A DNA stretch of 64,000 nucleotides, taken from NCBI GenBank assembly GCA_025352665.1, contig JANXSM010000109.1:1-64000 (forward strand), written 5' to 3'. The translations under genes were made by a program, and so were the position numbers. Positions 1 through 64,000 of the stretch are shown here, one piece after another. Below the pieces are notes generated by a model that saw only the letters and a program-made list of their open reading frames with translations, ran no database searches and had not been told where the DNA came from. Position 1 is the first letter of the stretch. Each line of letters opens with the position of its first letter. This DNA is from Rhodospirillales bacterium (GTDB lineage Bacteria > Pseudomonadota > Alphaproteobacteria > Acetobacterales > Acetobacteraceae).

Positions 1-1
1 T

Positions 2-42
2 GGGTCATACCCGCGGGTCATCGAGACTCGCGGGTATGACCC
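2..42. repeat. 14-bp perfect inverted repeat
   Basis: Arms at 2-15 and 29-42 are perfect reverse complements (GGGTCATACCCGCG and its complement) around a 13-nt loop. A run of C and T follows on the plus strand. It may be the terminator of a gene outside the window or the arm of a palindromic repeat. No gene overlaps it, and positions 1-152 hold only palindromes. Confidence 0.6.
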
Positions 43-79
43 CCTCCTAACGCACAAACCCACTTGCTGAAATTGAGGT

Positions 80-125
80 CCAGGGGCTCGGCCCCTGGTG
101 GGGGTCGAGGGGGCAACGCCCCTCG
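80..125. repeat. Double GC palindrome, REP-like unit
   Basis: Two adjacent hairpins are visible. CCAGGGGC at 80-87 pairs with 91-98 over a 3-nt loop, and CGAGGGG at 106-112 pairs with 119-125. Paired GC palindromes of this kind are common intergenic repeats in high-GC alphaproteobacteria. Only one copy was found in this window, so calling it a repeat is by analogy. It lies just beyond the 3' end of the DinB gene. Confidence 0.4.
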
Positions 126-152
126 CCTTGCTATCCTCAACGCCTGCCAGGA

Positions 153-656
153 CTATACGACGAGCCACAGATCAGTGACGCCGATATCGATCCCGGCCCG
201 GGTCAGCAGGGCGTGGGCCTGGCCGCGGTGATGCGTCTGATGGTTGAACATGTGCACCACCAGGCCTGCGGTCGGCGCCTTCATGTCGCGCTGCGTGGCG
301 CCGCTGAACCAGGCGGTATCGCCCGTGAGGAATTCCGGGCTCACCCGCGTCGACCATTCCAGGATCCCGCGATCCGCAGTCTCCCGCTCAGCCTGCAGCA
401 GGTCGAAATCATCGATCGTACCCGGACTGTCGCGCAGCAGAACCCCCGGTTGCGGCCAGCCATCGAAACGTGACATCCACATCCGGTCCGCCCACAGAAG
501 ATGATTGAGTGTTCCCTGCAAGGATTTGAAGAAGGCGCCCTGGTCACGCCTGCGATCGTCGTCGCTCAGGCGGGCCGCGCCGGCATAGGTCCGCTTGTTC
601 ATGGCCGCGTTATAGGCGGCCAGGGTCTTCACATAGTCAGGCGTGATCATGCTCAA
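153..656 (-). CDS. DinB family protein
   Basis: A 167-residue protein of the usual DinB/YfiT four-helix-bundle length. Metal-ligand histidines are seen in NHLLWAD near residue 47 and in the C-terminal HQTHHRGQ motif near residue 140, the spacing typical of the family. Members bind a divalent metal; many act as thiol-dependent S-transferases, but the substrate cannot be inferred here. The start is either TTG at 656, which overlaps the upstream cellulase stop as TTGA, or ATG at 650, 3 nt past that stop. Either way it is probably co-transcribed with the cellulase gene, although no functional link is obvious. Confidence 0.85.
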
Positions 657-3600
657 TACCCTGTGTGCAGCAACTTCACGGACAGCGGCGAACCCAGACC
701 CGCCTGCGTTGCATTGAAGCTGAACACTGCCGTGCCACCCGGTGCAATCACCTTGTTCCAGCTCTCGTTGGACAGCGTGTAGGCGTTGCCGACATGGCTG
801 TTAATGACGGCGCTGTAAAGATTCTGGGTGATCTGGTCGGCGGTGTCGATCTGCACCTGCCACCCATTGATGGTGACATTGCTGGTATTGGTGATGGTGA
901 CCGTATCGTAGACGACCGACGGCCATTCCTGCACATTGAGCGCCACCGTGGCACTCGGTTCATGCACAATGGTGGCGGTGGCGGACCCTAGCGACACCCC
1001 CGCGGGGGTCGACAGATCGAGCATGAAACTCGCCGAACGGCCGGTACTGCCCGGGCTCAGCAAGGTAGCCGGCAGGATCTTGGCAATCTCGCCCGCAGCA
1101 AACGTGACGGTGCCAGAAGCTGCCACATAGTCGGTGCCCGCCACCGCCGTGCCGTCTCGCGTCGCATAGGCGATCGTCACGGGCGTGCTCGCCGGTGCGG
1201 CCAGGCTGATGGTGAAATCGACTTCCGGATGCCCCGCATTGGGCTTGTAGATCAGTTGCTGGACCGCTGCCGCCTGCACCGCGTTGACCGTCACCTCGTC
1301 CGGCATCAGCAGACCGGACGGATTGCCTAACGGGTTGGCGTTCCAGCTCCACCACCCAGAGCCCATGCCCTGCCGGCCTGCCGCCAACGCGGAGCCGGTG
1401 CCATCGGTGTTCAGATAGCTGGTCATCAGTTGCATCCACTGCTGATCGGCAGGGCTGCTCAGGTTGCTGCCGGTCTCGCCCAGGAACACCGGTGCGATGT
1501 TCTGCTGCTCGATATAGCCCCAATGCGCCGTCCACGAGGCCGCCGCGGTGCCGGCGTAGTCGTATGGGTTCAGATAGGGCTCCGGAACCACCGAGGCCGG
1601 GTAGTCATGCGCGGAATACACCAGCTGGTTGGCGGTGTTCAGCGTGACCGGATGGGCCGCCACGCCCTCCAGATTGCCGCCCCAGTTGGTGGCGACCCCG
1701 TTCGTGGTCTGCACTCCCTCAACGATCACCAGCCAATTCGGATTGATGTTGAGAACGCCATTGCCGGCCTTGGTCGCGGCCAGCGCCCAGTCCGTCGCGG
1801 CATTTCCGTCGCCCCAGGTCGCGGGATCATGGGGTTCGTTGAAAAGATCGGCGCCGATCACCGTGCTGTTGCCGTTGTAGCGGGCGGCCAGCATCTGCCA
1901 GTCAGCGAGCCAATGCGCCTGGTCATACACGCCGCTGTACCAAAGCCCGCTGGTGCTCGGGGAATCCTGGGCGTAGCTGTTGTGGTCGTCGAGAATGATC
2001 TTGAGCCCGATCTGGCCGGCGAAGCCGACGATCTTGTCGATCAGCGCCAAACCCTGCAGGCCCACCAGATCCGGGTTCAGCGTGTAGTTGATGGCGGTGG
2101 GTGCCAGGCCGCCCGCCAGCAGCTGGTTGGAAAACGGCAGGCGGATCGTGTTGAACCCTGCGCTGACCATCTGGCGCATGGTCGCCTGCCAGTTGGCGCC
2201 GAGCAGATCGCCTGGGCTGCCCCGCGAATCGTTCAGCCCAAACCAGTTCACCGCTGCAATCCGGACCGCTGCTCCGGTGCTGTCGACAACCTGGTTGCCC
2301 CGCGTGTGCAGGTAGCCGCCCGGCAGCAGGCTGCCTACACCGCCAGAGGCCGCCGCCACGAGACTGACGCTCACATTCCCCACGCTCACCATCGGCACGG
2401 CAGCCGGCGTCGGCGTCGGTGTCGGTGCGGGGCTCGGTGCCGGCGAAGGCGTGGGCGCGGGAACACTCGCCACCGGATACACCAGCGTCTCGCTCGCGCT
2501 CGGTGCCGCCAGGCTCGCGCCCACAGAGTTGCTCAACACCAATGAGAATCGCTGCGTGCCGCTGCCGCCCGCCAGAGTGTGCACCGTCACGGTCTGGCTG
2601 GTCTGCCCCGCCGCAAAGGTGATGTGCCCGCTGGCCGCGGTGTAGTTCACCCCGGCCAGGGCGCTGCCGTTCTGGGTTGCATAGTCGAGCGTCACCGGTT
2701 GCGACAAGGCGGCCGACAGGGCAAGGACGAACATGGCGTCGTGGGTTCCAGCGCTGCTTTCATCGACACTGCCACCGGTGACCGTGATGGAAGGCGTGTT
2801 GACGATGATACCGATTCCGGTCGCCGTTCCCAGCGTGGCACCGATCGGGTTGGAAAGCACAAGGTTGAAACCGCGCGTGCCCAGCAGGCCCAGCTTCGTT
2901 GCGACCGAGATGGTGATGCTGGTCTGGCCCGCAGCGATTGTGGCGGTGCCGGTGCTGGCAACGTAGTCCACTCCGGCCACGGCCGTGCCATCGGCAGTGG
3001 CATAGCTGAAGCTGACCGCAGTCGCACTGGCGGCCGAGAGCGAGACGGTGAAAGTTTCGGCCAAAGCGGTATTGGCCTCGCTCACGCTGCCGCCCTGCAC
3101 CGCCAGGGTCGGCAACACAACTGGCGCCCCGCTGCCGATGGTGGCGCCGTTCACCACGAAACCGGTCGGCAGGCTCGGCCGGCCGCCGTTCGCGTTGAAG
3201 CCGAACACCGCCATGCCCCCGGGCGCCAGCTTCGCATCCCATCCGGCGTCGGTGATGACATAATGCGTGCCGACATGGCTTGCGATCGTGGCGCCCCAGA
3301 TGCCGGTGATCGTGTTCGCCAGATCGAAGGCGACCGACCAGCCGTTGACGCTGGACGAGCCTGTGTTGGTCAGCGTTCCCGAACCGGTGAACCAGGCCCC
3401 GTAATCCGAAACGTCGGCCAGCACAAAGCTATGGCCGGCCGCAACGGGCGCGGGCGTCGGCACCGGGGCCGGCGTCGGAGTGGGTGCAGGAATCGGCGAA
3501 GGTGTGGGAACGGGTGCGGGGGTAGGCACGGGCGCTGGCGTCGGCACAGGCGCTGGGGTCGGCATTGGAACTGGCGCCGGCGTGGGCGTGGGCACTGGGG

Positions 3601-4057
3601 CCGGGGTGGGCACGGGAACCGGCGTGGGCGTAGGCGCTGGGGCCGGGGTGGGAACCGGCGTGGGGCTGGCGCTGCCGCCGATCAGCGTCCCATTGACGAC
3701 GTAGCTCGGCGGGAACACCGGAGCGCCGCCGCTGCCGTTGAAATAGAACGTTACTGAACCGCCGACTGAAACGGTACCGTTCCAATTCAGGTTGTTCACC
3801 ACATAATGGCTGGCCGACTGGCTGACAATCGAGCCACTCCATAGGCTGGTGATTGGGCTCGCCAGATCGAAGCCGACGGACCAGGCGGTAAGCGGCGTCG
3901 TTCCCGTGTTGGTCAGCGTAACAGCAGCATTGAACCAGATGTCATGATCATCCAGCAGAACACTGATCGAGGCGCCCGAACCGCTGATCGGGGCAATGTT
4001 TCGCGTACCAGCCATTGATGGTTTCCGACCGGGAGGACGTGGTTTTACCACCATCAT
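653..4057 (-). CDS. Modular GH5 cellulase with CBM2 and Calx-beta modules
   Basis: A predicted extracellular endoglucanase of 1134 residues. Order seen: CBM2 (about 25-128), Pro/Thr/Ala/Val linker (129-206), CBM2 (206-310), Calx-beta repeats (about 314-419 and 422-522), second Pro linker (525-552), GH5 catalytic domain (about 579-939), third Calx-beta (947-1031) and a C-terminal CBM2 (1034-1134). The GH5 acid/base lies in FNEP near residue 738 and the nucleophile in FLGETGS near 859. CBM2 modules bind crystalline cellulose. No N-terminal signal peptide is visible, so export would need a type I-like or other route. The start may be ATG 4057, which has a poor ribosome site, or ATG 4015, with GGAAA upstream. 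The AT-richer 4058-4178 stretch probably holds its promoter. Confidence 0.9.
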
Positions 4058-4178
4058 TTGTATAGATTGGGAAACCTAAAGCAAGTCCAGAACCACGCTT
4101 TCCAACCATACACAGCGAAAATGTGAGGAATTCCTTAGGAACAGTATTAAAATTGAGACGCAGTTGGACCGGCGGCGC

Positions 4179-5807
4179 TCAATCGTCCAACGGCGGCCGG
4201 TCGCGATGAACGTCAAGCACGCGCTCCAAGGCGCGTCCGAGCCGCAGAATGGTGCCCTCCTCGAACAGCCGTCCCCACAAACACACACTGTGTGGCACAT
4301 GATGCGGAACCCCATCATCCGTGCGCAACGCGGCCCCCATACCGCGCTGGATCCGCGTCGGGCTCATGCGAAACCCGGCGCGCTGAACCAGGCACGGGTG
4401 ACCGGTGAAGTTGGTGATCACGCCCATCGGCCCCGCTGCCGGGCCGCCGATGATCGCATCGACGGTCGCGAACCATCCATCGGCCACCTGCATGACACGC
4501 CGGCGCAAACGATCCAGTTGGACGAAATCGACCGCCGACAGGAAACGCGCCGCGCGGAACCGGTTCGGCCAGGCCACCTCGTCCTGCCAGGTCAGCAGGT
4601 CGTCGCGGTCCGACAACGTCAGCTCCTCAAACGCCGCCGCCGCCTCGGCGTACAAAATGTCGACCAGCGCCCCATACGGCAGCTCCGGCCGATCGAGCGC
4701 CACCATCTCCACATCCAATCGGCGCAGCGCATCGACGCTGGCCTGATCGATGGGATCGTCGAGATCGGCCGCGAAATAACCGACCCGCAGACCCGTCACC
4801 GACGCCCCCGCGTCATAGCTGAAAAAGGCCGATATGCTGGCAACATCTGCCACGTCGAACCCGTTGATAACAGACATGACAAGTGCCGTGTCCTCCACGC
4901 AGCGGGTCATCGGGCCAATTTTGTCGAGCGACCAACAAAGCGCCATCGCGCCGGCGCGGCTCACGCGTCCGAAGGTCGGCCGCAGCCCCGCGATGCCGCA
5001 GCGCGTGCTCGGCGAAACGATCGACCCCAGGGTCTCCGTGCCGATGGCAAAGCCGAACAACGCGGCAGCCGTTCCGGAGCCAGAGCCTGCCGACGAGCCG
5101 CTCGACCCTTCGGCGCGATTCCACGGATTGCGGGTCACGCCCCCGTGCCAGATGTCGCCATACGCCAGTGCGCCAAGGCTGGTCTTGGCAACCAGAACCG
5201 CGCCGGCCTCGGCCAGCAGCCGCACCACCGTCGCGTCAGTTGCGGGCACGCGGTCCAAATACGGCTCGGCCCCCCAACGCGTCGCCAGACCCGCGGTGTC
5301 AAGCAGATCCTTGCACCCATAGGGAATGCCGTGCAGCGGGCCCATCACGCGCCCGGCGGCCAAGGCCGCATCGGCCGCCCGCGCCTGGCGCAGCGCGAGC
5401 TCCGACGTGGCAAGTGCTATGCATTCCAACCCGGGACCCAGTCGCTCGATCCGCTCAAGATACAGACGCGTCAAACGTTCCGAGCTGAGTTGTCCCGAGC
5501 GGATCCAGCTCCCCAGCTCACCCACAGTGGCAAAGGCGATATCGACATCGCGAGACGGCAGCGGCGTCGTCACCTCCGACGAACGGAACGGCCCGGCCGC
5601 GGGCATCGCAAAGCCTGGCGGCCGCGGATCGAACACCGTCGCGGGTGCCAACTCCGGCGCCAGCACCACCGCACGCCGGCTGTGCGCACGCGCGAGCTGC
5701 ACCTCGATGCTGTCCAGCATCTGCGCCCGCTCCGCGTCCGTGTAATGAATGCCCAAAACGACCTGGGCTGCGGAAATTGTCTCGTCGGACACAGGTTTCT
5801 GGCTCAT
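4179..5807 (-). CDS. Amidase signature family hydrolase
   Basis: A 542-residue enzyme with the Ser-cisSer-Lys triad of the amidase signature family. The Lys is in YGCKDLLD near residue 165, the cis-Ser in the GSSGSSAG loop near 235, and the nucleophile Ser in GTETLGSIVSPS near 261. An N-terminal extension of about 90 residues precedes the domain. Family members hydrolyse amides or act in tRNA-dependent amidation (GatA). This is not GatA, because no gatB or gatC is nearby and the N-terminus differs. A standalone carboxamide or acylurea hydrolase is plausible. The gene stands alone, between the cellulase promoter region and a dispersed repeat. Confidence 0.85.
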   Translation of the reverse strand: MSQKPVSDETISAAQVVLGIHYTDAERAQMLDSIEVQLARAHSRRAVVLAPELAPATVFDPRPPGFAMPAAGPFRSSEVTTPLPSRDVDIAFATVGELGSWIRSGQLSSERLTRLYLERIERLGPGLECIALATSELALRQARAADAALAAGRVMGPLHGIPYGCKDLLDTAGLATRWGAEPYLDRVPATDATVVRLLAEAGAVLVAKTSLGALAYGDIWHGGVTRNPWNRAEGSSGSSAGSGSGTAAALFGFAIGTETLGSIVSPSTRCGIAGLRPTFGRVSRAGAMALCWSLDKIGPMTRCVEDTALVMSVINGFDVADVASISAFFSYDAGASVTGLRVGYFAADLDDPIDQASVDALRRLDVEMVALDRPELPYGALVDILYAEAAAAFEELTLSDRDDLLTWQDEVAWPNRFRAARFLSAVDFVQLDRLRRRVMQVADGWFATVDAIIGGPAAGPMGVITNFTGHPCLVQRAGFRMSPTRIQRGMGAALRTDDGVPHHVPHSVCLWGRLFEEGTILRLGRALERVLDVHRDRPPLDD

Positions 5808-5867
5808 GCGCCAAGCCTAGACCGCAATCGCCGCCGAAGAAATCACCTCTCGTGAAGTTTGCCAGAC

Positions 5868-5941
5868 CGCTCCTGCTCCAGCTTTTTGTTTTATCGCGTG
5901 ATTCAGACCTTTCGGTGATTCCACCTTCGGTCATCACGCTC
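5868..5941 (-). repeat. Dispersed two-hairpin repeat, copy C (truncated)
   Basis: On the minus strand this matches, almost base for base, the first 75 nt or so of the copies at 43649 and 48320: AGCGTGATGACC, GGTGGAATCACC, GGTCTGAATCACG and GATAAAACAAA. The strong second hairpin is replaced by unrelated sequence. It lies between the amidase start and the stop of the beta-solenoid gene, oriented opposite to the other copies relative to the neighbouring genes. Confidence 0.85.
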
Positions 5942-5963
5942 CAGCCCAGTCGTTACCACCGCA

Positions 5964-8900
5964 TCAGAACGCCAGATGCGAGGCGAGCGCTGCGGCGGAA
6001 ACGCCGCTGTCGCCCTTGATGACAACCGCCGCCACCTGGCTATGCGCGTTGGTGAAGGTGAACACCGTGTCCCACCCGCTCACCGTTCGCACACCGGCGA
6101 GGCTGGCGCCGCCACCGAAATCGTGCAGGTTGATCACATCGCCGCTCCAGGGAGGCGTGTTGAACCGGCTCAGATCCAGCTCGCCGCCAAAGGCATTGAC
6201 GTTGAACACATCATTGCCCTGACCGCTGGTGACATGATTGACCCCCGCCGAGAGGTTCACAACGTTGCCGTAACCATTCAGGAACACCCAGTCGTGGCTC
6301 GTAATCCCCGGTGTGTCGCCCAGCGTCACCGTGGCATTGCCCGATATCGTCGAGCCCGACGCCGCCGGCGAGCCAAAGATATAGTTCACTCCCCCGCCCA
6401 CGCTCACCCGGTCGCCATAACCGCCGGCGACGACCTCGCTGTTACCGTTGCCGACAAGCACGGTCGCATTTCCCATCCCGGCGTCGATCAGGGTGAAACC
6501 GGCACCGCCGGCATTGGCGCCGACAGCAATCATGTTGTTGTAGCCGCCTGCGCTGACACTGTCGTAACCATCGCCAAGCCGGATCGTGGCACCCCCCAGC
6601 GACCCCGCCACGCCGTGCCGCCCGACGCCTGCGGTGACAACATCGTTGTAGCCGCCCAACGTCACGCCATAGTCGCCGCCCCCAAGCGTGACGGTGTCGT
6701 TGCCCGGACCCGCGAGAACCGTCGAGCCAGCGACCACATTGGTGATGCTCGCATTGTAGAAAGTATTGGCGGTCGTGCCCCCCGACAGGCTCGCCAGAAC
6801 GGAGATCGCTGAGGGCGGCACGCTGTCGATCAAACCCGGCGGCAGCGTCTGCCCCAGAGGCGGCAGCGGCAACGGCGCGGGCGGCGCTGGAACGACGACA
6901 ACGGGAGCCACCACCGGCGCCGGTAGCGGCGGTGCCGTGGGAGGCGTCACCACCGCTTGTGTCGGAACAGGGGCGAAAACCGCCGCCCCAACGGCACCAA
7001 GCGTGATCGATCCGCCAGAGGCGCTGTAGCTGGCCACCAAGGTCTCGCCCGCGCTCGCCTCGGTCAGCGACGACAGCGTGACAAGCACATGGCCGAACTG
7101 GTCCTCAATCGCAGTCCCGCCCGCGCCAACGACAACCTTCGGCACCACGGCAGAGCCCAACGCCCCCGCCAGCCCCTCGAAGACAACGCTGTCGCCAACC
7201 GCTAAGTGGCTGACTGCCGGTGCGAACACCGCCCCCGCGCCGCCCGAGGCGGCCAGGGCCAGCATCAGGGTGGAGCCTCCCCCAGGTCCGAAATCAAACC
7301 TGCCAGAGCCGACCAGGGCACCTTCGATATCGATGGTCGCGGCATAACCCAGCGCCATCGTACCCGCGTTGTGCAAGGTCGATCCGAAGGCAAACAGGTT
7401 TGCGCCATTGAACAGCCAGTCCGCCCCGGGATCCACGGCGTAGGTCTGGAAACCGACATACTGACTGCCGATCCCCGAGATCACGCCCACGCCACCCCCA
7501 TCGGCCGTCAATGCCAGCAGGTTGCCTCCGGCACCGCCCACGACCTTGCCGATAATGATCGAGCCTGGTGACAGAAAGAGCTGGTCGTTGCCGGCGCCCA
7601 ACGTCACCGCCGTCCCGTTGGCCACCGTGCTTGCAAGCGTGCCGTAATTGTACACCGCGCCATCGGCCGTGGCGGCGTCGGCAACACCGGAGTAACGCGT
7701 TGCCGGTGCCAGATCGATCGCGGTTTGCCCCAGGATCGTGCCGAAATTTGTGATCGAGACTGCGCCCGAGGCCGCCGCCACCCCGTCTCCGCTACCGGAA
7801 ATGACGGCGCCGACATCGGTTGCGGAGCCATTGCGCAAACTGCCGCCGACATCGAGCCAAACGCCGGTCGTCCCATCGATGGTCGCGCCATTGACGATAT
7901 TGCTGGCCGGCTGGTTCAAAGCCACCACGCCGATCTGCCCACCGGCGATGGTCGCAGCACGGGTGAATTCGTCACCGTTGCGAACGGCCGTATCCGCCGA
8001 AAGCAGCACACCTGTCGCACCGCCCGTGATCGTGCCGGCATTGACCAGCAGCCCGCCCGCACCGGTGAATGCGGCGCCAATGCCCGACCCCGCAATAAGG
8101 GCGCCGGGATCGGCCACCGAGCCGTTGGAGACAGTGCCTTGCACCAGCTGCACGCCAACCTTTGCCAGGATCGTGCCGGCGTTGTCGACCACCAGCCCCC
8201 CGCCCGCTCCGGGCAACTGAGCCACCCCCACGGCGCCCGCCACGATGCTGGCCGTACTGTCGCCGTCATCGCCGTTGAACACTAAACCCTGGCCCAGCGT
8301 CACCGCGGTCCCGACGGCTGCGATCGTGGCGTAGTTGGCAACCGTCACCGGCCCAGAGCCTGCCGCCAGAATCCCAGCCCCTCCTGCGATCACCGCATGC
8401 AGCGTCGCGGGGCTGCCATTGGCGACGCTGCCGCCGTTCACCAGGGACACTGCCGTGCCAGCACCCAGAACTGTGCCGAAGTTCTGCACCTGCCCGCCGG
8501 CAGCAACGGCCACACCGACGACGCCATCGATCAGGGCTACGGTGTCCGCATCGCTGCCGTTGCTCACGAAATCAGCACCAATCACACCATCGGCGGTGTG
8601 CGAGGCAATGGTCCCGGCGTTGGCCACCAGCCCGCCATCCAGCCTTACGCCATCGAGTGCTGCCGAAATAATAGCACCGGCATCGGTCGCGTTGCCGTTC
8701 CAAACCTGGCCGCCGGACGCAAGCGATACGCCGATCCCGGTCTCGGCGGCCACAGTGCCATAGTTGTAGACGGTGGCTGCTCCTGCGGCGACCAAACCGT
8801 TGCGCTGCCCACCGGTGAAAGCCGCCGTGTCGGCCCCGTTGCCGTTCGCGTAGATGCCGCCCGCCACCAGGTCCACGCCATCCAGCGTATAGGACACAAG

Positions 8901-9056
8901 CGTACCGAGATCGTTGATCGCACCGGAATAGACGGAGAGCACGCCCGCCGACACATCCAACGCCCGCACCGCCCCATCGAGGGCCACGGTCAAAGGCAGA
9001 TCGCCCGGTGACAGTGTCTGGCCGTTGGTCAGCAGGCCTGAGATTGTTCGCGCCAT
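5964..9056 (-). CDS. Large beta-solenoid repeat surface/secreted protein
   Basis: A 1030-residue protein rich in Gly, Ala, Asn and Val. Residues from about 10 to 560 are repeats of roughly 20-40 residues with NGS, NYGT and NAGT turns, typical of a right-handed beta-helix as in adhesin passengers. A proline-rich hinge lies at about 699-740. The C-terminal 270 residues carry GNDTVTLGGG- and GYGDRVSVGGG-type repeats resembling type I secretion (RTX-like) proteins, ending in a hydrophobic tail. No signal peptide and no autotransporter barrel is seen, so type I export is an inference. The closest description is a cell-surface or matrix adhesin; the ligand is unknown. The start at 9056 (MARTISG) lies just after an AT-rich leader. 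Confidence 0.75.
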   Translation of the reverse strand: MARTISGLLTNGQTLSPGDLPLTVALDGAVRALDVSAGVLSVYSGAINDLGTLVSYTLDGVDLVAGGIYANGNGADTAAFTGGQRNGLVAAGAATVYNYGTVAAETGIGVSLASGGQVWNGNATDAGAIISAALDGVRLDGGLVANAGTIASHTADGVIGADFVSNGSDADTVALIDGVVGVAVAAGGQVQNFGTVLGAGTAVSLVNGGSVANGSPATLHAVIAGGAGILAAGSGPVTVANYATIAAVGTAVTLGQGLVFNGDDGDSTASIVAGAVGVAQLPGAGGGLVVDNAGTILAKVGVQLVQGTVSNGSVADPGALIAGSGIGAAFTGAGGLLVNAGTITGGATGVLLSADTAVRNGDEFTRAATIAGGQIGVVALNQPASNIVNGATIDGTTGVWLDVGGSLRNGSATDVGAVISGSGDGVAAASGAVSITNFGTILGQTAIDLAPATRYSGVADAATADGAVYNYGTLASTVANGTAVTLGAGNDQLFLSPGSIIIGKVVGGAGGNLLALTADGGGVGVISGIGSQYVGFQTYAVDPGADWLFNGANLFAFGSTLHNAGTMALGYAATIDIEGALVGSGRFDFGPGGGSTLMLALAASGGAGAVFAPAVSHLAVGDSVVFEGLAGALGSAVVPKVVVGAGGTAIEDQFGHVLVTLSSLTEASAGETLVASYSASGGSITLGAVGAAVFAPVPTQAVVTPPTAPPLPAPVVAPVVVVPAPPAPLPLPPLGQTLPPGLIDSVPPSAISVLASLSGGTTANTFYNASITNVVAGSTVLAGPGNDTVTLGGGDYGVTLGGYNDVVTAGVGRHGVAGSLGGATIRLGDGYDSVSAGGYNNMIAVGANAGGAGFTLIDAGMGNATVLVGNGNSEVVAGGYGDRVSVGGGVNYIFGSPAASGSTISGNATVTLGDTPGITSHDWVFLNGYGNVVNLSAGVNHVTSGQGNDVFNVNAFGGELDLSRFNTPPWSGDVINLHDFGGGASLAGVRTVSGWDTVFTFTNAHSQVAAVVIKGDSGVSAAALASHLAF

Positions 9057-9159
9057 ACGTCAAAACCTCAGATGAGACAGCCATCGCACAGCAGATGCGT
9101 CAGCGATTGTTACGACCTACAAAGGCCGACGCAGCAGAGAAACGCAAGTCTCAAATTCC

Positions 9160-9215
9160 GACTATATTGTAAATCTCAAATACAATGTACAATAACGGTG
9201 AAATAACGTTGTATG
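9160..9215. promoter_or_regulatory. AT-rich intergenic region with TTGTA/TACAA motifs
   Basis: The 285-bp gap between the divergent beta-solenoid and DUF1223 genes has an AT-rich core. TTGTA occurs at 9167 and 9209, and TACAA at 9181 and 9188, making several overlapping inverted repeats, for example TACAA 9188 with TTGTA 9209. A divergent promoter with an operator is likely here. The motif was not recognised as that of any known regulator. Confidence 0.35.
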
Positions 9216-9341
9216 ATCACAAACCCCCGTGATGACAGCGGTAAACCTTCGGGTGCGGACACGGATGGCGCGCCCGCGGCGGCATCGGTAACGTAGGACG
9301 GGGACCACAGTCTGACGGAGGTCCCAGCACCGAGGTTCCCC

Positions 9342-10064
9342 ATGCGCCGTTTCGCTCCCCTCATGGCCGCGCTGTGTTTCGCCGGCACCGCCCTGGCCCA
9401 GATCCCGCAGCACCGCCCGGTGGTGGTGGAGCTGTTCACCTCGCAAGGCTGTTCCTCCTGCCCGCCGGCGGACGCGCTGCTCTCCGAACTCGCAGCTCAG
9501 CCAGACGTGCTGGCACTGGCGTTTCATGTCACCTACTGGGATCGCCTCGGCTGGCGCGATCCATACTCCTTCGCCGCCGCCACCCAGCGTCAGCGCGACT
9601 ACCAACGCCTGCTCGGCACAGACACCATCTATACGCCGCAGATGGTGGTGGATGGCCGCGCGGAATTGATCGGCTCCAACCGCCCCGCCCTGCGCACCGC
9701 CCTCGCCGCGGTCCGGCCGGTCGCAACCGTGCCGCTCACGATCGAGGCCACAACCGAAGGCCTCATCATCCACGTCGGTCCGGGCGCGGGTGCTGCGAGC
9801 CTGCAGCTCATCGGTTTTGACTCCGCCCACCGCACCGCAGTGGCAAGCGGGGAAAACGACGGCCGTAGATTGTCCGAAAGCAATATCGTGCGCAGTCTGA
9901 CGGTGCTGGCGCAGTGGCAGGGCGACGCTCTGACCCTGACCAGCCCTCGCCCCGCGGCGGAACGGGCCGCGGTTGTCCTGCAGGACCGCGACGGGCGCAT
10001 CCTGGGGGCCGCCGTGCTCGCCAGGCCTGCGAACGCCCCACCCAGTCCGCGAGCCGCAGGATGA
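9342..10064 (+). CDS. DUF1223 secreted thioredoxin-like protein
   Basis: A 240-residue protein with a signal peptide (about residues 1-20, ending GTALAQ). The DUF1223 hallmark VELFTSQGCSSCPPAD follows, with cysteines at residues 37 and 40 in a CxxC arrangement, then HVTYWDRLGW and YTPQMVVDGR. The fold is thioredoxin-like and the protein should act in the periplasm. The function of the family is undefined; a redox or metal-handling role is an inference. It is followed 27 nt downstream by the YdcF-type gene, so the two may be co-transcribed. Confidence 0.9.
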   Translation: MRRFAPLMAALCFAGTALAQIPQHRPVVVELFTSQGCSSCPPADALLSELAAQPDVLALAFHVTYWDRLGWRDPYSFAAATQRQRDYQRLLGTDTIYTPQMVVDGRAELIGSNRPALRTALAAVRPVATVPLTIEATTEGLIIHVGPGAGAASLQLIGFDSAHRTAVASGENDGRRLSESNIVRSLTVLAQWQGDALTLTSPRPAAERAAVVLQDRDGRILGAAVLARPANAPPSPRAAG

Positions 10065-10091
10065 GCTCTCGCCCGTCTCAGGCGGCCTGAC

Positions 10092-10877
10092 ATGCTGTTC
10101 AATCCCGGCACCTGGCTCGCCGCCTGCTGCGCCTTGGGCGCGCTGATGCTCTGGTGGGCTCCACCGCTTGGCCGCTGGCTGGTGGCGATCGGCTCGATCG
10201 GGTTTCTGCTGGTGCTGGTTTTGCCACTGGACCAGTGGGCGCTGGCGCCGCTCGAGAACCGCTTTCCGATCCCGCCCGCCGATGCGCCAGTGGCGGGGAT
10301 CATCGTCCTGGGTGGCACCATCGACTCGGCGCTCTCAGCCGACAGGGACATGCCCTCCCTTGGCGACTCGGCCGAGCGGCTCACCCATTTCGTGGCCCTC
10401 GCCCGTGCGCATCCCGAAGCCCGCCTGGTGTTCACCGGCGGCTCCGGCAGCGACCGCACCACCCTGCCAGAGGCCGACGGCGCCCGCATCCTGCTGCAGT
10501 CGCTCGGCCTGCCGCCGGACCGGGTCATCTACGAGGCAGCCTCTCGCACCACCTGGGAGAACGCCGTTCTCACCCGTGAACGCGTGCATCCCACGGCGGG
10601 CGAGACCTGGCTGCTGATCACCTCCGCCGCCCATATGCCGCGCTCGGTTGGCGCCTTCCGCCAGGCCGGCTGGCACGTGCTGGCCGATCCGGTGGGCTAT
10701 AAAACCTTCCGCGACCCCAGCGCCCTCAGCCCGCGCGGCTTTGGCAAGCGCATGGTATTGCTCGATATCGCAGCCCATGAATGGATCGGGCTGGTCGCCT
10801 ATCGTCTGCAGGGACGCAGCGACGCCTGGTTTCCCAGCCCTATCCCTCCGCCAGCCCCGCCAGTCGCAAGCCGCTGA
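10092..10877 (+). CDS. YdcF/ElyC family (DUF218) membrane protein
   Basis: A 261-residue protein with two N-terminal membrane segments (about residues 7-48) and a DUF218 domain from about residue 59. Family motifs seen are GIIVLGG, FTGGSGSDRTTLPEADGARILLQSLG and the ASRTTWENAVLT stretch. Relatives such as ElyC and SanA act in envelope biogenesis, possibly lipid-carrier metabolism. The reaction is not established. Its last 38 bp overlap the 3' end of the convergent BTAD regulator gene. Confidence 0.85.
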   Translation: MLFNPGTWLAACCALGALMLWWAPPLGRWLVAIGSIGFLLVLVLPLDQWALAPLENRFPIPPADAPVAGIIVLGGTIDSALSADRDMPSLGDSAERLTHFVALARAHPEARLVFTGGSGSDRTTLPEADGARILLQSLGLPPDRVIYEAASRTTWENAVLTRERVHPTAGETWLLITSAAHMPRSVGAFRQAGWHVLADPVGYKTFRDPSALSPRGFGKRMVLLDIAAHEWIGLVAYRLQGRSDAWFPSPIPPPAPPVASR

Positions 10878-12942
10878 GATAGATCTCGATATCCGCCGGT
10901 TGACGCAGCGGCGTGCGGGCACCTGCGGCCGCGATGGTGAAATTCGGCTCCAGCGCCAGCAGGTGCTTGCGCACCGCCACAGCCTCCTCCAGTCGCCCGA
11001 GATGGCCAAGCGCTGCGAGCAGGCTCTTGTAGCTTGCCGACATCGACGGCTTCAGCGCAGTGGTCGCCCGGCCCAGCGCCACCACGGTTTCAAAATCACC
11101 TCGCGACAGATGCGGCACCATCAGAGCACTATCGAAAAAGAACCCGTGCGGATCAAACGGCGACAACCGCTTGGCATGCTCGATGCGGGTGATCGCCGCG
11201 TCATGCTGACCGGCATAGGAGAGGGTGAGCCCGGAAGAAACCCAGGCGAACGGCAGATTGGGGTTGAGCGCCAGCGCGCGCTCATGCAGTCCGATGGTCT
11301 CCTCGATGCTCTGATGCTGCACGAAGCTGCGCACGTGCGCCGCAACGGCCAGGGCCCGGGCGCAGGACGGGTCGAGCACCACGGCGCGCTCGGCAAGCTC
11401 GCCGGCACGCTGCATCGCAGCCGACGAGTCCGCAGCCCAGCCCTGCCCTACCAGAAACGTGTGCCAACAGGCCCACCAAGCAAAGATCGCCCCACTGTCC
11501 GGCGCACGCTCGCCAGCCTGGGCCAGCAGCTCGCCCGCTGCGAGGAACTCGGTTTCTTCCAGCCGGTAGATCGCTGGAATCGCGCGCAGCATGAGCTCAT
11601 GGGCAGTGGCGTCCTGAATTGGGCGCGCGGCGGCGGCACGGCTTTCGTGCAGCAGCAGTTCCGGGTCCACCTGCGCCACGGTCGCCGCCGCGATGTCGTC
11701 CTGCAGCTTCAGCAGGTCCGACGTTGCACTGTCGAACCGGTGTGACCAGATCACCTCCCCGCCTGCCCGCATGTCGAGCAGGCGCACAGTCACACGGATC
11801 TGCGCCCCGGCGCGCTGTACGGAACCATCGAGCAGGAAGTCGAGTTCCAACCCCTGCCAGCGTGCGCTGTCACGCATCGGCTCACCCGAAAGCGCCGCGA
11901 TCGAGCTGGGGGCGATCAGGTTGATCCAACGGAACCGCGCCAGGGCCGTGGTGATCTCCTCCGCCAGGCCCGCCGAGAAATCGGCTGCATCGCCGCTCTC
12001 GTTGGAGCGGAAATTGGCAATGCCAAGCCAGGCGCCACGACGCGAGGTCGGCAGCTCCTGCCGCAGTCGCGGCACGGGTGCTGCGGGTGTTCCCAGTTCG
12101 CGGCCCGCCTCCGCCAGCCCCCCGGCGCGCAGCGCGCCGAGCAGCATGTTGGTCTCGGCGGAAGGAAACGCCTGCGCACACTGTGCCAGCGCTGCGGCAC
12201 AGTGTTCGTACACCTCGATGGCCTGTGCCCGATCGCCCTTGCCGGCATGCGCCTGCATCAGCGATCGCCAGGCGCCTTCATGGGTGGGTGCGAAACCCAA
12301 CAGTCGCTCGGCCGCGTCGATCATCGCGTCGGGCTCGGTTTTGAGTTGCAGAAACGCCGCGGCCACGCCCGCCGCCGTGTCACGCATGCGGCGCAGCTCG
12401 GCTGCCAGATGCTCGTCGAAGGCGGGGTCGAGACCGTGCAGATCCTCCAACATGCCGCCGTCGAGCAAATCGAGCGCCTCCGGGCGGGTCGCGGTCGCGC
12501 GGGCGATGGCATGCACGTCAACCCACAGATTGTCGTCGGCCAGGCGCAGATGGTGGCGCTCGGATATGATGCCGGGGCCGTCGAGGGGGCCGAACATCTC
12601 CTGCAGCTCATGCACAGCCTGGCGCAGCGAGGCGCGGGCCTGTTCGCGTTCCCGCTTGCTCCACAACAGGCTGGTCACGTATTCGCGCAGCACAGGTTTG
12701 CCGCCGGCCATAGCCAGGATCGCCAGCACCGCCCGGGTTTTGCGCACCTTGGGCAGAGCCAGCGGCCGGCCATCATAGATCGCACCCATCTGGCCAACGA
12801 GACGCAGCCGCAGCAAGCAACCAAATCCGACTGCTGGCGGCACGAACCGGGGTGGCCCCGCCCGCGACTCACTCTGCATCAGCATGGCCGCCACCTGGGC
12901 ACCTCCAGGATCGCGAGCGATCCACAAAAAGAACGAATTCAC
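10840..12942 (-). CDS. SARP/BTAD-type transcriptional regulator with TolB-like and TPR domains
   Basis: A 700-residue protein. An OmpR-like winged-helix region (about 45-125, with SLLWSKREREQARASLRQAVHEL) is followed by a bacterial transcriptional activator domain (130-275), a TolB-like segment (about 300-420, with GLAEEITTALARF) and TPR helices (about 480-690). This architecture is common in alphaproteobacterial regulators related to the CadC/adenylate-cyclase-associated type. It probably binds DNA and responds through the TPR part; the signal is unknown. It is divergent from the small peptide gene at 13140 across 197 bp that contain a TTGACA hexamer at 12964, so it may control that gene. 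Confidence 0.8.
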   Translation of the reverse strand: MNSFFLWIARDPGGAQVAAMLMQSESRAGPPRFVPPAVGFGCLLRLRLVGQMGAIYDGRPLALPKVRKTRAVLAILAMAGGKPVLREYVTSLLWSKREREQARASLRQAVHELQEMFGPLDGPGIISERHHLRLADDNLWVDVHAIARATATRPEALDLLDGGMLEDLHGLDPAFDEHLAAELRRMRDTAAGVAAAFLQLKTEPDAMIDAAERLLGFAPTHEGAWRSLMQAHAGKGDRAQAIEVYEHCAAALAQCAQAFPSAETNMLLGALRAGGLAEAGRELGTPAAPVPRLRQELPTSRRGAWLGIANFRSNESGDAADFSAGLAEEITTALARFRWINLIAPSSIAALSGEPMRDSARWQGLELDFLLDGSVQRAGAQIRVTVRLLDMRAGGEVIWSHRFDSATSDLLKLQDDIAAATVAQVDPELLLHESRAAAARPIQDATAHELMLRAIPAIYRLEETEFLAAGELLAQAGERAPDSGAIFAWWACWHTFLVGQGWAADSSAAMQRAGELAERAVVLDPSCARALAVAAHVRSFVQHQSIEETIGLHERALALNPNLPFAWVSSGLTLSYAGQHDAAITRIEHAKRLSPFDPHGFFFDSALMVPHLSRGDFETVVALGRATTALKPSMSASYKSLLAALGHLGRLEEAVAVRKHLLALEPNFTIAAAGARTPLRQPADIEIYLSGLRLAGLAEG

Positions 12943-13139
12943 GCTAGAATTAGGAAAACCATCTTGACAAACGATGATTTTATAGGAAAATTGTCCACGT
13001 CGACGGACCAGTAGCGTCCTTCGTCATTCCCGTCTCCATGGATGCATCAACGGTCACGCGAACGCCGCGACAGGCTCGTGACGCCGTGCGTTAAATTCGT
13101 GGGAATCAACAGTTTACCGTGAAACAAGGATCGAAAATC

Positions 13140-13241
13140 ATGGCCGCTCCCGTCATTTCCGCCGCAGCTCCCGCCGAAGTCGCCGATACCGGCAAAATCC
13201 GCTTCGGCGCCACGATCCGCCTGCCCAACCGCATGGCCTGA
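13140..13241 (+). CDS. Small peptide gene (33 aa), possible precursor peptide
   Basis: An ATG at 13140 has a good ribosome site (AAGGA at 13126-13130, 9-nt spacing) and opens a 33-codon frame ending in TGA. The N-terminal half is Ala/Pro/Val-rich, and the C-terminal half is basic (GKIRFGATIRLPNRMA). There is no Cys and no membrane segment. It lies 121 bp upstream of the DUF6065-like gene and is separated from it by a perfect hairpin. It could be a RiPP-type precursor, a leader peptide or an unrelated small protein. No family was recognised. Confidence 0.5.
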   Translation: MAAPVISAAAPAEVADTGKIRFGATIRLPNRMA

Positions 13242-13310
13242 TCCGCCAAAGACGGTACGACCGGGTGGGCCGACCGCATGGATCGACTCGCCGCGGGCGG
13301 ATCGCTGCAG

Positions 13311-13341
13311 GAACAGCCGGCCCCGCCTCGGCCGGCTGTTC
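13311..13341 (+). terminator. 12-bp perfect hairpin between peptide gene and DUF6065-like gene
   Basis: GAACAGCCGGCC at 13311-13322 pairs perfectly with 13330-13341 over a 7-nt loop, followed by TTCAC. The U-tract is weak, so it may be a partial terminator or an RNA-stabilising hairpin. Such a hairpin would allow high expression of the upstream peptide relative to the downstream gene. Confidence 0.55.
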
Positions 13342-13362
13342 TTCACATGACCAGGGAGCCTC

Positions 13363-14139
13363 ATGATGCACGACACCACGCCGGTGGTTCGCTTCCACCG
13401 CATGATCCCGAGCGTTCGCCTGCCGGAGCGCGCCGATCGCTCGGCCGGCGGCACCATCCCCGTCCGCGCCGCCCGCCACTGCGATGCGCTCACCTCGGCT
13501 TCGGCCTTTGGCTACTACCTGTTCGCACCGATGGACCTCAGCCTGCTGTGGGACGGCGACGCGATCTTCTGGACCTACGCCGGCACAGACCGTTGGCTGC
13601 CACTCGAAGCCGCGCAGTTCCCGCAGTTCTCGAGCACCTTCGACGATGCCGCCCCCGAGGGGCTGCAGGGCTGTGCGCCGCCCTTCCTCTCCGCCCTCCC
13701 GGAGCCTGGCTGCCTGCAGATCTGGACTGGCCTGTTCGCGAGAACCCGACCCGAATGGAGCCTGCTGCTGCGGCCACTGGTCAATTTCCCCAACGCCTCC
13801 GGCTATGTCCCGTTCGAGGGCGTGGTCGAAACCGATCGCTGGTTCGGGCCGCTCTTCACCAACCTGCGCCTGACACGGACCAACACGCCGATCCGCCTGC
13901 ACGCCGACCTTCCGCTGGTCCAGGCACAGCCGCTGCCGCGATGCCTCTATACAGACACTGTGCTGAACAGGTTCGAGACCACTGACATGGCGGATCTGGA
14001 TGCGGCAGACTGGCAGGCGTTCCGCGACACCATCGTCATTCCCAACCAGGAACCGCAACGCCCGCTGGGCCGCGTGGCCGTCGCCAATCGCCGGCGCCGG
14101 GCAGGCACGTGTCCCGCAGGCGAACTCGCAATGGGGTGA
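13363..14139 (+). CDS. DUF6065-like protein
   Basis: A 258-residue soluble protein with AGGGAG 6-10 nt before its ATG. The pattern RAARHCDALTSASAFGYYL followed by LLWDGDAIFW resembles, from memory, the conserved N-terminal core of DUF6065 proteins, and the later WTGLFARTRPEWSLLLRP and FPNASGYVPFEGVVETD segments fit a beta-rich fold. The function is unknown. It follows the small peptide gene on the same strand, so the two may form one transcript. It converges on the Crp/Fnr gene, with a dispersed repeat filling the gap. Confidence 0.5.
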   Translation: MMHDTTPVVRFHRMIPSVRLPERADRSAGGTIPVRAARHCDALTSASAFGYYLFAPMDLSLLWDGDAIFWTYAGTDRWLPLEAAQFPQFSSTFDDAAPEGLQGCAPPFLSALPEPGCLQIWTGLFARTRPEWSLLLRPLVNFPNASGYVPFEGVVETDRWFGPLFTNLRLTRTNTPIRLHADLPLVQAQPLPRCLYTDTVLNRFETTDMADLDAADWQAFRDTIVIPNQEPQRPLGRVAVANRRRRAGTCPAGELAMG

Positions 14140-14150
14140 TCGGCCGGGTT

Positions 14151-14255
14151 AGAGCAATATCGCCTGAGGTTGAACCAACCGTACGATAAAATTTCTCGTT
14201 AAAACAAGGGTCTAGAGCATGGCCGCTTCGCCTACCAGAAGCGATCAGGCTCTAG
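14151..14255 (+). repeat. Dispersed two-hairpin repeat, copy D (subfamily 2)
   Basis: The first hairpin has an outer stem TATCG/CGATA and an inner stem GGTTG/CAACC. The second has an outer stem CTAGAGC/GCTCTAG and an inner stem GCTTC/GAAGC around the loop GCCTACCA. Read on the minus strand, the second hairpin comes first, is followed by CCTTGTTTTAA, and its first bases are the TAG stop of the Crp/Fnr gene. It fills the gap between two convergent genes and looks like a terminator. Confidence 0.8.
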
Positions 14256-14977
14256 CCAGCCTCGCCGGTGACATGCATCAGCCCGGCGCGGTTACGGATG
14301 GTGATACGGGTCCGTTCCGCCTTCACCAGCCCCGCCTCCTCCAGCGTGTTGATGGCAAGCGACAGGCGGGGACGCCGCGCGCCGAGAAAATTGGCGATGA
14401 CTGTCTGCGCCACCGGCAACGTGTCGCCGTCGACACGATCATGCGCCATCAGCAGCCAGCGCGCACAACGCTGCACCAGGGTATCGCCCACACTGCTGGC
14501 GATCGTCTCGGTGGTTTGGGCCAACAACGTCGCAAGGCTTGCTGCACACAGGGCGTGAAAAAACGGGCATCCCTGGGTCAGCGCCGGCAGTGCGGCAACG
14601 GGTAGCCGCAGTGCCGTGCCGGCACACCACACCAGCGCCGTCGCGGCCGCGGGTGCGCCAGGCATCAGCATCGCCTCGCTCCCCACCGCCGACTCCCGGC
14701 CGATCATGGCGATCTGGACAGACGGCACACCCGCCCGCGGGTCGGTCACCAGCGATGTCACGCCCGATTCGAGAAAGAATATATGGTCTGTCCGCCGCCC
14801 CGTCTCGATCAGGAACTGACCAGGATAGACGCTGATCCGCCGGGCGTGGCGAAGCACCTCGCGCAGCTCACTGTTCGGGAGTGCAGCAACGAGCCCATTA
14901 TGGCTGACTGGAGCGTCCAGGTGTTGAAACAAGACGAACTCTCCCGGCAATATGTTTCTGACGATCCTCCGGACCAC
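14252..14977 (-). CDS. Crp/Fnr family transcriptional regulator
   Basis: A protein of up to 241 residues. A cyclic-nucleotide-binding-like beta barrel (ISVYPGQFLIETGRRTDHIFFLESGVT, about 47-75) is followed by a C-terminal helix-turn-helix (VAQTVIANFLGARRPRLSLAINTLEEAGLV, about 187-217). There is no Fnr-type cysteine cluster, so oxygen sensing by an iron-sulphur centre is unlikely. The start is uncertain: GTG at 14977 has no clear ribosome site, and downstream TTG codons have GGAGG or GGGAGAG before them. Its TAG stop is supplied by the dispersed repeat. Target genes are unknown. Confidence 0.85.
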   Translation of the reverse strand: MVRRIVRNILPGEFVLFQHLDAPVSHNGLVAALPNSELREVLRHARRISVYPGQFLIETGRRTDHIFFLESGVTSLVTDPRAGVPSVQIAMIGRESAVGSEAMLMPGAPAAATALVWCAGTALRLPVAALPALTQGCPFFHALCAASLATLLAQTTETIASSVGDTLVQRCARWLLMAHDRVDGDTLPVAQTVIANFLGARRPRLSLAINTLEEAGLVKAERTRITIRNRAGLMHVTGEAG

Positions 14978-14984
14978 TTCAGCT

Positions 14985-15165
14985 TTTTAGATAAATGGGC
15001 ATCTCCAAAGCGAATGGAATAAGGTTACTCAGATTTTGTAGTTATTTTTTGATAAACAAACAGCAACACAAATACGTCAAGCAGCACCGCAAATACTTGA
15101 ATGATAAATAACATTTGCTTAAATAAGATATTAAATAGCAATTTTATATCTGCTCGCAGATATTC
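14985..15165. other. AT-rich island, possible small membrane peptide
   Basis: This stretch is sharply AT-richer than everything around it. On the minus strand it encodes a 61-codon frame (15025-15210). Its last 29 codons, from an internal ATG, would make one hydrophobic helix (MLFIIQVFAVLLDVFVLLFV) with a charged tail. No ribosome site is evident. The segment lies between the Crp/Fnr 5' end and the decayed kinase, so it may be acquired DNA or a regulatory region. Directly after it, up to the TGA at 15262-15264, is an in-frame plus-strand coding remnant ending LPPAAWKVVA. Confidence 0.35.
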
Positions 15166-15260
15166 CTCGCGGCCGGCACCGCTTCGGCCGGCGATGCCAT
15201 GTTGCAGCATCTTCCAGGCGATGTTGTGATCCTGCCGCCTGCAGCGTGGAAAGTCGTAGC

Positions 15261-16695
15261 GTGACAGCCTTGAGCTACCTCGCTCCCGACGGCCTTCTCG
15301 CCATACTCGACCTCACCCAGATCATGGTTCGCGATTTCGATGGTCGCATCGTCTATTGGGCGAAGGGCTGCGAACGACTGTACGGCTGGTCGTCCTAGGA
15401 GGCTGTCGGCTGCATCTCGCGTAATGTGCTGCAGACCGAATTCCCCACCGCGCTCAGCGAGATCGAGGCGGAGCTGCGCCAGCACGGCCAGTGGCACGGC
15501 CGCGTCCGCCACCGTATCCGGGACGGTCGAACCCTCATCATCGCCACTCATTGGGCGCTGCAGCGCAACGCTTCTGGACAACCGGCGGGCGTGGCCGAGG
15601 TCAATACCGGCATCAGCGACCATGAAAAGGCCGAGGGCGCTCTGCTCCGCCTGGCGGCCATCGTCGGCTCGTCCCACGATGCGGTGATCGCCAAGACACT
15701 GGACGGCACCATCACCGACTGGAATCAGGCGGCGGAAACGCTGTTCGGCCGCAGCGCCGGCGAGATCATCGGCCGTTCGGTCGTGGTGCTGTTTCCGACC
15801 GAGCGGATCGGCGAGGAGGCGGCGATCCTGAAAAGCATCCGCGACGGGCGCAGGGTCGAGACGTTTGAGACCGAGCGGCTGCACAAGGATGGCCGTATCA
15901 TTCCGGTCTCCATCACCATATCGCCGATCCTGGATGCGAATTTAACCATCGTCGGCGCCTCCAAGATCGTGCGCGACCTCAGCGAGCGGGTGGAGCGAGA
16001 CCGCCATTTCCTCGAGCTTCAGGCGCAACTCGCCCATGTCTCGCCCATGTCTCGCGCGTCAGCGAGCTCGGCCAGCTCGGTGCCGCCCTGGTCCATGAAA
16101 TCAATCAGCCGCTCACCGCCATCAGCAGCTATGTGGGGGCGTTGCGCCAGCTGACGGCGCGTGGCGATGCCACCAGCACGCCCTTCGCGGTGAAAAAGAT
16201 CGGCGAGCAGCTGGAGCGGGCCCAGGTCATCATCCGTCGCCTGCGCGACTTTCTGAGAAGCGGCCAGGCGGTGATGAAGGATGAAAACCTCTGCGACGCG
16301 CTCGATGAGGCGATCGACCTGCTCAAAATTGCCAGCCGCGCGCGCGAGCTCGTCGTGCACACGCTCTGCCAGCCGGGCTTGCCACCGGTGCGCATCGACC
16401 GGATCCAGATCCAGCAGGTTCTGTTCAACCTGATGCGCAACGCCGTGGAGGCCATGCAGGATCAGCCCCAGCCCGTCCTGACGGCCGCGATCTCGCAGCT
16501 GGAGGGCGCCATGGTCGAGGTCAGCGTCACCGATTGCGGCACCGGCCTGCCGGAACGGATGCAGCAAAACCTGTTCAAGCCGTTCTTCACCACCATGGCG
16601 GCCAGCTCTGGGCGGAGGCCAATCCCACAGGCGGCTCGGTGTTCAAGTTCACACTGGTGTGTTCGACGGGCCCTGATATTAGCACATCGTTATGA
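15261..16695 (+). pseudogene. FixL-like PAS histidine kinase, inactivated
   Basis: The intact ancestor would be a PAS-PAS-HisKA-HATPase kinase. From GTG 15261 the frame runs 45 codons to an in-frame TAG (15396-15398) and continues through two PAS domains, the second with DAVIAKTLDGTITDWNQAAE and GRIIPVSITISP. An 11-bp tandem duplication (CTCGCCCATGT at 16029-16039 and 16040-16050) then shifts the frame. The shifted frame continues with the H-box (LVHEINQPLTAISSYVGALR) and the N-box. After FKPFFTT near 16595 the G2 box is missing and the frame changes again, ending GGQLWAEANPTGGSVF. It is clearly dead. The FixJ-like fragment downstream was its probable partner. Confidence 0.85.
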
Positions 16696-16797
16696 TCTAG
16701 ATCGCCGCTTTGTTGAGATATTGGTGGTTTAATAAGTCCGCTGACGATCCGGCCGTTCGGCCTGTCGTGGCGAGCAGACGATCGAGAAGGTGATACC

Positions 16798-17045
16798 TTG
16801 TCTGAACAAATCTGTGTTGCCCTGGTGGATGACGACATCGGCGTTCGCGAAACTCTGGCGTTCTACCTTCAGGTGGTCGGGCACAGGCCCCTTTGCTACG
16901 CCTCCGCCGCCGAGTTCCGGCGCGCCGGCCCGTTGAACACCACCGCGGCCCTCATCGTTGACTACAACATACCCTACATGACAGGGCTCGACCTTGCCTG
17001 CACGCTGCGGGCCGAAGGCTACGGCTTTCCGATCATGCTGATCAT
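16798..17045 (+). pseudogene. FixJ-type response regulator, truncated receiver
   Basis: A TTG start follows GAGAAGGTG. The product begins with a normal receiver (ALVDDDIGVRETLAFYLQ, and VDYNIPYMTGLDL for the phospho-acceptor region) and stops resembling one after GYGFPIMLI near 17045. The rest of the receiver and the output domain are missing. From that point the DNA codes, on the opposite strand, for the end of another receiver. The partner was presumably the kinase pseudogene upstream. Confidence 0.7.
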
Positions 17046-17475
17046 CGCCTTGTCAGCGGCCGCCAACCCCGCCGTTCGAACAGCGAGCGCCACGGCACGA
17101 ACCGCAAGGCCGTATCGGCTGTTCGCCAACGCCCGTCGCACGGCGTCGATCAGCTCCCCCTGTACGAGCGGCTTCTCCAGGAAATCCACCGCACCGGCCT
17201 TCATCGCGCGAACCGCCTGAAAAACATCACCCTGCCCGGTCATGATGATGAATGGCAGGTCGACCGCACACGCGGTCAAAGTCTCCTGCAATTCCAGGCC
17301 GCTCATCTCGGGCATGATGAAGTCGCTGACGACGCAACCGAGCGGGTCGGGCGCCCTGGCCAACAATTCCGCCGCACTCGGGTAGGTCTCCACGCTCAAA
17401 CCCTCAATCTCAAGAAGGAACCGCAACGCGTCGCGGACCTCGCGATCATCATCGACAACATGGGCGGGTTCATAG
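17046..17475 (-). pseudogene. Second truncated response regulator receiver, inverted
   Basis: On the minus strand a receiver domain is clear: VVDDDREVRDALRFLLE, VVSDFIMPEMSGLEL with the phospho-acceptor Asp, FIIMTGQGD and AGAVDFLEKP. It continues to the linker (DAVRRALANSR) and then ends at the junction with the plus-strand receiver, with no DNA-binding domain. At the 5' end the likely ATG (near 17472, MNPP) is out of frame with VVDDD, indicating another small indel. It faces the fragment at 16798 head to head, which implies an inversion or deletion junction near 17045. Confidence 0.7.
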
Positions 17476-17614
17476 GCGATCTTACGTACGCAACCCCTCG
17501 AATTCCAATCACCGGCTCGACATGCCTTCCTCCCCCGCGGACAGCAGACCAGGGAAACCGGTCGGCTGAGTCGATTGCACTGACAATCCCAAAAGAACCC
17601 ATCCGGGGCAAGCG

Positions 17615-17730
17615 ATGCCCCGCTATCTATTTCGAGATGAACAACGGCGACCGCGTCATCAACGATGAAACCGGCACCGAGTTGTCCGACGCCTCGGTAC
17701 GAACGCGGATCCGAACTTCCATGCATCGAG
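17615..17730 (+). pseudogene. DUF6894-like remnant with frameshift
   Basis: An ATG at 17615 gives MPRYLF. The sequence then continues in another frame as FEMNNGDRVINDETGTELSD. Joined, these match the start of DUF6894 proteins, which typically begin MPRYFF followed by a D/E-rich strand. The two halves can be joined by a single-nucleotide indel near 17630. The remainder is degraded. Family assignment is from memory of the N-terminal pattern. Confidence 0.45.
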
Positions 17731-17757
17731 TTGCGCAGGCCGGCATCGCCCCCACGC

Positions 17758-17853
17758 GCGCCGGATCATTCCGGAACGATTGTGCAGGCCACCGGCGCCA
17801 TTCAGCCGCATGGGCTGTTGTTCACACCAGTGATCGCCCGGCTGGATCAGTAG
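17758..17853 (+). pseudogene. Bacteriophytochrome N-terminal (PAS_2) remnant
   Basis: The plus-strand frame reads APDHSGTIVQATGAIQPHGLLFT and reaches TAG at 17851. GAIQPHGLL is the hallmark of the PAS_2 domain at the start of bacteriophytochromes. Only about 30 residues remain; the GAF, PHY and kinase regions are absent. Its end overlaps the receiver-like gene on the other strand. Confidence 0.55.
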
Positions 17854-18329
17854 ATCGGCAGCAAACGTCCTGTGTTGCTGCGACGTCCCGCCTGGAACAG
17901 AAAACCGACGACATCCTGTGCATTGGGAACCTGCGGCACGCAGTGCAGCCCGGTCAGACCCCATAGCCGCTCGGCCGCGTCGATCGTGCCGAGCGAGATG
18001 GGATCGTCGCCGGTCACGACCATCACCGGCAGATCCTGGTCGTGCGCCGCGATGCTGCGCAATGCGGTGATGCTGCCGGGCAGTGCTGGTTCGATCACGC
18101 ACACCACCGCGATCGGGCGGTGATGATGCAGGCTGAACGGCAGTTCGTGGTGCGAGGCGAGGCAAACGACCTCGATGTCGATCGCGTGGCAAAGCTCCTC
18201 GAGCTGCTCCGCCAGAACCGGCCGACTCTCAAGAAGCAGGATACGTTGGGTTTCCTGTTCCTCTAGGGAAACGGTAACCTGTTGGCGCAGCATGTCGATA
18301 AAGCTGGTCGTGTGCGTCCGCTCTGCCAT
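17847..18329 (-). CDS. Degenerate receiver-like protein
   Basis: A 160-residue protein. After an N-terminal helix, residues about 28-150 follow the receiver-domain pattern: RILLLESRPVLAEQLEELC, then AVVCVIEP where the phospho-acceptor Asp would be, then LPVMVVTGDD. The usual acidic pocket and acceptor Asp are not obvious, so it may be a pseudo-receiver. It has no output domain. It could be intact and expressed or be part of the decaying sensory locus to its left; the reading frame itself is undamaged. Confidence 0.5.
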   Translation of the reverse strand: MAERTHTTSFIDMLRQQVTVSLEEQETQRILLLESRPVLAEQLEELCHAIDIEVVCLASHHELPFSLHHHRPIAVVCVIEPALPGSITALRSIAAHDQDLPVMVVTGDDPISLGTIDAAERLWGLTGLHCVPQVPNAQDVVGFLFQAGRRSNTGRLLPIY

Positions 18330-18512
18330 GTCCGCCTCTGCCGTTCTAGAAGTTCGTTACTGACAAGAAGTGTGGCTGGGCACGACGCGGAATGAAAGAT
18401 TACAAGGGCTTGTCGGCTCGTCATGAACCGGGAGAAAAATGTGATTGACCGTGATTGATGGCATACAGCACCAAATTCGCGGCCGGTCAGCCGGATCGGC
18501 AAAGGATCGCTG

Positions 18513-20405
18513 ATGTCTGACCCGCATCACAACGCGGCCACCGACCCCCGGCCGGATCCCACGCGCGACATCGCCCTGGTGCCGATGCGCGACCTGATGT
18601 CGTGGCTGCACAACCGCCCCCTGGCGCCGACTGCCGCGCCGCCGACGCAGGCGCCCGTGGCTGTCGCCAAGCGCACCGTCTCTCCCTTCGCAGCCCTGCC
18701 CGCCCCGACACGTCCGCTTCCGCCCCGGCCGCCCGCACCTTCTTCGCCGCAGCGCCCACTTCCCCCGACCGAGCCCGAGGCGAAGCCACAGCCGCCTGAT
18801 CCTGCCCCGCTGCAACCACCCCCGCTGCTGCCGCCCGCCCCGCCCGTATCAGAGCCGCCCGTCTCAGCAAATCCCATCAGAGCAAGTCCGCCACTCGCGG
18901 GTTCGCGAAATCCCGAACCGGGACCAGTCGCCGCAGCCCACTGGGAAATCTCCAACACATGGACCTTGCCGCAGCGGCCAGCCGTGCTGCGACGCCCGAA
19001 CTTCAGCGTCTCGCCGGTCGCAACACCGTGGACACCCCGTGCGCCCGCGCCTCCGCCAGCAGCTCCCCCCGTACCGGCACCTGCGCCGCCGGAGCCAGAG
19101 CCCGAAACTGAACCGGCGCCGGCTGCAGCACCAGCACCACCCCCGCCGATGGACCTGCCGCCGCCCGTGGTGTTTGCGCAACCACACCCGGCTTCGCCCC
19201 TGCCGCCGCCACAACCCGCCATGGCGCCGCTGCGACCATCACGCCCCGCACCACCACCGCGCGTGATCGATCTGGCGCAGCCGGCGATCTTCGCACCGCC
19301 ATCAGGCGCGGTGCCGAACCCGGCTCCATCGGCCACGCCAGAACCCACACCGCCCTCCACGGAAATGCCGCTGGCAGCACCACTTGCGCCCGCTGTGCCG
19401 CAGGACGTGCCACTACCCTCGGGCGCAGACAGCAGCGCATGGTCGCGCCTGACCCGCGACATCGACGGGGACGAAGACGATACCCTGTTCGATCCACCCC
19501 CCTTCCCTCCGGAACCCGCTCCGCCGCGAAACTGGCCGTGGCGCCCCGCAGCACTCGCCGCTGCCGTGCTTTTGGCGGTCGGCGGCGGAACGGCGTTCGT
19601 GCTGCTGCAGTCCGAGCCTCCGCCGCCGATCTCGGGCGTGGTGACGGGCCCGCTGCTCACCGTCTTCGCCCCGGTGGACGGCCGCCTGACCCACATCCTC
19701 GTCTCCCTCGGCACCCATGTCAGCGGCGGCACCGATCTGTTCGAGATCGAGCAGGCGCCGCCCGACCCGCGCGCACGGTCCGACATCGCAGCCCGGCTAG
19801 ACCTCGCCCGCACCCGCGCCGCCCGGCTCGACCAGCGGCAACGCGAGCTCGAAGGCCTGATCCAGCGCAGCCGTGCCGTCGGTGCCGACCCGGTAGCAGC
19901 CCGCGAGGCGGAAGCGATGCGCCAGCGCCTGGGCGACCTGCAGGACGAGCGCGGCGCCACGGCAGGAGAAATCGCCCTGCTGGAACGCAGCCTCGCCAGC
20001 GACATCGCCCGCAACAGCAGCCTGGGCGCCAAACGCGTCAAGGCCAGCCAGTCCGGCGTGATCGCACGGCTGCAGGCGGTCGAAGGCATGGAGGTCGTGC
20101 CTGGCCTGCCGCTCGGCCAGATGATCGATTGCGACCATCTGAGCATCGCCGTCGACGGCCCCGCCGCAGCCTCGCTCGGCATCGTCTCCAACCGGCTCCT
20201 GCATGTCACCCTGGCCGGCAGCGCCGTAACGCTTGACGTGCATGTGCCGCCAGCTTCCGCCCGGCCGATGCGCCAGACCGCAAGCGACAACGCCGCCATC
20301 GCTGCCGGCGGCCGGCTGTCGATCCCACTTGAGCGGGTCGCGCTGGAAAAGGCCGCCGGCGAAGCCTGCCCGGTCGGCCGCAGCGCCACGATGTCGCTCG
20401 AATGA
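18513..20405 (+). CDS. HlyD-like periplasmic adaptor with proline-rich N-terminus
   Basis: A 630-residue protein. Residues 1-335 are extremely Pro/Ala-rich and presumably cytoplasmic and unstructured. One membrane helix follows (about 342-365), then a biotinyl-lipoyl-like half (GVVTGPLLTVFAPVDGRLTHILVSLGTHV), a coiled-coil hairpin (about 425-510) and a second half (KASQSGVIARLQAVEGMEVV). This is the layout of HlyD/Alg44-type adaptors in secretion or polysaccharide export. It sits 150 bp upstream of a sugar-phosphate transferase gene, which favours a role in exopolysaccharide export. Confidence 0.8.
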   Translation: MSDPHHNAATDPRPDPTRDIALVPMRDLMSWLHNRPLAPTAAPPTQAPVAVAKRTVSPFAALPAPTRPLPPRPPAPSSPQRPLPPTEPEAKPQPPDPAPLQPPPLLPPAPPVSEPPVSANPIRASPPLAGSRNPEPGPVAAAHWEISNTWTLPQRPAVLRRPNFSVSPVATPWTPRAPAPPPAAPPVPAPAPPEPEPETEPAPAAAPAPPPPMDLPPPVVFAQPHPASPLPPPQPAMAPLRPSRPAPPPRVIDLAQPAIFAPPSGAVPNPAPSATPEPTPPSTEMPLAAPLAPAVPQDVPLPSGADSSAWSRLTRDIDGDEDDTLFDPPPFPPEPAPPRNWPWRPAALAAAVLLAVGGGTAFVLLQSEPPPPISGVVTGPLLTVFAPVDGRLTHILVSLGTHVSGGTDLFEIEQAPPDPRARSDIAARLDLARTRAARLDQRQRELEGLIQRSRAVGADPVAAREAEAMRQRLGDLQDERGATAGEIALLERSLASDIARNSSLGAKRVKASQSGVIARLQAVEGMEVVPGLPLGQMIDCDHLSIAVDGPAAASLGIVSNRLLHVTLAGSAVTLDVHVPPASARPMRQTASDNAAIAAGGRLSIPLERVALEKAAGEACPVGRSATMSLE

Positions 20406-20555
20406 CGCCTCGGCACGATGTGGCCGCAATGACAACCTGGCTTACGAAACCTCGCGGTTTGGCCGTCGCGCGGTCGAATTCCTTGCCATCGTTCCGGCGA
20501 GGCACTAGTCCATGCTGAGCGAAACAGGGCGGAGTGGGCCAACCGGCTGCCACAC

Positions 20556-22085
20556 ATGATGGAACATGGCCCAAAGACGCTGACAACCGCTCGGCCGGCC
20601 TATACCGCGACCGCAGCCTCGGGCGTCGACGACCCCACCAGAAGCCGAGTTCCCCTAATCCGCTGGACCCATGGACTGATCAACCGCGGCGTCATGCTGG
20701 CCGATGCGGCAACCCTGCTGCTCGGCGCTGCGGTCATCTGGCGTGATCCGTTCCCGCTGGGCAGCGGCAGCAACGCCATGTTCAGCCAGGGCCAGGCACT
20801 GGTCATCGGCCTGCTCGCCGGGTTCAGCTTCCTGGCCACGCTGCGCCGCATCGGCGCCTATCGGGTGGAACGCTACCGCAGGCTCGGGCCTGTGGCGCTG
20901 GATATCGTGGCAGGCTCCTTCTGCGCCAGCCTGCTGTGCGGCACCGTAATCGCAGCATTTGCAGAACATCCGCCGGAGCTTGTCTGGCTTGGCAGCCGCG
21001 CATTGACCCTGGTGGGACTGCTGATCGCTGAGCGCGTGGTGTCAGCCATCCTGGTCGGAACCGTGCAGCGGCAAGGCCTGCTTCGCGTCAAGGTCGCAGT
21101 CATCGGTGCCAACAGCCAGGGTGCGATGATGTTCCAGCACCTGGCCAGGCCGGAGGCGGGGCCCCACTACGACATGGTCGGGCTGTTCCGCGACGAGGAT
21201 GACACGGGGCTCTGCGAGGCCGGCGCCATCACCGGGGAGGTGGGCGATCTCGGGCTCTACGCCCAAAGCCATCCGGTCGATCTCATCGTGGTGTGCCTGC
21301 CCTGGCAATCGGCCGAGCGGCGCAGCCGGATCATCGACCAGGTGCAATGGATCGCGGCCGACGTGGTGATCCCGATAGCACTCGACCCCGACCACCATGA
21401 CGAGAGCGCCATTCCACGCGCGCAGGTGACGATCATTGCGGGCCTGCAGACGCTGCAGATCATGCACCGCCCGTTCAAGGGCAGCCAGGGATTGCTCAAG
21501 ATCGCTGAAGATTACGCCATCGGCTCAGCGGCACTGCTGTTTTTCGCGCCGCTCATGCTGCTGATCGCAATCGCCGTAAGGCTCGACAGCCCAGGCCCCG
21601 TCCTGTTCCGCCAAGCGCGCACCGGCTTCAACAACAAGCCGTTCATGATCTGCAAATTCCGCACGATGACCGTCGATCCCACCGACGACGGCAGCATCGG
21701 CACGCTCGACCGGCGCGACCCCCGCATCACCCGCGTCGGCGCCGTGCTGCGCCAACTCTCGCTCGACGAATTGCCGCAGCTGCTCAACGTCATGCGCGGC
21801 GAGATGTCGGTGGTCGGCCCCCGCCCCTACGTGCCGAACATGCTGGTGGGGCAAACCCGCTTCACCGACAGCGTGCGTCAATACGCCGCCCGCCACCGCA
21901 TCAAGCCCGGCATCACCGGCTGGGCCCAGGCCAACGGCCTGCGCGGCCACGCGCTGCGTAGCCTCGAAGGCGCCCGCCGCAGCGTCGAGCTCGACATCTT
22001 CTATATCACTCACTGGAGCCTGTGGTTCGACCTGCGCATCATGGCGCGCACGCTTATGGTACTCGCCGGCCGCAACGTGTTCTAG
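20556..22085 (+). CDS. Polyprenyl-phosphate glycosyl-1-phosphate transferase (exopolysaccharide initiation)
   Basis: A 509-residue membrane enzyme of the WbaP/WcaJ/ExoY class that moves a sugar-1-phosphate from a nucleotide sugar to undecaprenyl phosphate. Several N-terminal membrane helices (about 35-165) precede a nucleotide-binding-like middle domain (VAVIGANSQGAMMF, about 171-290). The C-terminal bacterial sugar transferase domain (about 307-509) carries PVLFRQARTGF, KFRTM, DELPQLLNV and PRPYVP. Full length and undamaged. With GalU and phosphohexomutase elsewhere in the window, glucose- or galactose-1-phosphate is a likely substrate. Confidence 0.9.
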   Translation: MMEHGPKTLTTARPAYTATAASGVDDPTRSRVPLIRWTHGLINRGVMLADAATLLLGAAVIWRDPFPLGSGSNAMFSQGQALVIGLLAGFSFLATLRRIGAYRVERYRRLGPVALDIVAGSFCASLLCGTVIAAFAEHPPELVWLGSRALTLVGLLIAERVVSAILVGTVQRQGLLRVKVAVIGANSQGAMMFQHLARPEAGPHYDMVGLFRDEDDTGLCEAGAITGEVGDLGLYAQSHPVDLIVVCLPWQSAERRSRIIDQVQWIAADVVIPIALDPDHHDESAIPRAQVTIIAGLQTLQIMHRPFKGSQGLLKIAEDYAIGSAALLFFAPLMLLIAIAVRLDSPGPVLFRQARTGFNNKPFMICKFRTMTVDPTDDGSIGTLDRRDPRITRVGAVLRQLSLDELPQLLNVMRGEMSVVGPRPYVPNMLVGQTRFTDSVRQYAARHRIKPGITGWAQANGLRGHALRSLEGARRSVELDIFYITHWSLWFDLRIMARTLMVLAGRNVF

Positions 22086-22146
22086 GGTGCAGACTCGTTC
22101 AGCCGGGTTCCGGCTGCGCCGGAGCCAGGCTGATCGGGCCAGAACC

Positions 22147-23058
22147 CTATTCCGCCGCTGCCGTCCTAATGGCGATCGCCGCAGCCGAGGCGCGGTTCTC
22201 AACGCCCAACTTGATATAGATCTGTTCGAGGTGTTTGCTCACGGTGCTGGGCCGCATGCCGACGATGTCGCCGATGTCGCGGTTGGATTTGCCGCGGCCG
22301 ATCCACAGCAGCACCTCGGCCTCCCGCGCGGTCAGCCCAAGGCGCTGGCGCAACAGGCTCTCACCGCTCCAGGTCGCGGCCGCCACCACGCGCAGCAGCA
22401 TTTCGTCCGGGCCGAACTGGCCGACAAAATGCAGCTGCAGCGTCTGGCGCTCATGCGTGAGGGTGGCGACCACGCGGCCAGGCTGCAGGTCCGCCTGCAT
22501 GATGGTCGTGTCGCTGTCCCAGGCATACAGTATGCCAGTATCACGTCCGGGCATCGCGCCTGCGGCATCGCGCAGCAAGGCGGCGGCCTGGGGCGTGGAC
22601 CACAGCACGCGCCCGTCGAGCGCAGCCCCGATCAGGAAGCGACCGGCGGCATCCAGCGCCATCTGCGCACTGCGCGTGCGCCGGGCGTTGACGAGATGCA
22701 CGCCAATGCGGGCGATGACCTCGTCGGGGGCCACTGGCTTGGTCACATAGTCCACGCCTCCGGCCTCGAAGCCACGCACCACATGTTCGCTGGCGGTCAG
22801 GCCGGTCATGAAGATGATCGGCACGCCCAGCAGGTCGGCGTGCCGCTTCATGATGCGGCACAGTTCGAAGCCGTCGGTCTCCGGCATGATCGCGTCGATC
22901 AGCACGATGTCGGGGGTGATGCGCTCGATGATCGACAGCGCGAACGCGGCTGACTGGGCGAGCAGCACGGTGTATCCGGCCGCCTCCAACGCCTCGTTGA
23001 GCAGGCCAAGCGTGCCAGGCAAATCGTCGACCACCAGCACGGTGTCACGCCGTATCAT
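22147..23058 (-). CDS. Response regulator with LuxR-type DNA-binding domain
   Basis: A 303-residue protein with an N-terminal receiver (VLVVDDLPGTLGLL; phospho-acceptor Asp near residue 55 in VLIDAIMPETDG; TKP near 105), a middle PAS-like linker, and a C-terminal LuxR helix-turn-helix (LTAREAEVLLWIGRGKSNRDI, about 238-280). Its ATG overlaps the stop of the upstream transporter-kinase gene as ATGA, so it is that protein's cognate regulator. The adjacent divergent urt-ure operon, with its 15-bp-period repeats, is the obvious candidate target. Confidence 0.9.
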   Translation of the reverse strand: MIRRDTVLVVDDLPGTLGLLNEALEAAGYTVLLAQSAAFALSIIERITPDIVLIDAIMPETDGFELCRIMKRHADLLGVPIIFMTGLTASEHVVRGFEAGGVDYVTKPVAPDEVIARIGVHLVNARRTRSAQMALDAAGRFLIGAALDGRVLWSTPQAAALLRDAAGAMPGRDTGILYAWDSDTTIMQADLQPGRVVATLTHERQTLQLHFVGQFGPDEMLLRVVAAATWSGESLLRQRLGLTAREAEVLLWIGRGKSNRDIGDIVGMRPSTVSKHLEQIYIKLGVENRASAAAIAIRTAAAE

Positions 23059-26000
23059 TCGGCCTCGCTCGCCACGTCGCGTTCGCAGGCGCCATCGAGT
23101 GCGGTGAGGAAGGCGTCAAGCCGGTATTCCGCCAACAGATTGCGCAATTCGCCGAACAGCGCATTGCTGCCGGGGGCTTCGCGTTCGAACACATCGAGCT
23201 GGGTGCGCAGGCCGCTGACGTAACCGATTGAGGCCAGCTCGCGCAGCTTGGCATGCTGCTCGGCGGTGAGCGGCAGGCGGATGGCGGCCTGGCCCGCGTC
23301 TGGCATAGGCTGCAAAATCCAGGTCAGGTGCAACAGCTGACCGATGCGCTCAAGCACGGCCTGCAGGCTTACCGGCTTGGTGAGCGCATCGTCGTGGTGC
23401 GTGGCATCGGCCGGTGGCTGGCGCAGCTCGCGGCCGTCAGCTGAAATAATGACGATAGGAGCGACCGGATAGAGCTCACGCAGCGCCTGGGCCAGGTCCC
23501 AGCCCGTCATGCCTGGCATTGAAAGATCGATCAAAAACATGTCCGGCCGCGTGCCCGAAGCAACGTCCAGGCAGGTCGCTCCATCTTCGGCGACAAGAAT
23601 TGCGAAACCCAGCGGAACAAGAAGATCGCGGAGCAGGCCGCGATGAACCGGATCGTCATCGGCCACCAGCAAGCTCCGCCTGGCACCGGCATAGCCGATG
23701 ATCGGGCGCTCCGCGGCGGCAGACCTGGTGTGCCGCGACAGCTTCGACAACATCAGCCGCACGCGAAACCGGCTGCCGCGGCCGAGCTCGCTGGCAACCG
23801 ACATCTCGCCGCCCATGATCTCCGTCAGCACCTTGGCGATGGTCAGGCCGAGCCCCATGCCCGGGGTGGTCTGACCGCGTGACGCCTTCACGCGCTGCAG
23901 CGGCTCGAAAATACGGTCGAGATCGGGAGTGGCGATGCCGATGCCGGTATCGATGATGTCGAACTCGGCAATTTCGCTGCGCCAGCGCACCCGCAGCGTC
24001 ACCTCTCCCGTGGACGTGAACTTGATCGCGTTGGACAGGAGGTTGATCAGAATTTGGCGCAGCCGGTGCTCGTCGGTGCGCACGCGGTCGGGCATGTTGG
24101 CAGGGGTGTCAAACACGAAGCCGATACCCTTGTCCTCCGCCTGCAGGCGGAACATGTCGACCATCTGGGCCAGAAACTCCGGCAACGCCACTTCGTCGCT
24201 GTAGATATCGATCCGCTTGGCCTCGATGCGGGAAATATCGAGCAGACCTTCGACGAGAGCTGCCAGATGCTCGCCGCTGCGGCGGATGATGCGCAACGCA
24301 TCGCCACGGCGTTCCAGGTTGGACGGATCGCGCTCCAGCAGCTGCGCATAGCCGAGAATGGCGTTGAGCGGGCTGCGCAGTTCATGGTTAATGCTGGTAA
24401 CGAAATGGCTTTTTGCCAAGCTCGCGGTCTCCGCCACATCGCGCGCCCGCTGCAACGCGGCGTCTGTGCGGCGATGCGCACGGATTTCGGACATCAGCAG
24501 CCCGGTCTGCCGTAACGTCTCGTCCTGCGCCACGCGGCGGCTTTCCTGCGCCAGCACCAACAGCCAGGCAGCCACGCCGCCGATCACCACCAACACAGCG
24601 AACGCCTGCCAGAAGGCCCCGGCGTCAGTGGTTTCGGTGCGGGCGTAGATGCCAAGCAACACCAGGCCCGTGGAGACGACGAAAACTGCAAACACGCACG
24701 CAAAGCGGCCGAGCGGACTCGCCGCAGCGCGCATCACCTGTTTTGGCAGCAACGTTGAAAGCCCCTCAAGGATCATCGCATCGGCGCGTGCATGTGGCTT
24801 GCAGCCATCGCCGCAGCGGGCATCGAGCGAGCAGCACAGCGAACAGATCGGGCCGGTGTAGACGGGGCAATAGGCCATGTCCTCTGGCTCGAAATGATGT
24901 TCGCAGATCGAGCATTGCAACGAGGCACGGTTGCGCCAGGCGGTGCGCGGCTTGCGGGCCAAATAGAAGCGACCGTTCGTCGCCCAGGCGATGAGCGGTG
25001 CCGCCACAAACGCCACGCCGAAGGCGATGAAGGTCGACATCGCCGCCATCAGCTCGCCAAAGGCGCCGCGCCACGCTACCAACGAGACGATCACGCCGAG
25101 CAACATGCTGCCCACGCCCACCGGGTTGATATCGTAAAGATGCGCGCGCTTGAACTCGATCCCCGGCGGGCTGAAGCCGAGCGGCTTGTTGATGATCAAA
25201 TCGGCCACGAGCGCTGCGATCCAGGCCGTGGCGATATCGGAGTACACCACAAGCGTCCGCTGGATCGTCTCGTAGGCCCCCATTTCCATCAGCAGCAGCG
25301 CGATGCCGATATTGAACACCAACCATACCACGCGACCGGGATGGCTGTGGGTGAGGCGGGAGAAGAAGTTCGACCAGGCGATCGAGCCGGCGTAGGCGTT
25401 GGTCACGTTGATCTTGAGCTGTGACAGCACCACGAAGAAACTGGTGACGATGAGTGCCGCCGGCGCCGAGCCGAACGCGTCGCGAAACGCGGTCAGATAC
25501 ATTTGCGACGGCTGCACCGCAATTGTCACGCGTTCGCCCAGCATGACGGCGCCATAGGCGAGCAACGATCCCGCCAGCAACTTGAACACATCGAACACGA
25601 TCCAGCCTGGCCCGCCGGCCAGCAGTGCGGTCCACCACATGATGGTGCCGGTTTTGGACCGTGGCGGCAGGAAGCGAAGATAGTCGACTTGCTCTGCGGT
25701 CTGGCTGATCAAAGCGAGCAGAATGGAGGCGCAGGCCCCGAAGGCGAGTGGGTCGAAAACATTGGTCGCGTTGGGCCCGCTGCCGCCGTATCGCGTCCAA
25801 CCCGGCAGCCAGTCCGGATGCGCGGTCACCGCTGCCACCAGCGCGACAACATTCAACACGATCCAGACCGGCTGCGTCCACAGCTGGAAGCGGCTGATCC
25901 AGGTGATCCCATGGGTGACCAGCGGCACCACCGCCACGGCGCATAGAATGTAGCCGAGCCAGAGCGGCACGTTGAAGAAGCTGTCCAGCATGGAGGCCAC

Positions 26001-26444
26001 GATGACCGACTCGATGCCGAAGAAGATGAAGGTGAAACTTGCATAGATCAGCGACGTGATCGTGGAGCCGATATAGCCAAAGCCTGCGCCACGGGTCAGC
26101 AAATCCACGTCCACTCCGTCGCGCGCCGCATAGTAGCAAATCGGCAGACTGATCAGAAAGATCAGCAAGGAAACGGCAAGAATGGCTGCAACAGCATTGG
26201 TGAAACCATAGGTGATGGTAATCGAGCCACCGATCGCCTCGAGGGCGAGGAACGAGATCGATCCAAGTGCCGTGTTGGCCACCCGCAGCGCGGACCACTT
26301 GCGCGCAGATTTGGCGGTGAAACGCAGCGCGTAGTCTTCCAGCGTCTGGTTGGCGACCCACTGATTGTATTCGCGCCGTTCACGCACGATGCGCTGGCGC
26401 ACCACGGGACTTTGGCGAGCCAGGGAGCGGTGGCGGGCGAGCAT
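23055..26444 (-). CDS. NCS1-type transporter fused to hybrid histidine kinase
   Basis: The start is placed at ATG 26444 because AAAGGAGG lies 10 nt upstream; an upstream in-frame ATG at 26495 has no such site. The product is 1129 residues. Positions in that numbering: an NCS1 purine/cytosine/allantoin permease-like module with about 12 membrane helices (about 40-500), a cysteine-rich zinc-finger-like module (about 509-552: CSICEH, YCPVY, CSLCCS, RCGDGC), two further membrane helices, HisKA (H-box SINHELRSPLNAILGYAQ near 688), HATPase (N-box near 803), a receiver (about 925-1045, Asp near 971) and a helical tail. The transporter part probably acts as sensor, as in CbrA-type fusions. The ligand is unknown; divergence from urea genes suggests urea, allantoin or a related compound. 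Confidence 0.9.
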   Translation of the reverse strand: MLARHRSLARQSPVVRQRIVRERREYNQWVANQTLEDYALRFTAKSARKWSALRVANTALGSISFLALEAIGGSITITYGFTNAVAAILAVSLLIFLISLPICYYAARDGVDVDLLTRGAGFGYIGSTITSLIYASFTFIFFGIESVIVASMLDSFFNVPLWLGYILCAVAVVPLVTHGITWISRFQLWTQPVWIVLNVVALVAAVTAHPDWLPGWTRYGGSGPNATNVFDPLAFGACASILLALISQTAEQVDYLRFLPPRSKTGTIMWWTALLAGGPGWIVFDVFKLLAGSLLAYGAVMLGERVTIAVQPSQMYLTAFRDAFGSAPAALIVTSFFVVLSQLKINVTNAYAGSIAWSNFFSRLTHSHPGRVVWLVFNIGIALLLMEMGAYETIQRTLVVYSDIATAWIAALVADLIINKPLGFSPPGIEFKRAHLYDINPVGVGSMLLGVIVSLVAWRGAFGELMAAMSTFIAFGVAFVAAPLIAWATNGRFYLARKPRTAWRNRASLQCSICEHHFEPEDMAYCPVYTGPICSLCCSLDARCGDGCKPHARADAMILEGLSTLLPKQVMRAAASPLGRFACVFAVFVVSTGLVLLGIYARTETTDAGAFWQAFAVLVVIGGVAAWLLVLAQESRRVAQDETLRQTGLLMSEIRAHRRTDAALQRARDVAETASLAKSHFVTSINHELRSPLNAILGYAQLLERDPSNLERRGDALRIIRRSGEHLAALVEGLLDISRIEAKRIDIYSDEVALPEFLAQMVDMFRLQAEDKGIGFVFDTPANMPDRVRTDEHRLRQILINLLSNAIKFTSTGEVTLRVRWRSEIAEFDIIDTGIGIATPDLDRIFEPLQRVKASRGQTTPGMGLGLTIAKVLTEIMGGEMSVASELGRGSRFRVRLMLSKLSRHTRSAAAERPIIGYAGARRSLLVADDDPVHRGLLRDLLVPLGFAILVAEDGATCLDVASGTRPDMFLIDLSMPGMTGWDLAQALRELYPVAPIVIISADGRELRQPPADATHHDDALTKPVSLQAVLERIGQLLHLTWILQPMPDAGQAAIRLPLTAEQHAKLRELASIGYVSGLRTQLDVFEREAPGSNALFGELRNLLAEYRLDAFLTALDGACERDVASEAE

Positions 26445-26592
26445 CGCTGATGTGCCTCCTTTGTTTGCGGGGCAAAGAGGCAGCCACTGGGCCAACGCTT
26501 ACCGTTGTCGCAGATGTCATCTTTGTCAATACGACGAAAGCCGGGGCGTGGACTGCGCAACCCTGCCGTATTGTCTGTTCGGGAATGAAACG

Positions 26593-26637
26593 CTGCCAAC
26601 GCCAGACCTGCCAACAACAGACCTGCGAACATGTTTT
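26593..26637 (+). promoter_or_regulatory. Three 15-bp-period direct repeats upstream of urtA
   Basis: CTGCCAAC at 26593, CTGCCAAC at 26608 and CTGCGAAC at 26623 are spaced exactly 15 bp apart. The first two units share the following -CAGAC as well. The array ends 22 bp before the urtA ATG (26660) and lies in the gap to the divergent sensor-kinase gene. It looks like an operator for a multimeric regulator; the LuxR-type response regulator next door is the leading candidate. No sigma-54 promoter match was seen. Confidence 0.5.
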
Positions 26638-26659
26638 GAAACCTTTGGGAGATCCGTAC

Positions 26660-27985
26660 ATGACAGCCGATAATCGAACCAGTTTTGGCCGCCGCGGCGT
26701 GGCCCGCATCGGCCTCGCCCTTGCGGCCCTGACCATGGGAGCTGCCGCGATCGCAGCCCCGGCACAAGCCGCCGACAACACCATCAAGATCGGCATTCTG
26801 CATTCTTTATCGGGCACGATGGCGATCAGCGAGACCACGTTGAAGGACGTGATGCTCATGCTGATCGACGCGCAGAACAAAAAAGGCGGCTTGCTTGGCA
26901 AGAAGCTCGAAGCCGTGGTGGTCGATCCCGCCTCCAACTGGCCATTGTTCGCCGAGAAAGCCCGCCAGTTGATCACCGTCGACAAGGTGGCCGTTGTGTT
27001 CGGCTGCTGGACCTCGGTTTCGCGCAAGTCGGTTCTTCCGGTGTTCGAGGAAACCGGCAACATCCTGTTCTACCCCGTCCAGTATGAGGGCGAGGAAAGC
27101 AGCAAGAACGTGTTCTACACGGGTGCTGCACCGAACCAGCAGGCGATCCCAGCGGTCGACTACCTGATGGCAAACGAGAAGGTGAAGCGCTGGGTGCTGG
27201 CCGGCACCGACTACGTCTATCCACGCACAACCAACAAAATCCTGGAGGCCTACCTGAAGACCAAGGGTGTTGCTGCCGAAGACATCATGATCAACTACAC
27301 GCCATTCGGCCACAGCGACTGGCAGAACATCGTGGCCGACATTAAAAAATTCGGCTCGGCCGGCAAAAAGACTGCGGTGGTCTCCACCATCAACGGCGAC
27401 GCCAACGTGCCGTTCTACAAGGAACTCGGCAACCAGGGCGTCAAGGCGACCGATATCCCGGTCGTGGCGTTTTCGGTCGGCGAAGAAGAACTCGCAGGCC
27501 TCGACACCAAGCCGCTGCTCGGCCATCTGGCCGCGTGGAACTACTTCGAAAGCGTGAAGACACCAGCCAACACCGCGTTCATCAAGGAATGGCACGACTT
27601 CACCAAGAAACCGAACCGCACCACCAACGATCCGATGGAGGCCAGCTACATCGGCTTCAACATGTGGATCAAGGCCGTGCAAAAGGCCGGCACCGTCGAC
27701 CAGGCCAAGGTGATCGACGCCATGATCGGCGTAGCCGTGCCGAACCTGACCGGCGGCATCGCCACCATGATGCCCAACCACCACATCACCAAGCCAGTGC
27801 TGATTGGTGAAGTGAAGGCGGACGGCCAGTTCAACACCGTCTGGCAGACGTCAGGCACCGTGGTCGCCAATGAGTGGTCGCCTTACCTCGAAGGCTCCAA
27901 GGACCTGATCGCCGATTGGCGCGCGCCGATGTCCTGCGGCAACTTCAACGTGGTCACCGGCAAGTGCGGCGGCGCTTCCAAGTAA
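26660..27985 (+). CDS. urtA: Urea ABC transporter substrate-binding protein
   Basis: A 441-residue periplasmic protein that captures urea for the Urt ABC importer. The start at ATG 26660 is chosen because a signal peptide follows (about residues 1-38, ending APAQAAD) and TTGGGAG precedes it. Family features include IKIGILHSLSGTMAISE, VFGCWTSVSRKSVLPV and LFYPVQYEG, which are characteristic of UrtA rather than branched-chain amino acid binders. It is first in the urt-ure operon and is separated from urtB by a strong hairpin, the usual way to make excess binding protein. Confidence 0.95.
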   Translation: MTADNRTSFGRRGVARIGLALAALTMGAAAIAAPAQAADNTIKIGILHSLSGTMAISETTLKDVMLMLIDAQNKKGGLLGKKLEAVVVDPASNWPLFAEKARQLITVDKVAVVFGCWTSVSRKSVLPVFEETGNILFYPVQYEGEESSKNVFYTGAAPNQQAIPAVDYLMANEKVKRWVLAGTDYVYPRTTNKILEAYLKTKGVAAEDIMINYTPFGHSDWQNIVADIKKFGSAGKKTAVVSTINGDANVPFYKELGNQGVKATDIPVVAFSVGEEELAGLDTKPLLGHLAAWNYFESVKTPANTAFIKEWHDFTKKPNRTTNDPMEASYIGFNMWIKAVQKAGTVDQAKVIDAMIGVAVPNLTGGIATMMPNHHITKPVLIGEVKADGQFNTVWQTSGTVVANEWSPYLEGSKDLIADWRAPMSCGNFNVVTGKCGGASK

Positions 27986-28026
27986 CGGCCCGCTTCTTGC
28001 GTAACTTTTGACGATAGAAGCCTGAA

Positions 28027-28057
28027 AACAGGGGCGAGCGCGATGCTCGCCCCTGTT
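28027..28057 (+). terminator. 13-bp hairpin between urtA and urtB (attenuator)
   Basis: AACAGGGGCGAGC at 28027-28039 pairs perfectly with 28045-28057 over a 5-nt loop, followed by CTTCTTC. It probably works as a partial terminator or 3' stabiliser so that urtA mRNA exceeds the downstream message. Confidence 0.7.
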
Positions 28058-28090
28058 CTTCTTCCCGCTGGCGCGTGTGACGAGGACATC

Positions 28091-29707
28091 ATGACCCACC
28101 TGCCCCGGCTGCTGCTTCTCCTCGCGCTGGGACTGGCGACCGCTGCGATCGCGACGCCTGTTTCGGCCCAGCCCGCCACCACCACCGAAGCGCCAGACCC
28201 ATTCGCGGGCCTCGCATCCGACAGTTTCGACGACGTTATCGCAGCCCTGGGCGCGCTCGCCGTCTCCGGCAATCCGCAGGCCGGCCCAACCATCGCCGCC
28301 TTACAGGCCGACTCGCTGTATTACGGACCCGACCAGGCCCTGTACATCAAGACTGACAGCGGCTACATCGACGCCCGCACCGGCAAACCCGCGACTGAAA
28401 TGGTGGAGGACGATCTCAGCCCCGTGCGCGTCAACAACGCCGTGCGCCGCGCCATGGATGCGGCCAAAGGCGGACTCGACCTGAGTTCGCCAGATCCTGC
28501 GATACGTCAGAAGGCGGCGGAGGAAGTATTCAAGTCGCGCAACCCCGAAACCATCTCGCTGCTCGACCGCGTGATCGCGCAGGAGAGCCTGCCCGGGCCG
28601 AAGGCCGTGATGCAGCAAGCTCGCGCCGCCGCGCAATTGACCGAAGGCTCCGGCAGCGATCCCGCACGCCTGGCTGACATCGCCATCTTGCGCGCGCGCG
28701 GCGACATGGAAGCAAAGTCACTGCTGGGATCGCTGCATGACAAATCGCCGGTGGTCGCTGCCGCAACCGCTGCTGCGATCGCCTCGCTGGAGCGGCTGGA
28801 ACAGATCTGGAGCCTGGCCCAGGGCGTGTTTTACGGCATGTCGCTGGGCGCCGTGTTGCTGCTGGCAGCGGCAGGCCTGGCCATCACCTTCGGCGTCATG
28901 GGCGTGATCAACATGGCGCACGGCGAAATGGTGATGATCGGCGCCTACACGACCTTCGCGGTGCAAGAGGCCATCCGCAGCTATGACCCCACACTGTTCG
29001 GCGCCAGCCTGTTCATCGCCATTCCGCTGGCGTTCCTGGTTTCGGGTGGCCTTGGCGTGGTGATCGAACGCTGCCTGATCCGCTTCCTGTATGGCCGTCC
29101 GCTGGAAACGCTGCTGGCCACCTGGGGCCTGTCGCTGGTGCTGCAGCAGGCAATCCGCTCGATGTTCGGACCATCCAACCGCGAGGTGGGAACGCCCCAG
29201 TGGATGAGCGGCGCCACGCAATGGGGCGGGCTGACGATCACCTTCAACCGGCTGTACATCATCATTTTCGCTGTCGTCGTCATTGCCGCCCTGATGATGG
29301 TGCTGCGCTACACCGCACTTGGCCTGCGCATGCGCGCGGTGACGCAGAACCGGCGCATGGCCGCCGCCATGGGCATCCGAACGCCATGGATCGACGCCAT
29401 GACCTTCGGCCTCGGCTCCGGCGTCGCGGGCATGGCCGGCGTGGCGCTGAGCCAGATCGACAACGTCTCGCCCAATCTCGGGCAAAGCTACATCATCGAC
29501 AGCTTCATGGTCGTGGTGTTCGGCGGTGTCGGCAATCTTTGGGGCACGGTGGTGAGCGCCTTGACGCTGGGCATCGTCAACAAATTCCTGGAGCCCGTGG
29601 CCGGCGCCGTGCTGGGCAAGATCGTGGTGCTGGTCGCACTCATTCTGTTCATCCAGCGCAAACCACGCGGCATGTTTCCGCTCAAGGGAAGGGCCGTCGA
29701 GCCATGA
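28091..29707 (+). CDS. urtB: Urea ABC transporter permease UrtB
   Basis: A 538-residue inner-membrane permease. The start at ATG 28091 follows GAGGAC and opens a signal-like hydrophobic segment (LLLLLALGLATAAIA). The long N-terminal periplasmic region (to about residue 240) contains alpha-helical repeats and is normal for UrtB, not a fusion artefact. The LivH-like permease follows with about 8 helices (GVMGVINMAHGEMVMIGAYTT, RMRAVTQNRRMAAAMGI). Its stop overlaps the urtC start as ATGA. Confidence 0.93.
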   Translation: MTHLPRLLLLLALGLATAAIATPVSAQPATTTEAPDPFAGLASDSFDDVIAALGALAVSGNPQAGPTIAALQADSLYYGPDQALYIKTDSGYIDARTGKPATEMVEDDLSPVRVNNAVRRAMDAAKGGLDLSSPDPAIRQKAAEEVFKSRNPETISLLDRVIAQESLPGPKAVMQQARAAAQLTEGSGSDPARLADIAILRARGDMEAKSLLGSLHDKSPVVAAATAAAIASLERLEQIWSLAQGVFYGMSLGAVLLLAAAGLAITFGVMGVINMAHGEMVMIGAYTTFAVQEAIRSYDPTLFGASLFIAIPLAFLVSGGLGVVIERCLIRFLYGRPLETLLATWGLSLVLQQAIRSMFGPSNREVGTPQWMSGATQWGGLTITFNRLYIIIFAVVVIAALMMVLRYTALGLRMRAVTQNRRMAAAMGIRTPWIDAMTFGLGSGVAGMAGVALSQIDNVSPNLGQSYIIDSFMVVVFGGVGNLWGTVVSALTLGIVNKFLEPVAGAVLGKIVVLVALILFIQRKPRGMFPLKGRAVEP

Positions 29708-30773
29708 GCCGTCTTTCCACGCGTATCTGTGTGGCACTGGTGCTCGGCAGCGCCTTGCTGATGGCTGCTCTCAATCTTTACACGAACGCCGGCTCGCCCG
29801 TGCATGTGCCAACCTATGCGGTTTCGCTGGTGGGCAAGTATTTGAGCTTCGCCATTCTGGCCTTGGCCGTCGACTTGGTCTGGGGATTTGGCGGCATCTT
29901 GTCGTTGGGGCATGCGGCGTTCTTTGCCCTCGGCGGCTACGCGATGGGCATGTATCTGATGCGCCAGATCGGCCCGCGCGGCGTCTACGGCAATGCCATC
30001 CTGCCCGATTTCATGGTGTTCCTGAATTATAAGGAACTGCCCTGGTATTGGCATGGGTTCGACAATCCGGCCTTCGCGATTGTGATGGCCATCGTCATTC
30101 CCGGTTTCCTGGCCGTGATCTTTGGCTTTCTGGCGTTTCGCAGCCGCGTCTCCGGCGTTTATTTGTCCATCATCACCCAGGCGCTCACCTACGCCTTGCT
30201 GCTCGCCTTCTTCCGCAACGACATGGGGCTCGGCGGCAACAACGGCCTGACCGACTTCAAGGAGATGTTCGGCCTGTCGCTGCAAGCCGATACCACGCGC
30301 GCCGGCTTGCTGGTCGCAACCGCGATCGCCTTGACCTTGTGCTTGCTGGTGTCTCGCTTTGTCGTCGCATCGCGCTTCGGCAAAGTGCTGATTGCCGTGC
30401 GCGACAGCGAAAGCCGCACGCGATTCCTGGGCTATCGGCCTGAGTCGTACAAACTATTCGTCTTTGTGCTGTCGGCGATCATGGCAGGCATCGGCGGCGC
30501 TTTGTATGTGCCCCAAGTCGGCATCATCAATCCGAGCGAGTTCTCACCGGCCAACTCGATCGAGGCGGTGATCTGGGTCGCCGTCGGTGGCCGCGGCACG
30601 CTGGTCGGCGCGATCCTGGGAGCGGTTCTGGTCAACGCCGGCAAGACCTATCTCACTGGCGCGTTTCCAGAAGTCTGGCTGTTCGCCTTGGGCTTTTTGT
30701 TCATCTTGGTCACGCTGCTGCTGCCGAACGGCGTGCTCGGCATGCTGCAATCTCGCGGCAAGAAAGACGCGTC

Positions 30774-30777
<4 letters not shown>
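29704..30777 (+). CDS. urtC: Urea ABC transporter permease UrtC
   Basis: A 357-residue LivM-like inner-membrane permease that pairs with UrtB. ATG 29704 overlaps the urtB stop. Conserved stretches seen are VWGFGGILSLGHAAFFALGGY, SGVYLSIITQALTYAL and the cytoplasmic loop AVRDSESRTRFLGY. The 3' end overlaps urtD by 4 bp (ATGA), showing translational coupling. Confidence 0.93.
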
Positions 30778-31520
<743 letters not shown>

Positions 31521-31523
31521 GAG

Positions 31524-32219
31524 ATGCTCGAAATCAGAAACGTGGAACTCTACTACGGTGCCGCAGTGGCTTTGCGCGGCATTACACTCGATGCCGAAAT
31601 GGGCGAAACCACGTGTATCCTCGGCCGCAACGGCGTGGGCAAGACCAGCCTGTTGCGAGCGGTCACTGGGGCCCATCCGATCAGATCGGGCTCGATCAAA
31701 TGGGAGGGCCATGAGATTTCGAAGCTGGCGATCTATGATCGCGCCAAGCGCGGCATCGCCTGGGTGCCACAGGGGCGAGATATTTTTCCGCTGCTGACGG
31801 TGCGCGAAAATCTCGAAACCGGTTTCGCCGTGTTGCCGCGCCGGCAGCGCAAACTACCCGACGAAATCTTTGAGTTGTTCCCGATCCTCAAGACCATGCT
31901 CGGCCGCCGCGGCGGTGATCTCTCGGGCGGCCAGCAGCAACAGCTCGCCATCGGCCGTGCCTTGGTGATGAAGCCTCGGCTGCTGGTGCTGGACGAGCCG
32001 ACCGAAGGCATCCAGCCGAGCATCATCAAAGACATCGGTCGCGTTATTGAACTGTTGCGCGGGCGCGGCGAGATGGCGATCGTGCTGGTGGAACAATATT
32101 TCGACTTCGCGCGCGATCTCGGGCAACGTCTGACCGTGATGGATCGGGGCAACATCGTGGTCAACAGCACCAGAGCAGATCTGAACGAAGACGATGTCCG
32201 CCGCAGGCTGTCTGTTTAG
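31524..32219 (+). CDS. urtE: Urea ABC transporter ATP-binding protein UrtE
   Basis: A 231-residue LivF-like ATPase, the second nucleotide-binding subunit of the Urt importer. Walker A is GRNGVGKTS, the signature is LSGGQQQQLAIGRAL, and Walker B is LLVLDEPTEGIQPS. EGIQPSII and the YYG-containing N-terminus fit UrtE. It is followed after 44 bp by ureD, so import and hydrolysis genes form one transcription unit. Confidence 0.94.
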   Translation: MLEIRNVELYYGAAVALRGITLDAEMGETTCILGRNGVGKTSLLRAVTGAHPIRSGSIKWEGHEISKLAIYDRAKRGIAWVPQGRDIFPLLTVRENLETGFAVLPRRQRKLPDEIFELFPILKTMLGRRGGDLSGGQQQQLAIGRALVMKPRLLVLDEPTEGIQPSIIKDIGRVIELLRGRGEMAIVLVEQYFDFARDLGQRLTVMDRGNIVVNSTRADLNEDDVRRRLSV

Positions 32220-32263
32220 GCACCGCAGCGCTTGCACCACTGCATTTGCGCAGGAGCCCGGAT

Positions 32264-33064
32264 TTGCTGACCTACCAACGCGCTCGCGGCGAACTGGTGG
32301 TCACGCTGAAATCCCGAGACGGCACGACCGTGCTGGACGATCTGCGCCAAGACGGCTGCATGAAGGCGCGATTCCCACGCCCCGTCGATTGGATGGAGGT
32401 CACCACGCTCAACGCCTCCGGCGGCGTTGCCGGCGGCGACAGGCTGTCCACGTCACTGCGCGTGCGCTCGGGCGCCCGCACCACATTCACCGCCCAGGCC
32501 GCCGAGCGGTTCTACCGCGCACTGCCAGGCGATCCACCCGCGACGGTGCGCACGCGCATCTTGGTTGAAGGTGCTGCCGAGTGGCTGCCGCAAGAAAGCA
32601 TCCTGTTCGACCGTTGCGCATTTGATCGGCGCCTCGAAGTCGATGTGGCGCCAGGCGCCTGGTTCCTCGGCCTGGAAACATTGGTCTTTGGCCGCACCGC
32701 AATGGGCGAGGTCGTGCACCACGCAAGGCTGCGCGATACCATCCGGATCCGACAAGGCGGCAGGCTGACGCTCCACGACGCGATCCGCATGGAAGGCCCG
32801 GTGGCCGAAACGATGGCACGGCCCGCCACCGGCAACGGTGCTGCCGCAATCGCCACCATCATTTTGGTGGCACCCGATGCCGCGGCTCACCTTGATCAGC
32901 TGCGCGATGCTCTCGCGGGCCACCAGGCCGGTGTCAGCGCCTGGGACGGCATGCTCGTCGCGCGCATCGTGGCGCAAGATGGGGCCTGTATTCGCGCAGC
33001 GATCGTGGCAGGATTGCCAGCATTGCGTGACGGTCGCGCGCTTCCGCGTGTGTGGAACTGCTAG
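32264..33064 (+). CDS. ureD: Urease accessory protein UreD
   Basis: A urease maturation factor that binds apo-urease and forms the UreDFG complex for nickel insertion. TTG at 32264 is preferred as start (266 residues) because AGGAG lies 7 nt before it; another in-frame TTG at 32246 has no such site. Family features are [10 protein letters not shown], the DGC followed by KARFPRP, and [12 protein letters not shown] near residue 50. It stands first among the ure genes and stops 8 bp before ureA. Confidence 0.92.
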
Positions 33065-33072
33065 AGGCAACA

Positions 33073-33375
33073 ATGAACCTGACGCCCCGCGAAAAAGACA
33101 AGCTGTTGATCTCCATGGCCGCCATGGTCGCGCGCCGCCGGCTGGAACGCGGCGTGAAGCTCAATCATCCCGAAGCCATCGCGCTGATCAGCGACTTCGT
33201 GGTGGAAGGTGCGCGTGACGGCCGCAGTGTGGCCGACCTTATGCAAGCCGGCGCCCATGTGATCACGCGCGCGCAATGCATGGAGGGCATCGCCGATATG
33301 ATCCACGACGTGCAAGTGGAAGCGACCTTTCCGGACGGCACCAAGCTGGTGACAGTCCATGACCCGATCCGCTGA
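33073..33375 (+). CDS. ureA: Urease gamma subunit
   Basis: A 100-residue structural subunit of the (UreABC)3 enzyme. ATG 33073 follows GAGG and begins [23 protein letters not shown], a nearly universal UreA start. [19 protein letters not shown] and the C-terminal PIR also match. Separate ureA and ureB genes are the usual arrangement in proteobacteria. Confidence 0.96.
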
Positions 33376-33385
33376 GGTGGCTGCC

Positions 33386-33693
33386 ATGATCCCAGGTGAA
33401 ATCGACACGCTGCCCGGCCACATCGAACTGAACGTGGGCCAACCACGCACCACGATAACGGTCGCCAACACCGGCGACCGACCCATTCAAGTCGGCAGCC
33501 ATTATCATTTCGCGGAAACCAATCCAGCGCTCCATTTCGATCGCGGCGCAGCCTTTGGCCAGCGACTTGATATCGCAGCTGGCACAGCGGTGCGCTTCGA
33601 ACCCGGCCAAACCCGCGAAGTCACGCTGATCCCCTACCAAGGCAGCCGCGCCGTCTACGGTTTTCGCGGCGAGATCATGGGAGACCTCGACTG

Positions 33694-33694
<1 letters not shown>
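33386..33694 (+). CDS. ureB: Urease beta subunit
   Basis: A 102-residue structural subunit. ATG 33386 gives [16 protein letters not shown], the typical UreB N-terminus. [18 protein letters not shown] and [11 protein letters not shown] are present. The stop overlaps the ureC start as TGATG. Confidence 0.96.
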
Positions 33695-35402
<1,708 letters not shown>

Positions 35403-35403
<1 letters not shown>

Positions 35404-35837
35404 TGCGCGCCAGCGAAGTTTTGGCGGCGGGCCGCTGGCCGCTGACGGACGAGGTGGACGCGGTGCTGATCGACCACGACCACCGGTTTCGCCGCCGACT
35501 GGTGCTCACCACCGTGTCGGGTCGCGAGTTGCTGCTCGACCTCGCCCGCGCCACCCGGCTCCGCCACGGTGATGGACTGCTGCTGGAAGATGGCGATGTC
35601 ATTCGCGTGGCAGCAAAATCCGAATCGTTGATGGAAATCCGAGCACCCGAACCGGCAACCCTGGTGCGGATCGCCTGGCATCTCGGCAATCGGCATCTTG
35701 AGCTGGAAATGCAACCGGATTGCCTGCGAATACGAGCGGACCACGTGATATCGGCCATGGTCGAAGGCCTCGGAGGCACGGCAACCTCGCTGCAGGCGCC
35801 GTTCAACCCTGAACCCGGCGCCTACGCGCATGGATGA
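35403..35837 (+). CDS. ureE: Urease accessory protein UreE
   Basis: A 144-residue nickel metallochaperone. The N-terminal LTTVSGRELLLDLARATRLRHGDGLLLEDG and the central HLGNRHLELEM with the metal-binding His are typical. There is no long histidine-rich C-terminal tail (the end is PGAYAHG), so nickel storage capacity should be low. The gene overlaps ureF by 8 bp. Confidence 0.92.
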
Positions 35838-36501
35838 TCTGGCTGCCAACCTGCGCCTGCTCGCCTGGTTGTCGCCGGCCTTCCCGACCGGCGGGTTCGC
35901 CTATTCGCACGGGCTGGAATGGGCGGTGGAGCAGCGCGAAATCCATGATGCCAACACGCTGTTCGCCTGGCTCGCAGACGTGCTCCGCCATGGCACCGGC
36001 CGCAGCGATGCCATCCTGTTGCGCCACGCCCACCACGCCCATGCTTGCCTGGACACGCTGGCCGAGATCACCGAATTGGCGCTGGCAACCAGTGCCAGCC
36101 GAGAGCGCCGCGCCGAAGCCGTCGGCCAAGGCAACGCCTTCGCTGCCGCGACGCGGCCCTGGAATGACACGATGCTGCGCAATCTCGCCGCCCGCGTCGG
36201 CGACATTCCCTACGCCGTGGCCGTCGGCGCCCTCGCCGGCCACGCCGGGATCGCCCAGGATTTTGCCGCGGCCGGACTGCTGCAGGCGTTCGCCGCGAAT
36301 TTGATTTCCGCCGCAGTCCGCCTGGTGCCGCTCGGCCAGACCGCCGGTCTGTCCGTGCTCGCCCGATTGGAGCCGGTGTTGGCCGCCGTCGCCACCGAAA
36401 CCCGCACCGCCACACTCGACGATCTCGGCGGCTGCTGCTTCCGCTCCGACCTCGCCGCCATGCGGCACGAAACCCAATACACAAGGTTGTTCAGATCATG
36501 A
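35830..36501 (+). CDS. ureF: Urease accessory protein UreF
   Basis: A 223-residue all-helical activator of UreG in the maturation complex. [24 protein letters not shown] is the family signature, and the C-terminus ends with [11 protein letters not shown] as usual. The stop overlaps the ureG start by 4 bp. Confidence 0.94.
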
Positions 36502-37127
36502 GATCGAAACACGGCCCGTTGAAAGTCGGCATCGGCGGCCCGGTCGGCACCGGCAAAACCGCACTGATGGACGCCTTGTGCCGCAGACTGCGCGATACCT
36601 ATCAGCTCGCCGCGATCACCAACGACATCTACACCAAGGAAGACAGCGAATTCCTCACCCGCGCCGGCTCCCTGCCACCGGACCGCATCATGGGCATCGA
36701 AACCGGCGGCTGTCCCCACACCGCCATCCGCGAAGACGCCAGCATCAACCTGGCCGGCATCGACGAAATGAACCGCCGTTTCCCCAACCTGGATCTGATC
36801 CTGATCGAAAGCGGCGGCGACAACCTGACAGCCACATTCAGCCCGGAACTGGCAGATCTGACCATCTACGTCATCGACGTCTCCGCCGGCGACAAAATCC
36901 CCCGCAAGGGCGGTCCAGGGATCACCCGGAGCGACCTGCTGGTGATCAACAAAATCGATCTGGCGCCCTATGTCGGCGCCAGCCTCGACGTGATGGAGCG
37001 TGATTCAAAACGAATGCGTGGCGAGCGGCCGTTCTTGTTTGCCAACATCAAAGCCGGCGTCGGTCATGCAGAGATTGCCGAATTCATAACGAAAAGCGGT
37101 GGCCTGGCGGTGGGGATATTCGGCTAA
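36498..37127 (+). CDS. ureG: Urease accessory GTPase UreG
   Basis: A 209-residue SIMIBI-class GTPase that powers nickel delivery to urease. The P-loop [16 protein letters not shown], the metal-site motif [14 protein letters not shown], the IESGGDNL switch and [13 protein letters not shown] are intact. It is the last gene of the urt-ure operon. No nickel permease gene follows; the next gene is on the other strand 27 bp away. Confidence 0.96.
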
Positions 37128-37154
37128 TCCCGCCCGCGGCAATTTGGGAACCTG

Positions 37155-37400
37155 TTAACGCGCCAGCTTCTTCTGGATCGTCTGCACCAGGGTCTCGATG
37201 TTGTTGAGACCTTCGATCTCACGCGTTTCCATCTTGATACCAAAACGTGTTTCAACAGCAACTATGATGCTGATGTGATTGAAGCTGTCCCACCCATCGA
37301 TATCGGAAGCCGTCGTCTCCGGCTTCAAGACCAGATCGTCGTCGGAAAAAATCTCTCGAAAGAGGTCGGTAAGCTGGGCATAGATTTCAGCGGATTGCAT
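37155..37400 (-). CDS. Acyl carrier protein
   Basis: An 81-residue acyl carrier. The phosphopantetheine Ser is S39 in DGWDSFNHISI. ATG 37400 is chosen as start because CAAGGA lies just upstream. It is not the fatty-acid AcpP, which has a DSL motif and different neighbours. It follows the WcbI-TPR gene by 60 bp on the same strand, so it may supply an activated acyl group for polysaccharide modification. Confidence 0.85.
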   Translation of the reverse strand: MQSAEIYAQLTDLFREIFSDDDLVLKPETTASDIDGWDSFNHISIIVAVETRFGIKMETREIEGLNNIETLVQTIQKKLAR

Positions 37401-37460
37401 CGCGGGTCCTTGCTCTAGGCCTGGAGTGAGGCCGCACATTGGGTGGGCGGCAGAAGCCGG

Positions 37461-40418
37461 TCAAGCTACGGCTGGGTGGGCCGGTTGGGCCGGTTGGGCC
37501 TGGCCGTGCTTCGCCTGCATACGTGCCAGCAAGCCACGGAAGTGGCTATTATCCGGTGCCGCAAGATGCGCCTGCTGCAGCGCCCGCACGGCACCCTCGG
37601 TGTCGCCAGCAGAGTCGAGAAGCTGTGACAATTGCTCAAGGAAATGGATATTGCGCGGCTCCAGTCCTACCGCCTCGCGCACAGCCGCGGTCGCTTCGTC
37701 CAACCGCCCCTGGCGGCCCAGCATATGGCCCAGCGAATTATGAAAACCGCCATTGTCGGGTTTCAGCCGCAGCGCCATCCGAAAGCTGGCTTCAGCCTCT
37801 GCCATCTGCGCCTGTCGAACCAGCATGTAACCGAGATGGTTCTGCCAATGGGGATTGCCCGGATCGATGGCGACAGCCCGCCGCGCCGAGTCGAGTGCGG
37901 CCTCCCCTGCGTTCAGTGCCGCGAACACCTGGCTCAGACTGTATCGCGCCTCGCCATTCTCCGGCGCCAGTCCGACCGCCTCCTCAAGCTTCAGTCGCGC
38001 CACGTCGAGCTCGCCGTCGCTTTTATGCGAGCGCGCCTGCGCGATCAGGTCGCGCACCGCGTGCGGCCGGTCTGCCGGCTCGGGGTCGGCCTGCTGGGCC
38101 GGCTGCGGTGCTGCCTCGGCGACAACCTCGGACCTGCGCGCCGGGTTCAGCATATAGTTCAGCCGGGACTCAAAATGCGCATTGCCAGGCGCCGCCGCCG
38201 CGGCAGATCGCGCGGCCTCAATGGCGGCATCCACGTCGCCCCTGCGCAAAAGCAGATCGGCCAGCGAGGAATAAAAACCGGCACTGGTGGGACTGGCGGC
38301 GATGGCAGCACGAACGGCCGTCTCGGCAGCGTCAAGCGCGCCGACTGCGGCCAGCATATGCCCGAGATTATTCTGCCAGTGCGGGTTGGAGGGATCGATG
38401 GTCGCGGCCACCTGCGCCGCCACCACGGCATCCTGGGGCTTGTGCAGCTTCGCCCAGGCCTGGCTGAGCTTGTAATGCAGATCTCCATCGTTCGGCGCGA
38501 GGGCCGCCGCCTGGGCCAATGCGGTGCCGGCGGCCTCGGCATTGCCGGTCTCGTGGTGAATGGTCGCCAGCAGGGCGTGCAGCGACCCGGCCTGGGCCCC
38601 AAGCGCCAATGCCCGCTCGGCGGCTACGATCGCCTCAGGCCACCGACGCATCCAGCTCAGCAGTTGCGCCAACTGTGCCACCGGGCCCGGCGCCGTGGCA
38701 TCGATCCCCATCATCTGCCGCAGCCCCGCTTCGTCGCCGGCGAGATCCCCGGTCTGGCGGCATATATTGACCAGTCGCTCGCAGACCCGCAGGTTGCCGG
38801 GCTCGATGGTCGCCGCCGTTCGCAGCACAATGATCGCATCGGCGGAACGCTCGGCCTGAGCCAGGCACGCGGCGTATTCGCTCAGCAGCGATATGTCCTG
38901 CGGGCGTGTTGCCAGAGCCTGTTCGAGTGTCTCGATCACGCCGGGTAGATCGCCGGACAGGCGCAGGGCGTGCGCGAGTTGCGTCTCATAATCGATGTTA
39001 TCCGGTTGCGCCGTCAGCACGCGGCGCCACAGAGCGGCGGCTTCCTCCCAACGCGCCAAGCGCCCGAGTAAGGGAGCCAGGCCCGTCATGGCCCCCAGAC
39101 TCTCAGGCTCCAGCGCGAGAGCCTTGCGAAAACATGCTTCGGCCTGTTCCGGCTGGTCCGTCCGATCATGCGCATAAGCAAGTTCGACATGCGCCGCGAT
39201 CGTGTAGGGCGCCAACTTGATGGCGCCTTCGGCCAGATCCCGAGCCTCTGTCGGCCGGCCCCAGCCACGTAGCCAGTTGGCCAGCAGGGTTGCGTAATGC
39301 GGCTCCGAAGGATCGAGCGATCCGGCCATCCGAAGGCTCGTCTCGGCTTCATCGCTGCGCTTAAGATGGTTGAAAATACCCGCGAGGCTGGAATGCACGC
39401 TGGCATTGTTTGGGTCGATCGCCAGGCTCTTGCGCATTTCGGCGATGGCTGCGGCATGGTCGCCACTGCGATGCAGCGCGTTCGCAAGCGCTGCATGTCC
39501 CGCCGCCGACCGAGAGGTCATCGCCAGCCCCTCGCGCAGCGTTTCGATGGCACGGGCGATATCGTTGCCGCGTACGAGGGCGATCCCCTCCTGCAGGGCG
39601 GCATTCCACTCGTACCCCATGTAGCGACTGGCATATTCCGTGAAGGTGAAGCTGCCTTCGCTCAGGAAAGTATACCGCGTGTCGGCGTCGGCGTAACGCA
39701 GGCCAAAATGGCGTATCACCGCCGGATGCAGCGGCAATTCGTCCTTTGGGAACGGCGTGATACGCATCGCCTGCTGCATGCGCTGCGTATCGTCGGCGGA
39801 CACACCGGCCTGCTCGAAGAACTGGGTGGCGAGTGCCTTGGCGATACGGACGTTGGGATGATAGGGCGTTCGAAAAATCAGTTCGTCGCGAAAATGCTCC
39901 GCGATCACGTCGGCGATGCTGAAGCCGGTGAGTCCGTCGCGGGTGCGTTGTTTTTCAAGCGACAGTTCCAGGAGCCGATCGAGGCTCATGGTTTTGTTCA
40001 CATCCGTGTCCAGGTAGCGCGCGACCGCCTGCTCCGGATCGACTTTCCGGTTGATCATCCGGTTCAGAAACGCATCACTCGCCTCGCTGCCGTACGGCCC
40101 GCCATCGAGATACCAGGCACCGGTATTACGGGGGTGCGGCTGTCCCGCATACGGCCAGAGAAACCCAGCACTTACAACGGGCACGTGGATCCGCCGCGCC
40201 GCCGTTTCAATCCCCGCGATGTCGGCCTTCGGTTTGAAATCCTGCACCTGCTCGATCACCAGATCGGCCCGGCTGATCGCCAGCCGATCGGAATCACCGA
40301 TTTGGTCGTATGAGCGGATGTAATCAAACACGTCGCCCTCCTGCGGGGCGACATGGCGACGATACAGGTGATACAGAGCCTGGATCTGGCAGTTACCAAT
40401 AAAGGCGTAACGGGTCAT
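37461..40418 (-). CDS. WcbI-like acyltransferase domain fused to a long TPR array
   Basis: A 985-residue protein. Residues 1 to about 285 resemble WcbI of capsule biosynthesis loci (FIGNCQIQALYHLY start, DLVIEQVQDFKP, YLDTDVNKTMSLDRLLE, FRTPYHPN). WcbI has an acyltransferase-like fold that binds CoA. From about residue 290 to 970 there are roughly 19 TPR units of the type AVAIDPGNPHWQNHLGYML. The C-terminal tail is QPAQPAHP. The protein is probably cytoplasmic and handles polysaccharide acylation or assembly. The downstream acyl carrier gene supports acyl-transfer chemistry. Confidence 0.75.
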   Translation of the reverse strand: MTRYAFIGNCQIQALYHLYRRHVAPQEGDVFDYIRSYDQIGDSDRLAISRADLVIEQVQDFKPKADIAGIETAARRIHVPVVSAGFLWPYAGQPHPRNTGAWYLDGGPYGSEASDAFLNRMINRKVDPEQAVARYLDTDVNKTMSLDRLLELSLEKQRTRDGLTGFSIADVIAEHFRDELIFRTPYHPNVRIAKALATQFFEQAGVSADDTQRMQQAMRITPFPKDELPLHPAVIRHFGLRYADADTRYTFLSEGSFTFTEYASRYMGYEWNAALQEGIALVRGNDIARAIETLREGLAMTSRSAAGHAALANALHRSGDHAAAIAEMRKSLAIDPNNASVHSSLAGIFNHLKRSDEAETSLRMAGSLDPSEPHYATLLANWLRGWGRPTEARDLAEGAIKLAPYTIAAHVELAYAHDRTDQPEQAEACFRKALALEPESLGAMTGLAPLLGRLARWEEAAALWRRVLTAQPDNIDYETQLAHALRLSGDLPGVIETLEQALATRPQDISLLSEYAACLAQAERSADAIIVLRTAATIEPGNLRVCERLVNICRQTGDLAGDEAGLRQMMGIDATAPGPVAQLAQLLSWMRRWPEAIVAAERALALGAQAGSLHALLATIHHETGNAEAAGTALAQAAALAPNDGDLHYKLSQAWAKLHKPQDAVVAAQVAATIDPSNPHWQNNLGHMLAAVGALDAAETAVRAAIAASPTSAGFYSSLADLLLRRGDVDAAIEAARSAAAAAPGNAHFESRLNYMLNPARRSEVVAEAAPQPAQQADPEPADRPHAVRDLIAQARSHKSDGELDVARLKLEEAVGLAPENGEARYSLSQVFAALNAGEAALDSARRAVAIDPGNPHWQNHLGYMLVRQAQMAEAEASFRMALRLKPDNGGFHNSLGHMLGRQGRLDEATAAVREAVGLEPRNIHFLEQLSQLLDSAGDTEGAVRALQQAHLAAPDNSHFRGLLARMQAKHGQAQPAQPAHPAVA

Positions 40419-40689
40419 GGCATACGGTTTCCGTCAGCGGGCGATCGAACAAAGTCCCGGTGGGCAGGGCTCAGGATGGTGGCGAAGTGTTAACGATCGA
40501 GCACCTGCCGCGACATTCGACTTTACTGATACCGCGAAACGGCAAAGCCCACCAGATTTTCAATGCTGCATCGCACACTAGATCATGAAGCCATGCGTGA
40601 TCGAAACGCCCCCCGCTGCGGGTCCGACTGAACGCTGGACATCTGCCAGGGCTCTTGGGCAAATCGGCCATACCCTTGCTGAAGTTGCC

Positions 40690-41110
40690 ATGTCCAGCAC
40701 ATTGCCATTGCTGTCCGAGCGTCTTGCCGCGTACGCAGCCAGGTTAATTCGATGCGGCCGAGACCGTCGCGCAAAGCTGGCACTGGGTTCCCGGAGCGGA
40801 ACTGGCCATAGAACTTGCACATACCGCCGCCGCCGACCGCAAAAATGAGCCCGCGGCACTGGCGCGATTCGAAGAGGTGCGTGAGCGGTTTCCCGAGGTA
40901 CTGATCGGCTACATCGGGCTGGCCGATGCGCTCTCGGCAGCAGGTCGTCACGACGAGGCCGATGCCGTCATGCAGCAGGCGGCTCAGCGGTTTCCATGCG
41001 ATGCCGGAACCGCAACCGCGTTTAGGCAGATCGCTGCCCGGCGCCATGATCGGGCGCTGGCCCTCGCGGGGTGGACCGATGGGCAACTCCGCTTCGCGCG
41101 CCTATGCTTT
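40690..41110 (+). pseudogene. TPR protein remnant with frameshift
   Basis: From ATG 40690 the frame reads TLPLLSERLAAYAARLIR. Near 40750 it must switch frame to continue as FDAAETVAQSWHWVPGAELA and then TPR-like helices (ARFEEVRERFPEVLIGYIGLADALSAAG written here only in part, AAQRFPCDAGTATAFRQIA). A TAA at 40745 sits in the second frame at the junction. The sequence is lost after about 41110, where it meets the convergent phosphohexomutase gene. It resembles the N-terminus of Acetobacteraceae TPR proteins. The 271 bp before it (40419-40689) hold no other gene. Confidence 0.5.
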
Positions 41111-41135
41111 ATGGCCCAAGGTGCAACGCTGATAT

Positions 41136-42545
41136 TCAGTGACCGGCGTTTTCCCCCGAGAAATCCGGAGCCGGTAAACCCGACGTTTCCAACTGAGCGA
41201 CCAATGCCGTCTTCAGCCGCTCCAGCCCCCTATCGCTCGAAGCTTCGCACCTAGCCACGAGCACAGCCTGGGTATTCGAGGCACGCAACAGCCACCACCC
41301 GTCATCCGTCAGCACGCGCACGCCGTCGGTCTGCGAAACCCGCGCGCCGGCGGTCGCCAGCCGGGCGGCGACCTCGGTGACGACCACAAATTTGCGCACA
41401 TCGTCGCAATCAAAGCGCAGCTCCGGCGTGTTGACGACCTGCGGGAGAGCGGCGCGGACCTCGCTCAGGCATCTATCCATACGAGCCATGATCCCCAGCA
41501 GCCGAACCCCCGCGTAGAGCGCATCATCAAACCCGTACCATTTGTCGGCAAAGAAGATATGACCGGACATTTCGCCGGCCAGCGGGCTTTTGGTTTCCGC
41601 CATCTTGGCCTTGATCAGGCTGTGGCCGGTTTTCCACATCAATGGCGTCCCGCCCGCCTTGGCAATTTCGTCGAACAGGACCTGGCTGGCCTTGACGTCG
41701 GCGATGATCACAGCGCCCGGGTGGGTCTTCAGCACATCGCGTGCCAGGATCACGAGCAGCTGGTCGCCGAACAACATGGCACCGGTATCGTCCACGGCGC
41801 CGATGCGGTCGGCGTCGCCGTCGAAGGCGATGCCGAGATCGGCCCCCTGGGCACGGACGGCTGCCGTCAGCGCCTCGAGGTTCTTGGGCACCGTGGGGTC
41901 AGGGTGATGATTGGGGAAACGGCCGTCGATTTCCGGAAACAGGATCGTGTGGGTACCGGGCAGCCGTTCGACCAGGCGCACCAGCACGTCGCCGGCCGCA
42001 CCGTTGCCATTGTCCCACACAACCTTGAGCGCGCGGTCCCCGCCGTCCCAGTCCTGCACGAGGCGGTCGATATAGGCGTCCGACACATCGATGCTGCGGG
42101 TCTGGCCAACGACTCCGGTCACCACGTCGCCCGCGGCTGCCATGCGGCCGAGATCTGTGATGCGGGTGCCGAAGAAGGGCTTGCGGTCCAGCATCATCTT
42201 GAAGCCGTTGTAATCGGGCGGATTATGGCTGCCGGTCACCATGATGGCGCCATTGGTCTGATGCAGGGTGGAGGCGAAATACAGCATGGGCGTGGGCCCG
42301 CAGCCGATGCGCAGCACCTCCATTCCGCTGGCGACCAGGCCGTCCACCAGCGCCGTTTCGAGCTCCGGCGAGGAAAGCCGCCCGTCATAACCGACAGCCA
42401 CCGTCTTGCCGCCCTGGCGGGCGACCACGGTGCCGAAGCAACGCCCAATGGCAAAGGCATCCTGCGGGTGCAGCGTGCTGCCGACGATGCCGCGGATATC
42501 GTATTCGCGCAGAACCGTCGGATTGAATGCGTGGACAAAATTCAT
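41136..42545 (-). CDS. Phosphomannomutase/phosphoglucomutase
   Basis: A 469-residue alpha-D-phosphohexomutase of the AlgC/ManB type interconverting hexose 6- and 1-phosphates. The N-terminal [16 protein letters not shown], phosphoserine loop [14 protein letters not shown] (Ser near residue 104), metal loop [12 protein letters not shown] (near 242) and sugar loop GEMSGHIFF are intact. The start overlaps the galU stop as TGATG, so the pair makes sugar 1-phosphate and then nucleotide sugar for polysaccharides. Confidence 0.93.
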
Positions 42546-43420
42546 CAGGCGTTCACGTAGTTCTTGAGGAATGCGCGCACCTGCGGGCCAAGGTCCTCGC
42601 GCTTCAAAGCGAAGGCAAGCTGGGCCTCGAGAAAGCCAACCTTGTCACCGCAGTCGAAACGGCGGCCTTCATAGCGCAGGCCGTGGAACGGCACGTGGCC
42701 GATCATCTTGGCCATTGCGTCGGTCAGCTGCACTTCGTTGCCCTGGCCGCGCTCCATGCGGGCGAGATGCTCGATCACGCCCGCGGTCAGCACGTAGCGG
42801 CCAATGATTGAAAGGTCGGAGGGCGCGTCCTCCGGCTTGGGCTTTTCCACCAGGCCGCGGATTTCGACCAGGCGACCATCGTCCGAGGCGATATCGAGAA
42901 TGCCGTAGCGGTTGGTCTGCTCGTGCGGCACCTCGGTCACCGCCACCACGCAGCCGCCGGTCTCGTGATACACATCGGCCAGCTGCTTCGTGCAGGGAAC
43001 CTCAGACATCACCAGATCGTCCGGCAGCAGGATGGCGAACGGGTCGTCGCCAATGAACGAGCGGGCGCACCAGATGGCGTGGCCCAGCCCCAGCGGCTCC
43101 TGCTGGCGCACCGTGGTGATGGCGCCGGGCGGCATCTGCAGATCGCGCAGATTTGCCAGCTCGGCGTTCTTGCCGCGCATCTTGAGGGTGGCTTCGAGCT
43201 CATAGGCGATGTCGAAATGCTCGACGATGGCGGTTTTGCCGCGACCGGTGACCATGCAGAACTGCTCGATCCCCGCCGCCCGCGCTTCATCGACCGCATA
43301 TTGGATCAAAGGCTTGTCGACCACAGGCAGCATTTCCTTGGCCATTGCCTTGGTGGCGGGCAGGAAGCGCGTCCCCAAACCGGCGACGGGGAACACGGCC
43401 TTGCGGAGAGGCTTGATCAC
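42545..43420 (-). CDS. galU: UTP-glucose-1-phosphate uridylyltransferase
   Basis: A 291-residue cytoplasmic enzyme making UDP-glucose from UTP and glucose 1-phosphate. The N-terminal [23 protein letters not shown] motif, [10 protein letters not shown] and [15 protein letters not shown] are typical. It is upstream of and overlaps the phosphohexomutase gene. The 228 bp between its start and repeat copy A presumably contain the promoter; no clear hexamers were assigned. Confidence 0.95.
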
Positions 43421-43648
43421 AGGGGTTTTCCTTCGGATCTCAGGGCGGGCAACGGGAGGGCGATCAGCGGACGAACGAGAATGATGAAGGCATCACAGAG
43501 CGCTGACCAAATTGTGGCAGGCGGATCATGCTACTGAAACCTTAACCAAGTGACGAAACCTTCCGCCGATCTAGCATGTGTCTGCACGTCCCCCCAGGGC
43601 GAGATGGTGCAACAAAACGATCCATAGAGCGACATGGTTCACGCCTAA

Positions 43649-43750
43649 AGCGTGATAACCGAAGGTGGAATCACCGAAAGGTCTGAATCACGCGATAAAA
43701 CAAAGAACTTAGAGCGTGATGACGTCGCCTAGCAGACGTCATCACGCTCC
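43649..43750 (+). repeat. Dispersed two-hairpin repeat, copy A (subfamily 1)
   Basis: The most complete copy. The first hairpin has outer arms CGTGATnACC and GGTctgaATCACG and inner arms GGTG/CACC. The second is a perfect 14-bp stem (AGCGTGATGACGTC with its complement) around GCCTAGCA. Read on the minus strand, the strong hairpin comes first and is followed by TTCTTTGTTTTATC, a terminator-like layout 28 bp past the stop of the J-domain gene. Copies at 48320 and 5941 share most bases. Confidence 0.9.
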
Positions 43751-43778
43751 AGGGAAAACTTTCCGCCAAAAGGCGCCG

Positions 43779-44222
43779 TCATGGCAGCAAAACGTCACGC
43801 GCCTGGTTGATGCGCGCTGCCAGCCAGTCAGAGCCGCCCTGGTCGGGGTGGGCTGCCCGCATCAGGCGCAGATAGGCAGCCTGGATACCCTCGCTGCTGG
43901 CACCTGGCGGCAGCCCGAGCACTTCGAAGGCCTCGGCGCGCGTCATGGCGCCGGCGCGGGGCGGCGGCTGCGGGCGTGCGGTCCGGCTCATCGGGCGCCC
44001 TTCCAAGATCCAGCTCCACAGCAGCGGTCCCAACAGCGCCAGTGCAGCCAACGCCACGCCGGAGCGGCCAGTGAGGAACAGCAACGCGGCCAGCAACAGA
44101 CCGCCGATCGCTGCGGTCCAGATGCCCATCTGCCTGATGCCGTCAACCTGGGCACGCGTGAACTTGCCCAGGGCCGCCATGACGACCAGCAGCGTGGCGC
44201 ATCCCAGCAGCAGGGCTATCAC
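43779..44222 (-). CDS. Membrane-anchored J-domain protein
   Basis: A 147-residue protein with two N-terminal membrane helices (about residues 2-18 and 33-70) and a short C-terminal J-like domain (about 92-147). The HPD motif is in RAAHPDQGGSDWLAARINQARD. The layout resembles TIM14/DjlA-type co-chaperones that recruit DnaK to the inner membrane. It overlaps the upstream malic enzyme gene by 4 bp (ATGA) and is therefore co-transcribed with it, without an obvious metabolic link. Confidence 0.85.
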   Translation of the reverse strand: MIALLLGCATLLVVMAALGKFTRAQVDGIRQMGIWTAAIGGLLLAALLFLTGRSGVALAALALLGPLLWSWILEGRPMSRTARPQPPPRAGAMTRAEAFEVLGLPPGASSEGIQAAYLRLMRAAHPDQGGSDWLAARINQARDVLLP

Positions 44223-46576
44223 CCACGCAGTTCCTCGAAATTGCCGCGGCCCTGCAGCCCCTCCGCCAGCACCACGGCCTTGGCACCAGGGACTATGCTC
44301 TGATGCTCACGCAGCAACTGCGCCTCCAACGCCGCCACGGCGCTGATGTTGACGATGCCGCGCGCGGTGACGCTCGGCACCACCACATGGATGGGCTTGG
44401 CCATGCCCAGCAGCAAAGGCCCCACCGGCAGCCCGTCGGCCGCCGCCTTGAGCAGGTTGAAGGCGATGTTGGCAGCGTCGAGACCGGGCATGATCAGCAG
44501 ATTGGCGGTGCCCCCCAGCCGGCTGTCCGGCACCGCGCGATTGCGGATCGCCTCACTGAGTGCCGCATCGGCATGCATCTCGCCGTCGATCTCCAGGCTG
44601 GGATCGGTCGCCCGGATCAGGCTCAACGCCGCGCGCATCTTGCGGGCGCTGGGCGAGTTGGAGGCACCGAAGCTGGAATGCGACAGTAGCGCCGCCTTGG
44701 GGGCAAGGCCGAAACCACGCACCTCCTCGGCAGCCAGCAGTGTCATCTCTGCGATTTCCTCGGCGGTCGGGTCGATGTTCATATGCGTGTCGCACACGAA
44801 CAACGCGCCGCCCTGCAGGATGAGACAGGACAGCGCATAGATCCGGCTGACGCCCGCCCGTTTCGGGATCACCGGCATAACGTACTGCATATGCCGCCAC
44901 CAATCGCCACTGCCGCCGCAAATCGCGGCGTCGACGATGCCAGCGTGCAGCAACATGGCAGCGACCACCGTCTGGCGATTGCGCATGCGGCGGGCGGCAG
45001 CGTCGGGCGGCACGCCGCGCCGGCCCACCATAGCCTGGTAGTCTCGGATCAGCGGCTCGAACACCGCGATATCGACGGCGGGGTCGACGATGCGCACCGT
45101 CTCATGCAGATCCATGCGCAAACCCATGTCGGCGACCATTTTCTCGATCACCGAGCGCCGGCCGATCAGCACTGGCTCGGCGATGCCGTCGTCCACCAGC
45201 GTCTGCACGGCACGCAGCACCCGCTCGTCCTCGCCCTCGGCGTAAGCGATGCGCGCAGGTGCCGCGCGCGCCCGCTCGAACACCGGGCTCATCAGCTGAC
45301 CGGAGCGGAACACGAAGCGCTCCAGCTCCGTGCGATAGGCGGCGAAATCGGTGATGGGCCGCCGCGCCACACCGGAGGCGATGGCAGCCCGCGCCACAGC
45401 AGGGGCGATCTGCAGGATCAGCCGCGGATCGAACGGCTTGGGGATGATGTAGTCCGGGCCAAACACCGGCGCCGCGCCGCCATAGGCCGCTGCCACCACT
45501 TCCGACGCCTCGATGCGTGCCAATTCGGCGATCGCCTCGACGGCTGCGAGCTGCATCTCCATGTTGATCGTGGTCGCGCCGACATCGAGCGCACCGCGGA
45601 AGATGAACGGGAAACACAGCACATTGTTGACCTGATTCGGATAGTCGCTCCGTCCCGTCGCCACAATTGCGTCTGGCCGCGCGGCGCGCACCGCCTCAGG
45701 CAAGATCTCCGGCTCCGGATTGGCCAATGCCAGGATCAACGGGTTGGCCGCCATCTGTGGCAGCCACTCCGCCTTCAGCACCCGGGGAGCCGACAGACCC
45801 ATGAAAATATCGGCACCCGCCAGCACGTCGCCCAAGGTTCGCGCATCGGTGGTCCGGGCGTAGCGCCCCATGCGATCGTCCAACCCTTCGCGTGCAGAAT
45901 GCACCACGCCCTTGATGTCGGTCAGCGTCACGTTCTCGACCTTGAGGCCCATCTCCACGAGCAGATCGACACAGGCCATCGCCGCAGCACCGGCGCCGGA
46001 CGTGACAAGCTTGACCTCGGTCAGCGTCTTGCCTTGCAGCAGCAGCGCGTTGCGCACGGCGGCAGCCACTGTGATCGCGGTGCCGTGCTGGTCGTCATGG
46101 AACACCGGGATCTTCATACGCGCACGCAGCTTCGCCTCGATCGCGAAACACTCGGGCGCCTTGATGTCCTCGAGGTTGATCGCCCCGAATGTGGGCTCCA
46201 ACGCCGCCACCACGTCGCAGAACTTGTCAGGGTCCTGCTCGTCCACCTCGATGTCGAACACATCGATCCCGGCGAACTTCTTGAACAGAACGGCCTTGCC
46301 CTCCATCACGGGCTTGCCCGCGAGAGCGCCGATGTTACCCAGACCCAGCACCGCGGTGCCGTTCGAGATCACGCCAACCAGATTGCCGCGCGCGGTATAA
46401 TCATATGCTGTGTCAGGATTGGCGAGGATCTCCTCGCACGCTGCCGCCACCCCAGGCGAATAGGCCAGCGCCAGATCACGCTGGGTCGCCATGCGCTTTG
46501 TCGGCTCGATGGCGAGCTTCCCAGGCCGCGGCAGGCGGTGATAATCCAACGCCGCTTTTCGGAAATCTTCGTCCAT
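44219..46576 (-). CDS. maeB: NADP-dependent malic enzyme, MaeB type
   Basis: A 785-residue enzyme that decarboxylates malate to pyruvate. The start at ATG 46576 is preferred because it follows GAGGGGG and gives [15 protein letters not shown] malic N-terminal domain ([39 protein letters not shown]), an NAD(P)-binding domain and a C-terminal phosphotransacetylase-like regulatory domain (about 430-785) are present. The fusion is normal for MaeB; the C-terminal part usually mediates acetyl-CoA inhibition rather than catalysis. Confidence 0.94.
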
Positions 46577-46651
46577 CGTGGCCCCCTCGTTCAGCGGGGG
46601 GCAAGATCGACGCGAATGCGGTTTCGCGCAACCGCGATCAAGCTGGCAAGA

Positions 46652-46668
46652 CCGTGGCATTGCCACGG
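46652..46668 (-). terminator. 7-bp hairpin downstream of tRNA-Leu
   Basis: CCGTGGC at 46652-46658 pairs with 46662-46668 over a 3-nt loop. It lies 34 bp past the tRNA-Leu 3' end. In the tRNA direction it is preceded by AAGCAAGAAAAG and followed by TCTTGCC; in the other direction a T-rich tract follows. It may be a bidirectional terminator. Confidence 0.4.
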
Positions 46669-46701
46669 CTTTTCTTGCTTCGTTCCAAAGCTGACCAGAT
46701 A

Positions 46702-46784
46702 TGCGGTCGAGAAGACTCGAACTTCCACGAGGTTACCCCCACAAGCACCTCAAGCTTGCGCGTCTACCATTCCGCCACGACCGC
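46702..46784 (-). tRNA. tRNA-Leu (GAG)
   Basis: On the minus strand the 83-nt sequence folds as a class II tRNA. The acceptor stem GCGGTCG/CGACCGC has discriminator A. The D arm is GGCGGAATGGTAGAC-like, the anticodon stem CAAGC/GCTTG has loop TTGAGGT giving anticodon GAG, and a long variable arm and the TTCGAGT T-loop follow. The 3' CCA is not encoded. It reads CTC and CTT leucine codons. Confidence 0.92.
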
Positions 46785-46801
46785 AGGGATGGAGGAGCGG
46801 G

Positions 46802-46830
46802 CGTATAGCGGATGATCGGGCGGGCAGCAA
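46802..46830 (-). promoter_or_regulatory. Putative sigma-70 promoter for tRNA-Leu
   Basis: On the minus strand TTGCTG (46830-46825) and TATACG (46807-46802) are separated by 17 bp, with the -10 box ending 17 nt before the tRNA. The promoter overlaps the start of lipB on the other strand, so the two transcription units interleave here. Confidence 0.5.
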
Positions 46831-47480
46831 TGACAGATCGACAGCTTGAGTGGCGGATCAGCGATGGATTGACGGAATACCCCGCAGCCCTCGCCGAAAT
46901 GGCGCAGCGGGTGGCAGCCATCCGGGCCGGTACGGCCTCGGACCTCGTATGGATGGTCGAACATCCGCCGCTCTACACAGCCGGCACCTCGGCGCGGCGC
47001 GAACACCTGCAGGAGCCGGTCCGATTCGCGACCTTCGAGGCCGGCCGAGGCGGCCAATGGACCTATCACGGCCCCGGGCAGCGAACCGGATACGTGATGC
47101 TGGACCTTACCGAGGCGCATGGCGGGGTAAAGCCGCGCGATGTGCGCAGCTACGTGCACGGGCTGGAGGAATGGCTGATCCGCGCGCTCGACCGCTTCAA
47201 CGTCCGCGGCGAGCGGCGCGAGGGCCGCGTGGGGATCTGGGTGACTGATCGCATGGCTGGCACCGAGTCAAAGATTGCGGCCCTCGGCGTGCGGGTGACC
47301 CGCTGGGTAAGCTGGCACGGCGTGGCCCTGAACGTGGAGCCGGATCTCGGCCACTTCTCCGGGATCGTGCCATGCGGCATTTCCGAGCACGGTGTGACCA
47401 GCCTGCACGCGCTCGGCATCACCGCCACGATGGACGAGGTGGACGCTGCACTGCGCAGTGCATGGCGCGAGGTCTTCTGA
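46812..47480 (+). CDS. lipB: Octanoyltransferase
   Basis: A 222-residue enzyme that moves octanoyl from acyl carrier protein to lipoyl domains. The acyl-enzyme Cys near residue 187 is in [14 protein letters not shown], and the catalytic Lys near 154 is in [26 protein letters not shown] and [20 protein letters not shown] are family signatures. The start may be ATG 46812 or ATG 46830 (MTDRQLEW); neither has a strong ribosome site. No lipA is adjacent. Confidence 0.95.
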
Positions 47481-47515
47481 TCGCAGTTTAGGTCCTGCCC
47501 GCGCTACGGCCCGCG

Positions 47516-48139
47516 CTACGGGATGTCGTGGGCGAAGATGCGCACGCCCTCCGGCCACGCGCCGGGGTGAGAGCTGAAGGACCGCGCGGCGGGGAAGCTG
47601 GCCTTGTTGCGGGTCGCAGCCTGGATGACCTGCGGACCCTCGGCCGCCAGCTGCTCCGCCGATTTCAGCGAGGGGCGAACAATGACGATATGCCCCGGCT
47701 TCTTTGGGTTGGGGCTTTCATAGCTTATCACCACGAGCTGACCGTGGTTGGCCAGGCTCTGCGCCGCCTGCATGCCGGCCACGGCTCGCCAGCCGGCATC
47801 GCGTCCGTCAGTCGTCGCGAACCACCGAGTCTGCGCGCTCGCCAGCAGCACCTGGCCGTGCTCGGGAGGCCTCAGCATATAGACGCCGACTCGCTTGCCG
47901 GCCGCCGCGGCGAAGGCGCTGCAATGGGTGGCCCTGCCAGGACCTACAAAGTCAGCAGCACGGTCGGGTGCACCGGTTTCCCAATTCACATGCAGATGGG
48001 CAAGCCAGAGATGCTCGACATCCATGCCATCGAGCGTGGTTGCCAGGCGTTCACCGGCTTGGGTGATCGGCCCGCAACAAGGCTCGGCTGCGAGCGCGGG
48101 CGAGGCAATCACCAGGAGCAACAGGCTTCGACGCAGCAT
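47516..48139 (-). CDS. Secreted NlpC-like putative cysteine hydrolase
   Basis: A 207-residue protein with a signal peptide (RRSLLLLVIASPALAAEPCC). ATG 48139 is preferred because GAGGAGAAG lies just upstream; a longer frame to 48229 looks spurious. The mature part has a Cys in ATHCSAFAAAAGKRVGV near residue 73 and a His in KPGHIVIVRPS near 149. These fit the Cys-His pair of NlpC/P60 or CHAP-type peptidoglycan amidases. The family call is inferred from this spacing, not from a full motif match. Confidence 0.55.
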   Translation of the reverse strand: MLRRSLLLLVIASPALAAEPCCGPITQAGERLATTLDGMDVEHLWLAHLHVNWETGAPDRAADFVGPGRATHCSAFAAAAGKRVGVYMLRPPEHGQVLLASAQTRWFATTDGRDAGWRAVAGMQAAQSLANHGQLVVISYESPNPKKPGHIVIVRPSLKSAEQLAAEGPQVIQAATRNKASFPAARSFSSHPGAWPEGVRIFAHDIP

Positions 48140-48319
48140 TGCACTTCTCCTCGGCCCGATCGCACGGAACTGTGCGCGACGACGACCGGCAAGAGGATGC
48201 ACACGCACAGTGGAACAGGCAACGATCACGCTGCTCGCGGCGGGTTTCCTGGCTCTCGCGCATTCCCATCCGGCGTCGGCACGGCCGTACGCGGGGTGGG
48301 CGACCTTGCGGCCGGCTAC

Positions 48320-48420
48320 AGCGTGATGACCGAAGGTAGAATCACCGAAAGGTCTGAATCACGCAATAAAACGAAGAGCTAGAGCGGGATTACGTCGCCT
48401 GTCGGACGTCATCACGCTCT
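48320..48420 (+). repeat. Dispersed two-hairpin repeat, copy B (subfamily 1)
   Basis: Nearly identical to copy A in the first hairpin (AGCGTGATGACC, GAATCACCGAAAGGTCTGAATC) and close in the second (AGAGCGGGATTACGTC with GACGTCATCACGCTCT, loop GCCTGTCG). On the minus strand it lies hairpin-first, 58 bp past the acylphosphatase stop, followed by CTTCGTTTTATTGCG. Confidence 0.88.
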
Positions 48421-48478
48421 GGGACACGGACAACGACGCGGCGGACCTCTCGTTGCCTTTCCGGACCCACCAGAGCGG

Positions 48479-48754
48479 CTACAAGGTTGGCAGCCGCCGA
48501 AACCCCGGCTCCTCCGGCGGCTCCGCCAGTTCCTCCAGGATATCCCGCACGCTGGCCAATCGAGGACCGCGGCGGCAGGCGCGCAACAATTCTTGAATTG
48601 CCGGCTCGTCGCCATGGATCAGTGCTTCCACCGTGCCGTCGCGACGGTTGCGCACCCAGCCGTGCAGGCCCAGCTGCTCGGCCTGTTCGCGCAACCAGTC
48701 GCGATAGCCCACGCCTTGCACCCGCCCGGCGATAACCACGCGGCGGGCGGTCAC
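48479..48754 (-). CDS. Acylphosphatase
   Basis: A 91-residue enzyme hydrolysing acyl phosphates. The start GTG 48754 overlaps the upstream ATP12 stop as GTGA and gives the usual family length. Catalytic R18 is in GRVQGVGYRDW and N36 in GWVRNRRDGTVE. The longer upstream frame is only a shadow of ATP12. Confidence 0.92.
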   Translation of the reverse strand: MTARRVVIAGRVQGVGYRDWLREQAEQLGLHGWVRNRRDGTVEALIHGDEPAIQELLRACRRGPRLASVRDILEELAEPPEEPGFRRLPTL

Positions 48755-49467
48755 GGGGTGGCCTGCCGGCACAGATCCAGAAAACGCCCCGCGGCGGCAA
48801 CGTCCTCGGCAACCCGCGCCATCCGTGTCTCGGCCTCCTCGTCCCAACCCCAGTGCGTCGCCTGGTGCCGCTCGTCCAGCGTTGCCAGCTCATGGGCAGA
48901 CAGCGCCGGCAGTTCGCCTGCGGCCACGGCAAGGCCGAGCACCAGGCTGCCGAAGCTCGGCACCAGGATGCTCAGGGCTGCCAACCGATAGGCGTCATGC
49001 ACCGCCAGCGCCTGCGCCAAGGCCGCCAGAGACCCGGGCGGCTGCGAGACATGAATGATGCCGAAGGTCACCTTCAGCGGCGCATGATGTGCCCGCTCCG
49101 CCCAATCGAGCCACGGCTGCCACAGCTCCTCCTGGCGGCGGACCAGGCTGGCCGGATGCTCGGCGCGATAGCACAGCAGATCCGTCTCGGCGTAGCGCGC
49201 CAACTCCAGCACCACCGGCTCCAGCGCCGGGGCCACCCGCTCCTGCGCGGTCCCGGCAAGACGGGTGAGAGGCAGATCGGCATAGGACATCTCACCGCCG
49301 ACCTCGCCACCCGCAGCCTGCCATTCACTCACCACCGCCACGGCAAGCGCTGCATTTGGCAGCAACAACGTGGCGCCGCCGGGCACGCGCACCGGCTTGA
49401 CGTCGAGCATGACTCCCAAGCCACCTTCAGTGGAAACCGCCGTGGCCTGCTGCCAGAACCGCTTCAT
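48751..49467 (-). CDS. ATP12 family F1-ATPase assembly chaperone
   Basis: A 238-residue protein. The start KRFWQQATAVSTEGGLGVMLDVKPVRVPG, the YADLPLTRLAGTAQERV block, DLLCYRAEHPASLVRRQEELW and the C-terminal HWGWDEEAE match ATP12, which in mitochondria shields the F1 alpha subunit during assembly. Homologues are confined largely to alphaproteobacteria, which supports the taxonomic placement. It overlaps asmA by 4 bp upstream and the acylphosphatase gene downstream. Confidence 0.92.
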   Translation of the reverse strand: MKRFWQQATAVSTEGGLGVMLDVKPVRVPGGATLLLPNAALAVAVVSEWQAAGGEVGGEMSYADLPLTRLAGTAQERVAPALEPVVLELARYAETDLLCYRAEHPASLVRRQEELWQPWLDWAERAHHAPLKVTFGIIHVSQPPGSLAALAQALAVHDAYRLAALSILVPSFGSLVLGLAVAAGELPALSAHELATLDERHQATHWGWDEEAETRMARVAEDVAAAGRFLDLCRQATP

Positions 49468-51956
49468 TTCTGCACTGGCTTCACGGCGCGCGCCGCAGTG
49501 ATGGCAGGACCGCAGGCATCGCCTCCGCGTTCGGCCGCCAGCGCCGCCAACGGGTTGCGCAGCGCGCTCGGAAGACCAGCCAGAAGGCCCGTCGCAAGTC
49601 CCTCGACAGCGCCCCCACTGTCCAACCCCACGTTGAGCTGTTGCAGCGTGCCAGTCACCCGCACCGGAACCACGATCCCAGGACCCGTGCGGATCATCGG
49701 GCGCAGCCGCAACGTCAGCGTTTCGTCGGCGAGATTGATCGTGCCAGTGCCCTGCACAAGCGCACGGCTGGTATCGAGCACCAGCGGCGCCAAGGTGCCG
49801 GCTCCGTGGCTCAGATCGGCGCGGGCCACCATGCAGCGCACACGGGTGCGGCCAAGTGGCGCCGCGGTGAGCAGCCCGACCGGCAACCGCGCCACCCGCA
49901 GTTTCTCGCCAAGTCGAGCAAGCAGCCGATTGTCGAGCTCCCCATCGGTCATCACGAGAGCAATCCGCCCGCTGAGACTCGCGGCGAGGGAGCGGGGATT
50001 GCCACCAACCCCACTCAGATCGGCGGAAACATCGACGGTGCCGGTCACGTCATCGGGCAGGCCAAGGGCGGTCAGCATCGGCTTCAGGGCAAGGCCGGGT
50101 GCCGCCAGCATCAGGCTTACGGAAGGCTCGGCCGCACTCGCATCCAAGGTCATCCGCCCGTCCATCTTGCCGCCTGGCAGGGTGGCGGAGATCGGATCGA
50201 TCGCAAGCCGCCCCTGTGTCAGCACTGCGCGACCTGACAAATCACGCGCGGTCACTTCGCCGAAGCGAAGTTCACCGATCGCAAGTCGCAGGTCAGCGTC
50301 CAGCGTCTTCAGCACCTCCAGATTGAACGGTCGATCGGAAATGATCCGGCCTGGCCGAGCATCCTGAGGGACCGTCGCCGGGGCAGAAATGTCCGCTGGC
50401 GCGGGAGGTGCCAAGGCCGGGGATGCTTGAGGCGTCGTTGCCATCAACGCGGCCCGCAGGGCGTCGAAATCGACCCGGCGCGAGGCGAGCTGTCCCTGCA
50501 CCGAAGGCCTTGGCAGCCAACCAAGCGTGATGTCTCCCGCAAAGTCGGCCTGCGGCAGAGTAAGGCTTGCGTGTGTGAGGTCGACGCCAGCCAACAAGGA
50601 CCCGTCGCGGTCGGTCACCCGGGCGTCCAACGCCAAGTCGCGCAGCGGCGGCAACGGGCGTCCCACCAACCGCGACAGGGCTGCGAGATCGGGAACGCGC
50701 AACGCCGTCGCCAGATCGATTCCGCTGAACGCCTTCACCGTTCCGACCGTGCCCTTGGCACTAAGTGTGGCTCCAGCCGCTTCGAGTGTGACGTCGACCG
50801 GAAACGGTATGCGCGCCGATGCGGTGGGAAGAATGCTCGCCAGACTGCCGAGATCGCCGAACATATGCAGGTGGGTTTCGGCAAATGAGCCTTCCGCCTC
50901 AGCATGCACTGGCTGGTCGATCGCCGGCGCCGTCAGCTCCAGGCGGCCCAGCATCGCCCCTGGCCTGACTGTCCGCAGATCGGTGGAACCCGCCCGCCCG
51001 GCCAGTGCCGTGAACACGGGAGCACCCGAGGCATCGCTGACCTTGGCAGTGGCCGAGACGTCGTGCAGCGCTGGCAGCGGCATGCCCAGCAACGTTCCGA
51101 TCGGCGCGAGATCAGGGGCCGAGGCCTCCAGCGTCAACGCATAGCCGCGCCCTTCCAGCGGACGCACGATAGTGCCGGCGGCAGCCAGCCGCGTACCTTC
51201 CGTGCGAACCACCATCTGCACCGGCCAGGGAGGTGCCGAGTCGACAGCGGCCCCGGTCTCCACAAGCCTGGCAAAACTGCCCAGCTCGGCGGTCACGGCG
51301 GCGGCATGGCCTTCCACGGTCATGTTGGCGGTGGCGGAAATAGCAGGCTGCGGGTCGGCCATCTCGCTGGCCTCGAGCGTTGCGATCTCGGCCACGTGCG
51401 AAACGCCGCGGCGCCCGTCACGCAAGGTCACGCGACCGCCTTCGATCCGCACCGACCCCACCGCAAAACGCGGCACGTTTCCGCTGGGAACAGTGCGTGC
51501 GGCCGCAGGCGTGGCACCTGGAGCAGAGGCCTGCCGGACCGCTGCAGGGCTCAAATGCCAGTTGCCATTGCCCGCCGCGTCGGTCTCCAACATCACATCC
51601 GGATGGACCAGCACCAGGCGAATGATCTCGATCCGGCCCTGCAGCAGCGGCCACAGGGCAAGCTGCGCCTCAGCCCGCCCCAAAGTGGCCAACTCCGGCC
51701 GCGAGAACCCAGGCGGATTGGCAAGCCCGACATCGTCTGCCCGTAAAGTAGGCGTCAGCGACAGCGCGATCGTGATTGGGCCGCGCAGTGCGAGCTCACG
51801 CCCGGTCGCAGCCAAGGCCGCCTCGGCGATGCGCGGCTTGAAGCGGTTGGGATCAACATAAAAATAGGCCGCGACCACGGCCGCCACCGGCAGTGCGAGC
51901 AGCACCAGCCAAACAATGGGCGAGGTATCCGACGATCCGCGCCGACGGCGTGCCAC
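49464..51956 (-). CDS. AsmA family protein
   Basis: An 830-residue protein with one N-terminal membrane helix (about residues 12-30) and a long periplasmic beta-rich body of the AsmA/TamB class. It contains GRELALRGPITIALSLTPTLRADDVGLANPPG near the start and the conserved C-terminal region with RVARLPVGLL. Such proteins are thought to move phospholipids to the outer membrane or affect its assembly. It is co-transcribed with the ATP12 gene through a 4-bp overlap. Confidence 0.85.
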   Translation of the reverse strand: MARRRRGSSDTSPIVWLVLLALPVAAVVAAYFYVDPNRFKPRIAEAALAATGRELALRGPITIALSLTPTLRADDVGLANPPGFSRPELATLGRAEAQLALWPLLQGRIEIIRLVLVHPDVMLETDAAGNGNWHLSPAAVRQASAPGATPAAARTVPSGNVPRFAVGSVRIEGGRVTLRDGRRGVSHVAEIATLEASEMADPQPAISATANMTVEGHAAAVTAELGSFARLVETGAAVDSAPPWPVQMVVRTEGTRLAAAGTIVRPLEGRGYALTLEASAPDLAPIGTLLGMPLPALHDVSATAKVSDASGAPVFTALAGRAGSTDLRTVRPGAMLGRLELTAPAIDQPVHAEAEGSFAETHLHMFGDLGSLASILPTASARIPFPVDVTLEAAGATLSAKGTVGTVKAFSGIDLATALRVPDLAALSRLVGRPLPPLRDLALDARVTDRDGSLLAGVDLTHASLTLPQADFAGDITLGWLPRPSVQGQLASRRVDFDALRAALMATTPQASPALAPPAPADISAPATVPQDARPGRIISDRPFNLEVLKTLDADLRLAIGELRFGEVTARDLSGRAVLTQGRLAIDPISATLPGGKMDGRMTLDASAAEPSVSLMLAAPGLALKPMLTALGLPDDVTGTVDVSADLSGVGGNPRSLAASLSGRIALVMTDGELDNRLLARLGEKLRVARLPVGLLTAAPLGRTRVRCMVARADLSHGAGTLAPLVLDTSRALVQGTGTINLADETLTLRLRPMIRTGPGIVVPVRVTGTLQQLNVGLDSGGAVEGLATGLLAGLPSALRNPLAALAAERGGDACGPAITAARAVKPVQK

Positions 51957-52044
51957 GTTCAGGTCCCTGCCGCCATGTCGATCACACGCATGAAGCTGTC
52001 CTATCCCAAAGCCGGCCGGAGATTAGCGAAACGGGGGCCGCCCG

Positions 52045-53040
52045 TCACCCGCGCCGCGACGGCTTGCGCAACTCGGGCTCGGTGAATCCCAATGTCTTGA
52101 ACGTCGCCACCATGTGCGGCGGCAGCGGTGCCTCCACCAACAGGCTGCCACCCGCCGGGTGCGGAAAGCCGATTTGGCGCGCATGCAGGTGCAGCCGATC
52201 GCCCAGGCCGTCGACCAGGGCGGTGTTGCGCCCTTCGATCTCCTTGCCATAAGGCGTGTCGCCCAGTATCGGCGCGCCGATCGCAGCGCACGACACCCGC
52301 AGCTGATGAGTCCGCCCGGTCAGCGGCTTCATCTCCAGCCAGGCGAGCTTGCGCGCGGCGTGATCCAACGTGGCGAAATCGGTGATCGCCCGCGCAACCT
52401 CGGTATCATACGCACCCGCCACCGCGGCCCGCTCACCCCGAAATCCATCGATCCGCACGAGATTGACGTCGATACGCCCCTCGACCGGCACCGGCCGGCC
52501 GCAGACCACGGCCCAATAGATCTTCTCCACCTCGCGCCCGCGAAACAGCGCGGCAAGCTTGGCCGCCACACCTGGCGTGCGCGCAACAACCAGCACACCG
52601 GAGGTGTCCTTATCCAGCCGGTGCACCAGCCGCGGCCGATGCTCCGAACCGAAGCGCAAGCCGTCCAGCAGCCCGTCGAGGTGACGGGAAATCCCCGGCC
52701 CACCCTGGCTCGGCAAGCCAGGCGGCTTGTCAAGCACGATCACATGATCGTCGCGATACAGCACGAGCTTGCTCATCTCGGCTTCGAGCAACGGGTCGAA
52801 CACCGGCGCCGGCTTTTCGGCGATTTTCACCACCAGCGCCGGCAGCGGCGGCACCCGCACGCTTTGCCCCTTTTCCAGCCGAGTCGAGGTTTCCACGCGC
52901 TTGCCGTCGACGCGGATCTGCCCGGTGCGACACAGTTTCTGGATCACACCCTGAGTTGCACTCGGAAAATGCCGCCGAAACCAGCGGTCCAGCCGCAGCT
53001 CGGCCTCATCCTCGGTGATCACGCGGGTGCTGATGGTCAT
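52045..53040 (-). CDS. RluA/RluC family 23S rRNA pseudouridine synthase
   Basis: A 331-residue enzyme. The start ATG 53040 overlaps the rarA stop as ATGA. An N-terminal S4 RNA-binding domain (about 12-75) precedes the synthase domain, whose catalytic Asp near residue 145 is in RLVHRLDKDTSGVLVVAR. The C-terminal GRTHQLRVSCAAIGAPILGD is standard. RluC is the most likely subtype, but RluD cannot be excluded. Confidence 0.88.
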   Translation of the reverse strand: MTISTRVITEDEAELRLDRWFRRHFPSATQGVIQKLCRTGQIRVDGKRVETSTRLEKGQSVRVPPLPALVVKIAEKPAPVFDPLLEAEMSKLVLYRDDHVIVLDKPPGLPSQGGPGISRHLDGLLDGLRFGSEHRPRLVHRLDKDTSGVLVVARTPGVAAKLAALFRGREVEKIYWAVVCGRPVPVEGRIDVNLVRIDGFRGERAAVAGAYDTEVARAITDFATLDHAARKLAWLEMKPLTGRTHQLRVSCAAIGAPILGDTPYGKEIEGRNTALVDGLGDRLHLHARQIGFPHPAGGSLLVEAPLPPHMVATFKTLGFTEPELRKPSRRG

Positions 53041-54326
53041 GTCGATTTGTCCTGGCGCAACTCCGCCCAATGGGCGAGGCGCTTGCCCAGTTCGCGCTCA
53101 AAGCCACGATCCCGGGGGCGATAGAATTCCTGGCGGGCCAATCCGTCGGGAAAATAGTTCTGGCCGGAAAACGCGTCCGCCGTGTCGTGGTCATAGGCGT
53201 AGCCGCTGCCATAGCCCAGGTTTTTCATGAGTTTGGTCGGCGCATTGAGGATATGCGCCGGCGGCATGAGGCTGCCGGTCGCCTTAGCCGCCCGCATGGC
53301 AGCGCCAAACGCTGTATAAACAGCGTTCGATTTCGGCGCGGTGCCGAGATAAAGCACCACTTGCGCCAGCGCCAATTCGCCCTCGGGAGAGCCCAGCCGC
53401 TCATAGGTCTCCCACCCCGCCAAGGCCTGCACCAACGCCTGAGGATCCGCGAGCCCCACGTCCTCGGCGGCAAAACGCACCAGCCGCCGCGCGATGAAAC
53501 GCGGATCCTCGCCCCCCGTCAGCATGCGTGCGAACCAATACAACGCCGCATCCGGATCAGACCCACGCAGCGACTTATGCAATGCGGAGATCAGGTTGTA
53601 GTGCTCCTCCCGATCCTTGTCGTACAGCGCCGCCCGCTTCGACAAAAGCTGCGAAAGTGCAGTGACATCGAGCGGCGTGGGATCCTCCACCGCCGACAAC
53701 TGCTCCGCCATATTCAGCAAATAGCGACCATCGCCGTCGGCCATCGCGCGCAGCGCGTCGCGTGCCTCAGCCGTTAACGGCAACGGGCGCCCCAGTGCCG
53801 CCTCCAGTCGCGCCAGCAGCAAAGCAAGCGCCGTATCGTCCAGCCGGCGCAAAACAAGCACCTGGCACCGCGACAGCAGCGCGCCGTTCAGCGCGAACGA
53901 CGGGTTTTCGGTGGTGGCGCCCACCAGCACCACCGTGCCGTTCTCCACCACCGGCAGAAACCCGTCTTGCTGGGCCCGATTGAAGCGATGGATCTCGTCG
54001 ACGAACAGCAGCGTGCCCTCGCCAAGCCGCCGCCGTTTCGTCGCTTCCTCAAACACTTTCTTGAGGTCTGCAACGCCCGAGAACACTGCCGACAACTGCA
54101 CGAAAGCAAGCCCGGCGCGATCCGCCAGCAAACGGGCAATCGTGGTTTTGCCAACGCCCGGGGGGCCCCACAGAATCATCGACGCCAGAGACCCACGCGC
54201 CAGCATGCGCGTTAAGGTCCCCTCCGGCCCCACCAGATGATCCTGGCCGACGATCTCGCCCAACTCGGCCGGGCGCATACGATCAGCCAATGGCTGCAGA
54301 CTAACCACGCACACTCCCAACAACAC
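53037..54326 (-). CDS. rarA: Replication-associated recombination ATPase RarA
   Basis: A 429-residue AAA+ protein related to clamp loaders and RuvB that acts at stalled forks. Walker A is GPPGVGKTT (near 58), Walker B is LLFVDEIHRFN (near 108), and sensor 1 is VGATTENPSF. The MgsA C-terminal domain includes LPPAHILNAPTKLMKNLGYG-like sequence (here MPPAHILNAP). The first in-frame ATG has no clear ribosome site; the start could be a few codons downstream. Confidence 0.94.
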   Translation of the reverse strand: MLLGVCVVSLQPLADRMRPAELGEIVGQDHLVGPEGTLTRMLARGSLASMILWGPPGVGKTTIARLLADRAGLAFVQLSAVFSGVADLKKVFEEATKRRRLGEGTLLFVDEIHRFNRAQQDGFLPVVENGTVVLVGATTENPSFALNGALLSRCQVLVLRRLDDTALALLLARLEAALGRPLPLTAEARDALRAMADGDGRYLLNMAEQLSAVEDPTPLDVTALSQLLSKRAALYDKDREEHYNLISALHKSLRGSDPDAALYWFARMLTGGEDPRFIARRLVRFAAEDVGLADPQALVQALAGWETYERLGSPEGELALAQVVLYLGTAPKSNAVYTAFGAAMRAAKATGSLMPPAHILNAPTKLMKNLGYGSGYAYDHDTADAFSGQNYFPDGLARQEFYRPRDRGFERELGKRLAHWAELRQDKST

Positions 54327-54328
54327 AA

Positions 54329-54348
54329 GACCGGCACAAAGGCCGGTC
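54329..54348 (-). terminator. Terminator of the rpsM-rplQ operon
   Basis: GACCGGC at 54329-54335 pairs with 54342-54348 over a 6-nt loop. On the minus strand it is followed by TTGTGTTGTT and lies 30 bp after the rplQ stop. This is a plausible intrinsic terminator for the alpha operon. Confidence 0.6.
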
Positions 54349-54377
54349 CATGCATCAGGTCATCAAAGCGGTAAGAC

Positions 54378-54800
54378 CTACTCGCCGTCGGTGTCAGCGG
54401 CAGCCTCAGGCTTCGGACCCGAATCCAGCCCCTTGGCCGACGGATCGCGGTCGACCAGCTCGATGAGCGCCATTGGCGCACAATCGCCATAACGTGTTCC
54501 GGCTCGCAGCACGCGGGTGTAACCACCCTGGCGATCCTTGTAGCGCTCGGCAATCGTCGTGAAGAGCTTGGAGACGATCACGTCGTCGCGCAGCTGGGCA
54601 TAAGCCTGGCGGCGTGCATGCAAGCTGCCGCGCTTGCCCAGCGTGATCAGCTTCTCAGCCACAGGACCCAATTCCTTTGCCTTGGGCAAAGTGGTGGTGA
54701 TCTGTTCGTGCTTGATCAACGCATGCGCCATGTTGCGAAACATGGCGAAGCGATGGGTATCGGTTACGCCGAGCTTCCGGCCGGCCACCCCGTGACGCAT
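54378..54800 (-). CDS. rplQ: Ribosomal protein bL17
   Basis: A 140-residue protein of the large subunit exit-tunnel region. [31 protein letters not shown] and the [20 protein letters not shown] block match. It is last in the alpha operon. The 179-bp gap to rpoA is unusually long and contains repeat copy E. Confidence 0.97.
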
Positions 54801-54880
54801 TGTCTAAATCCCTATCATGACCACTCGCCAATGCGTTCCTGACGCAATGGCGAAAAGTGATCGAACAAATGGTTCGCTCT

Positions 54881-54982
54881 GAAGCAATCTCGCCGGCAGC
54901 CAAGCCAACCGCCAGCTAAATTACGTATCAAAACAAAGGCAAGATCCTCACCGCTTCGCCTACCAGAAGCGACCAGGTGCTA
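54881..54982 (+). repeat. Dispersed two-hairpin repeat, copy E (subfamily 2)
   Basis: It aligns with copy D: AGCAATNTCGCC, AAGCCAACC, TAAAACAA-like ATCAAAACAAAGG, and the second hairpin GCTTC-GCCTACCA-GAAGC with flanking CACC/GGTG pairing. The first hairpin is decayed. On the minus strand its first bases supply the TAG stop of rpoA, and the hairpin is followed by CTTTGTTTTGA. It sits between rpoA and rplQ, inside an essential operon. Confidence 0.75.
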
Positions 54983-56011
54983 GAACGGCTCCTCGAGCCG
55001 GCGCGCGAGATCTTCAACATTCTCAGGCGGCCAACCAACAACGCTCATACCCAGCGACAGGCCCATGGAGGCAAGAACCTCCTTGATTTCGTTGAGCGAC
55101 TTGCGGCCGAAGTTTGGCGTCCGCAGCATTTCCTGTTCAGACTTCTGAACGAGATCACCGATATAGACGATGTTGTCGTTCTTGAGGCAATTGGCCGAAC
55201 GCACCGAAAGCTCCAACTCGTCAACCTTGCGCAGCAGATTGCGATTGAACGGCAGATCGTCCTGCGGCTCCTCATGACGCACTGCCTGCGGCTCATCGAA
55301 GTTGATGAACAGCTGCAGCTGGTCCTGTAAGATACGGGATGCCAAAGCCACGGCGTCCTCAGGCGAAACAGCACCGTTGGTCTCAACGGTCAGCAGCAAC
55401 TTGTCGTAGTCGGTGATCTGACCCACGCGAGTCGGCTCAACCTTGTAGGACACGCGCCGCACCGGCGAGAAGATGCTGTCGACTGGAATCAGTCCGATCG
55501 GCGCATCCTCAGGGCGGTTGGCCGAAGCCGGCACATAACCCTTTGAGCTGTTGACCGTGAACTCCATGCCCAGCTTGATACCGTCATCGAGTGTGCAAAT
55601 CACCAGATCTGGGTTCATCACGTCGATGTCATGCCCGGCCTGGATCTGGCCAGCCCGAACTTCACCGGGGCCAGTGGCCGTCAACACCATGCGCTTGGGG
55701 CCATCGCCATGCATCCGCAGTGCAAGCTGCTTGATGTTCAGCACGATGTCGGTGACGTCTTCGCGGACGCCTGGGATCGAGCTGAATTCATGCAGCACGC
55801 CGTCGATCTGCACGGCAGTGACGGCAGCGCCTTGCAGCGACGACATCAGCACGCGGCGAATAGCATTGCCCAACGTCATGCCGAAACCGCGCTCCAGCGG
55901 CTCCGCGATGATCGTCGCCAAGCGTGACGGATCAGACCCGGGCTCGACGTCGAGCTTTTCCGGCTTGATCAGCGACTGCCAATTCTTCTGTAAGACTGCG
56001 GACAATCTCAT
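54980..56011 (-). CDS. rpoA: RNA polymerase alpha subunit
   Basis: A 343-residue subunit. ATG 56011, with GAGG upstream, gives [20 protein letters not shown]. The N-terminal dimerisation domain ([18 protein letters not shown], to about 230) and the C-terminal DNA- and activator-binding domain ([20 protein letters not shown], about 255-330) are complete. The TAG stop lies in a dispersed repeat. Confidence 0.97.
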
Positions 56012-56021
56012 GCTGGTGGCC

Positions 56022-56414
56022 TCAAACGCGCCGCCGCTTGCGCGGACGGCAGCCATTGTGCGGAACAGGCGTGGTGTCGCGGATCGCTGTGATCGAGAAG
56101 CCAACCGCTTGCAAAGCACGCAGCGCGCTCTCGCGGCCCGAACCAGGACCGTTCACTTCAATCTCAAGTGTCTCCATACCATGCTCGCGCGCCTTTTTAC
56201 CGGCGTCCTCGGCTGCGACTTGCGCGGCATAGGGGGTGCTCTTGCGGCTGCCCTTAAAGCCCTGCGCACCGGCGGACGACCAGGCAATCGTGTTGCCCTG
56301 GGCATCGGTGATGGTGATCATGGTGTTATTGAACGTCGCGGCCACATGGGCCACGCCGGAGGTGATATTCTTGCGTTCCTTTTTACGGGTACGCGCGGCG
56401 GCTGGCTTCGCCAT
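56022..56414 (-). CDS. rpsK: Ribosomal protein uS11
   Basis: A 130-residue small-subunit platform protein. [41 protein letters not shown] and the C-terminal [13 protein letters not shown] are diagnostic. It lies 10 bp upstream of the rpoA start. Confidence 0.97.
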
Positions 56415-56524
56415 AATGATTCGTCCTGTTCAGGTGCTGGGCGCACGGCCACAAATTCGTAAACTGATCGACTGGGCCGCACGCCAACAGCCGGTAAAGC
56501 GAGATGAGGCGGGGTAAGCCCGCC

Positions 56525-56902
56525 TTACTTCGTCACCTTCTTCTTACCGGCGATCGCCACGGCCTTGCCCTTGCGGGTGCGCGCGTTGGTGTGCGTGCGC
56601 TGGCCGCGAACCGGCAGGCCTTTGCGATGGCGAAGGCCGCGGTAACAGCCCAGATCCATCAGCCGCTTAATGTTCATCGCCACTTCACGCCGCAGGTCGC
56701 CCTCGACGCGGTATTCCCGGTCGATGAGTTCACGGATCTTGACCACCTCGTCGTCCGATAACTGGTTGACCCGACGCTCGTCCGGAATGGCGAGCTTGGT
56801 GCAGATGCTCTGCGCCTTGGTCGGTCCAATGCCGAAAATGTAGCGAAGGCTGATCTTCACCCGCTTGTTGGTCGGGATATTCACACCGGCAATACGCGCC
56901 AC
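56525..56902 (-). CDS. rpsM: Ribosomal protein uS13
   Basis: A 125-residue small-subunit head protein. [23 protein letters not shown] and [24 protein letters not shown] match. It is the first gene after the promoter at 57050-57077, so the alpha operon (rpsM-rpsK-rpoA-rplQ) is transcribed separately from the spc operon. Confidence 0.97.
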
Positions 56903-57049
56903 GCCCTGTCTCTCCTGGTCGCCCGCGACACGCCATAATGGCCCGCAACGGTCTGTCTTGTTCGCCCTTCAGAAGCGTTTGGACGCTTCCGAAAGATCTG
57001 GGAAAATTCATCCGCGGGGCCCGTAGAACAGGCCTCGTCAAGGGCGCGC

Positions 57050-57077
57050 ACTATAGCCACGGCCCCACCGGAGTCAA
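57050..57077 (-). promoter_or_regulatory. Sigma-70 promoter of the alpha operon
   Basis: On the minus strand TTGACT (57077-57072) and TATAGT (57055-57050) are separated by 16 bp, close to consensus. It lies about 150 bp before rpsM within a 253-bp gap after adk. A 7-bp hairpin at 56972-56989 in the leader (GAAGCGT/ACGCTTC) may be regulatory. Confidence 0.7.
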
Positions 57078-57155
57078 TCAATTCAGATCAACTCTTCGTG
57101 ATCTCTATCATAACCTAGGCGGCACCGTGTCGAGCCGCTGGCGTGCCGCCTGGCG

Positions 57156-57809
57156 TCAGCTGACCGGCTCCAGCAGTGCCACAAGCTGGCGTGTCACCTC
57201 GCCCATGTCAGCCATGCCGTCCACCGTCTGCAGCCTCCCCAGTGCCGCGTAGTGCGGCAGGATGGGGGCGGTCTGCTCGTGATAGGCGGCCAACCGCGCC
57301 GCCACGGTCTCACGCTTGTCATCGGCCCGGCGGATGAACTCGGTACTGCCACATTTGTCGCACACCCCAGCCACCCCCGTCGGGTGGAAAACATCGTGGT
57401 AGCCAGCACCACACTTCGCACAGGTGAAGCGACCGGCGATCCGCTCCACCAGCAGCGCATCGTCGACCTTGAGCTCGATCACCGCATCCAACTGGACGCC
57501 CTTGCTCTCCAGCATGGCATCCAGCGCCCGGGCCTGCGGCACCGTCCGGGGAAACCCGTCCAAGATGAACCCTTTGACGCAGTCCGCCTGGCTGATCCGA
57601 TTGGCAAGCATGCGTATGATGATGTCGTCGGACACCAGAGCGCCGCTCTCCATCACCGCCCTCGCCTGCAGCCCGATCTCGGTGCCAGCCTTCACCTCGG
57701 CGCGCAGCATGTCGCCCGTCGAGATCTGGGCAATGCCATAGCGGTCCTCGAGTATCTTCGCCTGAGTCCCCTTACCGGCACCCGGCGGTCCTAGCAGGAT
57801 CAGCTTCAC
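57156..57809 (-). CDS. adk: Adenylate kinase
   Basis: A 217-residue enzyme interconverting ATP, AMP and ADP. GTG 57809 overlaps the secY stop (GTGA). The P-loop [10 protein letters not shown] (about 7-16), [11 protein letters not shown] and [10 protein letters not shown] are present. It has the long LID with four cysteines (CAKC and CDKC), so it should bind zinc like the Bacillus-type enzyme. Position after secY is the usual spc layout. Confidence 0.96.
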
Positions 57810-59158
57810 CGTCCCCGTCCCTTCACGCGCGCTTTCTTGATCATGCCTTCGTACTGGTGCGCCAGCAGATGAGACTGGATTTGCGTCACAGTGTCCATGG
57901 TCACCGAAACGATAATCATCAGGCTGGTGCCACCAAAGTAGAACGGCACGCCATATCGGCTGATCAAAATCTCCGGCAACAAACACACGATGCACATGTA
58001 GATCGCACCGATCGTGGTGAGACGGGTCAGCACGTAGTCGAAGTAACTCGCCGTGTTGCTGCCGGGCCGAATGCCCGGAATAAAGCCCCCGTATTTCTTC
58101 AGGTTCTCGGCGGTCTCCTCCGGATTGAACACGACTGCCGTATAAAAATAGCTGAAAAAGATGATCATCCCGGCATAGGCCGCCATATAAAGCGGCTGAC
58201 CATGCGCCAGCGCCTGGCCGATGATCGCGAGCCAGCCAGGCTCTGCCCCCCCGGCCTGCGCGGAAAACCCACCGATCGTCGCCGGGATCAGCAGGATGGA
58301 ACTCGCAAAGATCGGCGGGATCACGCCAGCTGTGTTGATCTTCAACGGCATATGCGTCGAATCGCCACCGAACATTCGCTGCCCGACCTGGCGCTTGGGA
58401 TATTGCACCACAATCCGCCGCTGCGCCCGCTCGACGAACACGATGAAGGCGATCACCGCCACCGCGATCACGGCGAACGAGACGATGAACACAGGGCTCA
58501 ACGCGCCGGTGCGCCCCAACTCAAGCAGGCTCGCCAGCGAATGCGGCAGATTGGCGACGATGCCCGCGAAAATGATCAGCGACGTCCCGTTGCCGATCCC
58601 GCGCGAGGTGATCTGCTCTCCCACCCACATCAGGAACATCGTGCCGCCCACCAGCGTCACCACGCAGGACATGCGGAAGAACAGCCCAGGGTCGATCACC
58701 GCGGAGCCGAAGCTCCCCTTCATCCCCTCCAGACCCACGGCAATGCCGTAGCTCTGAAATAGCGCGATCACCACGGTGAGGTATCGCGTGTATTGGTTCA
58801 GCTTCTTGCGCCCTGTCTCACCCTCCTTCTTAAGGGTCTCCAGCGACGGAATAGCGGCCGACATCAGCTGAATGATAATCGAGGCCGATATGTAAGGCAT
58901 GATGTTCAGCGCAAACACCGTCATCCGCCCCAGCGCGCCGCCGCTGAACATGTCGAACATGCCGAGGATGCCGCCACCATGTTGGTTGAGGAGCTCCCCC
59001 ATCACGGTCGCATCGACGCCCGGCACAGGAATATAGGTGCCGAGCCGGTAAACCAGCAGCGCGCCCAAAGTGAACCATATCCGAGCCTTGAGCTCGGTGG
59101 CCTTGGAAAGCGTGCCAAAGTTAAGATTTGAGGCGAGCTGCTCGGCTGCCGAAGCCAT
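57806..59158 (-). CDS. secY: Preprotein translocase subunit SecY
   Basis: A 450-residue channel subunit with ten membrane helices. ATG 59158 is preferred over the in-frame ATG at 59191 because it gives [54 protein letters not shown] and [23 protein letters not shown]-like C-terminal sequence are typical. Confidence 0.96.
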
Positions 59159-59264
59159 GGTGGTATCCTCGTTTGAGTGCCAGACAGGCAAACGGCGCCG
59201 ATGGACAAATCCACCGGCGCCGCGAGCTTACATCATACAAGCATCCGGGGGGAAACCCGAAGGC

Positions 59265-59759
59265 TCAGGCTGCAGGCGCCTCGGCCGCAGCCTTGGAGGC
59301 AACCGTCGTTGTCACCGTCCCACCGGCGGCCTCGATAGCGGCAACCGCCGTGGCCGAGGCACCGGACACCGTGATGTGCACTGCCGTGGTGATCACGCCC
59401 ATCGCCAGCAACCGCGCACCGGCAATTTTGCCTCCGCGCATCAGCCCCGCATCCTTCAGCACCATCTCGGTGATCGGTGCCGAACCATCGATCCGGCCGG
59501 CCGCGATCGCCTTGGCGATCGCCCCGATATTCACCGGCGCGTATTCCTGACGAAAGATGTTTGTGAAGCCGCGCTTCGGCAACCGGCGATAGATTGGCAG
59601 CTGCCCACCCTCGAACCCATTCAGCGACACGCCTTCACGCGCTTTCTGACCCTTCACGCCCCTGCCCGAAGTCTTGCCCTTGCCCGAACCGATACCCCGG
59701 CCAAGCCGCTTGAACTTCAGACGCGAGCCGGGATTGTCCCGAAGATTGTTGAGTTCCAT
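59265..59759 (-). CDS. rplO: Ribosomal protein uL15
   Basis: A 164-residue large-subunit protein. [34 protein letters not shown] and [18 protein letters not shown] are diagnostic. The ATG overlaps the rpmD stop as TGATG. Confidence 0.97.
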
Positions 59760-59977
59760 CAGACCCCGTCCTCCACCTTGATCAGGTGGGCCACCTTGCG
59801 GATCATCCCGCGCACCGAGGGAGTGTCCTCGAGCACACGCGTCGCACGGATCTTGTTGAGACCAAGCCCGACCAGCGTTGCCTTCTGACCCGGCTTGCGG
59901 CCGAGGGCGGAATTCACCTGCGTCACCCGAACAGTCTTCTTGGCTTCCGTGTTTTCAGGAGCGAGGAGTTCAGACAT
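59759..59977 (-). CDS. rpmD: Ribosomal protein uL30
   Basis: A 72-residue protein from ATG 59977. [28 protein letters not shown] matches uL30. Its 5' end overlaps the rpsE stop by 8 bp and its stop overlaps rplO, showing tight coupling. Confidence 0.95.
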
Positions 59978-60566
59978 GATCCGCCTCCACCCCAGCAGAA
60001 ATCGCCGGCGCCTCCCGCTTGCCAAGCAGATCACCGACCTTCTTGCCGCGACGGGTCGCAACCGAACGCGGTGAAGCAGCGCGACTCAGACCGTCGAACG
60101 TGGCCTTGACCATGTTGTGCGGGTTGCGGCTACCGAGCGACTTGGCCACCACGTCATGAATGCCGAGCGCCTCAAACACAGCGCGCATCGGGCCACCGGC
60201 GATGATGCCAGTGCCGGCGGTCGCCGAACGCAGCACCACCGAACCAGCACCGAAATGCCCCTCCACATCGTGATGAAGGGTACGGCCCTCCTTCATCGGC
60301 ACGCGGATCATGGTCTTCTTCGCACGCTCAGTGGCCTTGCGAATGGCCTCCGGCACTTCGCGCGCCTTACCGGCGCCGTATCCAACGCGGCCCTTCTGAT
60401 CGCCCACCACCACCAGAGCAGCGAAAGCGAACCGACGGCCGCCCTTTACCACCTTGGCGACGCGATTGATCGTTACCAGCTTGTCGAGAAGCTCCTCGCC
60501 GCCGTCGCGATCGCGCTCGCGCTCGCGGCCCCTGCCGCCGCCGCCTTCGCGGGGTTCACGTGCCAT
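59970..60566 (-). CDS. rpsE: Ribosomal protein uS5
   Basis: A 198-residue small-subunit protein. A charged N-terminal tail (Arg/Glu/Gly-rich, residues 1-24) precedes [39 protein letters not shown] and [21 protein letters not shown]-like sequence. Complete. Confidence 0.97.
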
Positions 60567-60578
60567 TTGCTTACTTCC

Positions 60579-60941
60579 TTAGAAGGCCAGACCGCCCTCA
60601 CGGGCGGCCTCGGCCAGCGCCTTGACGCGGCCGTGGTAAATATAAGAACCGCGGTCGAACACGACGTTGGTCACACCGGCCGCGAGCGCGCGCTCGGCCA
60701 CCAGCTTGCCCACCGCAGCGGCCGCATCCTTGTCAGCCCCGGTCTTCAAGCCTTCGCGCAGCACGCGATCGAGGCTGGAAGCGGCGGCCAAGGTACGGCC
60801 CGCAGTGTCGTCGATCACCTGGGCGTAGATGTGCTTGCCCGAGCGAAACACGGACAGGCGCGGCCTCCCGATCGCCTTGCGGCGAAGCTGGAAGCGCAGG
60901 CGCAGCTTGCGGCGCGCTTGCAGATCCTTGTTGTCGGCCAT
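60579..60941 (-). CDS. rplR: Ribosomal protein uL18
   Basis: A 120-residue 5S-rRNA-binding protein. [20 protein letters not shown] and [23 protein letters not shown] match. It abuts rplF. Confidence 0.97.
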
Positions 60942-61474
60942 TACTTCTTCTTTCCTTCCTTGCGGAGGATCTGCTCGCCCTCGTATTTCACACCCTTGCC
61001 CTTATACGGCTCCGGCGGACGCCAAGCGCGGATCTCGGCACAGACCTGACCCACTTTCCGCTTGTCGACACCCTCGACCTTGATGGTCGTTGGCTTCTCG
61101 CAGGTCACCTTGATCCCCTCGGGGATCTGATAGACCACGTCATGCGAGAACCCGAGGTTGATCACGAGGTTCGGGCCGGTCACCACGGCGCGAAAACCAG
61201 TGCCGGTAATTTCCAGTGTCTTGGAATAACCAGTCGAGACTCCCTTCACCATGCACGCGACGAGAGCGCGCGTGGTGCCCCACATCATGCGTGCCGGTGT
61301 GGAATTCCCTCGCGGTGCCACCGAAACCTTGCTGCCCTCGACCTTGGCGTCGACCTTGTCGGTCAACGCCAGTTCGAGCTTCCCGAGTTTTCCGGTGGCG
61401 GTCAGCAGGCCATTGACAATGGCCACCTGCACGCCCGCCGGAATCTCGACCGGATATTTGCCTACGCGAGACAT
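60941..61474 (-). CDS. rplF: Ribosomal protein uL6
   Basis: A 177-residue protein. ATG 61474 gives [15 protein letters not shown], the normal start; the longer frame to 61546 is spurious. [29 protein letters not shown]-type sequence and the C-terminal [14 protein letters not shown] are diagnostic. Confidence 0.97.
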
Positions 61475-61487
61475 TGTCTTGCGCTCC

Positions 61488-61886
61488 TCAGAACACGCGA
61501 CAAAGCACTTCGCCGCCAACATTGGCAGCGCGCGCCTCGGCATCACTCAACACACCGCGCGGCGTCGAAAGGATCGAGATGCCAAGCCCGGCGTAAACCC
61601 GCGGCAGCTCCTTGATCTTCGAATAGACGCGACGGCCAGGACGAGACACGCGCGTGATCTCCTTGATCACAGGCTCACCCTCGTTGTATTTCAGCTCGAT
61701 ACGCAGCTGGGCCACGCCAGGGCGCAGCTCCTCCGCCGAGAAGCCACGAATGAACCCCTCGCGCTTCAGCGCATCCAGAACATTGGCCCGCAGCATCGAG
61801 GCAGGCGCCACGCAATTGGCGTGACGGCTACGCTGTGCATTGCGGATCCGGGTGAGCATGTCACCCAACGGATCGGACATCGACAT
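61488..61886 (-). CDS. rpsH: Ribosomal protein uS8
   Basis: A 132-residue protein. [35 protein letters not shown] and [17 protein letters not shown] match uS8. Confidence 0.97.
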
Positions 61887-61898
61887 GGTGCGGCCCCC

Positions 61899-62204
61899 TT
61901 ACCAGCTGGCCTTGACCATGCCCGGGATCTGTCCCGCGCTGGCCAGGTCACGCAGTGCAATGCGGCACAGCTTGAACTTCCGATAATTCGCCCGAGCGCG
62001 ACCGGTCAGCTCACAGCGCAAACGTACGCGCACCTTCGCCCCGTTGCGCGGCAGCTGAGCAAGCTTCATTGTCGCGTCGAACCGGTCCTCGACCGGCAGC
62101 GTGCGATCCATCACGATCGACTTTAAAGCCGCGCGCTTGCCCTTGTCGCGCGCCGCCATGCCTTCCCGCTTCTTGTTGCGGTTGACCTGCGAGGTCTTCG
62201 CCAT
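61899..62204 (-). CDS. rpsN: Ribosomal protein uS14
   Basis: A 101-residue protein of the zinc-free long type (no CxxC pairs). [32 protein letters not shown] and [13 protein letters not shown] are diagnostic. A 146-bp gap separates it from rplE, long for the spc operon, with a 6-bp hairpin near 62228-62243. Confidence 0.96.
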
Positions 62205-62350
62205 TGTCTTCTAACCCTCCGGAACCTGTGGGATCACTCCCACCGTTTTCCCAAATTCAGCCACGCCACCCGAACGGATGACGCCTAACCACACTTACCA
62301 CAAGCAACCGCCCGCCGTCTAAAACACCTCAGTGTCCCAACGGCAGAACG

Positions 62351-63073
62351 TCACCCAACCTGCTTCGGTGCGACCTCACCCGCGAACGGGATCTCAAACT
62401 CTTTCAGTAGCGCCTTCGCCTCGGCATCGGTCTTCGCCGTCGTCACGAACACGATGTCCATGCCGCGGATCGAACCGACCTTGTCGTAGACGATCTCAGG
62501 GAACACGATCTGTTCCTTCAGGCCCATGGCGAAGTTGCCGCGACCATCGAAACCCTTGCCCGAGATACCACGGAAGTCACGCACGCGCGGCAGCGCGATC
62601 GTCACCAGCCGGTCGAGAAACTCGTACATCCTCGCCTTGCGCAGCGTCACCTTGCAACCGATCGGCAGGCCCGCACGGATCTTAAAACCGGCAATTGCCT
62701 TCTTTGCCACTGTTTTCACCGGGCGCTGCCCGCTGATCAGGGTCAGCTCGGCGACCGCGCTGTCGAGAATCTTCTGATCGGCCGCAGCTTCGCCCACGCC
62801 CATGTTGATGACGATCTTGTCAAGGCGCGGCACCTGCATCGGATTCGTGTAGCCGAACTGCTTCTGCAAGGCCGCACGAACCGACGCATAATAACGCTTC
62901 TGCATCCGCGGCATTTCTTCCGCGGAAGCCTTGGCCGGCCCATCGGCCACTAGGCTTGCATCTGGCTTGGAGCCACGCTTCTGGATCGGCTCGGCGCCCT
63001 TCGGACCAGCACCTCGACCAGCAGCGCCCTTATTCGCGGCGCCACTTTTGCCCTTGTTCTTCGAATCACTCAC
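62351..63073 (-). CDS. rplE: Ribosomal protein uL5 with long N-terminal extension
   Basis: A 240-residue protein. The conserved uL5 body starts near residue 55 ([19 protein letters not shown]) and includes [15 protein letters not shown] and [20 protein letters not shown]. Residues 1-50 are an extra Lys/Gly/Ala-rich tail not found in the classical 179-residue protein. No alternative start with a ribosome site fits better, and rplX ends 10 bp upstream of this ATG. Confidence 0.95.
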
Positions 63074-63083
63074 GATCTTGTCC

Positions 63084-63404
63084 TCAGCTCTCGATCACGG
63101 CGCCGGTGGCCTTCGCCACCCGCACCTTGCGACCGCCATCCAGCACGCGGAAACCAACCTTGGTCGGCTGGTCCGACTTCGGGTCAACCAGCTTCAGATT
63201 GGACAAATGGATGGTCGCCTCGACCTCCACGATCCCACCGGGACTACCCATACCGGTTGGCTTGGTGTGCTTCTTCGCCACGTTGACACCCTGAACAACC
63301 GCACGGCTATCCTTGGGGATAACACGAAGAACTTCGCCCTGTTTGCCGCGATCCGACCCGGTGGTCACCAGAACCGTGTCACCCTTTTTGATGCGCGCCG
63401 CCAT
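63084..63404 (-). CDS. rplX: Ribosomal protein uL24
   Basis: A 106-residue assembly-initiator protein. [34 protein letters not shown] and [19 protein letters not shown]-type sequence match. ATG 63404 overlaps the rplN stop as TGATG. Confidence 0.97.
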
Positions 63405-63772
63405 CACAGCACCTCCGGCGCGAGCGAAATGATCTTCATGAACTTCTTCGCCCGCAGTTCGCGCACAACAGGGCCAAAGATGCGGGTGCCGATCGGCTCC
63501 TGCTGCTTGTTGATCAAAACGGCAGCGTTCCGGTCAAACCGGATGGCGCTGCCATCGGCCCGACGCACCGGGAAGGCCGTGCGAACGATCACCGCTTGGT
63601 GCACGTCGCCCTTCTTCACCTTACCGCGCGGAATGGCATCCTTCACCGACACCACGATGATGTCGCCGACCGACGCCGTCTTTCGCTTGGAACCGCCCAG
63701 CACCTTGATGCACTGAACGCGCCGCGCGCCGGAATTGTCGGCAACCTCGAGATTGGCTTCGACCGCAATCAT
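63404..63772 (-). CDS. rplN: Ribosomal protein uL14
   Basis: A 122-residue protein. [40 protein letters not shown] and [13 protein letters not shown] are diagnostic. Its ATG lies 11 bp after the rpsQ stop. Confidence 0.97.
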
Positions 63773-63783
63773 CTACTTCTTCC

Positions 63784-64000
63784 TTACGCCGGCATCAGGG
63801 CAGCGTCAGAAGCCGGAACCGGCTCCGCGCCCAGCGGCAGGCCATTGCGTTCGACCACAGTCCAGGTCTTGCGCTTGCTGATCGGGCGACATTCCTCAAT
63901 ACGCACCATGTCGCCGACCTTGCAAATATTTGCATCGTCGTGTGCAGCGTATTTCTTGGAAAGCCGGATGAACTTCTTGTACAGCGGATGCATCACGCGA
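63784..64000 (-). CDS. rpsQ: Ribosomal protein uS17 (5' end outside window)
   Basis: The C-terminal 71 residues or so of uS17 are present; the gene continues past position 64000. [43 protein letters not shown] match. Upstream genes (rpmC, rplP and others) would follow outside the window. Confidence 0.93.

Follow-up and report, generated by a model that had tools for sequence, protein, structure and literature searches.

The two-armed repeats of ~105 bp in this genome are, as read from sequence, very probably non-autonomous MITEs of the IS630/Tc1 type, which would insert at YTAR sites, keep intact any stop codon on which they land, and take their present distribution from target supply together with selection.

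Repeat architecture and copies in the window

The repeat unit is ~105 bp long, contains no transposase gene, and has two arms, one weak and one strong, connected by an A-rich linker; its boundaries read TA-GAGC...GCTC-TA. Two main families share this layout: family A (TAGAGCGTGATGACCGAAGGTGGAATCACC...AAAACAAAGAGCTAGAGCGGGAT...GCTCTA) and family B (TAGAGCAATATCGCC...AAAACAAAAGGCTAGAGCCTGATCGC...GCTCTA). A third two-armed family, C (CTAGAGCATGATCCGCGC...GGTGATTCTGTTTGG...GCTCTAG), was seen at L071, L069, L095, and L116 and has GATTC near one arm tip. The motif GANTC was present in 48 of 49 family A copies, against a background density of 1.18 per kb across the sample, and in just 7 of 27 family B copies.

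Genome-wide, at least 174 strong arms were counted, while the reversed-pattern control returned none. Some copies are nested within another copy; others stand in tandem, joined at one common TA. The repeats matched no Rfam family and no plasmid record. The search of 190 genomes of the class gave a single weak match outside the bacterial family, and the repeat sequence is nearly restricted to this family among the genomes searched.

The window, that is, the whole 64-kb stretch of DNA analysed, contains five copies of the repeat. Its rpoA relatives point to an alphaproteobacterium, probably a member of the Acetobacteraceae. These copies and the genes adjoining two of them are as follows:

5871-5941, minus strand: family A copy, cut off within the strong arm
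14150-14254, plus strand: full-length family B copy, with TA at 14150-14151 and 14253-14254
~14152-14197 and 14212-14254, plus strand: weak arm and strong arm of the preceding copy, separated by the A-rich linker
14252-14254, minus strand: TAG, the stop codon of the Crp/Fnr-type regulator gene, made up of the boundary TA and element base 1 (G)
14252-14977, minus strand: Crp/Fnr-type regulator (cNMP_binding and HTH_Crp_2), 3' end at the element
43646-43751, plus strand: family A copy, GANTC motif (GAATC) at the weak-arm tip
48317-48421, plus strand: family A copy, downstream of minus-strand genes
54880-54982, plus strand: older, diverged family B copy; strong-arm end is the rpoA stop, far-side TA changed to TG
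54980-56119, minus strand: rpoA, TAG stop at 54982-54980, C-terminus ...LEEPF

The plus-strand end of the copy at 14150-14254 reads GCTC-TA-G. According to an earlier note on this DNA, the boundary TAG is at the same time the stop codon of the Crp/Fnr gene and of rpoA; this was confirmed at 14252-14254 and 54980-54982. Relatives ~48% identical to the Crp/Fnr-type regulator align up to its final residues. The copy at 43646-43751 is located off-stop; a minus-strand gene (43779-44222) has its stop 29 nt away. Two unrelated features of the window were also recorded: a match to the Rfam family 5_ureB_sRNA (104 bits) at 33846-34131 on the minus strand, and an 18/30-bp G-rich direct-repeat array (3441-3650) within a long minus-strand ORF (653-4057).

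Stop codons at the element boundary

The sample used for counting comprised 80 stretches of up to 20 kb from the same genome, picked by contig and not by content, together with the window (1.64 Mb in total), in which a dicodon gene finder predicted 1547 genes. A profile search revealed 125 copies at 108 places or clusters. At 58 of the 171 free ends, i.e. ends not adjoining another copy, the exact in-frame stop of an incoming gene forms the boundary, which covers 53-54 of the 108 places. No other offset of a gene stop relative to the element end recurs more than four times, and genes stopping at or within an element end do so at the boundary in frame 0 in 58 cases versus 11 elsewhere. This coincidence is not due to chance. 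The proposal of the earlier note that the repeat spreads to gene ends is supported, about half of the copies being located exactly at the end of a gene. Seen from the genes, 54 of the 302 TAG stops in the sample (about 18%) are element boundaries.

Of 76 full copies, 51 have an intact TA on both sides; for 50 of these 51, the tetramer of the corresponding empty site is YTAR. One clean empty site was detected. Namely, when the sequences on either side of the L100:11258-11362 copy are joined through a single TA, they align gap-free at the junction to the congener G003 (TTTAGGGAG / TTTAAGGAG), in which the gene at this site ends TTTAAGG with the stop TAA. That only one such site was found is due to the nearest genomes compared being separate species. 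TA-bounded copies, YTAR sites, and the empty site agree well with the mobility that the earlier note had attributed to the repeat.

The idea that the element donates the stop codon did not survive this analysis. The target is YTAR with its TA duplicated, so TAA or TAG pre-existed and the element gives G only. An in-frame YTAR target is always a prior gene end, because in-frame TAA and TAG occur as stops only. The far-side TA is intact in 28 single stop-located copies; 17 of them have G directly after it, 11 have A, and none has C or T. The pre-insertion stop can thus be read from the flank, and in the 11 copies followed by A a TAA was turned into TAG. The Crp/Fnr-type gene had TAA according to the far-side flank of the copy at 14150-14254; its present stop is TAG. 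Insertion therefore preserves the stop, or converts TAA to TAG, and is not a donation.

Comparison of C-termini with relatives lacking the repeat, the check named in the earlier note, showed that the residues match. For 24 stop-located genes and their orthologues from the genus, the difference in C-terminal length was zero in 69 of 97 comparisons and did not exceed 5 residues in 96. RpoA ends in EEPF or a near variant whether the element is present or absent, and in its relatives the stop (TGA, TAG, or TAA) comes at the same position, after ...EPF. Since the stop is TGA in 56 of the 97 relatives of stop-located genes, stops have turned over at such a distance; the old stop is therefore revealed by the far flank and not by the relatives.

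These lengths also bear on the alternative that the repeats insert within genes and donate a new stop, so that the protein is shortened or lengthened. Such cases are present: an element-coded tail of 3-17 residues (e.g. LERDDV) followed by a stop was identified at 11 ends. One gene is extended by ~13 residues relative to its orthologues (L118:4340), with short extensions elsewhere, and one is shortened by ~71-83 residues (L103:17363); judging by their motifs, these genes are presumably TruA-like and TctA-like, respectively. However, the 11 ends are only a small part of the 171, and random insertion within genes would be expected to fill the three frames equally, whereas 58 (frame 0, boundary) versus 4 and 5 (the other frames) were observed. 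Orthologues are not longer, and for the stop-located class their C-terminal lengths mostly refute donation within genes. As a general explanation it is very unlikely.

Placement, orientation, and the candidate IS630 partner

None of the 108 places in the 1.64 Mb lies wholly within a gene. The numbers of occupied versus free YTAR sites were 54 vs 171 at stops, 12 vs 102 between convergent genes, 19 vs 401 between tandem genes, 5 vs 210 in divergent gaps, and 0 vs 736 inside genes. Among further clusters, 16 had a gene running in and one cut a gene start. Stops are over-used relative to all YTAR sites (p about 7e-25) and to non-coding YTAR sites (binomial p about 3e-17). Placement regardless of gene ends, the contrary outcome considered in the earlier note, was not observed: stops account for 54 of the 90 occupied non-coding places versus 19% of the unoccupied ones. 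Relative to convergent gaps, the occupancy of stops has an odds ratio of 2.7 (p = 0.003) when YTAR is the denominator; when CTAG is the denominator, occupancy is equal at stops (50%) and convergent gaps (52%), with 17% for tandem and 8% for divergent gaps. Target supply and the loss of harmful insertions explain most of the placement, the share of selection being one that we infer, and part of the excess of stops over convergent gaps may fall outside this explanation.

Similar placement was found in relatives. Among family A copies of five relatives, the boundary is the exact stop at 11 of 14 ends with a clear incoming frame (one G017 locus counted twice). The congener G007 possesses a separate family (TAGATCATGATGCG...GCTCTA) of at least 40 copies; among the best ones listed, the majority are 92-97% identical to the query. 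Across 30 loci of this family (L374-L403, of which L385 and L403 are near-duplicates), TA is present on both sides in 26, the flanks are YTAR in 29, the remaining one being at a contig edge, and 15 loci, rpoA included, are on stops. This near-uniform family, in which many copies are 94-97% identical, looks like a recent burst. At the rpoA stop, the G007 family is attached via its weak arm and family B of the window genome via its strong arm; in the congener G005, a degraded family A remnant directly follows the rpoA stop. The G007 family also occupies the same stop in two more orthologues of stop-located genes. A family A copy in another genus (G017, L335) has an upstream flank seemingly identical to that of L024 from the window genome, which suggests transfer between genera or cross-binning.

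In three congeners, an element with this architecture is located on the rpoA stop or immediately behind it, which could be taken to mean that the elements are non-mobile ancestral 3' structures, inherited vertically with their genes. This is extremely improbable, given that the rpoA stop holds different families, ends, and orientations, that other congeners have no element there, and that nested copies as well as near-identical copies at unrelated genes occur. The retaking of the same stops by different families (rpoA, three congeners), together with the ~18% of TAG stops that are boundaries, gives rise to the idea that active targeting steers the elements to gene 3' ends, over and above YTAR supply and selection, and that they serve as exchangeable 3'-end modules. 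We consider this unlikely.

Another possibility, put forward in the earlier note, is that the copies are mobile terminators, which would persist at gene ends owing to transcription termination, as predicted for the strong arm with CTTTGTTTT behind it. The hairpin of the strong arm is genuine. Its predicted folding energy in the window copies is -36 to -50 kcal/mol, z-scores of the family A fold go down to about -9, and the stem shows compensatory changes, such as the replacement of G-C by T-A at pair 71/98, which also favour a terminator role. The tract after the strong arm on one strand is U-rich but interrupted (GCUCUUUGUUUU). In line with termination, strong hairpins with the U-rich linker are kept in families A and B and in the third family, 55 of the 108 places lie between convergent genes, and the single long terminator-like match in a scan of the window is at 43751. 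Placement driven by termination would, however, mean that genes enter through the strong arm. The earlier note had described such an orientation relative to minus-strand gene ends, and it is indeed seen in four of the five window copies, but it does not extend to the genome: exact stops meet the strong arm in 26 cases and the weak arm in 32 (p = 0.51), and gene ends within 60 nt of an element do so in 42 and 46 cases, respectively. The four-of-five orientation is a small-sample accident. Orientation bias is also absent where the next gene is co-oriented (strong 9, weak 10), including within apparent operons, and several co-oriented genes begin just 11-50 nt past the element, a position at which polar effects would be expected from a strong terminator. 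The terminator idea is thus unsupported by orientation, and we regard it as quite unlikely.

The genome contains a whole IS630 element of ~1.05 kb (L126:981-2028), with HTH_23 and DDE_3 encoded in two overlapping frames and TA at both ends. Its split transposase frames suggest programmed frameshifting. One end of this element (GAGCGTGATGACGTTTG) differs from the strong end of family A (GAGCGTGATGACGTCTG) at 1 of 17 bases; family B resembles the IS630 ends only weakly and matches none of them closely. Two further IS630 elements end CTAGAGC...GCTCTAG. The IS630 elements L126 and L127 were checked for stop placement, and no clear coding frame ends at either. The IS630 element L128:1200-2255 interrupts an IstB-like gene, and joining its flanks gives a TAG codon at the insertion point.

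The arms are palindromic with CTAG at their base, and the copies are numerous and partly arranged in arrays. These features would also be expected of REP/RAYT or IS200/IS605-type mobile palindromes, which move as single strands and for which CTAG would be the guide tetranucleotide. Membership in this group implies a Y1 transposase and transposition without target duplication, whereas the present repeats have the duplicated TA at either end, and TA is already there in the empty site. With an IS630 partner with matching ends also present, this origin is highly improbable.

The preferred reading, a non-autonomous IS630/Tc1-type MITE, involves the following steps. An IS630-type transposase would act in trans and insert the element at YTAR, mostly CTAG, TTAG, or CTAA, with duplication of TA; the element at L126 is the candidate source of this mobilisation. 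As the ends read inward TA-GAGC, the target TA plus the G of the element would form TAG, by which a stop is kept and TAA becomes TAG. Selection would purge insertions in genes or promoters, while those on stops and between convergent genes would persist; such survival would lead to half of the places being on stops. IS630-family elements are known to insert into TA with duplication of this dinucleotide (PMC2170065), and a preference of IS630 for CTAG is attributed to Tenzen and Ohtsubo (1991) as cited there.

Relation to known repeats and significance

CcrM-associated intergenic repeats (CIR) are described from Caulobacter, Brucella, and other alphaproteobacteria (Chen and Shapiro, 2003, as summarised in PMC2229807). 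Compared by this description, the repeats studied here resemble CIR in length (~105-110 bp), in the presence of two arms and a linker, in TA termini, intergenic location, and many copies. Another CIR feature, a GANTC site in or close to the loop that tips one arm, is displayed by family A (48/49) but mostly lacking in family B (7/27). The 2007 review listed the target duplication of CIR as unknown and their mobility as unresolved (PMC2229807); TA duplication, the YTAR site, a candidate IS630 partner, and stop-codon placement go beyond the CIR description.

The closest system in terms of function is RUP of Streptococcus pneumoniae, for which mobilisation by IS630-Spn1 was proposed (PMC2229807). 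RUP elements are likewise ~107 bp long, occur in ~100 copies, use a TA target, and have ends resembling an IS630 of the same genome. Unlike our repeats, they are not described as two-armed, and stop-codon placement is not reported for them (PMC2229807). With the IS630/Tc1-mariner family at large, the common features are a DDE_3 transposase, TA duplication, and CTAG preference; the differences are that the repeats here are gene-free and use a broader site, YTAR. MITEs that at times supply a C-terminus and a stop are QMITE2 of Coxiella (PMC5896051) and MITEAba12 (PMC6382973); as far as the available text of these papers goes, single cases are reported and a general stop-preserving rule is not described.

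The combination of a palindromic YTAR target and a terminal G would make each insertion on a stop codon silent at the protein level. This rule would explain how the elements could spread harmlessly to hundreds of copies in a gene-dense genome. It would also connect the CIR-type repeats, long known from alphaproteobacteria, with an IS630 mechanism and make the locations of such repeats predictable. Finally, 54 of 302 TAG stops at element boundaries indicate that a mobile element can shift stop-codon usage.
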